A DNA stretch of 52,586 nucleotides from Bacillota bacterium (GCA_021811325.1 JAJZPE010000006.1:1-52586), one strand, 5' to 3'. Shown: positions 1-52,586, counted from the first letter of the stretch. Numbers and translations are program-made. Notes: generated from the letters alone by a model not told the origin.

Positions 1-24
1 GGAATGCCTCCTCTCGTGTTTGGC
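1..24 (+). repeat. Left terminal inverted repeat of the IS
   Basis: It starts GGAATGCCTCC and pairs with 1749-1772, differing at two internal positions. It is the very first base of the window. Confidence 0.85.
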
Positions 25-67
25 ACTTAACTAGATAAGGAATAGTCATCTGGGCCGAGGAAAGTGG

Positions 68-98
68 TTGTCCTCGCCTTCCTTTTTTGTGGTATACT
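68..98 (+). promoter_or_regulatory. Putative IS promoter
   Basis: A TATACT -10 box at 93-98 lies 36 bases before the AbrB-like start codon. The best -35 is TTGTCC at 68-73, with a long 19-base spacer, so the -35 assignment is weak. An AGGAAGGGGG ribosome site follows at 117-126. Confidence 0.45.
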
Positions 99-133
99 AG
101 TTATGTTACTAGATATAGGAAGGGGGCTTTCTC

Positions 134-337
134 ATGGGCTACCCGACTAAGGTCCAACTCATCCGGCGCAAGAAGAGCGAGCAGTGGTACATCAACTTCC
201 CGTCAGCAATTGCTCAAGCCATGGACTTCGAGCGGGGTGAGATGGTGGAATGGATCATCGAGGACAAAGAGCAACTGGTCCTACACAGACTCAACGCTCC
301 GCCGTCGGTCCTCAAAAAAAAACAGCAATCGGAGTGA
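134..337 (+). CDS. AbrB/SpoVT-like small DNA-binding protein inside the IS
   Basis: This 67-residue protein has the layout of a single AbrB/MazE-type swapped-hairpin domain: a basic N-terminal strand, the segment WYINFPSAIAQAMDFERGE resembling the family's strand-turn-helix, then a strand that ends in a lysine-rich tail. A strong ribosome site sits 7 bases before its ATG. It lies inside the terminal repeats and its stop (TGA, 335-337) overlaps the GTG start of the transposase, so the two are probably translationally coupled. A run of nine A at 314-322 near its end sits where a -1 slip would enter the transposase frame. A likely role is regulation of transposition or end binding by a partner or fused domain; this is inference. 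Confidence 0.65.
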   Translation: MGYPTKVQLIRRKKSEQWYINFPSAIAQAMDFERGEMVEWIIEDKEQLVLHRLNAPPSVLKKKQQSE

Positions 338-1749
338 TAGATTCCTTCGACTCTCTTTGGGATCAGACGCGGCCGGCTTTCAAACAGGAGCGGTCATGGC
401 GGCGGGCTAGATCTCTGGCTATGGGTGCACTGGTGGCTCTCGGGCGCCATACCATCAGCGGAATGCTCAACGCCACCGGCCAGCAGTTCGTCGACTGGTC
501 GGCGGCATACCGGCTCTTTGCGCTGGAGCGATTTGACACCGGGGACCTGCTGGCTCCGGCCCGGCGGGCCGTCCTCGGCAGGCTGGCGGACAATGAGCCC
601 TTGGTATGCATGCTCGACGACACCTTGCTGAGAAAGCGCGGCCGGAAGATTGCCGGCACGAGTTGGCGGCGGGATCCTCTGGGGCCGCCATTCTGCAGCA
701 ACTTCATCTGGGCCCAGCGGTTTGTCCAGGTGGCGGCGGCGTTGCCCGAGGGCCCCGGCCCGTCGCGGGCCAGAGCCATCCCCATTGACATGCTGCATTG
801 CCCCTCTCCCCGGAAACCCCGCAAGAACGCTCCCGAGGAGCTGTGGGAGCAATATCGCAAGGACTCTCTTGCTACCAGGATGAGCGTCCGTGGGGCTGAG
901 AGGGTGGTTGCCCTGCGCGCGGCGCTGGATTCTGATGGCCAGGACAACCGACGACTGGTGGTGTCCGCCGACGGGAGCTATACCAATACCGCCATGATGA
1001 CGACGCTGCCCGACCGCACGACATTCATCGGCCGCGTTCGCAAGGATGCAAAGCTCTACGCCTTGCCCGAGCCGAATCCCGGCCGCGGTCGACGCCGCAC
1101 CTATGGTCACGTCATGCCGACTCCCGAACAGGTCCGCCAGGACGATACTGTTTCCTGGCGCCAGATCCAGGTCTATCTGGCTGGGCAATGCATCACGGTC
1201 GAGTGCAAGGAAGTCGGTCCTCTGCGCTGGCGTGCCACCCGCGGACGCGACCTGCGCCTGGTGATTATCCGGCCCCTGGCTTACAGGCCAGCCAAAGGGC
1301 GGCCTCTGGCCTACCGTGATCCCATCTACCTCATTTGCACCGATCCGGAACTGTCTCTGGAGCGGATGGTGCAGGCTTATCTATGGCGCTGGGAGATCGA
1401 AGTTGGCTTCCGTGACCAGAAGACGCTCCTTGGCAGCGGACAAGCTCAGGTGCGGACCGCAGCCGGCGTGGAGAGGGTTCCGGCCTTAATCGCCGCGGCC
1501 TACGGCTTTATGCACCTAGCCATGACCGACACCAGGACGGCTGGCCTGCCCCGGCCACTTTGGCAGAAGCCGCGCCCCGACCAGCGATGCACTACCCAGC
1601 AGGCGATCAACGTCATGCGAATGCAGCTCTGGGGACGAGCTCTGGGAGTCAGGAATTTTGGGGACTTCGTAAGGCGCGAGAGAGCATTTGCCAAGTCCTC
1701 GAAAAAAATCAATGACCCGGTAAGCGCGGTGCTCTATGCCGCAGGATAG
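334..1749 (+). CDS. IS4-like DDE transposase
   Basis: A 471-residue transposase. The catalytic triad can be placed: Asp-Asp at about residues 95-96 (motif CMLDDTLLRKRG), Asp at about 213 (VSADGSY) and Glu at about 356 within YLWRWEIEVGFRDQK. The last segment fits the YREK signature (Y-x2-R-x3-E-x6-K) of IS4-like enzymes. The frame is open from 250, but that part overlaps the AbrB-like gene; the GTG at 334, in a GTGA overlap with the upstream stop, is the best start. A -1 slip on the A9 run at 314-322 would instead give an AbrB-transposase fusion. All catalytic residues are present, so the enzyme may be functional. Confidence 0.85.
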   Translation: MIDSFDSLWDQTRPAFKQERSWRRARSLAMGALVALGRHTISGMLNATGQQFVDWSAAYRLFALERFDTGDLLAPARRAVLGRLADNEPLVCMLDDTLLRKRGRKIAGTSWRRDPLGPPFCSNFIWAQRFVQVAAALPEGPGPSRARAIPIDMLHCPSPRKPRKNAPEELWEQYRKDSLATRMSVRGAERVVALRAALDSDGQDNRRLVVSADGSYTNTAMMTTLPDRTTFIGRVRKDAKLYALPEPNPGRGRRRTYGHVMPTPEQVRQDDTVSWRQIQVYLAGQCITVECKEVGPLRWRATRGRDLRLVIIRPLAYRPAKGRPLAYRDPIYLICTDPELSLERMVQAYLWRWEIEVGFRDQKTLLGSGQAQVRTAAGVERVPALIAAAYGFMHLAMTDTRTAGLPRPLWQKPRPDQRCTTQQAINVMRMQLWGRALGVRNFGDFVRRERAFAKSSKKINDPVSAVLYAAG

Positions 1750-1772
1750 CCAAACATGAGGGGAGGCATTCC
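1749..1772 (-). repeat. Right terminal inverted repeat of the IS
   Basis: Reverse complement of the left repeat with two mismatches. It overlaps the final G of the transposase stop codon. A further inverted copy of its outer 11 bases follows at 1776-1786 and creates a hairpin. Confidence 0.85.
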
Positions 1773-1786
1773 GTGGGAATGCCTCC
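1762..1786. repeat. Hairpin at the right IS junction
   Basis: GGAGGCATTCC, loop GTG, GGAATGCCTCC: an 11-bp perfect stem formed by the outer part of the right terminal repeat and an inverted copy just outside it. It has no long T run, so it is not a classical terminator. Confidence 0.8.
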
Positions 1787-1793
1787 TTATGAT

Positions 1794-1822
1794 TGGTCCC
1801 ATTTTGGATGACTGGTCCCATT
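1794..1822. repeat. Short direct repeat TGGTCCCATT
   Basis: TGGTCCCATT occurs at 1794-1803 and 1813-1822, 19 bases apart and just outside the IS. Spaced repeats like this are found near ends of some other IS families, so this may be a remnant of a second element; nothing else supports that here. Confidence 0.4.
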
Positions 1823-1889
1823 CTTGCCCGTCCTGCTCGGCGGCGCCGGGTGATGCCGCGGGCGACAAAAATCGCCTCGATCCATCAGC

Positions 1890-1918
1890 TTGACGCTGTT
1901 CAGCGATTATAATATAAT
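1890..1918 (+). promoter_or_regulatory. Sigma-A type promoter of the tRNA cluster
   Basis: TTGACG (1890-1895), a 17-base spacer and a consensus TATAAT (1913-1918), about 50 bases before tRNA-fMet. Spacing and match are those of a strong housekeeping promoter. Confidence 0.8.
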
Positions 1919-1970
1919 CAGCATGGTCATCGCCGAGGCGTAGCAAATCGGCGAGGACGGAGCGAAACGT

Positions 1971-2047
<77 letters not shown>

Positions 2048-2054
2048 AACAAAC

Positions 2055-2085
2055 AAAGATCGGCCGGCTAGGCCGGCCGATCTTT
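2055..2085 (+). terminator. Strong hairpin between tRNA-fMet and tRNA-Met
   Basis: AAAGATCGGCCGGC pairs with GCCGGCCGATCTTT, a 14-bp perfect stem around the loop TAG. Only three T residues end it, so it may be a weak terminator or a processing structure between the tRNAs. Confidence 0.55.
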
Positions 2086-2101
2086 CATCAGACCACAGCC
2101 A

Positions 2102-2175
2102 GGCGGCGTAGCTCAGTTGGTCAGAGCATGCGGTTCATACCCGCAGTGTCGGTGGTTCGAATCCACCCGCCGCTA
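2102..2175 (+). tRNA. tRNA-Met (CAT), elongator
   Basis: Acceptor GGCGGCG pairs with CGCCGCT (a G-T pair at 1-72). The anticodon loop is TTCATAC, giving CAT, and A is the discriminator. The sequence resembles the elongator tRNA-Met of Bacillus rather than tRNA-Ile2. CCA is not encoded (CTG follows), so this tRNA needs the CCA-adding enzyme encoded at 11317. Confidence 0.88.
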
Positions 2176-2183
2176 CTGTGAAT

Positions 2184-2256
2184 GGGCCATTAGCTCAACT
2201 GGCAGAGCAGGCGACTCTTAATCGCAAGGTTAGAGGTTCGATTCCTCTATGGCCCA
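2184..2256 (+). tRNA. tRNA-Lys (CTT)
   Basis: GGGCCAT pairs with ATGGCCC as acceptor stem. Anticodon CTT is at 2217-2219 in the loop CTCTTAA. The discriminator base is A and no CCA is encoded. Confidence 0.93.
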
Positions 2257-2264
2257 CAGAGATC

Positions 2265-2337
2265 GGCCCCATGGTCAAGTGGCCTAAGACACCGCCCTTT
2301 CACGGCGGTAACTCGGGTTCGAATCCCGATGGGGTCA
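2265..2337 (+). tRNA. tRNA-Glu (TTC)
   Basis: GGCCCCA pairs with TGGGGTC. Anticodon TTC is at 2299-2301 inside a CCGCC/GGCGG stem. It follows tRNA-Lys by 8 bases and directly precedes spoIIE, as tRNA-Glu does in Bacillus subtilis. Confidence 0.93.
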
Positions 2338-2338
2338 C

Positions 2339-2382
2339 AACCCTTGTCGCGTGGATGCAGGCGACAGGGTTTTTTCTTTTTT
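2339..2382 (+). terminator. Terminator of the tRNA cluster
   Basis: AACCCTTGTCGC pairs with GCGACAGGGTT (one bulged T) and is followed by TTTTTCTTTTTT. A classic intrinsic terminator separating the tRNAs from spoIIE. Confidence 0.9.
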
Positions 2383-2485
2383 GTCGCCGATGGGCGGGGT
2401 TGTCGCAGCCTGGCGCAGGCCGGCCCGGTCATTGCGACAATAACCGCCCGGGAACCGGGGTTACAATCACCCTGATGGAGTCGTT

Positions 2486-4990
2486 GTGGACAAGGATGGC
2501 GGCATGGCGACCAACCGGGTGGCACCTGAGAACCAGGCCAGACTGATCCGAAAACGCCCGAGCGGGGTGCGGGTCCGCGCCCGGTCTTTCTTCGCGGCGA
2601 GGCGGGCGGGGGCGGCCGGCGGGGGCCGCTGGCTCGACGTGGGTCTCGGCGCTCTGGGTTTCCTCCTCGGGCGCTCTTCGGTGGCGGGCCTGCTGAACCC
2701 CTTCGGGGTGGCCTACGCCGCGGCGGTCATCGTCGCCAGGCCGGGGGCGGCCCTGGCGGCCATGGCCGGCGTCTTCCTGGGCTCGCTGGCCGGGCAGACC
2801 TGGCTGACGGTGCTGCCGACGGCCCTGGTCCTCGTCTTCCTGCGGCCGTCCCTGGGAGCCGCGGGCGCCGATCGGGACGGGCCGCGCCGCGGGATGGTCG
2901 GCGGCCTGGTCGTCTTCGCCCTGTCGCTTCTCTTGAGGGAGGCGACGGTGGCCGCCTTCACCCGTGAGGCCTTCGCTTTCGCGACGGCGGCCTTCGACTC
3001 GCTGTTGTCGGCCGTCCTGACGGCGGTGTTCATCCCGGCGGTGGACCTCCTGTCGGGTCGCCAACGCCGGCCGCCCATCGGCGATCAGATCTTCTTCGTC
3101 GGAGTCCTGCTGGCCGCGGCCGGGGCCGGGCTGTCCGGCCTGAAAGTGGCCGGTTTCGCCGTGGACGCGGCGGTCTCGGCCTACCTGGTGATGGTCCTTG
3201 CCTCGGGCGGAGGGCCGGGGCTCGGAGCGGCCGTCGGCGTACTGGTCGGGGTCGTTGCCGGGCTGCGGACCGGGCTCAACCCCGGGGCCATCGGGCTCGA
3301 CGCCATGGCGGGGCTCCTGGCGAGCATGTTCTCGGGGCTCGGGAAGGCCGGAGTGATTGCCGGGTACCTCCTGGCGCGGCTGGTCCTCGGGGGCACGAGC
3401 GGTCAACCGGCCGACCTCGCGGCCGCTCTCGTCCCGGCCGCCGCGGGGGCGGCTCTTTTCCTCATCACGCCATGGCGTGTTCCAAGCCGTTTCGTCGCCG
3501 GCGGCCTCGGGGAAGACTCGTCCTTCGAGCCCGCTGGACCAGCCGATTTTCAGGTGGGCGGCGGCCGCGCGACGGCCGTCCCCGACGAAGAGGATCAGCC
3601 TACGGGCGGGGCCGGGCAGCCGGCGCCGACCGGGGCGACCCTGCGGCAACTGGCGGGGCTCTTCGACGACCTGGCCGCGGCGATGCAGGAGGTCTCGGCC
3701 GCCAAGGCCGCCGCCGATGACCAGGTGGCTCAGCTCTTCCAGGTCGTCAGCGGCCGGGTCTGCGAACGCTGCAATGTCTACTCGACGTGCTGGAAGGACA
3801 ACTTCAAGGAGACCTGCCGGAGGCTCCTCGACCTCTGGACCAAAGCCGAAGTGGGGCCATTGGCCCCGGACGACTTTCCGCGGACGGGGCGGCGTTGCCT
3901 GAAGCCGGCCGAAGTGACCCTGGTCGTCGACTTCCTCCACCAGACCGGCAGCCTGCGGCGCACGCTGCAGCAGCGGCTGGACTACAGCCGGGAGGCGATG
4001 GTCGACCAGTGCCGGGCTGTCGCCGGGATCATCACCGAGGCTGTCAACCGCGACGGGCTGAACGGGGCCGTGGAGCGGCGGCTGGGGATGGCCGTCCGTC
4101 GCGCCCTCGCCCGCACCTCGGTCTGGTATGACGAACTCGACGTCAAGTTGCACGGCGAGCTGCCGAAGGTGGCGCTGCGGACGAGACGTTGCCCCAACGG
4201 GCTCCTCTGCCGAGAGGTCTTGGCGCCGGCGATCTCTGAGGCCGCCGAGACGGCCCTGGCCCCCTTGTGGACCGACTGCGACCGGCACTCCGGGGCTCAG
4301 TTCTGCCTGCAGGCCTTCCGGCCCCACCTGCCCCTGGCGTGCCTGGTGGCCGTGGCCGACCGCGCCAAGGACGGGCAGGCCGTCTCCGGTGACGCCCACC
4401 TGGCCCGGGAACTCGACGACGGCCACGTGGTCCTGGCCCTCAGCGATGGGATGGGGGCCGGCCCGCGGGCCGCGCGGGAGAGCCAGACCGCCCTGGGGCT
4501 GCTTGAGCGCCTTCTCGAGGCTGGCTTTCCGGCCGCCGCCGCCGTCCGGACCATCAACTCGGTCCTCCTGCTGCGAACGGCCGAGGACACCTTCGCCACC
4601 ATCGACCTGGCGGTACTCGACCTGAACACGGGCGACTGCGACTTCACGAAGATCGGTGCCTGCCCCACCTACCTCATCCGCGGGGAACGGCTCCTGGCCA
4701 TCAGGGCCTCATCGGTGCCCGCCGGCATCCTCGGGGACATCGAGGTCGAACCGGAGCGCTGGCGTCTCCGGCCCGGCGACACGCTGGTGATGCTGACCGA
4801 TGGGGCCTTCGGCCCGTCGGACGGGGCGGGCCGGACGGCGACCCACGAGGCCGAGGCCATGCGGTGCCTGCGGGCCCACGCCCGGGACGGTCCTCGGGGC
4901 CTCGCCGAGGCCCTGATCGGGCTGGCCGGGGAGGGCCGCCGCCACGCCGACGACCTGGTCGTGCTGGTCGCCCGAGTGCAGGCCCGGTAA
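2486..4990 (+). CDS. spoIIE: Stage II sporulation protein E (PP2C-type phosphatase)
   Basis: An 834-residue protein of the length expected for SpoIIE. The first ~330 residues are strongly hydrophobic with many Gly/Ala/Val-rich membrane segments. A central linker containing the cysteine pattern CERCNVYSTCW follows, then a C-terminal PP2C phosphatase domain from about residue 600, with LALSDGMGAGPRA around residue 654 and a second metal-binding site in VMLTDGAFG. In the forespore SpoIIE dephosphorylates SpoIIAA to release sigma-F, and it takes part in asymmetric septum formation; this function comes from the family. The GTG start has GGAG at 2477-2480; an ATG at 2504 is an alternative start. 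Its position after tRNA-Glu matches the Bacillus order and marks the organism as an endospore former. Confidence 0.93.
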   Translation: MDKDGGMATNRVAPENQARLIRKRPSGVRVRARSFFAARRAGAAGGGRWLDVGLGALGFLLGRSSVAGLLNPFGVAYAAAVIVARPGAALAAMAGVFLGSLAGQTWLTVLPTALVLVFLRPSLGAAGADRDGPRRGMVGGLVVFALSLLLREATVAAFTREAFAFATAAFDSLLSAVLTAVFIPAVDLLSGRQRRPPIGDQIFFVGVLLAAAGAGLSGLKVAGFAVDAAVSAYLVMVLASGGGPGLGAAVGVLVGVVAGLRTGLNPGAIGLDAMAGLLASMFSGLGKAGVIAGYLLARLVLGGTSGQPADLAAALVPAAAGAALFLITPWRVPSRFVAGGLGEDSSFEPAGPADFQVGGGRATAVPDEEDQPTGGAGQPAPTGATLRQLAGLFDDLAAAMQEVSAAKAAADDQVAQLFQVVSGRVCERCNVYSTCWKDNFKETCRRLLDLWTKAEVGPLAPDDFPRTGRRCLKPAEVTLVVDFLHQTGSLRRTLQQRLDYSREAMVDQCRAVAGIITEAVNRDGLNGAVERRLGMAVRRALARTSVWYDELDVKLHGELPKVALRTRRCPNGLLCREVLAPAISEAAETALAPLWTDCDRHSGAQFCLQAFRPHLPLACLVAVADRAKDGQAVSGDAHLARELDDGHVVLALSDGMGAGPRAARESQTALGLLERLLEAGFPAAAAVRTINSVLLLRTAEDTFATIDLAVLDLNTGDCDFTKIGACPTYLIRGERLLAIRASSVPAGILGDIEVEPERWRLRPGDTLVMLTDGAFGPSDGAGRTATHEAEAMRCLRAHARDGPRGLAEALIGLAGEGRRHADDLVVLVARVQAR

Positions 4991-5018
4991 TAGGCATTCC
5001 TCCCCCCAATCCTTAACC

Positions 5019-5048
5019 GGTGTGGTCCAACGACCACACCACTTTTTT
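5019..5048 (+). terminator. Terminator after spoIIE
   Basis: GGTGTGGTC, loop CAAC, GACCACACC, then ACTTTTTT. A 9-bp perfect stem and six T residues. Confidence 0.88.
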
Positions 5049-5186
5049 GCCTGTTGTCCTCGGCCGGGCGGGGTCCCCGTCGCGGCGGGCGCGGTTCCCG
5101 GCCGGGCGCCGCCGGGGGAGAGCAGGGATGGCCCGAGGCGCGACGAAACCCTCTGGAAAGCCCTGGGCATAATAGCCCGGCGGGAA

Positions 5187-6632
5187 GTGATTGGACTGGG
5201 CTTCATCGACAAGGTCCGCTCGACCATCGAAGAGAACAGGCTGCTAAGCCCGGGCGACGGGGTGGTCGTCGCCGTCTCCGGGGGGCCGGACTCGCTGGCC
5301 CTCCTACACGTGTTGGTCGCCCTGGCCCCCGAGTATGGGCTGCGCCTCGTGGTCGCCCACCTCGACCACGGCCTGCGCGGCGAGGAAGGGCGGGCCGACG
5401 CGGTCTTCGTCCGGGGGGTGGCCGATGGCCTGGGGCTGCCCGTGGTCGTCGGGTCGGCCGACGTCACGGCCCTGGCTGCGGAGCGTCGCCTGGGGACGGA
5501 GGAGGCGGCCCGCGAGGCGCGCTATGCCTTCCTTTCACGGGTGGCGGCCGAACGCGGGTGCGGCCGGGTGGCCGTCGGACATAACCAGAACGACCAGGCG
5601 GAGACGGTCCTCATCCGCCTCATCCGGGGCTGTGGCCCGGACGGCCTGGCCGGGATGGCCGCCTCACGCCCGCTGGGCACGGCACTGGTCATCCGGCCGC
5701 TGCTCAACGTGAGCCGCGAGGAAATCGAAGCTTACTGCGCGGCACTCGGGCTGCGGGCGCGTCTCGACCGCACCAACGAAGACCCCGGCCACCTTCGGAA
5801 CAGGGTGCGGCGGGAGCTGCTACCGCTCTTGCTGGCCAAGTACAACCCGGGATTGATCCGCGGGCTGGCCGGGTTGGCCCGCCGGATGGGCGACGAGAGC
5901 GAGACCCTGCGTCGGATGGCCGCCGAGGCTTACGAGCGGGCGGCCAACGAGGCGGCCGACGACGTGGTCCGCCTCGACCTGGAGAGGTTTGCCGCCGAGC
6001 CCGTGGCAGTCAGGCGACGCCTCGTCCGGCGGGCGGCCGCGCGGGCCGGCGCGGATGCGGCGAGGCTTTCCGCCGAGCGGGTCGAGGCGGTCCTCGACCT
6101 GGCGGCGGGTGGGCGGACCGGGGCGGCCGTCGACCTCCGCGATGGCTACACGGCGGTGAGGGAGCCCTCGGCCCTGGCCGTCGTGCCGCCTGGGGCGGCC
6201 GGCGCGGGAACCCTGCGCGAGCGGCCCCTGAACATCCCCGGCCGCGTCGACCTGCCCGAGGCCGGCCTGGCCATCGAAGCCGACCTCAGGCCGGCCGGCG
6301 CCTTTACCGGCGAGGCCGACGTGGGCCGCGACGAGGCCTTCCTCGACGCCGACCGCGTCCTCGAGGCGTCGGGCGGCCGCTTGTGGGTAAGGTCGCGGCG
6401 CGCGGGCGACGCCTTTCGGCCGCAGGGGGCGACAGGGACCCGCAAGCTGAAGGACTTCCTCATCGACGCCAAGGTGCCCAAGCGCGAGCGTGGCCGGGTG
6501 CCGTTGGTGGTCGGTGGACCGGCGCCGGGGTTCATCATCTGGGTCGCCGGCCGGCGCATCGACGAGGCCTTCAGGGTCGGCCCCGAAACTCGGCTAATCT
6601 TTCATCTACGCCTGCTACACCTGGACTTCTGA
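5187..6632 (+). CDS. tilS: tRNA(Ile)-lysidine synthetase
   Basis: The protein converts C34 of tRNA-Ile(CAT) to lysidine, allowing AUA decoding. The N-terminal PP-loop motif SGGPDS lies at about residues 31-36, followed by the LDHGLRGEE segment, a GHNQND region and the TilS-type C-terminal domain, with conserved blocks RRAGDAFRPQG and LKDFLIDAKVPKRER. With GTG 5187 as start it is 481 residues, a usual TilS length; the frame stays open further upstream but would overlap the spoIIE terminator. In many Bacillota hpt follows tilS; here ftsH follows after about 220 bases without hpt. Confidence 0.9.
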   Translation: MIGLGFIDKVRSTIEENRLLSPGDGVVVAVSGGPDSLALLHVLVALAPEYGLRLVVAHLDHGLRGEEGRADAVFVRGVADGLGLPVVVGSADVTALAAERRLGTEEAAREARYAFLSRVAAERGCGRVAVGHNQNDQAETVLIRLIRGCGPDGLAGMAASRPLGTALVIRPLLNVSREEIEAYCAALGLRARLDRTNEDPGHLRNRVRRELLPLLLAKYNPGLIRGLAGLARRMGDESETLRRMAAEAYERAANEAADDVVRLDLERFAAEPVAVRRRLVRRAAARAGADAARLSAERVEAVLDLAAGGRTGAAVDLRDGYTAVREPSALAVVPPGAAGAGTLRERPLNIPGRVDLPEAGLAIEADLRPAGAFTGEADVGRDEAFLDADRVLEASGGRLWVRSRRAGDAFRPQGATGTRKLKDFLIDAKVPKRERGRVPLVVGGPAPGFIIWVAGRRIDEAFRVGPETRLIFHLRLLHLDF

Positions 6633-6644
6633 AGCCCTTTGGTT

Positions 6645-6672
6645 TGTCTTTTGAGATGTGGTGTGGTAAAAT
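6645..6672 (+). promoter_or_regulatory. Probable sigma-A promoter of ftsH
   Basis: TTGTCT (6645-6650), a 16-base spacer and TAAAAT (6667-6672). It opens a ~180-base leader before ftsH, in which no conserved RNA element was recognised. Confidence 0.6.
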
Positions 6673-6853
6673 AATCTGGTCATCCACTCGAAACCCAAGG
6701 CGCGACGGGGCCGCGCGGCGGTCCATCGCCCTTGATCCGCCGCCCCGCGCCAGGCCCGTGAAACATCAACCACTAGTATGCGTAAGCTTTCATGGGTGAA
6801 GTAGAAGATGGAGATGACCCAATCAGAATCCACCAAGGAAGGAGGGTCGGTCG

Positions 6854-8761
6854 TTGAGTAAAGGCCTTCGAAGCTTGCTTTTCTACGCTCTGGTCTTACT
6901 CTTGGCGCTGTGGGTGGCCCAGTACTTCAACCAGCCACAGCACCCCAAGACCCCCCTTAGTTACACCGAGTTCCTGAACTACCTGGAGCAGAACCAGATC
7001 GACAACGTCAAGATCGTCGACGGGTCGGTCACGGGGAAGCTCAAGAACGGCACCGATTTCACCACCATCGTGCCTAACGACCCGACTCTCTACCAGAAGC
7101 TCGAGGCCAAAGGCGTGAAGGTCGAGATCGGCCTGCCGCCACAGCCTCCGTGGTGGACCACGCTGGTGACGACCATCCTCCCGGTCATCCTGGTCGTCGG
7201 GGCTCTCCTCTGGATCATGCAACAGAGCCAGGGCGGCGGCAACCGGGTGATGCAGTTTGGCAAGAGCCGGGCCCGCCTACACACCGACGACAAGCGGAAG
7301 ATCACCTTCGAAGATGTCGCCGGGGCCGAGGAAGCCAAGGAAGAGATGGCCGAGATCGTCGACTTCCTCAAGCACCCCAAGCGCTACCTGGAGATGGGCG
7401 CGCGCATCCCCAAGGGCGTCTTGCTCTTCGGGGCGCCGGGCACGGGCAAGACCTATCTGGCCCGCGCCGTCGCCGGTGAGGCCGGCGTGCCGTTCTTCTC
7501 CATCAGCGGTTCCGACTTCGTCGAGATGTTCGTCGGCGTGGGCGCGTCCCGCGTCCGCGACCTCTTCGACCAGGCCAAAAAGAACGCTCCGTGCATCGTC
7601 TTCATCGACGAGATCGACGCCGTCGGGCGCCAGCGCGGCGCCGGCTACGGCGGCGGTCACGACGAGCGCGAGCAGACCCTCAACCAGCTGCTCGTGGAGA
7701 TGGACGGGTTCGGCATCAACGAAGGGATCATCGTCATCGCCGCCACCAACCGGCCCGACGTCCTCGACCCGGCCCTCCAGCGTCCGGGACGGTTCGACCG
7801 GCAGATCGTCATCGACAAGCCGGACCTCAACGAGCGGCTGGCCGTCCTCAAGGTCCACACCCGAGGCAAGCCCCTCGACCGGGAAGTCGACCTCGAGGTC
7901 CTGGCCCGGCGGACACCCGGGTTTACCCCCGCGGACCTCGAGAACCTCTGCAACGAATCGGCCCTCCTGGCCGCCAGGGGCCGCAAGAAGCGGATCACCA
8001 TGCACGAGTTGGAGGAAGGCATCAACCGGGTCATGGCCGGGCCGGAGAAGAAGAGCCGGATCATGAGCGAGAAGGAGAAGCGGATGGTGGCCTTCCATGA
8101 GGCCGCCCACGCCCTTGTCGGCAAGCTCCTCCCGAACGCCGACCCGGTCCACAAGGTGTCAATCATCCCGCGTGGCGGGGCCCTCGGTTACGTCCTCCAC
8201 CTACCGGTGGAAGACAAGTACCTGATCACCAAGTCGGAGATCCTCGACCGGATCACCATCGCCCTCGCCGGGCGGGCGGCCGAGGAGATGGTCTTCGGCG
8301 AGGCCAGCTCCGGAGCGGAGAACGACCTGGAGACGGCGACCAAGCTCATCCGGAAGATGATTATGGAGTTCGGCATGTCCGAGGAACTCGGCCCGTTGAC
8401 CTTCGGCAACAAGCAAGACCTCGTCTTCCTCGGCCGGGACATCGCCAGAGACCGCAACTACAGCGAGGAAGTGGCGGCCGAGATCGACAAGGAGGTCCAC
8501 GGGACGGTGACGGCCTGCTACCGCAAGGCCGTGACGATTCTCACCGAGAACCGCTCGACGCTCGACAAGATCGCCGCCTCCCTGCTGGAACGGGAGACTC
8601 TGGAGGCCAGCGACATTGACGCCCTCCTGGCCGGTGAGGAACTCGGCGCGAAGCCGGTCGACGCTGGGCTGGGCGAGGCCGGCGACGGGAAGCTGAGCCC
8701 CGAGGCCAGGCCGGCCCCGAAAATCGGGCTCGTGGCCGACAAGCCGCGGCCCATCGGATGA
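6854..8761 (+). CDS. ftsH: ATP-dependent zinc metalloprotease FtsH
   Basis: A 635-residue membrane AAA+ protease that degrades unassembled membrane proteins and regulatory proteins. Visible features: a first membrane segment at about residues 7-24, an extracytoplasmic region, a second segment at about 100-118, Walker A GAPGTGKT (193-200), Walker B IVFIDEID, the second region of homology ending [18 protein letters not shown], and the zinc site HEAAH at 415-419 with a downstream acidic ligand in the GAENDLE region. The start is TTG, set by AAGGAGG at 6838-6845. All catalytic residues are present. The last ~35 residues are a variable Pro/Ala/Gly-rich tail. Confidence 0.97.
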
Positions 8762-8777
8762 GATGAGATGAAACACG

Positions 8778-8805
8778 AAGCCGCACCCTTGGGGGTGCGG
8801 CTTTT
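8778..8805 (+). terminator. Terminator after ftsH
   Basis: AAGCCGCACCC pairs with GGGTGCGGCTT and is followed by TTTA. It also separates the convergent diguanylate cyclase gene. Confidence 0.8.
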
Positions 8806-8873
8806 ACATGCGCTCTGGCGTGGGCCGGTGAGCTTGGCGGGCCCTGCCTGCGCCGGAACTCTGTCGTCGGAAC

Positions 8874-9980
8874 TCAGTCGGCGGGCTTTCCGCCGCCGCT
8901 GTTCCCGGCCAGCTGCCGGCCCCGGCCGGTGAGGCTGGGCGTGACCTGGAACCCGGCGGCGACGACCTCGCCGTAATGCCGGACCTGGTTCCGCCCCATC
9001 TCCTTAGCGTAGAGGACGGCTTTCCAGGCCCGCTCGAAGAGTTCATCGGAGGTCCGGCAGTCCTGCGGGAAGCCGGCGATGCCCACACTGACGGTGATTG
9101 GCGGGACGGTCCGACCGTCCGCCCAGGCCGCGTGGTCGGCCACCTTCTGGCGCAGGCGTCGGGCCAGGAAGTGCGCCCCGGCCGCGTCGGTCTCCGGGAG
9201 GACCAGGGCGAACTCCTCGCCGCCGCAGCGGGCGATGATGTCGCAGGCCCGCACGCTCGCCTTGATGAGGTTGGCTACCTCGGCCAGGGTCCGGTCCCCG
9301 GACTCGCGGCCATGCTCCCGGTTGACCGCCGAGAAACGGTCGATGTCGACGACAATCAGGCTGAGCGGGTGGCTGTAACGAAGAGCCCGGGCCACTTCTT
9401 CGGCCAGCCGCTGGCGGAAGAACCGCCGGTTGTAGACCCCGGTCAAGGTGTCGGTCATGGCGTCGGCCAGGGCCGCGTTCAGCTCGCCCTCGAGACGCCG
9501 GTGAAGCTTGTTCGACAGCCGGTCGCGCTGGCGGAGCGCCTCAGCCAGCGCGTTGAAGCCGGCGACGAGCCCGCCGAAATCATCCTCGGTCTCTGTCCGC
9601 AGAGGCTCCGGGAAGTCCCCCCGGGCCATCCGCTTGAAAGCCTTGAGGAGCCGGTCGGCCGGCTCTCTGACCTGCCTTTCGATGATCACCGTGCCCAGGG
9701 CGACCAGGGCGGCCAGGCCCAGGAGGGCAAGGAGGATCATCCGGGTGCCGACTCCGGCCGTGGCGATGAGCCGATCGCTTTCAGGGACGGCCGCCAGCGA
9801 CCGCCGGAGGCCATTGAGCAACAAAAAGACCAGTCCCGCAGTGACGCCGAGGAACACCAGCGCCATCGGGAGCAGGAAGCGGGAACGCCAAGATAGTCCC
9901 TTGAACCGAGCCACCCGGTGCCACCACCTAGGGGGTGTGTCTCCCCCCGGAACCCTTCCGCCTTTAGGATTTATTTCCAC
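8874..9980 (-). CDS. Membrane diguanylate cyclase (HAMP-GGDEF)
   Basis: A 368-residue protein predicted to make cyclic di-GMP from two GTP. Two membrane segments (about residues 35-56 and 80-100) flank a short outside loop of only about 23 residues. A HAMP-like linker (RQVREPADRLLKAFKRMARGDF) follows, then a GGDEF domain beginning TDTLTGVYNRRFF. The active-site loop is GGEEF at about 253-257, and an inhibitory I-site RxxD (RACD) precedes it by five residues, so product feedback inhibition is expected. With so small an external loop, an extracellular sensor role is doubtful. The GTG start at 9980 has no good ribosome site; an internal GTG near residue 23 is possible. It lies 54 bases after the antiporter gene and is probably co-transcribed with it. 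Confidence 0.88.
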   Translation of the reverse strand: MEINPKGGRVPGGDTPPRWWHRVARFKGLSWRSRFLLPMALVFLGVTAGLVFLLLNGLRRSLAAVPESDRLIATAGVGTRMILLALLGLAALVALGTVIIERQVREPADRLLKAFKRMARGDFPEPLRTETEDDFGGLVAGFNALAEALRQRDRLSNKLHRRLEGELNAALADAMTDTLTGVYNRRFFRQRLAEEVARALRYSHPLSLIVVDIDRFSAVNREHGRESGDRTLAEVANLIKASVRACDIIARCGGEEFALVLPETDAAGAHFLARRLRQKVADHAAWADGRTVPPITVSVGIAGFPQDCRTSDELFERAWKAVLYAKEMGRNQVRHYGEVVAAGFQVTPSLTGRGRQLAGNSGGGKPAD

Positions 9981-10034
9981 GTGAGGAGGAAAAATCCTTC
10001 AGCCTGCGGCTCCGGCGAGGGGATGGGCCGTGTC

Positions 10035-11144
10035 TCAGGCTTCCGATTCCTGGCGCCGCAACCGTCCAACGTGCCGTAAATGCAGTAGGTATAAGGCTCC
10101 GGCTATGGGCAAGGTCAGGAGGTACCAGCTCCACCGGTCCGACTGGGAGGCCAGGACGGTGGAGACGAAGACAATGTAGTAAAAACCGCCGGCCAGGAGC
10201 AGGCCGGGGTGCAGATGATTCGTCCGCAGCAGGGTGGAGAAGACGATGGCCACCGAGAAGAGGGTCAGGGCGGCGCTCATGAGGGCCAGGGGGTTGAGGA
10301 CCCAGGGGGTGAGGAGCATCCCGATGGCCGGGATGACGGAGCTCTGGAAGACCATGGCCCCGGTGATGTTGCCGAGGGCCAGGGTGTCCTTGGCCTTGCG
10401 GACCCAGATGACGCTGTTGACCTTCTCCGGCAGTTCGGTGGCCACGGGGGCGATGATCAGGGCGAGGACGAAAGCGGGCACCCCGAACAGGGTCGCCAGG
10501 TGCTCGATGGAGGTGACGAAGAAACGGGCCCCGATGACGATTCCGGCCAGGGCCAGGGCCACCTGGGCGAGGACGAGCCTGAGGCTCGGGTCCGCTTGTC
10601 GCCTGCCGATGTAGAGCGGGCGGAGTTCCTCCTCGTCCTCTCCGAGACGGGCCCCGGAGGTGACCGTTTGATAGGCGTAGACGAAGTAGGCGGCGAAGAG
10701 GCCGAGGGCGACGACGACCTTCAGCCCGTGGACGGGAATGAAGGCCGCGGCGATGGCGATGGCGTAGACGATGAGGAAGAAACGCAGGTCCCGCTCCATG
10801 ATGACCGGGTCGACCAGCATCACCCGGCGCGAGCGGCCGTTGACGGCATAGGACACGGCGGCGATGCCGGTGATGCAGAGGGCCAGGGTCCCGAGCATGA
10901 ACGGGGCGCCGAGGATGGCCCCGATGCCGATCTCCTTGGAGACCTCGCTGCCCCGGCCGGAGATGAGGGCGATGAGGGGAATCATCGTCTCCGGCATGGC
11001 CGTCCCCACGGCCGCCAGAATGCTACCCACGGCGCCTTCCGACAAGTTCAGCTTCTTCCCCAGCCATTCCACGGAGTTGGTGAAGTACTCGGCGGCGAGG
11101 AGGATTACCCCGAAGCTCAGCAGCAGAACGAGAAGGTCAGTCAA
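10035..11144 (-). CDS. Sodium/calcium (CaCA-type) antiporter
   Basis: A cation:proton or cation:sodium antiporter of the CaCA superfamily with about ten membrane segments. The two alpha repeats are recognisable: VGSILAAVGTAMPETMIPLI near the N-terminus and LIIAPVATELPEKVNSVIW in the second half, each carrying the acidic residue that coordinates the ion. The TTG at 11144 is preferred as start: GGAGG lies 8 bases upstream, and a minus-strand promoter at 11186-11215 would start transcription close to the alternative GTG at 11174. First gene of a two-gene minus-strand unit with the diguanylate cyclase. The exact ion (Ca2+, Na+ or other) cannot be told from the sequence. Confidence 0.88.
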   Translation of the reverse strand: MTDLLVLLLSFGVILLAAEYFTNSVEWLGKKLNLSEGAVGSILAAVGTAMPETMIPLIALISGRGSEVSKEIGIGAILGAPFMLGTLALCITGIAAVSYAVNGRSRRVMLVDPVIMERDLRFFLIVYAIAIAAAFIPVHGLKVVVALGLFAAYFVYAYQTVTSGARLGEDEEELRPLYIGRRQADPSLRLVLAQVALALAGIVIGARFFVTSIEHLATLFGVPAFVLALIIAPVATELPEKVNSVIWVRKAKDTLALGNITGAMVFQSSVIPAIGMLLTPWVLNPLALMSAALTLFSVAIVFSTLLRTNHLHPGLLLAGGFYYIVFVSTVLASQSDRWSWYLLTLPIAGALYLLHLRHVGRLRRQESEA

Positions 11145-11185
11145 CCAAGACACCTCCGGCGGTCCTAGGGCCACGGCCCGACCTC

Positions 11186-11215
11186 ATTGTAACAGGGGAG
11201 CGACCGGTTTGTCTA
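11186..11215 (-). promoter_or_regulatory. Promoter of the antiporter gene
   Basis: Read on the minus strand: TAGACA (11215-11210), an 18-base spacer and TACAAT (11191-11186). The predicted transcription start lies about 35 bases before the TTG start codon. Confidence 0.65.
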
Positions 11216-11316
11216 ATCGCGAAAGCAGCGGAAGGGTTTGGGCGGGGGATGGCTAATCTGTTGTATTGCTTCAAGGCAGGGAACGATAAGGTCATGACCC
11301 TCCGCGGAGGTATCCT

Positions 11317-12723
11317 GTGAAGGACCTCTTCGTCCGAGCGCGACTGCGCTTCGTCTACAAGAGAATAGTCCCCTCGGACGTGCAGGCGGTCCTCCGGCGG
11401 TTGGCGCTCCATGGGCACCAGGCCTTCGTCGTCGGGGGGTGTGTGCGCGACCTGGTCCTCGGGAAAAAGCCGCAGGACTGGGACGTCACCACCGAGGCCC
11501 GGCCGGAGGAGGTCGCCCGCATCTTCGAGCGGACCGTCCCGAGCGGGGTCAAGCACGGGACGATGACCGTCCTGACCACGGCCCGGCCGGTGGAAGTGAC
11601 CACCTACCGGATCGATGTCGACTACAGCGACTTCCGCCACCCGGACAAGGTGGTCTACACGCGCGACCTGCGTGAGGACCTGGCTCGGCGCGACCTGACT
11701 ATCAACGCCATGGCCCTCGGCCCCTCGGGTGAACTGGTCGACCCCTTTGGCGGCCTGCGTGACCTGGACCGGAAGGTCATCCGGGCCGTCGGGGACCCGG
11801 CTGCGCGGTTCCGTGAGGACGCCCTTCGGATGATGCGGGCAGTGCGCTTCTCGGCCCAGCTCGGGATGACCATCGAGCCGGCCACGCTGTCCGCCGTCAA
11901 GACCGATGCCAAGCTCCTGAAGCACGTGTCGGCCGAACGGATCCGCGACGAGTTCAATAAGACCCTGCTCGCCCCGGCTCCGGCCGCTTCCCTGGAGGTC
12001 CTGCGGGAGACCGGGCTCCTGGCCGTCTTCCTGCCTGAATTGCTGGAAGGGGTCGGCTTCGAGCAGAACGTCCACCATGCCTTCACTGTCTGGGAGCATA
12101 CCCTCATCGCCGTCGACGCCATACCGCCCGTGCTCCACCTGCGGCTGGCCGCCCTCCTTCACGACGTGGCCAAACCCCGCACCCTGGCGATAATCGCCGG
12201 CGAGCGCCATTTTTACGACCACGAGAACCTGGGCGCGGTGATGGCCCGTTCCATCCTGCGCCGCCTGAAGTACGACAACGAGACCATCGACCGGGTCATC
12301 CACCTCATCCGCCACCACATGGCCCTGCACCTGAGCCCGCAGATGAAGGACTCGGCCGTGCGCCGGCTCATCGCCCGCGTCGGGCTCGATAACATCCGCG
12401 ACTTGTTGGAACTCAGGCGAGCCGACCGGATGGGGTCGGGGAAGAAGCCCGGGCCGGTCTCCCAGGGGACCCTGCGGCTCCTGGCCCGCATCGAGCGCGT
12501 GCTCAAGGAGGACTCGGCCTTCGGCCTGAAGGACCTGGCCATCGACGGCAACGACGTGATGGTGATCGGCGGACTCAGGCCGGGGCCGGCCATCGGGCAG
12601 ATCCTCCGGCAACTCTTCGAGGAGGTCCTGGAGAACCCGGCCTTGAACCGGCGGGAGATCCTCGAGGCCCGGGTGAGGGAGATGGCCGGGGTAGACGGGG
12701 CGCGGACCGGTCAGGAGGGCTAG
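11317..12723 (+). CDS. cca: CCA-adding tRNA nucleotidyltransferase with HD domain
   Basis: A class II poly(A) polymerase/CCA enzyme of 468 residues that adds or repairs the 3' CCA of tRNA. The nucleotidyltransferase core shows VGGCVRDLVLG (about residue 39) with the catalytic pair in DWDVTTEA, the flexible-loop region and ARRDLTINAMA for nucleotide binding. A C-terminal HD domain follows (LLHDVAKPRTL ... HDHENLGA-like ... RHHM), found in one branch of this family and giving phosphohydrolase activity in characterised members. The GTG start has GGAGG 6 bases upstream. Three of the four tRNA genes at 2102-2337 lack an encoded CCA, so the enzyme is needed. Confidence 0.9.
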   Translation: MKDLFVRARLRFVYKRIVPSDVQAVLRRLALHGHQAFVVGGCVRDLVLGKKPQDWDVTTEARPEEVARIFERTVPSGVKHGTMTVLTTARPVEVTTYRIDVDYSDFRHPDKVVYTRDLREDLARRDLTINAMALGPSGELVDPFGGLRDLDRKVIRAVGDPAARFREDALRMMRAVRFSAQLGMTIEPATLSAVKTDAKLLKHVSAERIRDEFNKTLLAPAPAASLEVLRETGLLAVFLPELLEGVGFEQNVHHAFTVWEHTLIAVDAIPPVLHLRLAALLHDVAKPRTLAIIAGERHFYDHENLGAVMARSILRRLKYDNETIDRVIHLIRHHMALHLSPQMKDSAVRRLIARVGLDNIRDLLELRRADRMGSGKKPGPVSQGTLRLLARIERVLKEDSAFGLKDLAIDGNDVMVIGGLRPGPAIGQILRQLFEEVLENPALNRREILEARVREMAGVDGARTGQEG

Positions 12724-12724
12724 A

Positions 12725-13306
12725 ATGGAGCTGCAGGAAGCCATCCGCCAGCGGCGGAGCGTCCGTCGTTTCCTCCCGCGCCCGGTGCCGGGCGAAGCCG
12801 TGCGGGCCGTGGTCGACGCGGCCCGCTTCGCTCCCTCCGCGCACAACCGGCAGGGTTGGGAGTTCATTGTCATACAGGACCGGGAGCGGCTCACGGCCCT
12901 GTCGCGGCGACGGTTCGCCCGCTTCCTGGCCGAGGCCCCGCTGGCCATCGTGGTCTGCGGCAAGTTCCCGTCGCTGCGGGCCCGGGAGGGTGAGGGCCTC
13001 CATTCGCAGGCGCGGCGGGTCTTCGGGGTCATCGACGTCTCGCTGGCCGGCCAGAACCTCATGCTCACGGCGCATTCGCTGGGGCTGGGGACGTGCTGGG
13101 TGGGGGACTTCGACGAGGATGCCGTCAGGGCCATCTTCGCCATCCCGCCGACCCACTCGCCGGTGGCCATCATCGCCGTCGGCTACCCGGCCGAGCGGCG
13201 GAGGGCGCCCGAACGTCGGCCGCTGGCCGAGGTCCTCCACTGGGAGGCGTTCGGCCGAAGCGGAGCCGCGGGAGACCCCGGGCCCGACGGCGACGGCCAC
13301 CCGTGA
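12725..13306 (+). CDS. Nitroreductase-family flavoprotein
   Basis: A 193-residue FMN-dependent NAD(P)H oxidoreductase of the nitroreductase family. It opens with the typical IRQRRSVRRF (FMN phosphate contact), then FAPSAHNRQGWEF, and toward the end SLGLGTCWVGDF followed by GYPAERR. The ATG directly follows the cca stop with one base between, so the genes are probably co-translated. The substrate is unknown; the family also includes quinone and enone reductases. Confidence 0.88.
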   Translation: MELQEAIRQRRSVRRFLPRPVPGEAVRAVVDAARFAPSAHNRQGWEFIVIQDRERLTALSRRRFARFLAEAPLAIVVCGKFPSLRAREGEGLHSQARRVFGVIDVSLAGQNLMLTAHSLGLGTCWVGDFDEDAVRAIFAIPPTHSPVAIIAVGYPAERRRAPERRPLAEVLHWEAFGRSGAAGDPGPDGDGHP

Positions 13307-13319
13307 GGGTGGCCTTCTT
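13295..13319 (+). terminator. Weak terminator after the nitroreductase gene
   Basis: GGCCACCC, loop GTGA, GGGTGGCC, then TTCTT. The nitroreductase stop codon lies in the loop. The T run is short, so read-through is likely. Confidence 0.5.
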
Positions 13320-13366
13320 GCGGTCCACCCGCCTGCACCGCCGCAGCCACCGATAGGAGAAGCGAC

Positions 13367-14064
13367 TTGGACCAAGAAATCCGACCCCGAAGCCTCTTCG
13401 GCTTCACTCGCAACGCCAACCTCTTCCTGACCAGTTCGCTCATCGCGGCCGCGGCCGGGGGTATCAGCGGGGTTATCTTGACCCTCTACATGCTCAAGAT
13501 CGGGCTGCGGGAGGATGCCATCGGCCTCTTCATCTCCATCAACTCCCTGGCCGCCGGTCTCGCCTCGGTGCCCGCCGGGCTGGTCTCCGACCGCTTGGGT
13601 CGGCGGAGGATCCTGCTGACCGGTTTGGCCAACGGCGCGTCGGCAAGGTCCCGGCGATGGCGGGCTCCATCCTCGTCTCGGTGCCGTTCATGCTCGTCCT
13701 GGGCTTCGCCCCGTGGTTCGCCGTGGCCGCCGGGGCGTACCTCGTCCGCAACACCGTCATGAACATGATCGGCCCGGTCCGCTCGACCTTCAGCATGGAG
13801 ATGGTCGATCCCGGCGAGCGAGCCACCGCCTCCAGCCTCGAACAGATGACGTGGCAGCTCTCCTGGGCCGTGGCCAGCGCCGTGAGCGGCCAGGTCATCA
13901 GCAGGCACGGCTATGGGCCGGTCTTCCTGGCCGGCGCGGCCATCTACGTCCTCGCCGGAGTGGCCTATCCGGCGCTCTTCCCGCGGGCCTTCGTCGGGCG
14001 GCGGGAAGACCGACAGGCGGCGGTCGACACCCCGGAAGGCCTGGGAGAGGAGGCGGGGCGGTGA
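13367..14064 (+). pseudogene. MFS transporter, internally deleted and frameshifted
   Basis: Two frames of one major facilitator gene are joined. The first (from TTG 13367) encodes helices 1-2, the family loop motif VSDRLGRRRILLTG and the start of helix 3, then runs into a basic Ser/Arg-rich stretch that is not protein-like. The second frame, from about 13636 to the stop at 14064, encodes the last four to five helices (GKVPAMAGSILVSV ... YGPVFLAGAAIYVLAG). Together they give about 230 residues where roughly 400 are expected, so about 170 residues around helices 4-7 are missing and the frame changes at 13625-13660. Either the gene is decaying or the assembly lost about 500 bases here. The second frame ends in a GTGA overlap with the next gene. 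Confidence 0.75.
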
Positions 14065-16034
14065 GTGTCCGGGTGGTCCCGAGCGGGGTCCAGGACCCCG
14101 ACCGGCGGCGGGAGTGGTCGGAACTGCAAGCGCGGGCCTTGGCCGGTTACGGTTGGGACCGCCGGGGGCCCCTCGACCAGACCGATGCCGGCGGCCTCTG
14201 GCTGAGGCTGGCCGCCGAGAGCGGCGGCCGGCTGGTCGGCGCTCTGGCCCTCCGCGTCGAGGGGGACCGGGCTTCGTTCGCGCCCTTCTTCCCGCTGATC
14301 GACCCGGACGCGCCCTTCGACGAGGCGGCCTCCAGCCTCTGGGAAGAGGCCCGGGCGAAGCTGGCGGAGTGGGGTGTGACCGAGGTCACGGCGGCCCTTC
14401 GCCTGGCGCCCGGCCGGCGGGCGCCGGTCGAGCCACTTCTCGGCTGGTACGACCGAGCGGGCCTGGCGGTGTCGGGCCGGTTAGTGATGACCCGGCCCCT
14501 CGACTATCCGGACGTGGCCGCCATCAGGCGGCGCGAGCCGTCCGGGTTCACCTTCGCCACCTGGGTCGGCCGCGACGCTGAAGCCTTGGCGAGGCTCTTC
14601 GACGAGACCTTCGCGGCCGCGGAGGGCCGCGGGGAGGCCGGCGAAAGCCCCGCCGAGCACCGGCAATGGATTCGCGACACCCAGGCCGGGCGGCGCGGCG
14701 CCTATGACTCCGGGCGGGCCTTCCTGGCCATGGACGGCGACCGGCCGGTCGGTTCTGCGGTCGTCACCCTCTACCCCGATGAGGCTTTGCTGGCCCACCT
14801 GGGCGTCCTACCGGGATACCGCCGGCGCGGCCTGGGCCTCGCCCTCCTCGGGCGGGCCTATGAGGCGGCCCTGCGGTCCGGGCGGAGGCGGCTGTCGGTG
14901 GTCGTCGGCGAGGACAATGGTCCGGCCCGCGCTCTCTGCGCCGCCGCCGGTTTCGCCCCGGTGGCCGAAGTCTTCCTGGCCCGCGGCACTCCCGGTGGTC
15001 CGGTCGGGTCGCCCTTGGCGGTGGTCACCGGGGGCACCGGGTACGTCGGGAGGGCCCTCGTCCGCCACCTCTTGAGGCGAGGTTGGCGCGTGCGCTGCCT
15101 CGTCCGCGACCCGGCGTCGGAACGGGCGCAGCAACTTACGGCCGGCGGAGCCGAACTGCGGGCCGGCGACGTCCTCGACCCGGCCGGCCTGGGCGGGTTG
15201 TTCGACGGGGCCACCGACGCCTACCACCTGGTCGGCACGGCGGCGGGCGACCCGGCCGAGATGTGGCGGCTCAACGTCGACGGGGCGGTCAACGTGGCCC
15301 GGGAGGCCCTCGATAAGGGTCTGGCCGCCTTCACCGTGGCCTCCAGCGCCACGGTCTACGGCGACGCGGGCGAGGGCCTCATCGACGAAGCCGCCCCATT
15401 GCGGGCGGACACCGCTTACGGCCGTTCGAAGGTAGCGATGGAGGAGGCCCTGCGGGCCCTGGGGGGAGGCGGCTCCCAGGGCGGCGACGCCCGGACCGAT
15501 GCTCTGAACCCGCGGACCGGCGGACTTCCCCTCAAGATCGCCCGCATCGGCGCCGTGTACGGCCCCGACAGCCCGATGCTGCCGGTCGGGGAGATCGGCA
15601 AGGGGCGCTTTCGCCTGATCGGCACCGGCGAGAACTGGGGTAGCTACATCCACGTGGATGACCTGGCCCCAGCCCTCTTTTGGCTCTCCCGGCGCGGGAC
15701 GACCGGGGAAGCCTACAACTTGTGCGACGACCGGCCGGTCAAGGTCGGCCGCTTCTACGGGCTCGCGGCCGAGACGCTCGGCGCCCCGCACCTCGAGTAT
15801 GTTTCGCCCGGAGCGGCCCGGATGATGTTTTCGGTCATCGGCGCTGCCGGTCGCCTCGGCGGCCGGTCGCCGGCCGTCCCGCCGGACCTGGTCCGGATGA
15901 TGACGACGTCCCTGCGGATGTCCAACGCCCGTCTGCGCAACGAACTCGGAGCCGTCCTGACCTGTCCGTCGGTGGACGAGGGGCTCGCCAGGACGCTCGC
16001 TGAAGGAGGACCGGACCATGCTCTCAGGTCGTGA
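14061..16034 (+). CDS. Fusion of GNAT acetyltransferase and extended SDR (epimerase/dehydratase)
   Basis: A 657-residue two-domain protein. The N-terminal ~310 residues form a GNAT N-acetyltransferase, with the acetyl-CoA loop in LGVLPGYRRRGLGLALL at about residue 247; the first ~150 residues look like a second, degenerate GNAT-type half. From about residue 320 an extended short-chain dehydrogenase begins with the Rossmann motif VTGGTGYVGR, followed by ASSATVYGD and the catalytic YGRSK near residue 453, as in nucleotide-sugar epimerases and steroid-dehydrogenase-like proteins. The GTG start overlaps the stop of the broken MFS gene (GTGA). A higher frame opening upstream is out of coding context. 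The linker shows no stop or shift. The substrate is unknown; the fusion suggests acetyl transfer and NAD(P)-dependent modification of one compound, which is inference. Confidence 0.82.
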   Translation: MSVRVVPSGVQDPDRRREWSELQARALAGYGWDRRGPLDQTDAGGLWLRLAAESGGRLVGALALRVEGDRASFAPFFPLIDPDAPFDEAASSLWEEARAKLAEWGVTEVTAALRLAPGRRAPVEPLLGWYDRAGLAVSGRLVMTRPLDYPDVAAIRRREPSGFTFATWVGRDAEALARLFDETFAAAEGRGEAGESPAEHRQWIRDTQAGRRGAYDSGRAFLAMDGDRPVGSAVVTLYPDEALLAHLGVLPGYRRRGLGLALLGRAYEAALRSGRRRLSVVVGEDNGPARALCAAAGFAPVAEVFLARGTPGGPVGSPLAVVTGGTGYVGRALVRHLLRRGWRVRCLVRDPASERAQQLTAGGAELRAGDVLDPAGLGGLFDGATDAYHLVGTAAGDPAEMWRLNVDGAVNVAREALDKGLAAFTVASSATVYGDAGEGLIDEAAPLRADTAYGRSKVAMEEALRALGGGGSQGGDARTDALNPRTGGLPLKIARIGAVYGPDSPMLPVGEIGKGRFRLIGTGENWGSYIHVDDLAPALFWLSRRGTTGEAYNLCDDRPVKVGRFYGLAAETLGAPHLEYVSPGAARMMFSVIGAAGRLGGRSPAVPPDLVRMMTTSLRMSNARLRNELGAVLTCPSVDEGLARTLAEGGPDHALRS

Positions 16035-17274
16035 ACTGACCCGCATCTTCGAGCACTACTCACCGTTCGAGGCGGACGGCAGCCTCAAACCCGAGGGCGA
16101 GCGGGTGACCATCCTCGCCGCCAACGCCAACTTGCCCCTGGAGGTGCAGGCGCGGGCCTTTGCCATGGCCGCCGCCGAAGGGGAGAGCTCGCCGCTCATC
16201 GTCCAGCTCAGCCACAACGCGCTGAGCCTGATCGGCGGTGACCCCGGGGCCTTCCCGGCGCCCCCCGGCATCCACCGCGACGACCGGGTCCGCCCCATCG
16301 TCGACGGCGCGGTCATCGGTAATTGGTTGATCGAGGAGTTCGCCGCGCACTACGGGGCCGAGTGGGTGGCCGTCTCCCTGGACCACTTCAAGCTGCCCCC
16401 GTACGACTCGCCGGGGCAGCCGGCCGACCCCGGCCCGGGCCTGCACTTCAGCGAGGAACTGGCCCCCCTCGATATCGAACTGGCCGAGCGGCGCATCGTC
16501 CACGCCCTGGCCGCCCTCGAACCGGTCAACGACAAGGGGCTCGACCGCTCCGAGGAGACCCTCCGGTCCTACGTGACCTATCTCTGCGGCGCCCGTTACC
16601 GCCAATTCAAGCAGGACTTCCTGGCCGTCGTCGGGACCATCTCGCCGGCCTGGGCGATGATTGACACCGAGAAGCTCCCGCCGGCCCTCGACTTCGCCGT
16701 CACCCGCGACGTCATCGACTCGGTCCGCGCCGACCTCGGCGACCACGACGTGGTCATCGAGGCCGAGTACGGGGCCACCGGGACGCGCGGCCAGGCCATC
16801 CCCTATCGGCCGACGCGCGGTCCGGAGCTGGAAAGCCTGGCCCGCCAGGTGGCCGCCTTCATCGCCTACACCGGCGCCGAGGCCATCGCCTATCCCATCG
16901 GCATGGAGCATGCCGCGCGGGCGGCCGACGCCCACGAGCCCGACGTCGAGCGGCTCCTCGCCGTGCAGCGGGAAATCCTCACCTGGACCGGGCGATACGT
17001 GCCCTTCGTCCAGCACGGCGGGACCGGGGCAGCCAGCGTCGTCCGGGGGCTCGTCGGCAAGGACAACGTCAACACCAGGTTCCTGGTGGTTGGCGCCAAC
17101 GCCCTGGCCGACCAGATCATCGCCAACCAACGGGAGATCCGGGCCGGCGACAAGGGAGCCAGCGGGACCGGGCTCTTCACCCGGATGACCGCGGCCATCT
17201 ACGAGGCCACGGTCGAGAAGCTCAAGGAGTGCGGCAGTTACGGCCTCGGGCCGGCGGTGGAAGCGATCCTCTGA
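16018..17274 (+). CDS. Divergent class II (zinc) aldolase-like protein
   Basis: A 418-residue protein resembling class II fructose/tagatose-bisphosphate aldolases. The elements that bind the metal are recognisable: VSLDHFKLP (His of the LDHG motif), VIEAEYGATGTRG (acidic ligand region), PIGMEHAARA (His of the GTxHG motif) and VQHGGTGAA (His of HGGSG). It is longer than ordinary FbaA/KbaY, with an insert of about 80 residues before the EAEYG segment, and lacks a typical substrate-phosphate pattern, so the substrate is uncertain. The ATG has AAGGAGG 8 bases upstream and overlaps the end of the GNAT-SDR gene by 17 bases, indicating coupled expression. Confidence 0.65.
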   Translation: MLSGRELTRIFEHYSPFEADGSLKPEGERVTILAANANLPLEVQARAFAMAAAEGESSPLIVQLSHNALSLIGGDPGAFPAPPGIHRDDRVRPIVDGAVIGNWLIEEFAAHYGAEWVAVSLDHFKLPPYDSPGQPADPGPGLHFSEELAPLDIELAERRIVHALAALEPVNDKGLDRSEETLRSYVTYLCGARYRQFKQDFLAVVGTISPAWAMIDTEKLPPALDFAVTRDVIDSVRADLGDHDVVIEAEYGATGTRGQAIPYRPTRGPELESLARQVAAFIAYTGAEAIAYPIGMEHAARAADAHEPDVERLLAVQREILTWTGRYVPFVQHGGTGAASVVRGLVGKDNVNTRFLVVGANALADQIIANQREIRAGDKGASGTGLFTRMTAAIYEATVEKLKECGSYGLGPAVEAIL

Positions 17275-17307
17275 GCCGCAACCGATTCCATTAAAGGGGG
17301 TCTCCGC

Positions 17308-18513
17308 TTGGACGAGCAGCGACTGGCGGCGCTGAAGGAAGCGGCCGCCAAGGCCGTCGATGATCTGGCGCCGGAACTGATCGACCTCAGCCAACGCCTC
17401 CACGACCACCCAGAACTGGGGTATCAAGAGGTCAAGGCGGCCGGCTGGCTGACCGGCTTCCTGGAGCAGAACGGGCTGGCCGTGGAAAGGGGCTTCAGCG
17501 GGCTGGCCACGGCCTTCCGGGCAAGCTACAGGAGCGGACCCGGCGGGCCGGTGGTGGCCCTGTTGGCCGAGTACGACGCCCTGCCCGACGTCGGCCACGC
17601 CTGCGGGCACAACCTCATCGGCACCTCGACGGCGGGCGCCGGCGTCGCCCTGCGGCGGGTCCTCGGGACGGTCTCCGGCGAGGTCCAGGTGATCGGCTGC
17701 CCGGCCGAGGAGACCGGCGGCAGCAAGGTCATGATGGTCAGGGAGGGCGCCTTCGAAGGGGTCACCGCCGCCCTCAGCATGCACCCCGGCAGTCAGACCG
17801 GGGGCGGTGCGACGAGCCTGGCCATCACCCCCCTCACCCTCAAGTTCTACGGCCGCCCGGCCCACGCCGCAGCCTCGCCGCACGAGGGGATCAACGCCCT
17901 CGACGCGTTGCTCCAGACGTTCAGCGGGATCAACGCCCTGCGGCAGCACGTCAAGAGCGACGTCCGCATCCACGGCATCGTCCGGCGGGGCGGCGTGGCC
18001 CCGAACGTCGTCCCCGACTATGCCGAGGGCGAGTTCTACGTGCGTGCAGCAACCCGCGAATACCTCGATATCGTCATCGGCAAGGTCAAGGACTGCGCGA
18101 CCGCCGGGGCCCTGGCCACCGGGGCGCGCCTCGAGGTCGAGGAAGGGGTCAGCTACGACGACATGCGCCCGAACCGCCCGCTGATGCGGGTCTGCCTGGA
18201 CAACCTGCGGCGGCTGGGGTCGGAGGCCGAGGAGGCCTTCGGCCAGAGACTCAGCGCCTCGACGGACGTCGGCAACGTCAGCCACGCCTGCCCGACGGCG
18301 GCTCCCGGCATCGCCATCGCCCCGCGCACGGTCCCCGGGCATAGCCGCGAGTTCGCGGCCGCGGCGGTCTCCGAGGCCGGCCACCACGGGCTCATCCTGG
18401 CGGCGAAGATGCTCGCCCTGTCGGCCCTGGATGTGCTCCTCCGGCCGTCCCTGGTGGCCGAGATGCAGGCCGACTTCGCCGCCGCCAAGACCGCGGCCGG
18501 CGAAGGTCGCTGA
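17308..18513 (+). CDS. M20-family amidohydrolase/peptidase
   Basis: A 401-residue zinc hydrolase of the M20D type (aminoacylase, AbgB-like, carboxypeptidase). It shows the HDHPELGYQE opening, LAEYDALPDVGHACGHN with metal ligands, PAEETGGSKVMM with the catalytic Glu pair, and a dimerisation-domain histidine in RPAHAAASPHEG. The TTG start is supported by a G-rich site upstream. It sits between the aldolase-like protein and an M24 protein on the same strand with gaps of 20-35 bases, so one transcript is likely. The substrate is probably an N-acyl or amide-linked amino acid; which one is not visible. Confidence 0.85.
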   Translation: MDEQRLAALKEAAAKAVDDLAPELIDLSQRLHDHPELGYQEVKAAGWLTGFLEQNGLAVERGFSGLATAFRASYRSGPGGPVVALLAEYDALPDVGHACGHNLIGTSTAGAGVALRRVLGTVSGEVQVIGCPAEETGGSKVMMVREGAFEGVTAALSMHPGSQTGGGATSLAITPLTLKFYGRPAHAAASPHEGINALDALLQTFSGINALRQHVKSDVRIHGIVRRGGVAPNVVPDYAEGEFYVRAATREYLDIVIGKVKDCATAGALATGARLEVEEGVSYDDMRPNRPLMRVCLDNLRRLGSEAEEAFGQRLSASTDVGNVSHACPTAAPGIAIAPRTVPGHSREFAAAAVSEAGHHGLILAAKMLALSALDVLLRPSLVAEMQADFAAAKTAAGEGR

Positions 18514-18534
18514 GCGTGAAGGGAGAGGTCGGAC

Positions 18535-19662
18535 TTGGAGAGCGCGGTTCTTGAAGCGAGGAGACAACGCCTGGCCGAAAGGGTGGCCCGGGCGGGCCTC
18601 GACGGACTGGTCGTCGTTCCGGGGGCCAACCTCCTCTACCTCACCGGTCTGAAGATGGGGCCGAGCGAGCGGACGACGATGGCCGTCCTGCCGGTCGAAG
18701 GGCCGGTGGCCATGGTCGCCCCGCTCCTGGAGGCGGAGAAGGTGCGCCGGGAGACCGGCGCCGAGAAGGTCCACGCCTACACCGATGAGGATGGGCCCCT
18801 GGGCGCCGTCCGGTCGGCCCTCCGGCAAGTCTTCCCGGCCGCGGCCACCGGGCGCGCGGTGCGGCTGGGCATCGAGTTCTGGACGATGCGCCTCTTCGAG
18901 TACCGGCTGCTCGAGGAAGCCGTGCCGGCCCTGACGGCCGCCGACGCCGGCCCACTCACGGCCGAGTCGCGGATGCGCAAGGACGCGGCCGAGGTGGCCT
19001 TGATCGAGAAGGCGGTGGCCGTTGTCGAGCGGGCCACCCGGGCGGCCCGCGAGGCCGTCCGGCCCGGGGCCTCGGAGTTTGAGGTGGCCAGGGCCATCGA
19101 GGCGGCCATCCGCGAGGACGAACTGGCCTCGGGCGGTGGCCTGGTGGCCTCCGGCGAGCGCAGCGCAATGCCCCATGCTCGGACCTCGACGCGGACCATC
19201 CGCGAGGGTGAGACCGTCTGGGCTGATATTGTCGTCGTTCGCGAGGGTTACGTGGCCGACATCACCCGCACCTTCGTCGCCGGCCACCTCTCACCGGAGC
19301 TGAACCGGGCCTACGATGTGGTCCTCGAGGCCCAACGGCGGGCGAGGGAGGGGGCCCGGCCGGGGATGACCGGCGCCGACGTCGACGCGCTGGCCCGCGA
19401 TTACATCGCCGGGCAGGGCTTCGGGGAATACTTCACTCATCGGACGGGCCACGGCTTGGGTCTGGAAGTCCACGAGGAACCGTACATCGTCCGCAGCAAC
19501 CGCCAACCCCTCGAACCCGGCATGGTCTTCACCATCGAGCCCGGCGTCTATCTGCCCGGCAAGGGCGGCGTCAGAGTGGAGGACGACATCCTCCTCACCA
19601 AGGATGGCGCTCGGAGCTTGACCAGCTACCCACGGGATCTCCGGTTGGGGCGTCCCCTGTAA
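18535..19662 (+). CDS. M24-family aminopeptidase (Xaa-Pro type)
   Basis: A 375-residue creatinase/aminopeptidase-P fold protein. The N-terminal creatinase-like domain runs to about residue 140. The catalytic domain retains all five metal ligands: Asp in TVWADIVVV, Asp in VADITRTF, His in HRTGHGLGLEVHE, Glu in FTIEPGVY and Glu in GVRVEDDILL. It is therefore predicted to be an active metallopeptidase, perhaps a prolidase or aminopeptidase P. The TTG start has GAGAGG upstream. It directly follows the M20 gene, suggesting joint peptide or amide breakdown. Confidence 0.87.
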   Translation: MESAVLEARRQRLAERVARAGLDGLVVVPGANLLYLTGLKMGPSERTTMAVLPVEGPVAMVAPLLEAEKVRRETGAEKVHAYTDEDGPLGAVRSALRQVFPAAATGRAVRLGIEFWTMRLFEYRLLEEAVPALTAADAGPLTAESRMRKDAAEVALIEKAVAVVERATRAAREAVRPGASEFEVARAIEAAIREDELASGGGLVASGERSAMPHARTSTRTIREGETVWADIVVVREGYVADITRTFVAGHLSPELNRAYDVVLEAQRRAREGARPGMTGADVDALARDYIAGQGFGEYFTHRTGHGLGLEVHEEPYIVRSNRQPLEPGMVFTIEPGVYLPGKGGVRVEDDILLTKDGARSLTSYPRDLRLGRPL

Positions 19663-19723
19663 AGGCGGCCGCGCGGAGAGTCCAACAGCCAGAACTCGCC
19701 TGTCCGGACGGGAGGTCGAGAGG

Positions 19724-21037
19724 GTGTCCTTCGAACTCGCCCCGGCGGGCGATTTTCTTATGGCTGAACTGGCCGACGGGGTCCGCTTCTTCGGGCGTCG
19801 CTCGGAAAAGTTCAAGACGGTCAACCTCGGCGGGTTTATCCACCGGCCTTTGACCAGAGAGACGGTGACCGCGACGGCCCTGGCGGCGCAACTCCTCAAG
19901 CGCGGGTGCCGTGGCTACCCTTCGACCCCCGCCCTGACCAGGCGGACGGAGGAGCTCTTCGGCGCCGGCTTGGACAGCTATGTCATGAAGTTCGGGGAGA
20001 GCCAGTCGGTCGGGCTGTCCCTGGGCGTCGTCGACCAGACCTACCTGCCCGAAGGCGCCCCGGACGTCCTCGGCGACGTCCTCGACCTCTTCTTCCGGGT
20101 GATGACCGACCCGGTGACCGAGGACGGCGGCTTTCGGCGGGACTACTTCGACCAGGAGCGCGACAACCTCCGCCGGCGAATCGAGGGGGTCATCAACGAC
20201 AAGCAGCGCTATGCCAGGTACCGCTGCCTCCAGGAGATGTGCCCCGACGAGGGTTACGGCCTCCTCGAGCTGGGCCGCCTGGAGGACCTCCCTGACCTGC
20301 AGCCGTCCGGTGTCTACGACGCATACCGGCGGATGCTCTCCGACAGGCCCATCGACCTGGTGGCCGTCGGCGTGACCGACCCGGCCGAACTGGCCGACCG
20401 CCTGGCCGGCCTGGTCCCACGCGGGACCGCCCCGCGCCCGGCCATCCGGGCCACCGGCGCCGCCCCGCCGCCCAGGCAGCCCCGGGAGGTCGTCGAGGAA
20501 CAGGACGTCAAGCAAGGGAAGCTGGTCATGGGCTACCGGACGGGGATCATCCAGGGCGACCCGGCCTACCCGGCCCTCCTGGGTTACAACGGGGTCCTCG
20601 GCGGCTTTGTCCACTCGAAGCTCTTCCAGAACGTGCGGGAGCGGGCCGGCCTGGCCTATTACGCCCACTCGCTGGTCAACGGGGCCAAGGGCTTCGTCGT
20701 CATCGAGTCGGGCGTCGAACCGGCCAACTACGAGCGGGCCCGGGAGATCATCGACCACCAGCTGGCGGCCATCCGGCAGGGGGACATCAGCGACTATGAG
20801 TTCGAGTCGACCAGGAAGGCCCTCCACAACGTCATCCGCCAGGGCGAGGACGACCCGTCCGAGATGATCGCCGTGAAGCTCGCCGAGGTCCGGACGGGGC
20901 GGTTCAAGACGGTCGAAGAACGGCTCCGCGAGGTCGCCGCGGTGACCCGGGAGGACATCATCGAGGTAGCCCGGCGGGTGACCCCTGACACCATCTACTT
21001 CCTCCGCGGACGGCGGAAAGGGGGCGATGGGCGGTGA
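19724..21037 (+). CDS. M16-family peptidase homologue, YmfF-like, without HxxEH
   Basis: A 437-residue member of the pitrilysin-type M16 family. The fold segments are there (FGESQSVGLSLGVVDQ, NGVLGGFVHSKLFQNVRERAGLAYY) but the zinc motif HxxEH is absent, so it is probably the non-catalytic subunit. This matches the YmfF/YmfH pairs of Bacillus, where one partner is inactive. The GTG start follows GGGAGG by 8 bases. Its stop overlaps the start of the next gene in a GTGA, which supports a stoichiometric heterodimer. Confidence 0.85.
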   Translation: MSFELAPAGDFLMAELADGVRFFGRRSEKFKTVNLGGFIHRPLTRETVTATALAAQLLKRGCRGYPSTPALTRRTEELFGAGLDSYVMKFGESQSVGLSLGVVDQTYLPEGAPDVLGDVLDLFFRVMTDPVTEDGGFRRDYFDQERDNLRRRIEGVINDKQRYARYRCLQEMCPDEGYGLLELGRLEDLPDLQPSGVYDAYRRMLSDRPIDLVAVGVTDPAELADRLAGLVPRGTAPRPAIRATGAAPPPRQPREVVEEQDVKQGKLVMGYRTGIIQGDPAYPALLGYNGVLGGFVHSKLFQNVRERAGLAYYAHSLVNGAKGFVVIESGVEPANYERAREIIDHQLAAIRQGDISDYEFESTRKALHNVIRQGEDDPSEMIAVKLAEVRTGRFKTVEERLREVAAVTREDIIEVARRVTPDTIYFLRGRRKGGDGR

Positions 21038-22338
21038 ACCTGCAACGGTGCGACTACCCGGCGGTCGGTGAGGCGGTCTACGCGGCCGAGCTGGACAACG
21101 GCCTCCGCGTCTACGTCATGCCCAAGCGAGGCTACAACAAGAAATACGCCACCTTCGCCACGCATTATGGCTCGGTCGACAGCCACTTCCAAGCTCCGGG
21201 GGACCCGGAGCCGGTCAACGTCCCCGACGGCATCGCCCACTTCCTTGAGCACAAACTGTTCGAGAAGAAAGAGGGCAATGTCTTCGACCAGTTCGCCGCC
21301 CTCGGGGCGATGAGCAACGCCTTCACCACCTACACCTCCACGAGCTACCTGTGCTCGACCACGGAGAACTTCCCGCAGTGCCTCGACCTCCTGGTCGACT
21401 TCGTCCTCCGGCCCTATTTCACCGACGAGAGCGTGGCCAAGGAGAAGGGGATCATCGCCCAGGAGATCCGGATGTATGAGGACAGCCCCAGGTGGCGCCT
21501 CCGCGACAACCTCCTGATGGCCCTCTACCACGACTATCCGGTGCGGGTCAACATCGCCGGGACGGTCGAGTCCATCGCGAACATCACCAAGGAACTCCTG
21601 TACAAATGCTATAGGACTTTCTACCGGCCGGAGAACATGAACCTCTTCGTCACCGGCGAGGTCGACCCGGCCTGGGTGATCGACCGGATTGCCGCCCGGG
21701 GGCCGGCCTCCGGCGGACCGCGGGGCGAGATCAAGCGGCTCTTCCCGCCCGAACCGGCGACGGTCAACCGGCCGCTGGTCGACGAGGCCATGGCCGTGGC
21801 CGTGCCCCTCATCCTCGTAGGGTTCAAGGACCAGGACGTCGGTTACGACGGCCCGGGCCTCCTGGATAAGGCCGTCTACATGGACGTCCTCCTCGAGGCC
21901 CTGCTCGGCAGGGGCTCGCCGATATATGACTCGCTCTACCGCGACGGGCTCATCGACGAGCGCTTCGCCTTCGACTACGACGGGGAGCGCGATTACGGCT
22001 ACGCGGCCATCGGGGGCGAGTCGCGGGACCCGGAGTTGCTCCTGGACCGGCTGGCGACGGCCTTCGACGAGGTCCGGCGGACGGGCCTTGAACCGGACAC
22101 CTTCGAGCGGGTCCGGCGCAAGCTAACCGGGGGTTTCATCGCCGGCTTCAACTCGCCCGACTACGCCGCCCACAACTTCACCCTCTACCGGTTCCGGGAC
22201 GTGGACATCTTCGATTATCTGACCGCCCTCGGGCAGGCGACCCTGGAGGGGGCCAACCAGCGATTGCGGGCCTTCTTTGACCCGTCGGCCATGGCCGCGT
22301 CGGTCGTCCGCCCCGGAGGAATCTCCGGGCGGGCGTAG
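21034..22338 (+). CDS. M16-family zinc peptidase, YmfH-like
   Basis: A 434-residue catalytic partner of the preceding protein. The zinc motif HFLEH (HxxEH) lies in GIAHFLEHKLFEKKEG at about residue 70, with a downstream Glu of the family in AQEIRMYEDSPRWR. The N-terminal half carries the active site; the C-terminal half provides the other clamp lobe. Homologous YmfF/YmfH pairs process or degrade small peptides in Bacillota. Translationally coupled to its partner by the GTGA overlap. Confidence 0.9.
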   Translation: MNLQRCDYPAVGEAVYAAELDNGLRVYVMPKRGYNKKYATFATHYGSVDSHFQAPGDPEPVNVPDGIAHFLEHKLFEKKEGNVFDQFAALGAMSNAFTTYTSTSYLCSTTENFPQCLDLLVDFVLRPYFTDESVAKEKGIIAQEIRMYEDSPRWRLRDNLLMALYHDYPVRVNIAGTVESIANITKELLYKCYRTFYRPENMNLFVTGEVDPAWVIDRIAARGPASGGPRGEIKRLFPPEPATVNRPLVDEAMAVAVPLILVGFKDQDVGYDGPGLLDKAVYMDVLLEALLGRGSPIYDSLYRDGLIDERFAFDYDGERDYGYAAIGGESRDPELLLDRLATAFDEVRRTGLEPDTFERVRRKLTGGFIAGFNSPDYAAHNFTLYRFRDVDIFDYLTALGQATLEGANQRLRAFFDPSAMAASVVRPGGISGRA

Positions 22339-22368
22339 AAGATAAGGGCGGAAAGGACGTGCTGCCTC

Positions 22369-22932
22369 TTGGCCAGGATCAACCTGAAGCCCTCGACCAG
22401 CCTTTACCCACAACCGGCAATCATGGTCAGTTGCGGTGACTTCGACGGCCAGAAGAACATCATCACCCTGGCCTGGGCCGGGGTGGCCTGCTCAGAACCC
22501 CCGATGGTGACCATCGGGGTCCGCCCCCAGCGTTTCTCTTACGGTCTGATCAAGCAGAGCGGCGAGTTCGTGGTCAACCTGCCGGGCACGGGCCTGGTGC
22601 GGGAGACCGATTTCTGCGGGAACATCTCCGGGCGGACGGCCGACAAGTTCAAGGCCCTCGGCCTGACCCCGCTGAAGGGGGCCGTCGTCAAGGCACCGGC
22701 CATCGCCGAATGCCCGGTCAACCTGGAGTGCCGCGTGCGCGAGGTGCTCCACCTCGGCTCCCACGACCTTTTCGTGGGCGAGGTGGTCAATATCATCGCC
22801 GACGAGCGGGCCCTCGACGGACATGGCCGGCTCGACCTGACCCGGATCAGCCCTCTGGCATACGGCGGCGGCGATTACTGGTCTCTGGGCCAGAGGATCG
22901 GGGTCTATGGCTTCACCAAGAAGAAAGCTTGA
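22369..22932 (+). CDS. Flavin reductase-like FMN-binding protein
   Basis: A 187-residue split-barrel flavoprotein of the flavin reductase-like family. It shows the N-terminal PQPAIMVSCGDFDGQKNIITLAWAG strand-loop pieces, PMVTIGVRPQRFSYGLIKQSGEFVVNLP and FCGNISGRTADKF, which bind FMN in this family. It may act as a stand-alone flavin reductase or electron donor. The TTG start has AAGGA upstream at a long spacing. It is followed by a terminator directly before hutH. Confidence 0.83.
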   Translation: MARINLKPSTSLYPQPAIMVSCGDFDGQKNIITLAWAGVACSEPPMVTIGVRPQRFSYGLIKQSGEFVVNLPGTGLVRETDFCGNISGRTADKFKALGLTPLKGAVVKAPAIAECPVNLECRVREVLHLGSHDLFVGEVVNIIADERALDGHGRLDLTRISPLAYGGGDYWSLGQRIGVYGFTKKKA

Positions 22933-22946
22933 GCCACCCACGGAAA

Positions 22947-22977
22947 AGAGGAAGGCGGGTAAGCCTTCTCTTTTTTT
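22947..22977 (+). terminator. Terminator directly upstream of hutH
   Basis: AGAGGAAGGC, loop GGGTAA, GCCTTCTCT with one bulged G, then seven T residues. The T run merges into the hutH ribosome site GAGGAGG, so the structure both ends the upstream operon and sits in the hutH leader. Confidence 0.85.
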
Positions 22978-22989
22978 GAGGAGGAACCA

Positions 22990-24525
22990 ATGCGTGACGC
23001 GGTAGTCATCGACGGTCATTCCCTGGACCTGGCCAAGATCGAACGGGTAGCCTATGAAGAGGCGACCGTGGCCATCGCCCCGGAGGCCGGGCGGCGGATC
23101 GAAGCCTCCCGGCGGACCATCGAGAAGGTCCTCGACCGAGGGACCTCGGTCTATGGGGTCAACACCGGCTTCGGCCGGTTCAGCGACGTCGTCATCCCAC
23201 CCGAGGACGTGGCCCGCCTGCAGCGCAACCTGATTGTCAGCCACGCGGCCGGGGTCGGTGAACCCTTCTCGGTGCCGGTCGTCAGGGCGATGACCCTCCT
23301 CCGCGCCAACGCCCTGGCCCTCGGCCACTCGGGCGTGCGCCCAGTGGTCGTCGAGACCCTGGCCGAGATGCTCAACCGGGGCGTTCACCCGGTCGTCCCG
23401 CAGAAGGGCTCGCTGGGGGCCAGCGGCGACCTGGCTCCCCTGGCCCACCTGGCCCTCGTCGCCCTGGGGCGCGGCGAGGCCTACTATCAAGGCCGTCGTG
23501 TCCCCGGCGGCGAGACCATGGCCGCCGCCGGCCTCGCTCCGCTCGTCCTCGAGGCCAAAGAGGGCCTGGCGATGATCAACGGGACCCAGGCGATGACCGC
23601 TGTGGCCGCCCTCACCCTGGCGGCGGCGCAGCGCCTCCTGGACCTCGCCGACGCGGCCGGGGCCCTGAGCCTGGAGGCTTTGCGGGGCGTCCCGCAGGCC
23701 TTCGACCCGCGGCTGCAGGCCGTCCGCGGTCACCCCGGGCAGGAGGCCAGCGCTCGGCGGCTGCGCGGGCTGCTCGAGGGGAGCCGGCTGGTCACCCGGG
23801 CGGGAGAGCTCCGCACCCAGGACGCCTATGCCCTGCGCTGCATGCCGCAGGTCCACGGGGCGAGCCGCGACGCCATCGGTTACGCGGTCGGGGTCGTCGT
23901 CCGCGAGGCCAACGCGGCCACCGACAACCCGCTCATCTTCCCGGACGACGAAGCGATCATTTCCGGGGGCAACTTTCACGGCCAGCCGGTGGCCATTGCC
24001 ATGGACCTGGCCGGCATCGCCCTGGCCGAACTCGGCAGCATCTCCGAACGGCGCATCGAGCGACTGGTCAACCCGCACCTCAGCGGGCTGCCGGCCTTCT
24101 TGACCCGCAACGGCGGCCTCAATTCGGGCTTCATGCTCGCCCAGTATACCGCGGCCGCCCTGGTCTCCGAGGATAAGCTCCTGGCCTCGCCGGCCTCGGT
24201 CGACTCCATCCCGTCGTCCGCCAATCAGGAAGACCACGTGAGCATGGGGACCATCGCCGCCCGGAAGGCCGGAGAGATCCTGGCCAACGTCCAGACCGTC
24301 CTGGCCATCGAGGCGCTCTGCGCCGCCCAGGGGGTCGACCTGGTGGTCGAGCGCCTCCCCGGGGGCGCCGGGCGAACCGCCGCCGAGTATCTTGGGCTCG
24401 GCACGCGGGCCCTTTATGAACGGGTCCGGGCGCACGTGCCCGGGCTCGACGAAGACCGGGTCCTGGCCGACGACATCGAAGCCGTCCGCCGGGTGGTCAC
24501 GGCCGGCCGCGACGGCTCGCCCTGA
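22990..24525 (+). CDS. hutH: Histidine ammonia-lyase
   Basis: A 511-residue enzyme that deaminates histidine to urocanate, the first step of the hut pathway. The Ala144-Ser145-Gly146 triad in GSLGASGDLAPL forms the MIO electrophile. Other family blocks are YGVNTGFG (about residue 54), QRNLIVSHAAGVGEP, TDNPLIFPDD and the QEDHVSMG motif. The ATG has GAGGAGG 6 bases upstream. First gene of the hut block; no HutP site or CRP-like site was recognised upstream. Confidence 0.96.
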   Translation: MRDAVVIDGHSLDLAKIERVAYEEATVAIAPEAGRRIEASRRTIEKVLDRGTSVYGVNTGFGRFSDVVIPPEDVARLQRNLIVSHAAGVGEPFSVPVVRAMTLLRANALALGHSGVRPVVVETLAEMLNRGVHPVVPQKGSLGASGDLAPLAHLALVALGRGEAYYQGRRVPGGETMAAAGLAPLVLEAKEGLAMINGTQAMTAVAALTLAAAQRLLDLADAAGALSLEALRGVPQAFDPRLQAVRGHPGQEASARRLRGLLEGSRLVTRAGELRTQDAYALRCMPQVHGASRDAIGYAVGVVVREANAATDNPLIFPDDEAIISGGNFHGQPVAIAMDLAGIALAELGSISERRIERLVNPHLSGLPAFLTRNGGLNSGFMLAQYTAAALVSEDKLLASPASVDSIPSSANQEDHVSMGTIAARKAGEILANVQTVLAIEALCAAQGVDLVVERLPGGAGRTAAEYLGLGTRALYERVRAHVPGLDEDRVLADDIEAVRRVVTAGRDGSP

Positions 24526-24580
24526 GCGGCGGCGGGCATGGCTCCCGCCTGGTCGGAATAAATCTGGGAGGTAGGCGGTC

Positions 24581-26230
24581 ATGTCACCGATCGTGCGGGC
24601 TCCACGTGGATCCGAACTGAACTGCAAGGGCTGGGCCCAGGAAGCGGCCCTGCGCATGCTGATGAATAATCTCGACCCGGACGTGGCCGAAAAGCCCGAG
24701 GAACTCATCGTCTACGGGGGCAGCGGGCGGGCCGCGCGCAGCTGGGAAGCCTTCTGGGCGATCGTCTCGACCCTGAAGAACCTCGAGAACGACGAGACCC
24801 TGCTGGTGCAGTCGGGGAAGCCCGTCGGGGTCTTCAAGACCCACACCATGGCGCCGCGCGTCCTCATCTCCAACGCCATGCTCGTCCCCCACTGGGGGAC
24901 CTGGGAGAAGTTCTGGGAACTGGAAGCCAAGGGCCTGACCATGTACGGCCAGATGACCGCCGGGAGCTGGATCTACATCGGCACCCAGGGGATCATCCAG
25001 GGGACCTACGAGACCCTGGCTGAACTGGCGAGACGGAACTTCGGGGGAAGCCTCAAGGGACGCCTGGTGGTCACCGCCGGGCTCGGCGGCATGGGCGGTG
25101 CTCAGCCGCTGGCCATCACGATGAACGGCGGCGTGGCCCTGGTCGTCGAGGTCGACGAGGAGCGGATCAAGCGCCGCCTAAAGATCGGCTACTGCGACAA
25201 GCTGGCCCGCTCCCTCGACGAGGGTCTGGCGATGGCCATCGAGGCCAAGGAGAAGGGCCTGCCGCTGTCCGTGGCCGTCCTCGGGAACGCCGCCGAGACC
25301 CATCCCGAGATGGTCCGGCGTGGCCTAGTCCCGGACGTGGTCACCGACCAGACCTCGGCCCACGACGCCCTCAACGGCTACCTCCCGGCCGGCTTGTCCC
25401 TGGCCGAGGCGGCGGAACTGCGCCGGCGCGACCCCAAGGAGTACGTCCGGCGGGCCAAAGAGAGCATGGCCGAGCATGTCCGGGCGATGCTCGAGTGGCA
25501 GAAGCGCGGCGCGGTCGTCTTCGACTACGGCAACAACCTGCGCCAGCAGGCCCTGGAGGCCGGGGTCGAGAACGCCTTCGACTACCCCGGGTTCGTCCCG
25601 GCCTACATCCGACCGCTCTTCTGCGCTGGAAAGGGGCCGTTCCGCTGGGCCGCCCTGTCCGGCGACCCGGAGGACATCTACCGCACCGACGAGGTCATCC
25701 TCAAGGAGTTCCCGGAGAACCAGGGCCTGGCCCGGTGGATCAGGCAGGCCCGGGAGAAGGTCCCCTTCCAGGGACTGCCGGCCCGCATCTGCTGGCTCGG
25801 TTACGGCGAGCGGGCGCGTATCGGTCTCATCTTCAACGACCTCGTCCGCCGGGGCGAGCTCAGGGCACCCATCGTCATCGGCCGCGACCACCTGGACTCG
25901 GGGTCGGTCGCTTCGCCGAACCGGGAGACCGAAGCCATGCGCGACGGCAGCGACGCCATCGCCGACTGGCCGATCCTCAACGCGCTGGTAAACACGGCCG
26001 CCGGGGCCAGCTGGGTCTCGGTCCACCACGGCGGCGGCGTCGGCATCGGCTACTCCATCCACGCCGGGATGGTCGTCGTCGCCGACGGCTCTGACGATGC
26101 GGACCTTCGCCTTCAGCGGGTCCTGACCACCGATCCCGGGACGGGCGTCATGCGCCACGCCGACGCCGGTTACGAGCTGGCCGTCAAAACCGCCCGGGAG
26201 AAAGGCATCAAGCTGCCGATGCTCGACTGA
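24581..26230 (+). CDS. hutU: Urocanate hydratase
   Basis: A 549-residue NAD-dependent enzyme converting urocanate to imidazolonepropionate. Recognisable blocks: [40 protein letters not shown], the NAD-binding [26 protein letters not shown] and the C-terminal [16 protein letters not shown]. The length is that of the bacterial family. The ATG has GGGAGG upstream. Second gene of the hut block, 55 bases after hutH. Confidence 0.97.
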
Positions 26231-26232
26231 TA

Positions 26233-26258
26233 GCCCGTCAGGCGGCCGTCTGACGGGC
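26233..26258 (+). other. Hairpin after hutU
   Basis: GCCCGTCAG pairs with CTGACGGGC around an 8-base loop. No T run follows, so it is more likely an mRNA stabilising or processing structure than a terminator. Confidence 0.55.
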
Positions 26259-26287
26259 GACCGCAGCCCCGATGAGGAGGCGCCGGC

Positions 26288-27394
26288 GTGCAACTCATGA
26301 CCATCCGCCGACCACCTCTGGCAATCCTCCTGGCCGTCCTGACCCTGGTGGCGAGCTTCGCCCTGGTACGGGTCGACCGGGTGGCCACCCACGGCACGGA
26401 GACCGTCGTGGACGGGCCATGGGGCGCCGAGGCCGAGGCCTTCGGCCGGGCCAGGGGACCTGACGGGCGGGAGTCCGGCCCGCGCAGTTTCGCCGTGGAC
26501 CGGGAAGGCCACATCTTTGTGGCCGACACCTTTAACGGCCGGGTCAAGGAGTACGACGCCGGGGGCCGCCTCCTGCGACAGTTCGCCGTGGGCGAAGGGT
26601 TCGCCCGGAAGCCTTTCCTCGAGGATCTGACGGTCACCCCGGCCGGCCACATCTACCTGGCTGACAACGCCGGAGGGACGGTCCTCAAAGTCGACCGCGA
26701 CGGCCGGCTCCTGGCGACGTTCAACGTGCGGCCCGCCCCCCCGCCGGAAGGACTGTGGCGCATCGAGTCCCTGGCGCCGGGCCCCGATGACGGGGTCTAC
26801 GTCCTCGGCATGGCTCTGACCGACAAGGGGTATACCGCGTCCGTGCGTCTCTTCAGCGAGACAGGGGCCCTTCGGGCGGTGGTCGTGGAGGTCCGCTTGG
26901 ACGCGACCGGGCAACCGCTCGGGAAAAGGCCCGGGTCGGTGGCCGGCCTCATCTCCGCCTTCACGGCGGCCGGTAACGGCCGTCTGGTCCTGATGACGGC
27001 CGGGGAGACTCCCTTCCAGCGCGGGCTCCACGTCGTCCCGACGGGCGGCGGCCAGGCGCGGCGCTGGCTGTACGAGAGCTCCACCTACATCGAGGAGGCC
27101 TCCCTCCTCGGGGCGGACCGCTCAGGACACGTCTACCTTGGCGCCAACCTGTCGAAGCCCGACGGCTGGGTGGTCAGGTTGGACGGGGACGGCCAGGTCC
27201 AGGAGGTCATCGGGGCCGGTCCCCCTCAGCCCGGGCGGGGTAGTCCGGCGGTTCTCTTCGGGGGCCGCGTCGGCCAGCGCGGGGACATCTTCCTGGCGCG
27301 GCCGACCGCCGACCGGTTTGTGATCGTCCGCCTTTCATCCGAACGGCACATCGGTTTCAGGCCGGTGTGGCGGCAGGTCACCGGACCGCGGTAA
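26288..27394 (+). CDS. Exported NHL/SMP-30-like beta-propeller protein
   Basis: A 368-residue protein with an N-terminal signal or anchor (basic MTIRRPP then a hydrophobic run to about residue 26). Beta-propeller repeats follow, of the form FAVDREGHIFVADTFNGRVKEYDAGGRLL and LTVTPAGHIYLADNAGGTVLKVDRDGRLL, typical of NHL-like six-bladed propellers. No catalytic motif is seen. The GTG start has GAGGAGG 8 bases upstream. It lies between hutU and hutI on the same strand, so it may be co-expressed with histidine catabolism, perhaps as an extracytoplasmic binding protein; the function is unknown. Confidence 0.7.
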   Translation: MQLMTIRRPPLAILLAVLTLVASFALVRVDRVATHGTETVVDGPWGAEAEAFGRARGPDGRESGPRSFAVDREGHIFVADTFNGRVKEYDAGGRLLRQFAVGEGFARKPFLEDLTVTPAGHIYLADNAGGTVLKVDRDGRLLATFNVRPAPPPEGLWRIESLAPGPDDGVYVLGMALTDKGYTASVRLFSETGALRAVVVEVRLDATGQPLGKRPGSVAGLISAFTAAGNGRLVLMTAGETPFQRGLHVVPTGGGQARRWLYESSTYIEEASLLGADRSGHVYLGANLSKPDGWVVRLDGDGQVQEVIGAGPPQPGRGSPAVLFGGRVGQRGDIFLARPTADRFVIVRLSSERHIGFRPVWRQVTGPR

Positions 27395-27485
27395 GCCACC
27401 GCGGAGGCCCCGGCGGGGCGGACGGCTGTGGGACAAGAATGGACAAGCCGCCGCACGGCTCGTCAAAGCGGGAGGGCTGGGAACA

Positions 27486-28916
27486 ATGGCGAAACCGAGA
27501 GAGCGTGTCGACCTGGTGCTCAAGGACGCGGCTGAGGTCCTGACGATGGCCGCCGTGAAGGCGCCGGGCGCGGGGACCACCGCCGACGAGCGGTCGGTCG
27601 GGTTGATTCAGGGGGCCAGCGTGTTCGTGGCCGATGGGCGCATCGTCGCCGTCGGCGACTATGAGGAACTGGCGAAGGGATACGACCTGGCGAAGGCCGA
27701 GGTCATCTCGGCCGAGGGCCAGGTGGTCACGCCCGGGTTGGTTGACGCCCATACCCACCTGGTCTTCGCCGGGTCGAGGGAGGACGAGTTCGTCCGGCGG
27801 ATCGGCGGGGCCACCTATGCCGACATCGCCGCTGCGGGCGGCGGCATCAACCGGACCGTCAGGGAGACGCGCCAGGCCGGCGAGGACGACCTCTACGTGG
27901 ATGCCGCCCTGAACCTGGAACGGATGATCCTCGCCGGGGCGACCACCGTCGAGGTCAAGAGCGGCTACGGACTGACCCTCGACGATGAGATGAAGCTGCT
28001 CCGGGTGATCGACCGGCTGCGTCGCGAAGCCCCGGTGGACGTCGTCCCGACCTTCCTCGGCGCCCACGAGGTGCCCCCCGAATATGAAGGAAATCCCCAA
28101 AAGTACGTCGAACTAGTGGCCGACGTCATGGTGCCAGAAGTGGCCGCCAGCGGCCTCGCTGAGTTCTGTGACGTTTTCTGTGAAAAGGGAGTCTTCTCGG
28201 TGGAGGACTCCCGTCATATCCTGACCAAGGCTAAGGAGCACGGGCTCGCCGCGAAGGTCCACGCCGACGAACTCGTGCCCTTTGGTGGTGCCGAACTGGC
28301 CGCCGAAGTCGGGGCGGTCTCCGCCGACCACCTCCTCCACGTCTCCGAGGCCGGCATGGAGGCCCTGGCGAAGGCTGGGACGGTCGCCGTCCTCCTGCCC
28401 GGGACGCCCTTCTCGCTGATGCTCGAGGGTCAGGCGCCGGCCCGCGAACTCCTGCGGCGCGGCGTGACCGTGGCCCTGGGCAGCGACTTCAACCCCGGGA
28501 CGAGCCCCACGCCGTCCATGGAGACCGTGGTCGGCCTGGCCTGCCGGCTGCTGCGGTTGACCCCCGCGGAAGCCCTCCGGGCGGCGACGATTGACGCCGC
28601 CAAGGCCGTCCGGCGCGCCGACGAGACCGGGAGCATCGAGCCGGGAAAGCGCGCCGACCTGGTCGTCTGGGACGCTCCGAGCTTCGCTTACATTCCGTAC
28701 TTCTTTGGCGGGCACCTGGTCCGTCACGTCATCGCCGGCGGCCGGGTGGCCGTCTGGAACGGCAAGCTCGAGCTGGGGGCCAGCCTTCTGGCCGATGAAG
28801 CCACCGACCAGAAAAAGCAGCCGCGGAAAGCCGGATGGAAGCAGACCCTCCTATTCTTCCTTCTCGCCGCCGTCCTTGGCGCCCTGACCAGGGTGGCCTG
28901 CCAGGGTCCCAAGTGA
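27486..28916 (+). CDS. hutI: Imidazolonepropionase with C-terminal membrane tail
   Basis: A 476-residue amidohydrolase-fold enzyme opening the imidazolone ring to N-formimino-L-glutamate. Metal-site motifs are complete: DAHTHLVFAGSREDEF, FLGAHEVPPEY, VHADEL and GSDFNPGTSPTPSM. The enzyme part ends near residue 425 at YIPYFFGGHLVRHVIAGGRV, the usual family C-terminus. A tail of about 50 residues follows, with a basic linker (QKKQPRKAGWK) and a hydrophobic helix of about 20 residues (TLLFFLLAAVLGALTRVA). Such a tail is unusual and could anchor the enzyme to the membrane. The ATG has GGGAGGG upstream. Confidence 0.93.
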   Translation: MAKPRERVDLVLKDAAEVLTMAAVKAPGAGTTADERSVGLIQGASVFVADGRIVAVGDYEELAKGYDLAKAEVISAEGQVVTPGLVDAHTHLVFAGSREDEFVRRIGGATYADIAAAGGGINRTVRETRQAGEDDLYVDAALNLERMILAGATTVEVKSGYGLTLDDEMKLLRVIDRLRREAPVDVVPTFLGAHEVPPEYEGNPQKYVELVADVMVPEVAASGLAEFCDVFCEKGVFSVEDSRHILTKAKEHGLAAKVHADELVPFGGAELAAEVGAVSADHLLHVSEAGMEALAKAGTVAVLLPGTPFSLMLEGQAPARELLRRGVTVALGSDFNPGTSPTPSMETVVGLACRLLRLTPAEALRAATIDAAKAVRRADETGSIEPGKRADLVVWDAPSFAYIPYFFGGHLVRHVIAGGRVAVWNGKLELGASLLADEATDQKKQPRKAGWKQTLLFFLLAAVLGALTRVACQGPK

Positions 28917-28966
28917 GGGGATGGTTTCGTTGAAGGTTCCACCGGGCAGCAAAACGGGGGGATGAC

Positions 28967-29044
28967 ATGGAGCAGTCAGAACCGCGGATTTACAACTACG
29001 CACCGCCACCACCAACCGTCCCCGAGCGGAAGGCCTCAAACTGA
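28967..29044 (+). CDS. Possible 25-residue peptide between hutI and fhs
   Basis: An ATG with a G-rich site (GGGGGG, 28955-28961) opens a 25-codon frame encoding a Pro-rich peptide with PRIYNYAPPPPTVPERK in the middle. It could be a leader peptide or a chance frame; an overlapping frame from 28962 runs into fhs. No relative is recognised. Confidence 0.2.
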   Translation: MEQSEPRIYNYAPPPPTVPERKASN

Positions 29045-29073
29045 ACAGCCCACGACAAGGAGTGAAAACGGGA

Positions 29074-30765
29074 ATGAAGAGCGACATCGAAATAGCCCAA
29101 GCGGCAAAACTGGAACCCATCGTCCAGATCGCCAAGAAGATGGGGCTGACCGAGGACGACCTCGAGCTATACGGCAAGTATAAGGCCAAGATCTCCCTCG
29201 ACGTCATTCCCCGCTTGAAGGATAAACCGGACGCCAAGTATGTGGTGGTCACGGCGATCACCCCGACCCCGCTCGGCGAGGGCAAGACGGTCACGACTAT
29301 CGGCCTCGGCCAGGCCCTGAACCGCCTCGGCCACAAGACCATCACCGCCATCCGCCAGCCGTCCCTCGGCCCGGTCTTCGGGATCAAGGGCGGGGCCGCC
29401 GGCGGCGGTTTCTCTCAAGTCATCCCGATGGAAGACTTCAACCTCCACCTGACCGGCGACGTCCACGCCGTCAGCCTGTCCCACAACCTGCTGGCGGCCT
29501 TCATCGACGCCAGCCTGGACCACGACAACCCGCTGAACATCGACCAGTTCTCGATCACCTGGCCGCGGGTCGTCGACGTCAGCGACGCCTCCCTCCGGAA
29601 GATTGTCATCGGCCTCGGCGGCGACGGCATCCCCCGCGAGACCGGGTTCGACATCGCCGTGGCCTCCGAGGTCATGGCCATCCTCGCGCTGACCACCGGC
29701 CTCCATGACATCCGTAGGCGCCTCGGGCGGATCGTCATCGGCTACACCAAGGACAACAAGCCGGTCACCGCCGAGGACCTCAAGGCGGCCGGCTCGATGA
29801 CCATCCTGATGAAGGACGCCATCAAGCCAAACCTCCTCCAGAACCTCGAGGGCGACCCGGTCCTGGTCCACGCCGGCCCGTTCGCCAACATCGCCCACGG
29901 CAACTCCTCCATCCTGGCCGACCAGATCGCCATCAAGTCCGGCGAGTTCGTCGTCACCGAGGCCGGGTTCGGCGCCGACATCGGGGCCGAGAAATTCTGC
30001 AACATCAAGTGCCGCTACTCCGGGCTCAAGCCGAACGCGGCGGTGGTCGTCGCCACCGTCCGGGCCCTCAAGATGCACGGCGGCGCCTTCAGGGTCGTCC
30101 CGGGCAAGGAGATGGACAAGGCCCTGGTGGCCAAGGAGAACATGGAGGCCCTCGCCAAGGGCTGCGAGAACCTGGAGAAGCAGATCGAGAACATGAAGAT
30201 GCACGGGCTCGAAGTGGTCGTCGCCATCAACCAGTTCGATACCGACAGCGAGAAGGAGATCCAGTTCATCCACGACCGGGCGATCAAGGCCGGCGCGGCC
30301 GACGCGGTCCTCTCCCAGGTCTGGGCGAAGGGCGGGGCCGGCGGCAAGGAGCTGGCCGAGGCTGTCATCAAGGCGACCTCGAAGCCGAGCAATTTCCACT
30401 TCCTCTACCCGCTCGAGGCTTCGATCAAGGAGAAGATCGAGACCATCGCGACCAAGGTCTACGGGGCCGACGGCGTCGACTACAGCCCGCTGGCCGAGAG
30501 GCGGATCAGGCTCTACACCAAGCTCGGTTACGACAAGCTCCCCATCTGCATGGCCAAGACCCACCTCTCGCTGTCCCACGACCCGAACCTCAAGGGAAGG
30601 CCGCGAGGGTTCCGCGTCCCCATCCGCGACGTCCGCGCTTCCGTCGGCGCCGGTTTCCTCTACCCGCTGCTCGGCGAGATGCGGACGATGCCCGGGCTCC
30701 CGTCGGTACCAGCCGGGACCAAGTATGATGTCGACGAGAACGGCAAGGTGCTTGGGCTCTTCTAA
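29074..30765 (+). CDS. fhs: Formate-tetrahydrofolate ligase
   Basis: A 563-residue enzyme that makes 10-formyl-tetrahydrofolate from formate, ATP and tetrahydrofolate, reversibly. Recognisable: SDIEIAQAAK at the start, the P-loop PTPLGEGKT, REPSLGP-like RQPSLGPVFGIKGGAAGGG, AVASEVMAILAL, and a conserved end TMPGLPSVPAG. ATG 29074 is chosen because AAGGAG at 29057-29062 then has an 11-base spacing and the protein begins MKSDIEIAQ as in relatives; GTG 29062 would overlap its own ribosome site. It follows hutI, so it may take part in salvage of the formimino carbon; it also serves acetogenic and purine metabolism. Confidence 0.96.
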   Translation: MKSDIEIAQAAKLEPIVQIAKKMGLTEDDLELYGKYKAKISLDVIPRLKDKPDAKYVVVTAITPTPLGEGKTVTTIGLGQALNRLGHKTITAIRQPSLGPVFGIKGGAAGGGFSQVIPMEDFNLHLTGDVHAVSLSHNLLAAFIDASLDHDNPLNIDQFSITWPRVVDVSDASLRKIVIGLGGDGIPRETGFDIAVASEVMAILALTTGLHDIRRRLGRIVIGYTKDNKPVTAEDLKAAGSMTILMKDAIKPNLLQNLEGDPVLVHAGPFANIAHGNSSILADQIAIKSGEFVVTEAGFGADIGAEKFCNIKCRYSGLKPNAAVVVATVRALKMHGGAFRVVPGKEMDKALVAKENMEALAKGCENLEKQIENMKMHGLEVVVAINQFDTDSEKEIQFIHDRAIKAGAADAVLSQVWAKGGAGGKELAEAVIKATSKPSNFHFLYPLEASIKEKIETIATKVYGADGVDYSPLAERRIRLYTKLGYDKLPICMAKTHLSLSHDPNLKGRPRGFRVPIRDVRASVGAGFLYPLLGEMRTMPGLPSVPAGTKYDVDENGKVLGLF

Positions 30766-30806
30766 ACCCCGTCTTCGCCAATGCGTGAGCGACTCAGGAT
30801 GGCCGT

Positions 30807-30845
30807 GGCGGACCGGCTCCAGAAGCCGGTCCGCCCGGCGCTTTC
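30807..30845 (+). terminator. Hairpin/terminator after fhs
   Basis: GGCGGACCGGCT, loop CCAGA, AGCCGGTCCGCC: a 12-bp perfect stem, followed by CGGCGCTTTCCTT. The T run is poor, but position and stability fit a terminator before the nadA promoter. Confidence 0.65.
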
Positions 30846-30846
30846 C

Positions 30847-30875
30847 TTGACAATGGTAGGGGCGGGGAATAAAAT
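30847..30875 (+). promoter_or_regulatory. Consensus sigma-A promoter of the nad operon
   Basis: TTGACA (30847-30852), exactly 17 bases, TAAAAT (30870-30875). The start site would lie about 25 bases before the nadA GTG, leaving little room for a riboswitch. Confidence 0.85.
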
Positions 30876-30907
30876 CTGATTGCGTATCCCGAAGAAGGTG
30901 GAAATCC

Positions 30908-31867
30908 GTGTCGACTCTGACCGCCGAACCCGCCGCCCCCACCGAGCAGAAGTTGATGGACCAGGCCGAGCTGACCGCTGAGGCCAGGCGGCTGAAAGCC
31001 GAACGCCGGGCGCTCATCATCGCCCACCTCTACCAGCGGCCGGAGATCCAGGACCTGGCCGACTTCGTCGGTGACTCCTTGGGCCTCTCCCAGCAGGCCG
31101 CGGCTACCGACAACGACCTCATCGTCTTCTGCGGCGTCCATTTCATGGCCGAGAGCGCGGCCATCCTCTCGCCACAGAAGACGGTCATCCTGCCGGAACC
31201 AAAGGCCGGTTGCCCGATGGCCGACATGGTCACGCCGGACGCCCTCAGGGAGATGAAGGCCAAGTACCCCGGGGTCCCGGTGGTGGCCTACGTGAACACC
31301 TCGGCCGCGGTCAAGGCCGAGAGCGACATCTGCTGCACCTCCCGCAACGCCGTCAAGATCGTCGAGGCCGTCGAGGGCGACACGGTCATCTTCATCCCCG
31401 ACCGGAACCTGGCCCACTACGTCCAGACCCAGACCAGGAAGAAGGTCATCCCCTGGCCGGGGTTCTGTCCCACCCACGACCGGATCAAAGTCGACGACCT
31501 GCGGCGGATGAAAGAGAGCCACCCGGAAGCGGTCGTCCTGGTCCACCCGGAGACCGACCAAGCCATCGTCGACCTGGCCGACAAGGTCTTCTCGACGGAG
31601 GGCATGCGCCGGTTCGTCCGGGAGAGCCCGGCCAAGGAGTTCATCATCGGCACCGAGATGGGCATCCTCCACGCCCTCCAGAAGGACAGGCCCGACGCCA
31701 GTTTCTACTTCCCCTCAGGCGACGAGCAGATCTGCCCGAACATGAAGAGCACGACCCTCCGCAAGCTGGTCGTGGCACTCGAGCGGCTGGAGCCCAGGGT
31801 CACCGTTCCGGAGGACATCCGGCTGCGGGCCAAGCGGGCCCTCGATCGGATGCTGGCCGTCCAGTGA
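30908..31867 (+). CDS. nadA: Quinolinate synthase
   Basis: A 319-residue 4Fe-4S enzyme that condenses iminoaspartate with dihydroxyacetone phosphate to quinolinate. The three cluster cysteines are in KAGCPMADM, WPGFCPTHDRI and QICPNMKS. Other blocks are YQRPEIQDLADFVGDSL and HPETDQAIVDLADKV. The GTG start has AAGGTGG 6 bases upstream. It heads the set nadA-nadB-nadC, and its own strong promoter precedes it. Confidence 0.95.
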   Translation: MSTLTAEPAAPTEQKLMDQAELTAEARRLKAERRALIIAHLYQRPEIQDLADFVGDSLGLSQQAAATDNDLIVFCGVHFMAESAAILSPQKTVILPEPKAGCPMADMVTPDALREMKAKYPGVPVVAYVNTSAAVKAESDICCTSRNAVKIVEAVEGDTVIFIPDRNLAHYVQTQTRKKVIPWPGFCPTHDRIKVDDLRRMKESHPEAVVLVHPETDQAIVDLADKVFSTEGMRRFVRESPAKEFIIGTEMGILHALQKDRPDASFYFPSGDEQICPNMKSTTLRKLVVALERLEPRVTVPEDIRLRAKRALDRMLAVQ

Positions 31868-31871
31868 AACC

Positions 31872-31899
31872 CTGTGGGTTATCAATTGATAACCCACAG
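31872..31899. promoter_or_regulatory. 28-bp perfect palindrome between nadA and nadB
   Basis: The half-site CTGTGGGTTATCAA is followed at once by its exact reverse complement. There is no T run, so it is a poor terminator (a loop of AATT would leave a 12-bp stem). Perfect two-fold symmetry over 28 bp, 4 bases after the nadA stop, suggests a dimeric repressor operator or an RNA hairpin affecting nadB. The motif does not match any operator recalled for NiaR, NrtR or other NAD regulators. Confidence 0.6.
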
Positions 31900-32053
31900 C
31901 AGAGTCACGCCCCGGTCAAAGCCCCGTGGTCTTCCGTTACCTTGCAACCAACAAGGAGCCCTCTCTGCGGCAACGCCGTTCTACACCTGACAACACCGCC
32001 GGGGACAAAACGACCTGACCGGACATCCGCCGCTCGGTCAACGCTGGCTCCCC

Positions 32054-32074
32054 ACACTGGAGGGAAACCAGTGT
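32054..32074 (+). promoter_or_regulatory. Hairpin that encloses the nadB ribosome site and start
   Basis: ACACTGG pairs with CCAGTGT, the latter containing the GTG start of nadB (32071-32073); the loop AGGGAAA and the end of the first arm carry the Shine-Dalgarno GGAGGG. The 7-bp stem would mask the start codon, hinting at translational control. Confidence 0.5.
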
Positions 32075-33657
32075 ACCCGAGGCACCTGACCGACTTCGAC
32101 CTTTCTCAAATGAACCGGGAGTACTGCGACTTCCTTGTCGTCGGCAGCGGCATCGCCGGGCTGTACACGGCCCTCAGGGCCAGCCGGTTCGGCCGGGTGA
32201 CCGTGCTGACGAAGAAGAAGATGGAGGACTCCAACACCGAGCACGCCCAGGGGGGAATAGCCGCGGCCGTCGGCCGCGAGGATTCTCCCCGTTTGCATAT
32301 GGAGGACACCCTCACCGCCGGGGTCGGCCTGTGTGACGAGGACGCCGTCCGGGTCCTCGTCAACGAGGGTCCGACCTGCGTCCTCGAGCTGGTCGCCCTC
32401 GGGGCCCACTTCGACAAGCGGGGCGAGGACTTCGCCCTGACCCGCGAGGGGGCCCACAGCGAGCGACGCATCCTGCACGCGCGGGGCGACTCCACCGGTG
32501 AGGAGATCGAGCAGGTCCTCAGCTGGAAGGCCCTGACCTCGAGCGGGGTCGTCATCCACGAGGACATCCAGGTGATCGACCTCATCACCCGCGACGGGCG
32601 GTGCTACGGAGTCATCGCCCTGCGACCCGACGGCCAGAAAGTGGCCTACCTGTCCTGGGCGACCGTTCTGGCGACCGGAGGGGCGGGCCAGCTCTACAAG
32701 AACACGACCAACCCCAGCGTGGCCACTGGCGACGGGCTGGCCGCCGCCTACCGGGCCGGGACGGCCCTGGCCGACATGGAGTTCATCCAGTTCCACCCGA
32801 CGGCTCTGTATCACCCGGGCAACCCCAAGTTCCTGATCACCGAGGCCCTCCGGGGCGAGGGCGCGGTCCTCGTCAGCCCCGCCGGGGAGCGCTTCATGCC
32901 GCGCTACCACCCGCGGGCCGACCTGGCCCCGCGGGACGTGGTCGCCCGGGCCATCCTCGACGAGATGCGCAAGGCCTCGGCCGACCATGTCTGGCTGGAT
33001 GGGACCTCGCTCGGGGCCGGCTTTGCCGAGCGTTTCCCGAAGGTCTACGAGACCTGCCGCGGATACGGCGTCGACCCATCGGTCGAGCCCATCCCCGTGG
33101 CCCCCGCGGCCCACTACATGATGGGCGGCATCCGGACGGACATCGACGGCCGGACCAACATCGAAGGTCTCTACTCCTGCGGCGAAGCGGCCTGCGTGGG
33201 CGTCCACGGGGCCAATCGCCTGGCCTCCAACTCGCTCCTCGAGGGACTCGTCTTCGGGCGCCGCATCGCCAATTCGATGAAGGACCACGTCGACCATTCA
33301 CCGGCCCTGCGCCGGCTGTCCCTGACCGACCATGAACCGCGCCGCCCCTGGCCGGGGACGGCGGCCGAAGTGCGCCGGGAGGTCCAGGAGCTGATGTGGG
33401 CCAAAGTCGGCATCCTGCGGGACGCCGCCGGCCTCGACAGCGCCCTGCGCCGCCTGGCCGAGCTGGCCGCCTTCACCTGGTCGGACCCGCTGACGGTGGA
33501 GGCCATCGAGACGGCCAACCTGGTCACCCTGGCCCGCCTGGTGGCCAAGGCGGCCCTGATCCGCGAGGAGAGCCGGGGGAGCCATTACCGGCTGGACTTC
33601 CCGGCCCGCGACGACGAGCGCTGGCGCCGCCACAACCTCCTCAAACGCGAAGACTGA
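32071..33657 (+). CDS. nadB: L-aspartate oxidase
   Basis: A 528-residue FAD enzyme oxidising L-aspartate to iminoaspartate for NadA. FAD-binding motif VVGSGIAGLYTALRA near residue 24; then NTEHAQGGIAAAVG, the substrate region SWATVLATGGAGQLYKNTTNP, EFIQFHPTALY, ALRGEGAVLV, MMGGIRTDIDGRTNIEGLYSCGE and ANRLASNSLLEGLVFG, as in the fumarate reductase/succinate dehydrogenase flavoprotein superfamily. GTG 32071 with GGAGGG at 32059-32064 is chosen; the frame is open much further upstream but runs antiphase through nadA. It is separated from nadA by 203 bases containing the palindrome. Confidence 0.95.
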   Translation: MYPRHLTDFDLSQMNREYCDFLVVGSGIAGLYTALRASRFGRVTVLTKKKMEDSNTEHAQGGIAAAVGREDSPRLHMEDTLTAGVGLCDEDAVRVLVNEGPTCVLELVALGAHFDKRGEDFALTREGAHSERRILHARGDSTGEEIEQVLSWKALTSSGVVIHEDIQVIDLITRDGRCYGVIALRPDGQKVAYLSWATVLATGGAGQLYKNTTNPSVATGDGLAAAYRAGTALADMEFIQFHPTALYHPGNPKFLITEALRGEGAVLVSPAGERFMPRYHPRADLAPRDVVARAILDEMRKASADHVWLDGTSLGAGFAERFPKVYETCRGYGVDPSVEPIPVAPAAHYMMGGIRTDIDGRTNIEGLYSCGEAACVGVHGANRLASNSLLEGLVFGRRIANSMKDHVDHSPALRRLSLTDHEPRRPWPGTAAEVRREVQELMWAKVGILRDAAGLDSALRRLAELAAFTWSDPLTVEAIETANLVTLARLVAKAALIREESRGSHYRLDFPARDDERWRRHNLLKRED

Positions 33658-33700
33658 TGGTTCACAACCACTGGACGACGGTCCGTTGGAGGGGTGACCC

Positions 33701-34576
33701 TTGGACATCGACCCGATCGCCCTTGACCGCCTGATCGACCTGGCCCTCGCCGAAGACGTGGGGACCGGCGACATCACCACGAACAGCATCGTCCCTCCCG
33801 GGCAGCGGAGCCAGGCCCACTTCCTGGCCAAGAGCGAGGGGGTCATCGCCGGCCTGGACGTGGCGGCGCGGGTCTTCACCCGCCTTGACCCGTCGGCCCG
33901 GTTCGAGGCCCGGGTCAGGGATGGCGACCTGGTCGCCACAGGCGCGGTCGTGGCCACCGTCGACGGCGCGATCCGGGCGGTCCTGTCCGGCGAGCGGGTC
34001 GCCCTGAATTTCCTGCAACGCCTGTCGGGCATCGCCACGGCGGCCAGGCAGGCCGTCCAGGCGGCCACCGCCGCCAACCCCAAGGTCCTCGTGGTCGACA
34101 CCCGCAAGACCGTACCCGGCCTGCGGGCCCTCGACAAGTACGCCGTCCGCTGCGGGGGCGCCGGGAACCACCGTTTCGGCCTCTATGACGCGGCCCTCAT
34201 CAAGGACAACCACATCGCCGTGGCCGGTGGGATCGCGGCCGCGGTCAGGGCGGTCAAGCGGACCGCCTCGCCTTTCGTCAAGGTCGAGGTCGAGGTGCAG
34301 ACGCTGGACCAGGTCGACGAAGCCCTGGCGGCTGGGGTCGACGTGATCATGCTCGACAACATGGCCCCGGACGAGATGCGCCGGGCGGTGGCCAGAATCG
34401 GGGGCCGGATCCTGGTCGAGGCCTCCGGCGGAATCACCCTCGAACGCCTGGGCCAGGTGGCGGCGACCGGCGTGGACCTCATCTCGATGGGGTCCCTGAC
34501 CCATTCGGTCAAGGCCATGGACATCAGCCTCGAAGTCGGCGAGTTGTCGCGGGCGGGGAAGGGCGGGCCGAAGTGA
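33701..34576 (+). CDS. nadC: Nicotinate-nucleotide pyrophosphorylase (quinolinate phosphoribosyltransferase)
   Basis: A 291-residue enzyme converting quinolinate and PRPP to nicotinate mononucleotide, completing de novo synthesis with NadA and NadB. Blocks: EDVGTGDITT, GERVALNFLQRLSGIAT, DTRKTVPGLRALDKYAVRCGG, HRFGLYDAALIKDNHI, VEVEVQTLDQ and EASGGITLE. The TTG start has GGAGGGG 7 bases upstream. Its stop overlaps the next start in a GTGA. Confidence 0.96.
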   Translation: MDIDPIALDRLIDLALAEDVGTGDITTNSIVPPGQRSQAHFLAKSEGVIAGLDVAARVFTRLDPSARFEARVRDGDLVATGAVVATVDGAIRAVLSGERVALNFLQRLSGIATAARQAVQAATAANPKVLVVDTRKTVPGLRALDKYAVRCGGAGNHRFGLYDAALIKDNHIAVAGGIAAAVRAVKRTASPFVKVEVEVQTLDQVDEALAAGVDVIMLDNMAPDEMRRAVARIGGRILVEASGGITLERLGQVAATGVDLISMGSLTHSVKAMDISLEVGELSRAGKGGPK

Positions 34577-35454
34577 CCGAGCACAGGGCGGGCCGGCCGG
34601 CCACGGACGCCGAGCGCGAGGCGGTGCGGCAGGAAGCTATCCTGCTCAAGGCGGGGGCGTGGGAACTCATCCGGCGGGGCTTCGCCGAGGACCGGCATTA
34701 CCTCGACGCCGCCGAAGACCAGCTGAAGCAGGCCGAGGCCCTCTGCCGGTCGATCGGGGACGGCGAGGGCCTTGTTGGCATCCTCGGCGGGCGGGGCGCC
34801 ATCCTGAGGAGCTCCGGCGAGAAGGACAAGATCCTGGCGGCCCTCAGCCTCTACACCGAGGAGGTCGGCCTCCTGGCCGACGCCAACCGCGAGAAGGAAG
34901 TCGCCGCCTACCAATCGAACGTCGTCATGGCCTACCGTGACCTGGCCACCGTCGACCCGGAGAACGCCCTGGCCTACATCGGGCGCGGGCTCGACATCGG
35001 GCAGACCGCTCTGGCGGTCAGCCAGAGGCTGGCCGATCGGGGCGGGATGGCCCAGGGCTCGGCCAATCTGGCCGACCTCTGCGTGCTCCTGGCCGAGCAT
35101 GACCCGGACCTGACCGACAACCATCTGGCCACGGCGGCCACCCTCTACCGGACGGCCGAGGAGCTCTGGGACGGGGTCGACGAGGACGGCCTGGCCATGG
35201 CCCGGATGGGCCTCGCCGAAGTCTACATCAGGCTCGGCCGGAACTTCGACGGGGCGGAGGCCCTCCTGGACCAGGCGGCCGAGACCTACCGGCAACGCCA
35301 CGGGCAGCCGGTGGCCTACCAGCTGGCGCAAGTCCACGCCCTCAGGGCACGGCTCCGCGAGGCCCAGGGACGCCCCGAGGACGCGGCCGAGGAGCGGCGT
35401 CAGGCCGCCGGATTGCTGGAACGGCTCGGCTTCGGCCTGGGGGACCACCGGTGA
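34573..35454 (+). CDS. TPR-like helical repeat protein of unknown function
   Basis: A 293-residue, wholly helical, soluble protein with repeated TPR-like helix pairs (for example YLDAAEDQLKQAEALCRSIGD, LATAATLYRTAEELWDGVD and FDGAEALLDQAAETYRQRHG). No HTH, signal or enzymatic motif is seen. It overlaps nadC by 4 bases at its start and birA by 4 bases at its end, so it is made with these cofactor genes. It may be a scaffold or assembly protein; no function can be given. Confidence 0.7.
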   Translation: MTEHRAGRPATDAEREAVRQEAILLKAGAWELIRRGFAEDRHYLDAAEDQLKQAEALCRSIGDGEGLVGILGGRGAILRSSGEKDKILAALSLYTEEVGLLADANREKEVAAYQSNVVMAYRDLATVDPENALAYIGRGLDIGQTALAVSQRLADRGGMAQGSANLADLCVLLAEHDPDLTDNHLATAATLYRTAEELWDGVDEDGLAMARMGLAEVYIRLGRNFDGAEALLDQAAETYRQRHGQPVAYQLAQVHALRARLREAQGRPEDAAEERRQAAGLLERLGFGLGDHR

Positions 35455-36212
35455 CGACCCCGGTGGACCTGGGGCGGCCCCTCGTCCGCCTGGAGGAAGT
35501 CGATTCGACCAACCGCGTGGCCGCGGAACTGGCGGCCCAGGGAGCGCCCGAAGGGACGACGGTGGTCGCCGAGGCCCAGACCGGCGGCCTCGGCCGCCTA
35601 GGCCGCGCCTGGTCTTCGCCGCGGGGCGGGCTCTGGCTGACCACTCTGCTACGGCCGCCCGCCGCGGTCGCCGAGAGCGTGGCCACCCTGGCCCTCGTGG
35701 GGGGCGTGGCCGTCGCCGAGACGGCCCGCCGGCTCATCGCCGGTCCGGGCCCGACGCCGGAGGTCCGGGTCAAGTGGCCCAACGACGTCCATCTCAACGG
35801 GCGCAAGGTGGCCGGGGTCCTCGGCCAGGTCCACCCACCGGGGGTCGTCCTTCTGGGCGTCGGCCTGAACCTCAACGTCTTCCCGGACGACCTGCCCGCC
35901 GAAGTCCGGCCACTGGCCACGTCGCTGGCCCAGGAGGCGGGCCGGAGCTTCGACCCGGAGGGCGCGCTCGGGACCCTCCTCGATGAGCTCTCCGCGTGGT
36001 ACGGGCGGTGGCTCGCGGAGGGGTTTGCCCCCGTTCGGCGGCGTTGCCTGGAACTGACGGCCACGGTCGGGCGGACGGTCTGGGTCAGCGGTCCGGGCCT
36101 CGATTTCACCGGGGAGGCCCTGGACATAATGGACGACGGCGCCCTGCTGGTCCGGTCGGGCGGGCGGGACGTGGTCATCCGTGCCGGGGACGTGTCGGTC
36201 CGGGCCCGGTGA
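35451..36212 (+). CDS. birA: Biotin-[acetyl-CoA-carboxylase] ligase, without DNA-binding domain
   Basis: A 253-residue biotin protein ligase that makes biotinyl-AMP and attaches biotin to carboxylase carrier proteins. EEVDSTNRVA at the start, a biotin/ATP loop QTGGLGRLGRAWSSPRGGLW, KWPNDVHLNGRKVAGVL and GVGLNLN are visible. The usual GRGRxGR loop reads GGLGRLGR here. The N-terminal helix-turn-helix of bifunctional BirA is absent, so it is probably not a repressor. It is translationally coupled to the TPR gene. Confidence 0.9.
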   Translation: MTTPVDLGRPLVRLEEVDSTNRVAAELAAQGAPEGTTVVAEAQTGGLGRLGRAWSSPRGGLWLTTLLRPPAAVAESVATLALVGGVAVAETARRLIAGPGPTPEVRVKWPNDVHLNGRKVAGVLGQVHPPGVVLLGVGLNLNVFPDDLPAEVRPLATSLAQEAGRSFDPEGALGTLLDELSAWYGRWLAEGFAPVRRRCLELTATVGRTVWVSGPGLDFTGEALDIMDDGALLVRSGGRDVVIRAGDVSVRAR

Positions 36213-36262
36213 GGCCGCGAAAGCTGCGGCTGAAAGGCTTCCATCGATAGGGGGAAAACGCG

Positions 36263-37030
36263 ATGCTGTGCGCCATCGATATCGGCAACATCAACATCGT
36301 CATCGGCCTCTACCGTGGCCGCGAGCTGGTCAGGCACTGGAGCCTGCTGACCGACCGCGGGCGGACCGTCGATGAGTTCGGGATCATCTTCCACAACCTG
36401 TTCTCCCTGGCCGACATCGACCTGCGGGAACTCGCCTCGGTGGCCGTCGCCTCGGTCGTGCCCTCCCTGACCCCGGTCATCACCCGTACCTGCGAGCTCT
36501 ACCTCAAGGTGAAACCGCTCGTGGTCGGCCCCGGGGTGAAGACCGGCGCGGTCATCCGCTATGACAACCCCAAGGAGGTCGGAGCCGACCGCATCGTCGA
36601 CGCCATCGCCGCCCACGAGCTCTATGGCGGCCCGGTGGTCGTCGTCGACTTCTCCGGGACGGCGACGACCGTCGACGTCGTCTCGGCCGAAGGTGAATAC
36701 CTCGGCGGGGCCATCGCCCCGGGAATCGGCGTGTCCACCGAGGCCCTCTTCGAGCGGGCCGCCAGGCTCCCCCGGGTCGAACTGTCCCGGCCCAAGTCGG
36801 TCATCGGCAAGAACAACATCGCCAGCCTTCAGGCCGGGATCATCTTCGGCTTCGCTGGTCTGGTCGACGCCCTCGTCCGGAGGACCTTCTCGGAGCTGGG
36901 GACGAAGGCGCGGGTGGTGGCCACAGGCGGCTTCGCCGACCTCATCGCCTCAGAGAGCGAGACCATCGAGGAGGTCAACCCCTTCCTGACCCTCGAGGGC
37001 CTGCGGTTCATCCACGAGCGCAACCAGTGA
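36263..37030 (+). CDS. coaX: Type III pantothenate kinase
   Basis: A 255-residue kinase of the CoaX family, catalysing the first step of CoA synthesis. It shows DIGNINIVIGL at the N-terminus, YDNPKEVGADRIVDAIAAHELYGGP, VVDFSGTATTVDVVSAEGEYLGGAIAPGIG and ATGGFADLI. Two departures from the usual pattern are seen: DIGNTN reads DIGNIN, and the DFGTATT block carries an extra Ser (DFSGTATT). Both lie in the phosphate-binding loops, so activity is not assured. A GGGGG site lies upstream of the ATG. The adjacent birA and nad genes form a cofactor group. Confidence 0.9.
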   Translation: MLCAIDIGNINIVIGLYRGRELVRHWSLLTDRGRTVDEFGIIFHNLFSLADIDLRELASVAVASVVPSLTPVITRTCELYLKVKPLVVGPGVKTGAVIRYDNPKEVGADRIVDAIAAHELYGGPVVVVDFSGTATTVDVVSAEGEYLGGAIAPGIGVSTEALFERAARLPRVELSRPKSVIGKNNIASLQAGIIFGFAGLVDALVRRTFSELGTKARVVATGGFADLIASESETIEEVNPFLTLEGLRFIHERNQ

Positions 37031-37034
37031 CGGC

Positions 37035-37054
37035 GGCCGGCCCCCGGCCTTTTT
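37035..37054 (+). terminator. Terminator 1 after coaX
   Basis: GGCCGG, loop CCC, CCGGCC, then five T residues. Confidence 0.7.
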
Positions 37055-37078
37055 CCCAAAAGTTGAGCCTGACAGGCA

Positions 37079-37108
37079 TAAAAAACCCTCCCGCCCGGGA
37101 GGATTTTT
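37079..37108. terminator. Bidirectional terminator between coaX and the minus-strand gene
   Basis: An A run (37079-37085), CCTCCCG/CGGGAGG and a T run (37104-37108). It can end transcription from coaX on the plus strand and from the minus-strand orphan gene. Confidence 0.85.
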
Positions 37109-37142
37109 GCTTAAGAGGTATAACCGTTGTTGTAAGCCGGAG

Positions 37143-37619
37143 TTAACTGCCCCGGCTCCCGGTGTACGAGTACTTGACGATGTCCACCCGGGCGAAGTCC
37201 GGGAGCCCATCGACGCCGACGGCGACCGTGTACTGCCGCTGCAATTGAAAGATCCCCTCGAAGAGCTGCAAGTCGACGTCCTCCTGGGGGGAGGCGACGA
37301 CCAGCGAGTAGGTCAGGCCTCCCGGCGGCCGCCCGCAGCAAAGCTGAGCGTAACGCCGCCCGCGTGGACCCTCGATCGGGGAGAGCCACAACTCCAGTTT
37401 GGTGTCGGCGAAATAGACGGGCATCCCGGCGGAAGCCATCGTCTGGGTGCCATTTTGAGCGGCTAAGAGAATCTCCGCGACCAGGGTGGCGTCGGCGGCG
37501 GTCGCGCAGTCCAGCAGGACGATCGCCAACAGCTGGCCCTGACCGGCCGGGTCGACAGCCCCCAGGCGGATCTTCACTCTTCGGCATAATGGTTGGTATT
37601 CCACGTTAGACAGGACCAT
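37143..37619 (-). CDS. Hypothetical protein (orphan, minus strand)
   Basis: A 158-residue protein. The ATG at 37619 has GGAGG 6 bases upstream on the minus strand (an earlier GTG at 37625 overlaps that site). The sequence alternates short hydrophobic and polar stretches suggesting beta structure: VKIRLGAVDPAGQGQLLAIVLLD, MPVYFADTKLELWLSPIEG, GGLTYSLVVASPQEDVDLQLF. It lacks a signal peptide and known motifs. It is flanked by a bidirectional terminator downstream and divergent to the M20 gene, so it is its own unit. No homologue is recognised. Confidence 0.55.
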   Translation of the reverse strand: MVLSNVEYQPLCRRVKIRLGAVDPAGQGQLLAIVLLDCATAADATLVAEILLAAQNGTQTMASAGMPVYFADTKLELWLSPIEGPRGRRYAQLCCGRPPGGLTYSLVVASPQEDVDLQLFEGIFQLQRQYTVAVGVDGLPDFARVDIVKYSYTGSRGS

Positions 37620-37718
37620 GATCACCCTCCGCTCTTAGCTTTCCTCAGTCCGGCCGCTTTTTCCTGCCGTCCGGGCGCAAGGATGCCGGGAGTCACTGGG
37701 CAACGAGGTGAAAAAGGA

Positions 37719-39044
37719 GTGTCGGATGACCAGAGGAGCCGCCTGAAGGCCAGGGTGGTCGAGGCCATCGAGGCCCGTCGCGACCAGTTGATCGAGGTCG
37801 GAGAGACCATCCTCCGCCAGCCCGAACTGGGCTACAAAGAGCGCCGGACGGCGACCATCGTCGACCGGCTGATGACTGAGGCCGGCATCCCCCACCGGAC
37901 CAGCGTGGCAATCACCGGCGTCGTCGGGGACATCGCCGGACGGGCCCGCGAGGTCGGCCTGGCCGTCCTGGGCGAACTCGACGCCGTCGTCTGCCCGGGG
38001 CACCCCCACGCCGACCCGGCCACCGGGGCGGCCCACGCCTGCGGTCACAACTGCCAGATCGCCACGATGATCGGGACCGGCCTGGGTCTCGTGGACTCGG
38101 GGGCGATGGCCGAACTCGACGGCGAAGTCGTCCTGATGGCCGTCCCGGCCGAGGAGTACGTCGAGATCGAGTACCGCCAGAAGCTCCGCGAGGAAGGCAA
38201 GATCCGCTTCCTCGGTGGGAAGCAGGAGTTCATCGCCAGGGGCGAGTTCGACCGGATCGACCTGGCGATGATGGTCCACACCGGGGCCCCGGAGACGGGC
38301 CGCGACGCCACTATCGGCGGCACGTCCAACGGCTTCATCGGCAAGTTCATCCGCTACGCCGGGCGTGAAGCCCACGCCGGCGGGGCGCCGCACCTCGGAG
38401 TCAACGCCCTCAACGCGGCCATGCTCGGGCTGATGGGGATTCATGCCCAGCGCGAGACATTCCGGGACGACGACCACATCCGGGTCCACCCGATCATCAC
38501 CCGGGGGGGCGACCTGGTCAACATCATCCCCGCCGACGTTCGCATGGAGACATATGTGCGAGGCAAAACTATGGAAGCCATTTTGGAGGCCGGCGGCAAG
38601 GTCAACCGGGCCTTACAGGCAGGGGCGATGGCGGTCGGGGCGGAGTGCCACGTCACCGAGATCCCCGGCTACCTGCCCCGGCTCAGCCCGGAGCGGCTGG
38701 CCGAGGTCTTCGCGGCCAACCTCAGGCAGCTCATCGACCCGGAACGGATCGGCGAGGACCGCCACGGGACCGGGTCGACCGACATGGGCGACGTCTCCCA
38801 CCTTGTGCCCGCCCTGCATCCCATGATTGGCGGGGCGGAGGGGGCGGCCCACTCGGAGACCTTCCGCATCGTCAACCCGGACCTGGCCTACGTGGTCCCG
38901 GCCAAGGCCATGGCCATGACCGTCGTCGACCTCCTGGCCGACCGGGCGGCCTTGGCCAAGGAGATCATTCGCGCTTACAGCCCCAAATACACGAGGGAGT
39001 CCTACCTGGCTATGTGGGAGAACCTCTTTGGTGGTGGGAAATAG
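37719..39044 (+). CDS. M20-family amidohydrolase
   Basis: A 441-residue zinc amidohydrolase (aminoacylase or AbgB-like subgroup). The metal and catalytic motifs are GELDAVVCPGHP, AAHACGHN, VPAEEYVEIEY and AGREAHAGGAPHLG; the C-terminal ligand region is GSTDMGDVSHLVPALHPMIGG. GTG 37719 with GAGGTG 8 bases upstream is preferred; an ATG at 37683 has no spaced ribosome site. It is followed after 3 bases by the XRE-TPR regulator, so the two are co-expressed. Its substrate may be an N-acylated amino acid or peptide. It is more distant from the M20 gene at 17308 than expected of a recent duplicate. Confidence 0.83.
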   Translation: MSDDQRSRLKARVVEAIEARRDQLIEVGETILRQPELGYKERRTATIVDRLMTEAGIPHRTSVAITGVVGDIAGRAREVGLAVLGELDAVVCPGHPHADPATGAAHACGHNCQIATMIGTGLGLVDSGAMAELDGEVVLMAVPAEEYVEIEYRQKLREEGKIRFLGGKQEFIARGEFDRIDLAMMVHTGAPETGRDATIGGTSNGFIGKFIRYAGREAHAGGAPHLGVNALNAAMLGLMGIHAQRETFRDDDHIRVHPIITRGGDLVNIIPADVRMETYVRGKTMEAILEAGGKVNRALQAGAMAVGAECHVTEIPGYLPRLSPERLAEVFAANLRQLIDPERIGEDRHGTGSTDMGDVSHLVPALHPMIGGAEGAAHSETFRIVNPDLAYVVPAKAMAMTVVDLLADRAALAKEIIRAYSPKYTRESYLAMWENLFGGGK

Positions 39045-39047
39045 GCC

Positions 39048-40403
39048 ATGGCCACCACCCTCGGGGAGAAGATCCGGCTCGCCCGCAAGGAAGCCGGGAT
39101 GACCCAGAAAGACCTCGCTGGTCAGGAATACTCAGCCGCTTTCATCAGCCAGATCGAACGCGGCGTCATTCGCCCATCCCTGCAGTCCCTGCAGACACTG
39201 GCCGGCCGCCTGAGGAAACCGGTCGGCTTCTTCATGGAGTCCGAGGCCGACCTGCGCGAGAAGGAGTGCGACTGGCTCCTGGTCTCCGGGCGCCTGCTGA
39301 GTGGCGCGGGCAAGGCCCCTAAGGCGGGCAAGACGCTCCAGAAAGCGGCCCAGATGGCCGCGGAGATCGGCGACCGGCGGCGGGAGGCCGAGGCTGCGGC
39401 CGCCCAGGCGGCCCTGGCCGAGGGCCAGGGGAACCTGGACGAAGCCGATAAGCTCTATCGTAAGGCCCTGGCCGGGTTCGAGGAGGTCGGGGCGTCGGAA
39501 GGGGCCATCCTTTGCCTCCTCGGCCTGGGGGCGGTGAGCGAACGCCGGAACCAGGGGCCGCAGGCCCTCCAAACCTACCAGGAGGCCTTGGCGCGGGCCG
39601 GGAAGGGCGACACCCCCGACCCCGGGCTCAGGCTGCGCGTGATCGGGCGCTTGGGTCTGGCCTTCTACCGCTTCGGGGACTTCACCGCCGGCGCTCGGTA
39701 CCACGAAGAGGCCCTCGACCTCCTGAAAGCTGTTCGTTCGACCCAGGACCTGGTCGGGCGTTACCTGGAGACGGCCCAGGCGCAATACGAGGCCGGCGAC
39801 GTCGGCCGGGCCCTGACCGAAGCGGGCAAGGGCCGGGCCCTGCTCGACCTACGGGCGGACTTCGTCATGGCGGCGGCCCTTCACGTCAACGCCGGGCTGA
39901 TCGCCGAGGACCGCGGCGACTGGGAGGAGGCCGCCCAGCGCTTCCGGGCCGCCCTGAGCCTCTATCGCCGGGCCGGCGACCGGCTGGGTGAAGTCGCCGC
40001 CCTCATCGAACTGGCTCGCTTCCACCACCACGCCGGGCTGACCCAGAAGGCCCTGGCCGCGTGCGACGAGGCGCTCGAACTGGCGGGCCTGATCGGTGAC
40101 GTCCCCCTCCAAGCTCAGGGCCGCCAGGTGCTCGGCAAGGTCTACGCGGAGATGAAGGACCGGGAGCGGGCCATCGAGTCATTGACCGAGAGTGTCCGCC
40201 TCTTCGAGCAGGCCGACCGCCCGTCCGAACTGGCCGACAGCTGCTACGAACTGGGCGAGCTGTTCATGACCATGGGTGAGCGCGATAAGGCCCTGGCCTA
40301 CTTCCAGCGGGCGACGGCCCTCTTCCGCCAACTGGGCCTGGCCAGCGGTCGTGGGAACATGGACGACCAGATGGTCAAACGGATGTCCAGGCCCCCGGCC
40401 TGA
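39048..40403 (+). CDS. XRE-type regulator with TPR sensor domain
   Basis: A 451-residue protein. Residues ~5-60 form an XRE helix-turn-helix (LGEKIRLARKEAGMTQKDLAGQEYSAAFISQIERGVIRPSLQSLQTLAGRL). From about residue 90 to the end, ten or so TPR helix pairs follow, e.g. GNLDEADKLYRKALAGFEEVG and GDWEEAAQRFRAALSLYRRAG. The architecture is like the peptide-responsive RRNPP regulators (PlcR, NprR, Rgg), but no cognate propeptide gene was found nearby. It begins 3 bases after the M20 amidohydrolase. A likely role is regulation in response to a peptide or other ligand. Confidence 0.82.
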   Translation: MATTLGEKIRLARKEAGMTQKDLAGQEYSAAFISQIERGVIRPSLQSLQTLAGRLRKPVGFFMESEADLREKECDWLLVSGRLLSGAGKAPKAGKTLQKAAQMAAEIGDRRREAEAAAAQAALAEGQGNLDEADKLYRKALAGFEEVGASEGAILCLLGLGAVSERRNQGPQALQTYQEALARAGKGDTPDPGLRLRVIGRLGLAFYRFGDFTAGARYHEEALDLLKAVRSTQDLVGRYLETAQAQYEAGDVGRALTEAGKGRALLDLRADFVMAAALHVNAGLIAEDRGDWEEAAQRFRAALSLYRRAGDRLGEVAALIELARFHHHAGLTQKALAACDEALELAGLIGDVPLQAQGRQVLGKVYAEMKDRERAIESLTESVRLFEQADRPSELADSCYELGELFMTMGERDKALAYFQRATALFRQLGLASGRGNMDDQMVKRMSRPPA

Positions 40404-40473
40404 GCCGGTGACCGGGCTCCCATAGCCGCCCGGGTCGCCTGGGTAACCTCCTGTGCTGGCCGGCCGGTCCTGG

Positions 40474-40482
40474 TGATATAAT
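40474..40482 (+). promoter_or_regulatory. Extended -10 promoter of the bifunctional-nuclease gene
   Basis: TGATATAAT (TG at 40474-40475, TATAAT at 40477-40482). No clear -35 box; the TGn extension would compensate. Confidence 0.65.
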
Positions 40483-40517
40483 GTTAGCGCCGGTCATGGC
40501 GGCGGAGGTGAGGGCGA

Positions 40518-40976
40518 GTGATCGAAGTCAAAGTGGAGCGGGTCGGGTTCGACCTGGAGAACCAGCAGGCCGTCATCATCCTCAAGGAAGCGAGCAGCGA
40601 CCGGCTCCTCCCGATCTGGGTCGGCGCCCTCGAAGGCAACTCCGTGGCGATGATGATCGAGGGCCTCGAGGCCCCACGGCCGATGACCCATGACCTGATG
40701 AGGAACCTGCTGGAGCTCCTCGGGGCGACGGTGACAATGGTCATCATCGACGACCTCCGGGATGGGACGTTCTTCGCCCAGATCACCATGAAGGTCGGCG
40801 ATGAGACCAAGGAGATCGACTCCCGCCCCAGCGACGCCGTGGCCCTGGCGATCCGGGCCAAGGCCCCCATTTACGTTTCGGAGTCAGTCCTTGATGTGGC
40901 CGGGCTCCGTCCGAAAGAGGCGGAGGGCGGGGAGGGCGAGCCCGGCGGCGCCGGCCCGGACCAGCAGGTGCACTGA
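40518..40976 (+). CDS. Bifunctional nuclease (BFN/DUF151) family protein
   Basis: A 152-residue protein with the BFN domain over residues ~1-135: IWVGALEGNSVAMMIEGLEAPRPMTHDLM, a central beta strand region TFFAQITM, and SRPSDAVALAIRAKAPIYVSE. Plant and Thermotoga members have nuclease activity or bind nucleic acid; in bacteria the role is not settled. The GTG start has GGAGGTGA upstream and its own extended -10 promoter. The last ~20 residues are a low-complexity Glu/Gly tail. Confidence 0.88.
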   Translation: MIEVKVERVGFDLENQQAVIILKEASSDRLLPIWVGALEGNSVAMMIEGLEAPRPMTHDLMRNLLELLGATVTMVIIDDLRDGTFFAQITMKVGDETKEIDSRPSDAVALAIRAKAPIYVSESVLDVAGLRPKEAEGGEGEPGGAGPDQQVH

Positions 40977-40998
40977 AAGACGAAAGACAGGATGACGA

Positions 40999-41031
40999 CG
41001 GAGGCGGTCGCCGAGAGCCGCCCCGTTTTTT
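40999..41031 (+). terminator. Terminator after the bifunctional-nuclease gene
   Basis: CGGAGGCGG pairs with CCGCCCCG with one bulged A, followed by six T residues. The next gene's ribosome site follows at once. Confidence 0.8.
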
Positions 41032-41048
41032 GAGGAGAGAGAGGACAA

Positions 41049-41504
41049 GTGTTCACCGCCGAAGGCTTGGGTGATAAAGCTGTGGCCCGCTTCCTGGCCG
41101 GCTTCAACTGCGCCGAATCCACGCTGCTGACGCTGGCCGAGGCCCTCGGCTTCAACGGGGAGACGATTCCCAGCATAGCCACGGGTTTCGGGGGTGGGCT
41201 CGGCCACAGCGGGCTGGTCTGCGGCTGCGTGACCGGTTCGCTGATGGCCATCGGCCTGAAGGTCGGGCATCGCCTGGCCGAGGACCAGGCCGGCAAGGAG
41301 CGGGCGATCGCTGAGGCCTTGACCTTCCGGCAAACCTTCGAGCGGGAAATCGGTGAGATCAACTGTCGCGCCCTGACCGGCTACGACCTCAACGACCCGA
41401 CCCAGTTCGAAGAGTTTCGAGTCAAAGTGAAGGCGACCAGATGCGCGGGATACATGCGGACGGCCGTCGCGCTGGCGGCCAGGCAGATGGGTATCGTCAA
41501 GTAG
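41049..41504 (+). CDS. C_GCAxxG_C_C-type cysteine-motif protein
   Basis: A 151-residue protein with the spaced cysteine and glycine pattern of the C_GCAxxG_C_C family: FNCAES near residue 20, GFGGGLGHSGLVCGCVTGSLMAIGL, INCRAL, and a late Cys in KATRCAGYM. These proteins are predicted redox or metal-binding; the function is not established. Start GTG with GAGG upstream. It is followed by the polysaccharide deacetylase, whose start lies 70 bases later. Confidence 0.82.
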   Translation: MFTAEGLGDKAVARFLAGFNCAESTLLTLAEALGFNGETIPSIATGFGGGLGHSGLVCGCVTGSLMAIGLKVGHRLAEDQAGKERAIAEALTFRQTFEREIGEINCRALTGYDLNDPTQFEEFRVKVKATRCAGYMRTAVALAARQMGIVK

Positions 41505-41575
41505 GCGGGCGCGGCCGGACCGGGGCCGGTCGGACGGGGCGCGGCCCCGACCGTCCGCTGCGCCGGGGGGCCCTC

Positions 41576-42481
41576 ATGGCCGGGGCGGTTCTCGTCGCGG
41601 CCCTGCTGGCCTGGGTCTACCTGTGGCCCTGGCCCCGCTACGTCCCGGTCCTCACCTATCACTCGGTCCTCCCGCGGGCCGAGATGGACCGGACCAATCT
41701 GGTCCTGATGTCTCTCGAGCGCTTCACCGAACAGATGGCTTTCCTCAAGCGGCACGGCTACCACTCGGTCACCCTGGAGGAGCTGGCCGCATTCGTCGCC
41801 GGCAGGGGGGTTAAGCTCCCCCCGAAGCCGGTGGTCATCACCTTCGACGACGGTTATGAAGACAACTACACTTACGCCCGGCCGGTCCTCCAGGCGGCCG
41901 GCTTCACCGCCGTGGTCAGCGTGGTTGTCAAGTACAGCGATGAGACCAGCGCCGGGCGCACCGTCGACCCGACCCTCCGTTACCTGACCTGGGACCAACT
42001 CCGCGAGATGACCGCGGAGGGTGTCTTCGAGGTGGAGTCGCACACCTACGACAGCCACCACGACGTGGCCATCGACGGCCTGGGCACGGCCGCCCCGGCC
42101 GTGACCCACCGCCGCTTCCTGTGGGACCAGGCCCGCCTGGAGACCGAGGACGAGTACCGGGCGCGTATCCTGGCCGACCTCCAGCGGTCCCGGGCGGAGA
42201 TAGCCGCGCAGGTCGGCCGGGCCCCCGTGGCCATCACCTATCCGTACGGCACCTCGAACCTGACCGTCGAGACCCTCGCCAGGCAGGCCGGCTACGAGGT
42301 CGGGCTGTCGACCCTGAAGGGTTTCAACCTCCGCGGGGAGAACCTCATGCGCCTCAGGCGCATCACCGCCGCGGACCGGGACGGCCCCTTGCGCTTCGCC
42401 TTCAAGTTGAGCCCAGCCCACTACCCGCGCGACCTCTTCCTCGGCTTCCTCCGCCGTCACGGCGTGCTCAAGGGGGACTGA
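41576..42481 (+). CDS. Polysaccharide deacetylase (CE4), membrane-anchored
   Basis: A 301-residue NodB-type deacetylase. An N-terminal hydrophobic segment (residues 2-17) serves as signal or anchor. Catalytic motifs: LTYHSVLPR, TFDDGYEDN with the Asp pair, EVESHTYDSHHD (metal histidines in the HTYDxH form), and ITYPYGTSN. Such enzymes deacetylate chitin-like or peptidoglycan sugars outside the cell; spore formers use related enzymes (PdaA, PdaB) in cortex maturation, but assignment to sporulation is inference. The frame is open upstream, but the ATG at 41576 is the first start outside the preceding gene. Confidence 0.87.
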   Translation: MAGAVLVAALLAWVYLWPWPRYVPVLTYHSVLPRAEMDRTNLVLMSLERFTEQMAFLKRHGYHSVTLEELAAFVAGRGVKLPPKPVVITFDDGYEDNYTYARPVLQAAGFTAVVSVVVKYSDETSAGRTVDPTLRYLTWDQLREMTAEGVFEVESHTYDSHHDVAIDGLGTAAPAVTHRRFLWDQARLETEDEYRARILADLQRSRAEIAAQVGRAPVAITYPYGTSNLTVETLARQAGYEVGLSTLKGFNLRGENLMRLRRITAADRDGPLRFAFKLSPAHYPRDLFLGFLRRHGVLKGD

Positions 42482-42482
42482 C

Positions 42483-43481
42483 ATGGACCGGCCGGGCCGC
42501 CATAATCGACCGGTACCGATCGGGACGGCGACCGCGCCGAACCCGGTTTTCGCCGCCCCCATGGCCGGCGTGACCGACCTTCCTTTCCGGGTCCTCGCCC
42601 GCGAGCAGGGGTGCGGTCTCGTCTACACCGAGATGCTCAGCGACAAGGCCCTCATCTATAGCCACCGCCGGACCGAGCGGATGCTCACCATCGCCCCCGA
42701 GGAGCACCCCATCGCCGTCCAGCTCCTCGGGTCCGAGCCCGGGGCCATGGCCGAGGCGGCCAGACTCGTCGCCGAGGCCGGGGCGGACATCGTCGACATC
42801 AATCTGGGTTGCCCCGCGCCGAAGGTCGTCAGGAACGGGGAAGGGTCGGCCCTCGCCCGCGACCCCGAAAAAGCCGCGGCCCTAGTCTCGGCGGTCGTCC
42901 GCGCCGTCGACCGCCCGGTTACGGCCAAAATCCGCAAGGGCTGGAGCCCCGAGGAGGTCAACGCGGTGGAGCTTGCCCGCCGTCTGGAGGGCGCCGGGGT
43001 CGCCGCCATCGCCGTCCACGGCCGGGTCAGGACGCAGTTCTACTCCGGCCAGGCCGACTGGGGCGTCATCGGCGAGGTCAAGGCGGCCGTCCGGACCCCG
43101 GTCATCGGCAACGGCGACGTCGTCGGGGGACCGTCGGCCGAGGCGATGATGGACCTGACGGGCTGCGACGCGGTGATGATCGGCCGCGCCGCCCTGGGCA
43201 ACCCGTGGGTCTTCGCCCAGGTCCGCGAGTTCCTGGCGACGGGCCGCGAAGCGCCCGGCCCCTCCCCCGAGGAGCGCGTGGCCATGGCCGTCCGGCACCT
43301 GCAGGCCATCGTCGCCCACAAAGGGCCGGTCATCGGGCTCCTGGAGATGAGGAAGCACGCCGCGTGGTACATCCATGGCCTGCGGGGGGCGGCCAGAGTG
43401 CGGTCCCGCCTGATGGAGGCGACCTCACCGGAGGCCATGGAGGACATCCTCCGTTCTTTTCTGGTCGGCCTCGAAGGCTGA
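42483..43481 (+). CDS. dusB: tRNA-dihydrouridine synthase
   Basis: A 332-residue FMN enzyme reducing uridines in the tRNA D-loop. APMAGVTDLPFR, TEMLSDKAL, the catalytic cysteine in NLGCPAPKVVRNGEGSAL, KIRKGW, AVHGRVRTQFYSG, GNGDV and IGRAALGNPWVF are visible. It begins one base after the deacetylase stop. It precedes lysS in many Bacillota, as here after intervening genes. Confidence 0.93.
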   Translation: MDRPGRHNRPVPIGTATAPNPVFAAPMAGVTDLPFRVLAREQGCGLVYTEMLSDKALIYSHRRTERMLTIAPEEHPIAVQLLGSEPGAMAEAARLVAEAGADIVDINLGCPAPKVVRNGEGSALARDPEKAAALVSAVVRAVDRPVTAKIRKGWSPEEVNAVELARRLEGAGVAAIAVHGRVRTQFYSGQADWGVIGEVKAAVRTPVIGNGDVVGGPSAEAMMDLTGCDAVMIGRAALGNPWVFAQVREFLATGREAPGPSPEERVAMAVRHLQAIVAHKGPVIGLLEMRKHAAWYIHGLRGAARVRSRLMEATSPEAMEDILRSFLVGLEG

Positions 43482-43510
43482 ACGTCGAGGCCGCCCTTCG
43501 GCCTCCGGAC

Positions 43511-43537
43511 AAACCCCCGCCGGCGGGGTTTTTATTT
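43511..43537 (+). terminator. Terminator after dusB
   Basis: AAACCCCCGC and CGGCGGGGTTTTT form a GC-rich stem with a T run. Confidence 0.85.
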
Positions 43538-43541
43538 ATCC

Positions 43542-43569
43542 TTGCTTCTTTAGTACCAGGTGATATAAT
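43542..43569 (+). promoter_or_regulatory. Promoter of the HTH-quinate dehydrogenase module
   Basis: TTGCTT (43542-43547), a 16-base spacer and an extended -10 TGATATAAT (43561-43569). About 45 bases before the coding region. Confidence 0.75.
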
Positions 43570-43615
43570 ATACTTGGGCACAAGTCTGTGCTCACCGTGC
43601 CCTAACCAGTCGGAG

Positions 43616-44167
43616 GTGGATCAGCTGGACTTCATCCGAATCGGGGACAAACTGATCGACCGGGCCAAGATCGACCGGGCCATCGACCAGATTCTCACCC
43701 TGCGGTCGGGAGGCCTCTCCCAGCAGGAGGTGGCCGACAAGATCGGCGTCGACCGGACCCTGGTGTCCCGGCTCGAGGGCGTCGGCGAAGTCCGCAAGGG
43801 CGAATCCATCGCCGTCATCGGCTTTCCCGTGGAGAACAAGGACGAGGCCGTCAGGGTGGCCGCCGAGGAGGCGGTGGACTTCGCCTACGTCCTGACCGAC
43901 CAGGAGCGATGGGACCTCCTCAACCGCAGCGGAGCCGAGCTGTTCAACGAGTTGATGCGGCTCATGGCCCGGATCCGCGAGTTCCGGGTGGTCGTCATCC
44001 TCGGGCTGAACCAACCGGCCCGCTTCTTCGCCGCCCTTCTCGACCGGGAGGTCACCGTCCTCCACCTCAAACAGGTGCCCGGCAGCAACGGCCGGTTCGA
44101 CCCGGAGGAACTCCGCCGGCTGATCCGGTCGGTCAAGACCAGCCGCCCCGCGCGGGTGCGGTCCTGA
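43616..44167 (+). CDS. Helix-turn-helix regulator of a conserved unknown module
   Basis: About 180 residues. An N-terminal region (DFIRIGDKLIDRAKIDRAIDQILTLRSGG) leads into a helix-turn-helix (LSQQEVADKIGVDRTLVSRLEGVGEVRKG). A C-terminal alpha/beta domain follows with IAVIGFPVENKDE, AVDFAYVLTDQERWDLL and FRVVVILGLNQPARFFAALL, possibly a ligand or nucleotide-binding domain. The start is unclear: GTG 43616 overlaps the GGAGG, while CTG 43625 has ideal spacing (8 bases) to it, an unusual start codon. The gene directly precedes the quinate-dehydrogenase-like gene. Confidence 0.72.
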   Translation: MDQLDFIRIGDKLIDRAKIDRAIDQILTLRSGGLSQQEVADKIGVDRTLVSRLEGVGEVRKGESIAVIGFPVENKDEAVRVAAEEAVDFAYVLTDQERWDLLNRSGAELFNELMRLMARIREFRVVVILGLNQPARFFAALLDREVTVLHLKQVPGSNGRFDPEELRRLIRSVKTSRPARVRS

Positions 44168-44238
44168 ACGGGCCGGCGATTTGGGCCCCTTTTCACGGCA
44201 AGATGGGATGCGGGTGCGAGTAGAATGAGAGGAGACGA

Positions 44239-45156
44239 GTGAAGGTGAAACGGGTTGTCAGCGTCAGCCTCGGGGCCTCCAACCGCGACTTCAAGTACAC
44301 CCTCAACGTCCTCGGCGAGGAAGTCAGCGTCGAGCGCATGGGGACGGACGGCGACCTGAAGAAAGCCATTCTGCTGGTCAAAGAGCTCGACGGCAAGGTC
44401 GATGCCTTCGGCATGGGCGGCATCGACGTCTACGTCCGGTCACGGACCGCCAAGTACGTCATCAAGTCGGCGGCCCCGCTGCTGAAGGCGGCCAAGAAGA
44501 CGCCGATGGTCGACGGCAGCGGGCTCAAGCACATGATCGAGGCGCGGGCCGTCCACTACGTCGACCAGAACATCACCCCCCTCAAGGGCAAGAAGGCCCT
44601 GATGGTCTCGGCCGTGGACCGCATCGGGATGGCCGAGGCCATGACCGAGGTGGGGATGGAGACCCTCTTCGGGGACCTCATCTTCATCCTCGGGGTGCCC
44701 ATCGCTGTCCGGACCCTCGGGCAACTCGAGACGTTGGCCAGGCTCCTCGCCCCGATCATCGTCCAGCTCCCCTTCAGCTGGCTCTACCCGACCGGCGAGA
44801 AGCAGGAGGGGAAGAAGAAGCCCGCCAATGCCAAGTTCGCCCGCTACTACCACTGGGCCGACGTCATCGGCGGCGATTGGCACTACATCGCCAAGTACAT
44901 GCCCGAGCGGCTGGACGGCAAGATCATCCTGACCAACACGGTGACCCCGAAGAACATCGAGGACCTGCGGGCCCGCGGGGCCAAGACGTTGGTCACGGCC
45001 ACGCCCGACCTGGGCGGGCGCTCGCCTGGGACCAACGCCATCGAGGGCGTCCTCATCGCCGTCGCCGGCAAGCCGCCGAGGGAGGTCACCGAAGCGGACT
45101 ATGGGCGGCTCATCGACCAGATCGGCTTCAAGCCCCGGGTCGAGCACTTGAACTGA
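44239..45156 (+). CDS. Quinate/shikimate dehydrogenase-like protein of unknown function
   Basis: A 305-residue protein similar to proteins named quinate 5-dehydrogenase in Bacillota. The start VKRVVSVSLGASNRDFK is followed by RMGTDGDLKKAILLVKELDGKVDAFGMGGID and KTPMVDGSGLKHMIE. In the middle GKKALMVSAVDRIGMAEAMTEVG would be the nucleotide-binding part, then DWHYIAKYMPERLDGKIILTN and PDLGGRSPGTNAIEGVLIAV. It lacks the shikimate-binding SKSxSP and the GxGGxxxA of AroE, so the name is doubtful. It is the second gene of the module; a GGAGACGA site precedes the GTG. Confidence 0.68.
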   Translation: MKVKRVVSVSLGASNRDFKYTLNVLGEEVSVERMGTDGDLKKAILLVKELDGKVDAFGMGGIDVYVRSRTAKYVIKSAAPLLKAAKKTPMVDGSGLKHMIEARAVHYVDQNITPLKGKKALMVSAVDRIGMAEAMTEVGMETLFGDLIFILGVPIAVRTLGQLETLARLLAPIIVQLPFSWLYPTGEKQEGKKKPANAKFARYYHWADVIGGDWHYIAKYMPERLDGKIILTNTVTPKNIEDLRARGAKTLVTATPDLGGRSPGTNAIEGVLIAVAGKPPREVTEADYGRLIDQIGFKPRVEHLN

Positions 45157-45199
45157 GCCCGGCCGGCTGCCGCCGCGCCGGGCGCGGGGGCGGTGACCG

Positions 45200-46396
45200 A
45201 TGGGCGACCTTGCTTTCCTGTACCTCACCCACCCGCGGCGGGGGGCGTCGTTGCGCCGCTTCGCCAGCTGGACCGCACTGCTGCCGGAGCCGGCGCTGGA
45301 GGGCCTCTTGAGGCTGCTTCCGCCGCTCCGGCTTGGTCTTGTCCCGGCGATCGCCGGAGCCGGCCCAGGGCTGGTCGTCGGCCTGCCCCTGACCGATGAC
45401 GACCTCACCCGGCGGTCTGAGACCGCCCGGCGCAAGGTCGACGCCGCGCTTGAGGGCGCCCGCCGGGCGGGCGTGCGGACGGTGGCCCTGGGCGGCCGCC
45501 TGACCGAGCCCTGGTGGGCGGCCCTGGTCGCCAGACAGGGCCGGGTCCGCGTGGTCACCGGCGAGGCCCTCGCCATCGTCGCCACCGTGGCGGGCCTGGC
45601 GGCCTTGGCGGGCCCGGGCTTGGCCGGGTGGCGGGTGGGGGTGGCCGTTGGCTCCGGCCGGCGCCTGGCCGCCGAGACCCTGGCCATCTGGCTGGCGCGG
45701 TCGGTCGGCCGGGTGACTCTCTTCGGAGCGCGGCGGGACCACCTGGCCGGCATTGCCGCCAGGGTGCTCGGTGACAGCGGCCTGGTGGTGGAGATAGTGG
45801 GCCGCACGGACGACCGGCCCGGCCACCCAGGCGTCCGGCCGGACCCCGCCGCCGTTCAGTTTGACCGCCTGGACGCCCTCTGTCTTCTCGGGGCCCCGCC
45901 GCCGGGCATCGCCAGGGCCGTCGAGGAGGAGACGGTCGTCGTCGACCTCGCCCCCGCCCCGACCGCGGCCGCGGAACTGACGGCGGCCGGCCGCGGGCTT
46001 CGCCTGGCCCGGGGGGCGCTGATCGGGGTCCCCTGGCCGGGACCCTGCCCAGCCCGATTGGCTCGCCTTTTCCCCACGGGAGCGGGCCCCGCCGGCCGGG
46101 CGGCGCGCTTCCTGCCTCCGGCGGTGGCCGAGGCCATCCTGGAGGCGGGTGAAGACCTGGGGAGTGGGCTGGCCCAGCCGTCCCTCCGCCGGGTCGAGCG
46201 GTTGGCGGCCTTGGCCCGGCGGCATCCGCTGGGCCTGGACGGCCTGCGGTGGCTGGACACGGGGCGCCCGGAGGCCCCGGCGGGCGACCGAAAGTTGCCC
46301 AGGCGGCAGGAAAGCGGGGGACGGCAGCGAAATCAGACCAACGGGAGCGATGACGACGGCGGCCGCGGGCCGCGGGCCGGGGTGCGCCTTCCTTGA
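45200..46396 (+). CDS. COG5322-like predicted dehydrogenase (acyl-ACP reductase-like)
   Basis: A 398-residue protein with the layout of predicted amino-acid dehydrogenases and acyl-ACP reductase-like proteins: FLYLTHPRRG, LLPEPALEGLLRLLPPLRLG near the start, GVRTVALGGRLTEP, TGEALAIVATVAGL, then a Rossmann nucleotide site VGVAVGSGRRLAAETLAIWL and ARSVGRVTLFGARRDHL. The last ~60 residues are a low-complexity basic and Gly/Asp-rich tail with no visible function. The ATG has only a weak G-rich site. Third member of the module; the substrate is unknown. Confidence 0.65.
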   Translation: MGDLAFLYLTHPRRGASLRRFASWTALLPEPALEGLLRLLPPLRLGLVPAIAGAGPGLVVGLPLTDDDLTRRSETARRKVDAALEGARRAGVRTVALGGRLTEPWWAALVARQGRVRVVTGEALAIVATVAGLAALAGPGLAGWRVGVAVGSGRRLAAETLAIWLARSVGRVTLFGARRDHLAGIAARVLGDSGLVVEIVGRTDDRPGHPGVRPDPAAVQFDRLDALCLLGAPPPGIARAVEEETVVVDLAPAPTAAAELTAAGRGLRLARGALIGVPWPGPCPARLARLFPTGAGPAGRAARFLPPAVAEAILEAGEDLGSGLAQPSLRRVERLAALARRHPLGLDGLRWLDTGRPEAPAGDRKLPRRQESGGRQRNQTNGSDDDGGRGPRAGVRLP

Positions 46397-46421
46397 CAGC
46401 CCAGCCGGTTAGGCTTATAAT
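46393..46421 (+). promoter_or_regulatory. Perfect consensus sigma-A promoter of greA-lysS
   Basis: TTGACA (46393-46398), 17 bases and TATAAT (46416-46421), a complete match to both boxes with optimal spacing. It overlaps the stop of the previous gene and opens a leader of about 235 bases. Confidence 0.92.
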
Positions 46422-46427
46422 GTAAAA

Positions 46428-46665
46428 TGACTTGGGGCAAGCACTGGCGGATGCAGTGCTTGCCTGATTCTACACAGGGGCTGGCTCAGAGGGCGTTCGG
46501 TGTCAAGGAAAGTCTCTTGACACTTATTTTCGTGCCGACCCAGCCTGAAAGGGCCTCTCGAGGGGCTCTTCCCCAGTCAGACCAGAGAATAAAAGCGATG
46601 TCCAAGGCATATATTGGCTTTGGACGCGGGGGATCGCCCCCGCTCTTAAAAGGAGCGAAAGCCAG
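46428..46665 (+). ncRNA. Structured 5' leader of greA
   Basis: The leader holds three clear hairpins: GCAAGCACTG/CAGTGCTTGC (46437-46463, 7-base loop), GTGTCAAG/CTTGACAC (46500-46523) followed by a T-rich TTATTTTC, and GCGGGGG/CCCCCGC (46626-46643) shortly before the AAAAGGAG ribosome site (46648-46655). The second could act as an attenuator. No T-box signature (AGGGTGGNACCGCG) or known lysine or SAM riboswitch was recognised. The presence of a leader is well supported; its function is not. Confidence 0.55.
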
Positions 46666-47142
46666 ATGGCCGACAAAGAGGTCATCCTCTCTCTCGAAGG
46701 CTTGAAAAAGCTCGAGCAGGAGTTGGACCACCTCAAATCCGTCCGGCGGAAGGAAGTCGCCGAGCGGATCAAGCAAGCCCGACAGTTCGGCGATGTCGGC
46801 GAGAACTCCGAATACGAGGACGCCAAGAACGAGCAGGCCTTCACCGAAGGCCGCATCTTGACTTTGGAGAAGCTTCTCCGCAACGCCAAATTGATGGAGG
46901 AGGTCGACGTGGACCCCGGGCGGGTCGGCGTCGGCTCCACCATCCGGTTGAAGGACATCTCCCGCGGCGAAGTCGTCGAGTTCACCATCGTCGGGTCGAC
47001 CGAGGCCGACCCGGGCAAGCACCTCATCTCCAACGAGTCCCCGGTGGGCAAGGCCATGCTCGGCCAGAAGGTCGGGAGCGTGATCACCGTGACCGTCCCG
47101 GCCGGGATCCTCAAGTACGAGATCCTCGGGATCTCCCGATAG
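46666..47142 (+). CDS. greA: Transcript cleavage factor GreA
   Basis: A 158-residue factor that rescues backtracked RNA polymerase. The N-terminal coiled coil ([48 protein letters not shown]) contains the acidic tip motif [13 protein letters not shown], and the C-terminal FKBP-like domain begins near residue 80 and ends KYEILGISR. The length is typical. It is preceded by a strong promoter and long leader and followed 100 bases later by lysS. Confidence 0.96.
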
Positions 47143-47193
47143 ATTGAGCGCGGCGGCCGGGGCCACGCCCGGCCGGCCTTGGGTCGATCAAGC

Positions 47194-47223
47194 AAGGCCG
47201 CGACCACTTGGGCTCGCGGCCTT
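47194..47223 (+). other. Hairpin directly upstream of lysS
   Basis: AAGGCCGCGA pairs perfectly with TCGCGGCCTT (10 bp, 10-base loop), ending 5 bases before the first ATG of lysS. It lacks a T run; it may modulate lysS expression or end part of the greA transcripts. Confidence 0.55.
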
Positions 47224-47245
47224 CGTCATGAGCGGGGGATACAAA

Positions 47246-48748
47246 TTGAGCGACGAGCGAGAGAACGATCAGAACCTGACCGGGACGTCGGGGACGGACA
47301 CCAGCGAGATGGCCGTCCGCCGGGCGAAGCTGGACAAGCTCCGCGGCCTCGGGATCGACCCCTTCGGCCACCGCTTCGAGCGGACCCACATGGCCGGCGA
47401 CATCAACAAAGACTTCGCTACCCTCGAGGGCCGCGACGTCGCCATTGCCGGCCGCCTCGGCGTCGTCCGCAAGCACGGCAAGGCGGCCTTCGCCGACCTC
47501 CTTGACATGACCGGCAAGGTCCAGGTCTACGCGAAGATCGACACCCTCGGCGAGGCCCAGTACGCCCTGTTCGACGAGGTCGACGCGGGTGACATCATCG
47601 GCCTCAACGGCACCGTCTTCCGCACCCGCCGGGGCGAGGTGACCGTAGAGATCAAGCGCTTTGAGGTCCTCTCCAAGGCCCTGCGGCCGCTGCCGGAGAA
47701 GTGGCATGGCCTGACCGACGTCGACCTCCGTTACCGCCACCGTTACGTTGACCTCATCGTCAACCCGGAGGTCCGCGAGACCTTCATCAAGCGGAGCCGG
47801 ATCATCGCCGCCATCCGCCGCTACCTCGACTCCCACCGCTTCGTCGAGGTCGAGACGCCGACCCTGACCCTCCTGGCCGGGGGCGGCCACGCGCGGCCGT
47901 TCACCACCCACCACAACACCCTCGACCTGAACCTGTACCTGCGCATCGCCCTCGAGCTCTTCCACAAGCGGCTGATCGTCGGCGGCCTCGACCGGGTCTA
48001 CGAGATCGGGCACTGCTACCGCAACGAGGGCATCGACACCCGGCACAATCCCGAATTCACCATGCTCGAGTTGTACCAGAGCTATGGCGACTACGAGGAC
48101 ATGATGCGCCTCGGCGAAGAGATGTTCTCCACCGTCGCCCAGGAGGTCCTGGGTGCGACCAAGGTGACCTTCCAGGGCCGGACCCTCGACTTCACGCCCC
48201 CCTGGCCGCGCATCCGGCTCCTCGACGCGATCAAGGAGCACACCGGGATCGACTGGCTCCAGGTCAAGAGCGACCAGGAGGCCGTGGCCATCGGCGAGAA
48301 GCTGAACCTCGACCTGACCGGCAAGCGCACCAAGGGCATGGTCCTCGACGAGCTCTGTTCGGAGTTCGTCGAGCCGCACCTGCTCCAGCCGTGCTTCCTC
48401 ATCGACTACCCGATCGAGATCTCCCCGCTGGCCAAGCGGCGACCGGACAACCCCGAGCTGACCTACCGCTTCGAGGCCTTCATCAACGGCTGGGAGTGCA
48501 TGAACGCCTTCTCCGAGCTGAACGACCCCATCGACCAGCGCGAGCGTTTCGAACAGCAGGCCCGCGAGAAGGCCAAGGGGAACGAGGAGGCCATGCCTTA
48601 CGATGAGGACTTCGTCATGGCTCTCGAGTACGGCATGCCCCCCACGGGCGGGATGGGGGTCGGCGTCGACCGGTTGGTCATGCTCCTGACCGACTCCCCG
48701 TCCATTCGCGACGTCATCCTCTTCCCGGTCATGCGACCGCGCGGCTGA
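47246..48748 (+). CDS. lysS: Lysyl-tRNA synthetase (class II)
   Basis: A 500-residue enzyme charging tRNA-Lys. The N-terminal OB-fold anticodon domain starts near RRAKLDKLRGLGIDPFGH with VAIAGRLGVVRKHGKAAFADL. The class II core shows motif 1 (RYRHRYVDLIVNPEVRETF), motif 2 (VYEIGHCYRNEGIDTRHNPEFTMLE) and motif 3 (GMPPTGGMGVGVDRLVMLL). TTG 47246 is preferred because GGGGGA precedes it by 6 bases; an ATG at 47228 lacks a ribosome site. The motif 2 loop reads HCYRNEG where GRNFRNEG is common. A tRNA-Lys gene lies at 2184. Confidence 0.96.
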   Translation: MSDERENDQNLTGTSGTDTSEMAVRRAKLDKLRGLGIDPFGHRFERTHMAGDINKDFATLEGRDVAIAGRLGVVRKHGKAAFADLLDMTGKVQVYAKIDTLGEAQYALFDEVDAGDIIGLNGTVFRTRRGEVTVEIKRFEVLSKALRPLPEKWHGLTDVDLRYRHRYVDLIVNPEVRETFIKRSRIIAAIRRYLDSHRFVEVETPTLTLLAGGGHARPFTTHHNTLDLNLYLRIALELFHKRLIVGGLDRVYEIGHCYRNEGIDTRHNPEFTMLELYQSYGDYEDMMRLGEEMFSTVAQEVLGATKVTFQGRTLDFTPPWPRIRLLDAIKEHTGIDWLQVKSDQEAVAIGEKLNLDLTGKRTKGMVLDELCSEFVEPHLLQPCFLIDYPIEISPLAKRRPDNPELTYRFEAFINGWECMNAFSELNDPIDQRERFEQQAREKAKGNEEAMPYDEDFVMALEYGMPPTGGMGVGVDRLVMLLTDSPSIRDVILFPVMRPRG

Positions 48749-48771
48749 GTCCGGCGATGGTCTCGATGACG

Positions 48772-48827
48772 AAGACCCCCGAATGAGGAGCCTCTGCCGA
48801 ACAGAGGTGCCCTATTCGCGGGGTCTT
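48772..48827. terminator. Large branched terminator between lysS and feoB
   Basis: AAGACCCC plus CGAAT pairs with ATTCG plus CGGGGTCTT, enclosing an inner hairpin CCTCTG/CAGAGG. It lies between the convergent lysS and feoB genes and may serve both. Confidence 0.65.
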
Positions 48828-48872
48828 CTGTTAACCTGCCGGCGGTGCCTGCGCAGACCGGTCCAGCGCGGG

Positions 48873-50798
48873 TCAGAGGAGAAGCTCGGCCAGCCGCCCG
48901 ACGAGCCCACCCACCGCGAAGGCCACGGCGAAGCTGGACAGCCAGATGACCAGAGCCTGCAGCGGGCCGCGTTCCTTGAAGATGACCATGACCGCGGCCA
49001 CGCAGGGGACGAAGAGGGTGATGGTGACCGTCGCCGTCACCCTCTGGGCCGCGTCCAGGGCCAACGCGGCGAGGCCGGCGGCGCCGAAGTCGCGGCGGAC
49101 GATGCCCATGATGAAGGCCGTCGCCGCCTCCCGCGGCAGATGGAGCCAGCCTACGGTGAGCGGGGCCAGGAAGCCCTGGATGTCCTCGAGCCAGCCGGTC
49201 ACCCGCAAGAGGCTGATGACCAGCGAACCGTAGACGAAGAGCGGACCCGCGTCGCGCAAGAACATGACCGTCTTGGCCCAGGTCTTCTGGAGGACGTTGC
49301 CGGCCCTGGGCAGCCGCAGCGGCGGCAGATCGATGAAGAGGTCCGACGAGACCCCGGGCAGGGTCCGGTTGAGAATGGTCCCGGAGGCCACGAAGACGGC
49401 CGCGATGGCCCCCACATATAGCCCGAAGGCCAGCCCCCCCGAGCCACCCATCATTCCGGCAATCACCCCGAGCTGGGCCGAGCAGGGGATGGTCAGGGCC
49501 AGGAGGGCTACGGCGATGGTCCGCTCCCGCGACGTCCCGAGCAGCCTCGTGGTGATGATGGCCATCGTCACGCAGCCGAAGCCGAGGATGACCGGGATGA
49601 CCGCCCGGCCGTTGAGACCGATGCGGGTCATCTCCCGGTCGACCAGGGTGGCCAGGCGCGGCAGGTAGCCCGAGTCCTCGAGGATGGACATGCCCACGTA
49701 GAAGGCGACCACCAGGGGGAAGAGGAGACCGACGACGTAGGTGATGGTCATCGTCAGAAGGCCGAACTCGCCGGTGATGAAGGCCTCGGCGGCGCCACCG
49801 GCCGCCAGGTACGGGGCCAGCAGGCGGCGGACCCACGGCTCGTAATAGCCCCGTAGCAGAGTGTCTTCAGTGAAGCCGACCACCTTCTGGGCAGCCAGGA
49901 CGCCGATGAGCTCGTAGAGCCCGAAGAGGACCACGGCCAGGAGCAGGCCGCCCCACACCGGGTGCAGGGTGAGCCGCGACAGAGCGTCGGCCGCCGAGAG
50001 CCGCGGCTTCGCCCGGCGGATCACGGCGGCGACCAGTCCGTCGACGCGTTCGCGCCGGCGGCGATAGACCTCCTCGCGCCTGCCCGCGGGCCGGCCACCG
50101 AACTCCTCGAGAACCTGCGGGTCGTCCTCGATCATCAGGAGGGCCTCGGCTCGGTCGGCCGGGGTCGAGGCGGCCCCGGTCAACTCACCGGCCCGGGCGG
50201 CGAGATCGTCGACGAGCGGGTCACGGCGGCCCGGCCGGGCCCCGTCGAGCGAGCCGCGGACGATGTCCAGCCCCTGCCGCCGGGTGGCCACGGTCGGGAT
50301 CACGGGCACGCCGAGCAACTCCCGCAGGCGGGCGAAGTCGATGTGAATGCCCAGCCGCTCGGCCTCGTCGACCATGTTCACGGCGACGACTATCGGCAGG
50401 CCCATGTCGACGAGCTGGAGGGTCAGGAAGAGGTCGCGCTCCAGGTTGGAGGCGTTGACCACGTTGACGACGACGTCGGCGGTCAGGATGACGTCCCTGG
50501 CCACCCGTTCCTCGTCGTTGAACGAGGAGACACCATAGATGCCCGGGGTGTCCACGACGACGTCACGGCCCAGCCGGCCGCTGGAGACCTCGACGGTCGT
50601 TCCCGGGAAGTTCGAGACGTCAACGTAAAGACCGGTGAAGGCGTTGAAGAAGACCGACTTGCCCGTGTTCGGGTTGCCGGCCAGGACGATCTTCCGGGCC
50701 CCCGGCGGCAGGCCGGTCAGCTCGTATCCCGTCCGAATCTCGCCGCGCCGGGCAGTCACCTCATATCGCCCGTGCAGGTGATGCCGTCGCAAGGCCAA
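48873..50798 (-). CDS. feoB: Ferrous iron transporter FeoB
   Basis: A 641-residue GTPase-linked ferrous iron transporter. The N-terminal G domain shows G1 GNPNTGKS, G2 Thr in FPGTTVE, G3 DTPG (VVVDTPGIYG) and G4 NMVD. The membrane part carries the FeoB blocks MSILEDSGYLPRL, NGRAVIPVILGFGCVTMAI and IPCSAQLGVIAG. The TTG start has GGGAGGG 7 bases upstream. It is a little shorter than E. coli FeoB because the N-terminal extension and the C-terminal tail are short. It follows feoA with 3 bases between. Confidence 0.95.
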   Translation of the reverse strand: MALRRHHLHGRYEVTARRGEIRTGYELTGLPPGARKIVLAGNPNTGKSVFFNAFTGLYVDVSNFPGTTVEVSSGRLGRDVVVDTPGIYGVSSFNDEERVARDVILTADVVVNVVNASNLERDLFLTLQLVDMGLPIVVAVNMVDEAERLGIHIDFARLRELLGVPVIPTVATRRQGLDIVRGSLDGARPGRRDPLVDDLAARAGELTGAASTPADRAEALLMIEDDPQVLEEFGGRPAGRREEVYRRRRERVDGLVAAVIRRAKPRLSAADALSRLTLHPVWGGLLLAVVLFGLYELIGVLAAQKVVGFTEDTLLRGYYEPWVRRLLAPYLAAGGAAEAFITGEFGLLTMTITYVVGLLFPLVVAFYVGMSILEDSGYLPRLATLVDREMTRIGLNGRAVIPVILGFGCVTMAIITTRLLGTSRERTIAVALLALTIPCSAQLGVIAGMMGGSGGLAFGLYVGAIAAVFVASGTILNRTLPGVSSDLFIDLPPLRLPRAGNVLQKTWAKTVMFLRDAGPLFVYGSLVISLLRVTGWLEDIQGFLAPLTVGWLHLPREAATAFIMGIVRRDFGAAGLAALALDAAQRVTATVTITLFVPCVAAVMVIFKERGPLQALVIWLSSFAVAFAVGGLVGRLAELLL

Positions 50799-50801
50799 CG
50801 G

Positions 50802-51047
50802 TCAGCCCTCCCTTCGCCCGCGGCGCCGGGGGACGGCCTCGACCGTGATCCGGTCGGCCAGGCGGCGGCCGATGGCCACCTGCAGGGCGCCGCGGCTGAG
50901 GACCACCGGGCCGCGAGCCAGGGCCTGCTGGCACACGGCCTCCGTCCCTTCGGCCAGGCCGAAGCGGAGGGCCTGATCACGCGTGCGGGCGTCGGCGATC
51001 CGCCCGATGCGCACCACCTGTCCCGGACGCGCATCGCTGAGGTTCAC
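50802..51047 (-). CDS. feoA: Ferrous iron transport protein FeoA
   Basis: An 81-residue SH3-like protein that supports FeoB. It begins NLSDARPGQVVRIGRI and has the FeoA pattern RDQALRFGLAEGTEAV and VVLSRGALQVAIGRRLADRITVE. The GTG at 51047 is chosen because GGGAGGG lies 8 bases upstream; an upstream TTG at 51092 would add 15 residues without a site. Coupled to feoB. No Fur-type box was recognised upstream. Confidence 0.9.
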   Translation of the reverse strand: MNLSDARPGQVVRIGRIADARTRDQALRFGLAEGTEAVCQQALARGPVVLSRGALQVAIGRRLADRITVEAVPRRRGRREG

Positions 51048-51192
51048 GGCCACCGCCCTCCCCGGTCGCCGGATTGGTCCACTTTCCTTCAATGCCTATG
51101 CGCGCGGGCGTGCTTTCAAGCCGGGTCTGCGCCGGGGGACCGGCACGCGCCCGCGGGTCACGGGATGGCGTAGGCGGGTCCCGTGGCGGCGC

Positions 51193-51226
51193 AAAAAACA
51201 AGACCGCGCTCCGAAGGGGGGCGCGG
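51193..51226 (-). terminator. Minus-strand terminator after the AlkZ-related gene
   Basis: Read on the minus strand: CCGCGC/GCGCGG stem, then TCTTGTTTTTT. It ends the AlkZ-related gene and separates it from feoA. Confidence 0.8.
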
Positions 51227-51271
51227 CCGGGTCTCGCCGCCGCGGTCAAGGAAGGGAGCCTGAGCCTGGTT

Positions 51272-52075
51272 TCACGAGGGAAGCGTCAGCCCCGGGCCGG
51301 TGATTCCTTCGACCCTGGCGATGACCAATCGCTTCCGGGCCACCAGGTCCTCGATGACTTTCCGGGCCCGTTGCCGTTCCCAGCGCAAGAGCCGCCCGGG
51401 TTCGTCGGCTGGGCAGGCCACGGCATTGGCCACATACTTGAGGACCAGTTGCTCGCGGGCCTCGTCGGGCAGGGGGAGCTCGTCGAGGACGCCATCCGGC
51501 GCCTGGCGGACCAACAGGTCCCAGCGGTGCAAAGACCAACCTTCGAGCGAGCCGCCACAGACGGTCAGCCGAAAGGTCTTCTGGAGCTGAGCCAAGGCGC
51601 CCAGGAAGCGCGACCGCGGCCCGCCGTGCTCGACCCGAATACGCTTCCACAGCTCGCGGCTGTCGAGCGGGCCGGCCTCCTCGACCAGGTCCAGGAGGTG
51701 TTTCTCCAGGCGGCTGAGGAGCCCGTCCTGATAGTCGTCGGTCGCTGAGCGGCCGGTGGCGTAGAGGGCGTAGAAGTGCGGCAGGTAGTCCCAGGAAACG
51801 AAGGTCCCGCCGCCCCGAAAGAACTTGGTGTAGACGCAGACACGGGCCTCGGGCAGAGTATTCTTCCAACGCCAGGCGCCATCGGTGACTTCCCACGAGC
51901 CGCCGTTGGTATCGGCGTCGGACACGCTGGGCAGCGAGCAGCCGTCGACCGGAGCCAGCGGGGCGAAGCCGCGGGCCGCGACCCAGCGGGCCGCTTCACG
52001 GTCGGTGCGCACCCCACGCCCCCCGGGCAGGGTCAGGTTCTGCCGGCGGAGCCGGTCGAGCGTTGTCTTCTCCAC
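51272..52075 (-). CDS. AlkZ-related winged-helix protein
   Basis: A 267-residue protein resembling the AlkZ-related group of Bacillota. The central part (FVSWDYLPHFYALYATG ... DGLLSRLEKHLLDLVEEAGPLDSRELWKRI ... RFLGALAQLQKTFRLTVCG ... GWSLHRWDLLVR) is the segment conserved there and looks like a winged helix. AlkZ itself is a DNA glycosylase that repairs crosslinks, but the catalytic QxQ motif of AlkZ is not recognised here, so activity is unproven. GTG 52075 with GAGGGA 6 bases upstream is preferred over ATG 52108, which lacks a site. Confidence 0.65.
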   Translation of the reverse strand: MEKTTLDRLRRQNLTLPGGRGVRTDREAARWVAARGFAPLAPVDGCSLPSVSDADTNGGSWEVTDGAWRWKNTLPEARVCVYTKFFRGGGTFVSWDYLPHFYALYATGRSATDDYQDGLLSRLEKHLLDLVEEAGPLDSRELWKRIRVEHGGPRSRFLGALAQLQKTFRLTVCGGSLEGWSLHRWDLLVRQAPDGVLDELPLPDEAREQLVLKYVANAVACPADEPGRLLRWERQRARKVIEDLVARKRLVIARVEGITGPGLTLPS

Positions 52076-52108
52076 GAATCGTCCCTCACGGCGCTTTTGC
52101 TCTGACAT

Positions 52109-52270
52109 TCGCGGCCGGCGCCGTTTATTCCTCGCGCGGCCGGCGGTCCGTCATTTCGATGCCGGGCGCCACCCGGCAAGAGCGACCATATATGACCCGA
52201 GCAGAGCAACCATACATGAATGTCCGCCGGCGGGCGGGCCCGACAACCGACGTTTGCCTAGCTTTTCCAC
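52109..52270. other. Intergenic stretch before the rRNA promoters
   Basis: About 160 bases upstream of the AlkZ-related gene and of the rRNA promoters. No coding region, RNA or strong motif is seen. It probably holds the divergent promoter of the AlkZ-related gene and upstream elements of the rRNA operon. Confidence 0.4.
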
Positions 52271-52299
52271 TTGCATCGCCTTTTGCCGCATGCTATCAT
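52271..52299 (+). promoter_or_regulatory. rRNA operon promoter P1
   Basis: TTGCAT (52271-52276), 17 bases and TATCAT (52294-52299) with a TG extension (TGC before the -10). Confidence 0.7.
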
Positions 52300-52380
52300 A
52301 ACAATCTCGGCCACGGCGATGACCGCGAGAAAGCCGAGACCGAAAACTTAAAGAGATGTTGATGGCTGGCTCTTACGAGC

Positions 52381-52409
52381 TTGACACGGAAAATGCCGTG
52401 TGGTAACAT
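52381..52409 (+). promoter_or_regulatory. rRNA operon promoter P2
   Basis: TTGACA (52381-52386), 17 bases and TAACAT (52404-52409). Second of two tandem promoters, as is common for rRNA operons. Confidence 0.75.
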
Positions 52410-52415
52410 TAGTTT

Positions 52416-52586
52416 TGCATCACCGCCTGGCCGTCGCTTGGACGGTCAGGTCGCATGTATGGACCTTGAGAACTGAACAGTGTGCGAAGGATAAGGCGAA
52501 AGGGATTGTGCGGAGCCTTATCGGTAATCAAGCGAAAGCCAGTTGACTGAGAGCTAAAGATTAGCTCTTTGTGAATCTTTCACGGA
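52416..52586 (+). ncRNA. Leader of a 16S rRNA operon (rRNA starts just beyond the window)
   Basis: The sequence CCTTGAGAACTGAACAGTG (52464-52482) is the type found before 16S and 23S genes in Bacillota, with a putative boxA-like anti-termination region. Processing hairpins follow: CCTGGCCGTC/GACGGTCAGG (52426-52450), GATAAGGC/GCCTTATC (52490-52522) and AGAGCTAA/TTAGCTCT (52550-52568). The last bases (CTTTCACGGA) match the region directly before GAGAGTTTGATC, the usual 16S start, which is not inside the window. Confidence 0.75.

Follow-up and report, generated by a model that had tools for sequence, protein, structure and literature searches.

A conserved gene trio of Bacillota, its predicted operator and a degenerate reductase gene as the candidate core of a small acyl-thioester regulon

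The window, by which we mean the whole 52,586-nucleotide stretch of Bacillota bacterium DNA that was analysed (GCA_021811325.1 JAJZPE010000006.1:1-52586), contains three plus-strand open reading frames with dusB on one side and greA and lysS on the other. They encode an HTH regulator, a 'quinate dehydrogenase-like' protein (hereafter QDH) and a third protein that homology places in a family of acyl-thioester reductases. The locus is organised as follows, with positions counted from the first letter of the window.

42483-43481, plus strand: dusB (TIGR00737 match), upstream neighbour of the module
43511-43531, plus strand: intrinsic terminator 3' of dusB, found by terminator scan, setting dusB apart from the module
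43542-43569, plus strand: module promoter, with a weak -35 box TTGCTT (43542-43547) and a perfect extended -10 box TGATATAAT (43561-43569)
43578-43591, no strand given: operator palindrome GCACA-AGTC-TGTGC (GCACAAGTCTGTGC) directly 3' of the -10 box, putative site of the HTH protein
43625-44167, plus strand: HTH regulator gene with a likely CTG start, GGAGG at 43612-43616
44239-45156, plus strand: QDH gene, 305 aa
45200-46396, plus strand: third gene, apparently a degenerate acyl-thioester reductase of the AAR/PigE/TamH family, without GxxGxxG and Cys
46393-46421, plus strand: consensus greA-lysS promoter (TTGACA-N17-TATAAT), overlapping the end of the third gene and forming the module's downstream border
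46423-46665: greA leader, from the promoter to the greA start codon
46666 onward: greA-lysS, downstream of the module

The terminator after dusB, together with separate promoters for the module and for greA, indicates that the trio probably forms its own transcription unit. The greA-lysS promoter is kept in L002, the closest relative fetched. The module promoter had been proposed in a preliminary description of this DNA; its extended -10 box is perfect and the element aligns with the L002 sequence, but its -35 box is weak and the whole lies below the threshold of the consensus scan, which did not list it. The same description began the module at 43616, where a GTG stands. The L002 sequence has this codon in another frame and shows a TAG stop, in frame, immediately before the aligned CTG; on that evidence we moved the HTH start to CTG 43625, the likely start codon, which aligns with ATG, TTG or GTG in other relatives. 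Between the -35 and -10 boxes, TTAGTACCAGGTGATAT (43550-43566) resembles the FapR consensus at 13 of 16 positions, with 0.01 such matches expected in the window; it was discarded as a functional site because it does not recur in relatives. As a separate observation, the greA leader has a predicted folding energy of -105.5 kcal/mol, much lower than shuffled sequence gives (z -4.7), and is well conserved in L002 together with its hairpins, which makes it a candidate regulatory RNA; a search of Rfam with the leader gave no match.

The trio is real and conserved. Relatives of QDH were found in 216 stretches of a species-genome collection, and in 81 loci its companions were HTH (69), greA (64), lysS (63) and dusB (55). 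The usual order, coaX-dusB-HTH-QDH-reductase-greA-lysS, recurs in most loci and again in 60 further loci picked across families, in agreement with the placing of a three-gene module between dusB and greA-lysS and with the similar order that the preliminary description mentioned for other Bacillota. Among 398 genomes of the phylum, QDH is present in 290 (73%), including 16 of 16 in the window's class. The HTH gene occurs in 234, of which 232 also carry QDH (odds ratio 212), more often than chance would give; the reductase family, counted at E 1e-25, occurs in 241, 235 of them with QDH. No QDH copy was found on plasmids, and literature searches for 'quinate 5-dehydrogenase' turned up nothing on the trio.

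In most relatives the third protein is, judging by homology and motifs, an acyl-thioester reductase. A profile of these relatives matched PigE (E 7e-49) and AAR, the cyanobacterial reductase of long-chain acyl-ACP (TIGR04058; PDB 6jzq/6jzy; E 5e-38 over 315 positions), in the PDB, as the earlier assignment to the acyl-ACP-reductase type would have it, and the intact members carry GxxGxxG and a Cys at the place of AAR Cys294. The likeness to AAR is incomplete at the locus: no aldehyde-deformylating oxygenase was seen beside the genes, and neither QDH nor the third protein of the window has the Cys or the glycine motif. To the same reductase family belong PigE, TamH and KecF, from prodigiosin, tambjamine and koreenceine synthesis; their domains have been shown or proposed to convert an acyl thioester to an aldehyde, and the fused aminotransferase to convert the aldehyde to an amine (PMC8341465, PMC9594044, PMC6498172). 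Aminotransferase-reductase fusions in the TamH order lie right after QDH in some relatives (L004, L007, L016, L057, L127, L130, L141), and the papers found under COG5322 all concern aminotransferase fusions. Unlike those systems, the genes described here form a phylum-wide operon with HTH and QDH, usually beside dusB-greA-lysS and with no pigment cluster, and the window's copy is unfused and apparently dead.

The window's third protein belongs to this family by sequence homology. It is 59% identical to its L002 counterpart and 19-27% identical to intact relatives, and gives no Pfam hit on its own; 32 of 36 third-gene relatives match PF01488 'Shikimate/quinate 5-dehydrogenase'. It reads VGSGRRLA where relatives have GATGSIG and PPAVAEAI where the catalytic Cys motif ACMAET aligns, and no family-like Cys motif was found in it: both motifs are lost. 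Degenerate third genes are nevertheless retained at the locus as open reading frames. For the pair formed by the window and L002, the Ka/Ks of the third gene is 0.35 (0.27-0.47), close to the 0.36 of QDH, a constraint indicating that the degenerate gene is not simply a relic. On the best tree of 129 QDH sequences, the third gene changes between intact and degenerate or absent 15 times, 7 of them forced by well-supported branches. It is not recognisable beside QDH in 16 loci, and in some genomes QDH and the reductase are separated onto different loci.

No Pfam or NCBIfam model covers QDH, a highly conserved family that we regard as new. The window protein matched no Pfam, NCBIfam or aroE model, a profile search of the PDB found no sequence match, and none of 52 members matched PF01488 at E 1. 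The preliminary description was right that QDH lacks AroE features and is not an ordinary shikimate enzyme, but the PF01488 match belongs to the third-gene relatives, where it covers the Rossmann part of the intact proteins. A confident AlphaFold2 model of QDH (pLDDT 90, pTM 0.88) shows an AAR-like fold. Its best structural match was AAR itself (Z 14.0 over 242 residues, rmsd 4.1), followed by the AAR-related carmabin TAD domain (Z 13.7), with glutamate dehydrogenases clearly lower (10.7); the AroE-type structure 2hk8 shares a two-domain dehydrogenase-like fold (Z 9.6), but QDH lacks the AroE glycine motif as well as the Pfam match and lies structurally nearer AAR. Neither GxxGxxG nor the catalytic Cys is conserved in the 52 aligned sequences, which share 46 invariant columns; the alignment suggests that an invariant D127-R128 occupies the place of the glycine motif and an invariant N266 lies near that of the Cys. 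At the sequence level, hhalign scored QDH and the reductase family no better than shuffled alignments, so support for a kinship with AAR comes from the predicted fold. In our reading QDH has the AAR fold but another active site, and is neither a thioester reductase nor AroE.

Taken together, the AAR-like fold of QDH and the retention of degenerate third genes with open frames and a Ka/Ks of 0.35 between the window and L002 could mean that the third protein is kept as a pseudo-enzyme which holds or regulates QDH, this pairing being the main function of the operon. We consider this a serious but unlikely explanation, given the loci in which QDH stands without any recognisable third gene, and given that sequence comparison of the two families scored no higher than shuffled controls. 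The reading we prefer, in which the operon is the core of a small acyl-thioester-consuming regulon, starts from the regulator and its putative operator.

The HTH protein reached E 1e-4 and 22.7 bits against PF01381 (cut-off 23). Its model has helices at residues 16-31, 36-43 and 47-57, with the HTH motif near residues 25-52 followed by a four-stranded alpha/beta domain. The fold of this C-terminal domain is generic (best structural match LarB, Z 8.6, not diagnostic) and was set aside as a clue to function. In related genomes the interval between dusB and HTH often encodes a protein of 320 residues that has no Pfam match (L027:4401-5369 and about 20 loci).

Analysis of the region between promoter and HTH start revealed a palindrome, RCACA-N3/4-TGTGY, in 69 of 103 distinct loci, against a mean of 0.17 and a maximum of 2 in shuffles that keep dinucleotides. 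The palindrome is new here. Of about 445 control regions from those loci, taken before dusB, greA, lysS, the third gene and coaX, none contained it. The HTH protein belongs to the module, as the preliminary description proposed. The location of the window's copy just after the -10 box is the position expected of a repressor controlling its own operon, and we infer that the HTH protein binds the predicted operator and autoregulates. In 2.57 Mb of fetched sequence, where the background is 1 site per 516 kb, we counted 101 distinct sites, comprising 85 before HTH, 8 before the gene of a synthase described below and 8 others. These last include the HTH site again in L001, sites directly before the start of TA-TR fusion genes in L051 and L057, and a site in L272/L303 that precedes an ADH gene with the synthase next. 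The additional palindromes of other genomes fall mostly within genes or ahead of unrelated ones, so a wider regulon was rejected and the regulon appears small. In L251 (2930-2943), a strict copy lies on a fragment with a second QDH copy and has no HTH or synthase gene behind it.

The window genome contains exactly two exact copies of the operator, the one at 43578-43591 and a second on contig C5 (6752-6765), 30 bases before an open reading frame for a 477-residue alpha-oxoamine synthase. Its catalytic domain places this protein in the BioF/KBL/SPT family, with TIGR01825 at E 3e-123, PDB 7poa at E 3e-93 and PDB 3a2b at E 9e-92, and with KBL and 8-amino-7-oxononanoate synthase among its best matches. 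It resembles the known alpha-oxoamine synthases (8-amino-7-oxononanoate synthase/KBL of the 7poa type, serine palmitoyltransferase, KBL) in this catalytic part, but scores below every listed NCBIfam cut-off, falls into one clade of its own (support 99) and carries the module's operator. Orthologues number 11 in the nearest 41 genomes; 8 have the operator close upstream, and in a ninth it stands before an alcohol-dehydrogenase gene directly ahead of the synthase. In L304 and L305 no strict operator precedes the synthase gene or operon, the L305 locus having a looser box, and none was found at 18 loci of synthase paralogues. Outside the closest relatives, the genes around the synthase mostly change from one genome to the next, so the box goes with the gene and not with its surroundings.

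The distribution of the two enzymes over these 41 genomes is mutually exclusive. HTH accompanies the synthase in all 11 genomes, and none of them carries a reductase that is intact: the slot is empty or occupied by a gene that is degenerate or cannot be recognised, and the window shows this state too. The 30 genomes without the synthase all carry a reductase or reductase-aminotransferase that is intact and has both Cys and GxxGxxG; in two of them, G403 and G414, the copy in the usual slot is dead and an intact reductase lies elsewhere. Were the genomes independent, chance would produce such a split once in 3 billion cases (41 choose 11), a figure that their kinship weakens. The synthase is scattered on the QDH tree, with 6 changes against a shuffled mean of 7, but only 1 change is forced by well-supported branches, so there may have been a single switch. 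Our inference is that the two enzymes are alternatives acting on acyl thioesters under a single regulator, the synthase having replaced the reductase in the window genome.

A different account of the synthase would make it a threonine-breakdown enzyme, part of a Tdh-Kbl-like pair, and the HTH protein an amino-acid regulator, with lipids not involved. The zinc alcohol dehydrogenase adjoining the synthase in L303 and L306 fits this account, as does the presence of KBL and 8-amino-7-oxononanoate synthase among the best matches. It is nonetheless improbable, because other KBL/BioF-type homologues in these genomes lack the operator and because a perfect exchange with an acyl-thioester reductase would be left unexplained.

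We favour instead, with a probability of about 0.62 for the reading as a whole, an autoregulated operon that is the conserved core of a small acyl-thioester-consuming regulon whose reductase has been replaced here. The HTH protein would bind the palindrome just 3' of its own -10 box and repress the operon, and a ligand on its C-terminal alpha/beta domain would relieve the repression. In most relatives an intact NAD(P)H-dependent reductase would convert acyl-ACP or acyl-CoA to an aldehyde, and in some lineages its fusion to an aminotransferase would carry the aldehyde on to an amine. In the lineage of the window, this task would have moved to the alpha-oxoamine synthase on contig C5, which under the same operator would form an amino-ketone from acyl-CoA and an amino acid, the local reductase having lost its catalytic residues. 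QDH, with the AAR fold and an invariant polar pocket of its own, would work independently of reductase catalysis; in that pathway it is probably a partner of dehydrogenase-like or ligand-binding type. Its place there is uncertain, because QDH can lie apart and lack an operator while HTH and the operator remain with the reductase: QDH has moved away from this set in L192 and L198, and among the loci examined the operator was never found before relocated QDH genes. Since the box follows the HTH gene, the TA-TR fusions and the synthase and never the relocated QDH, the regulon points to acyl-thioester/amine chemistry, which the preliminary description did not foresee; by family, the confidently identified enzyme targets act on acyl thioesters and use PLP.

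That description had QDH and the third protein acting successively on one metabolite sensed by the HTH protein. The shared operon and the co-occurrence of the trio over the phylum agree with such a scheme, but it is very unlikely, and for the window it fails: the third protein lacks both GxxGxxG and the Cys, the third gene has been lost or has decayed many times and QDH persists, and the two genes also separate onto different loci. A tie to sporulation, the least probable of the explanations considered, was rejected, as the association of QDH with SpoIVA is above chance but loose (271 genomes with both, 65 with SpoIVA only, 43 with neither and 19, several of them 94-99% complete, with QDH only) and may reflect shared ancestry.

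Under the regulon reading, the operator yields a first function of the module that can be tested: it ties HTH to acyl-thioester and PLP chemistry, would explain the decay of the reductase slot and predicts which genomes carry which enzyme. If this reading is right, an acyl product bearing an amine or ketone, so far unrecognised, would be made by many anaerobic and thermophilic Bacillota under a regulator of their own, and 'quinate dehydrogenase' would be a misleading name for one of the central proteins. A more far-reaching proposal, possible although we lean against it, is that the new HTH protein and operator mark an undescribed phylum-wide pathway that turns acyl thioesters into a long-chain amine or amino-ketone, in which reductase, fusion and synthase are interchangeable ways of entry and QDH represents a new AAR-fold enzyme family at the centre.

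Further copies of QDH occur in other settings. Second, diverged copies lie near DUF3786 (L242, L243, L244, L253, L258-L261, L263, L264) in what appears to be a separate conserved cluster; most of these loci also encode a ThiL-like kinase and a carboxyltransferase of the methylmalonyl-CoA-decarboxylase type. Another arrangement comprises a patatin-like phospholipase, SfsA, QDH, a UROD/MetE-like protein and a PHP phosphoesterase (L228, L230, L234, L241, L255, L257, L265). The UROD/MetE-like neighbour is named on our own reading and has no Pfam hit; it was tested as a possible degenerate reductase and rejected. In L231, L237, L239, L245, L246 and L262, a relocated QDH gene is followed by one for an SCP2-like lipid-carrier protein, and in 5 of these 6 loci an amino-acid permease gene comes next.
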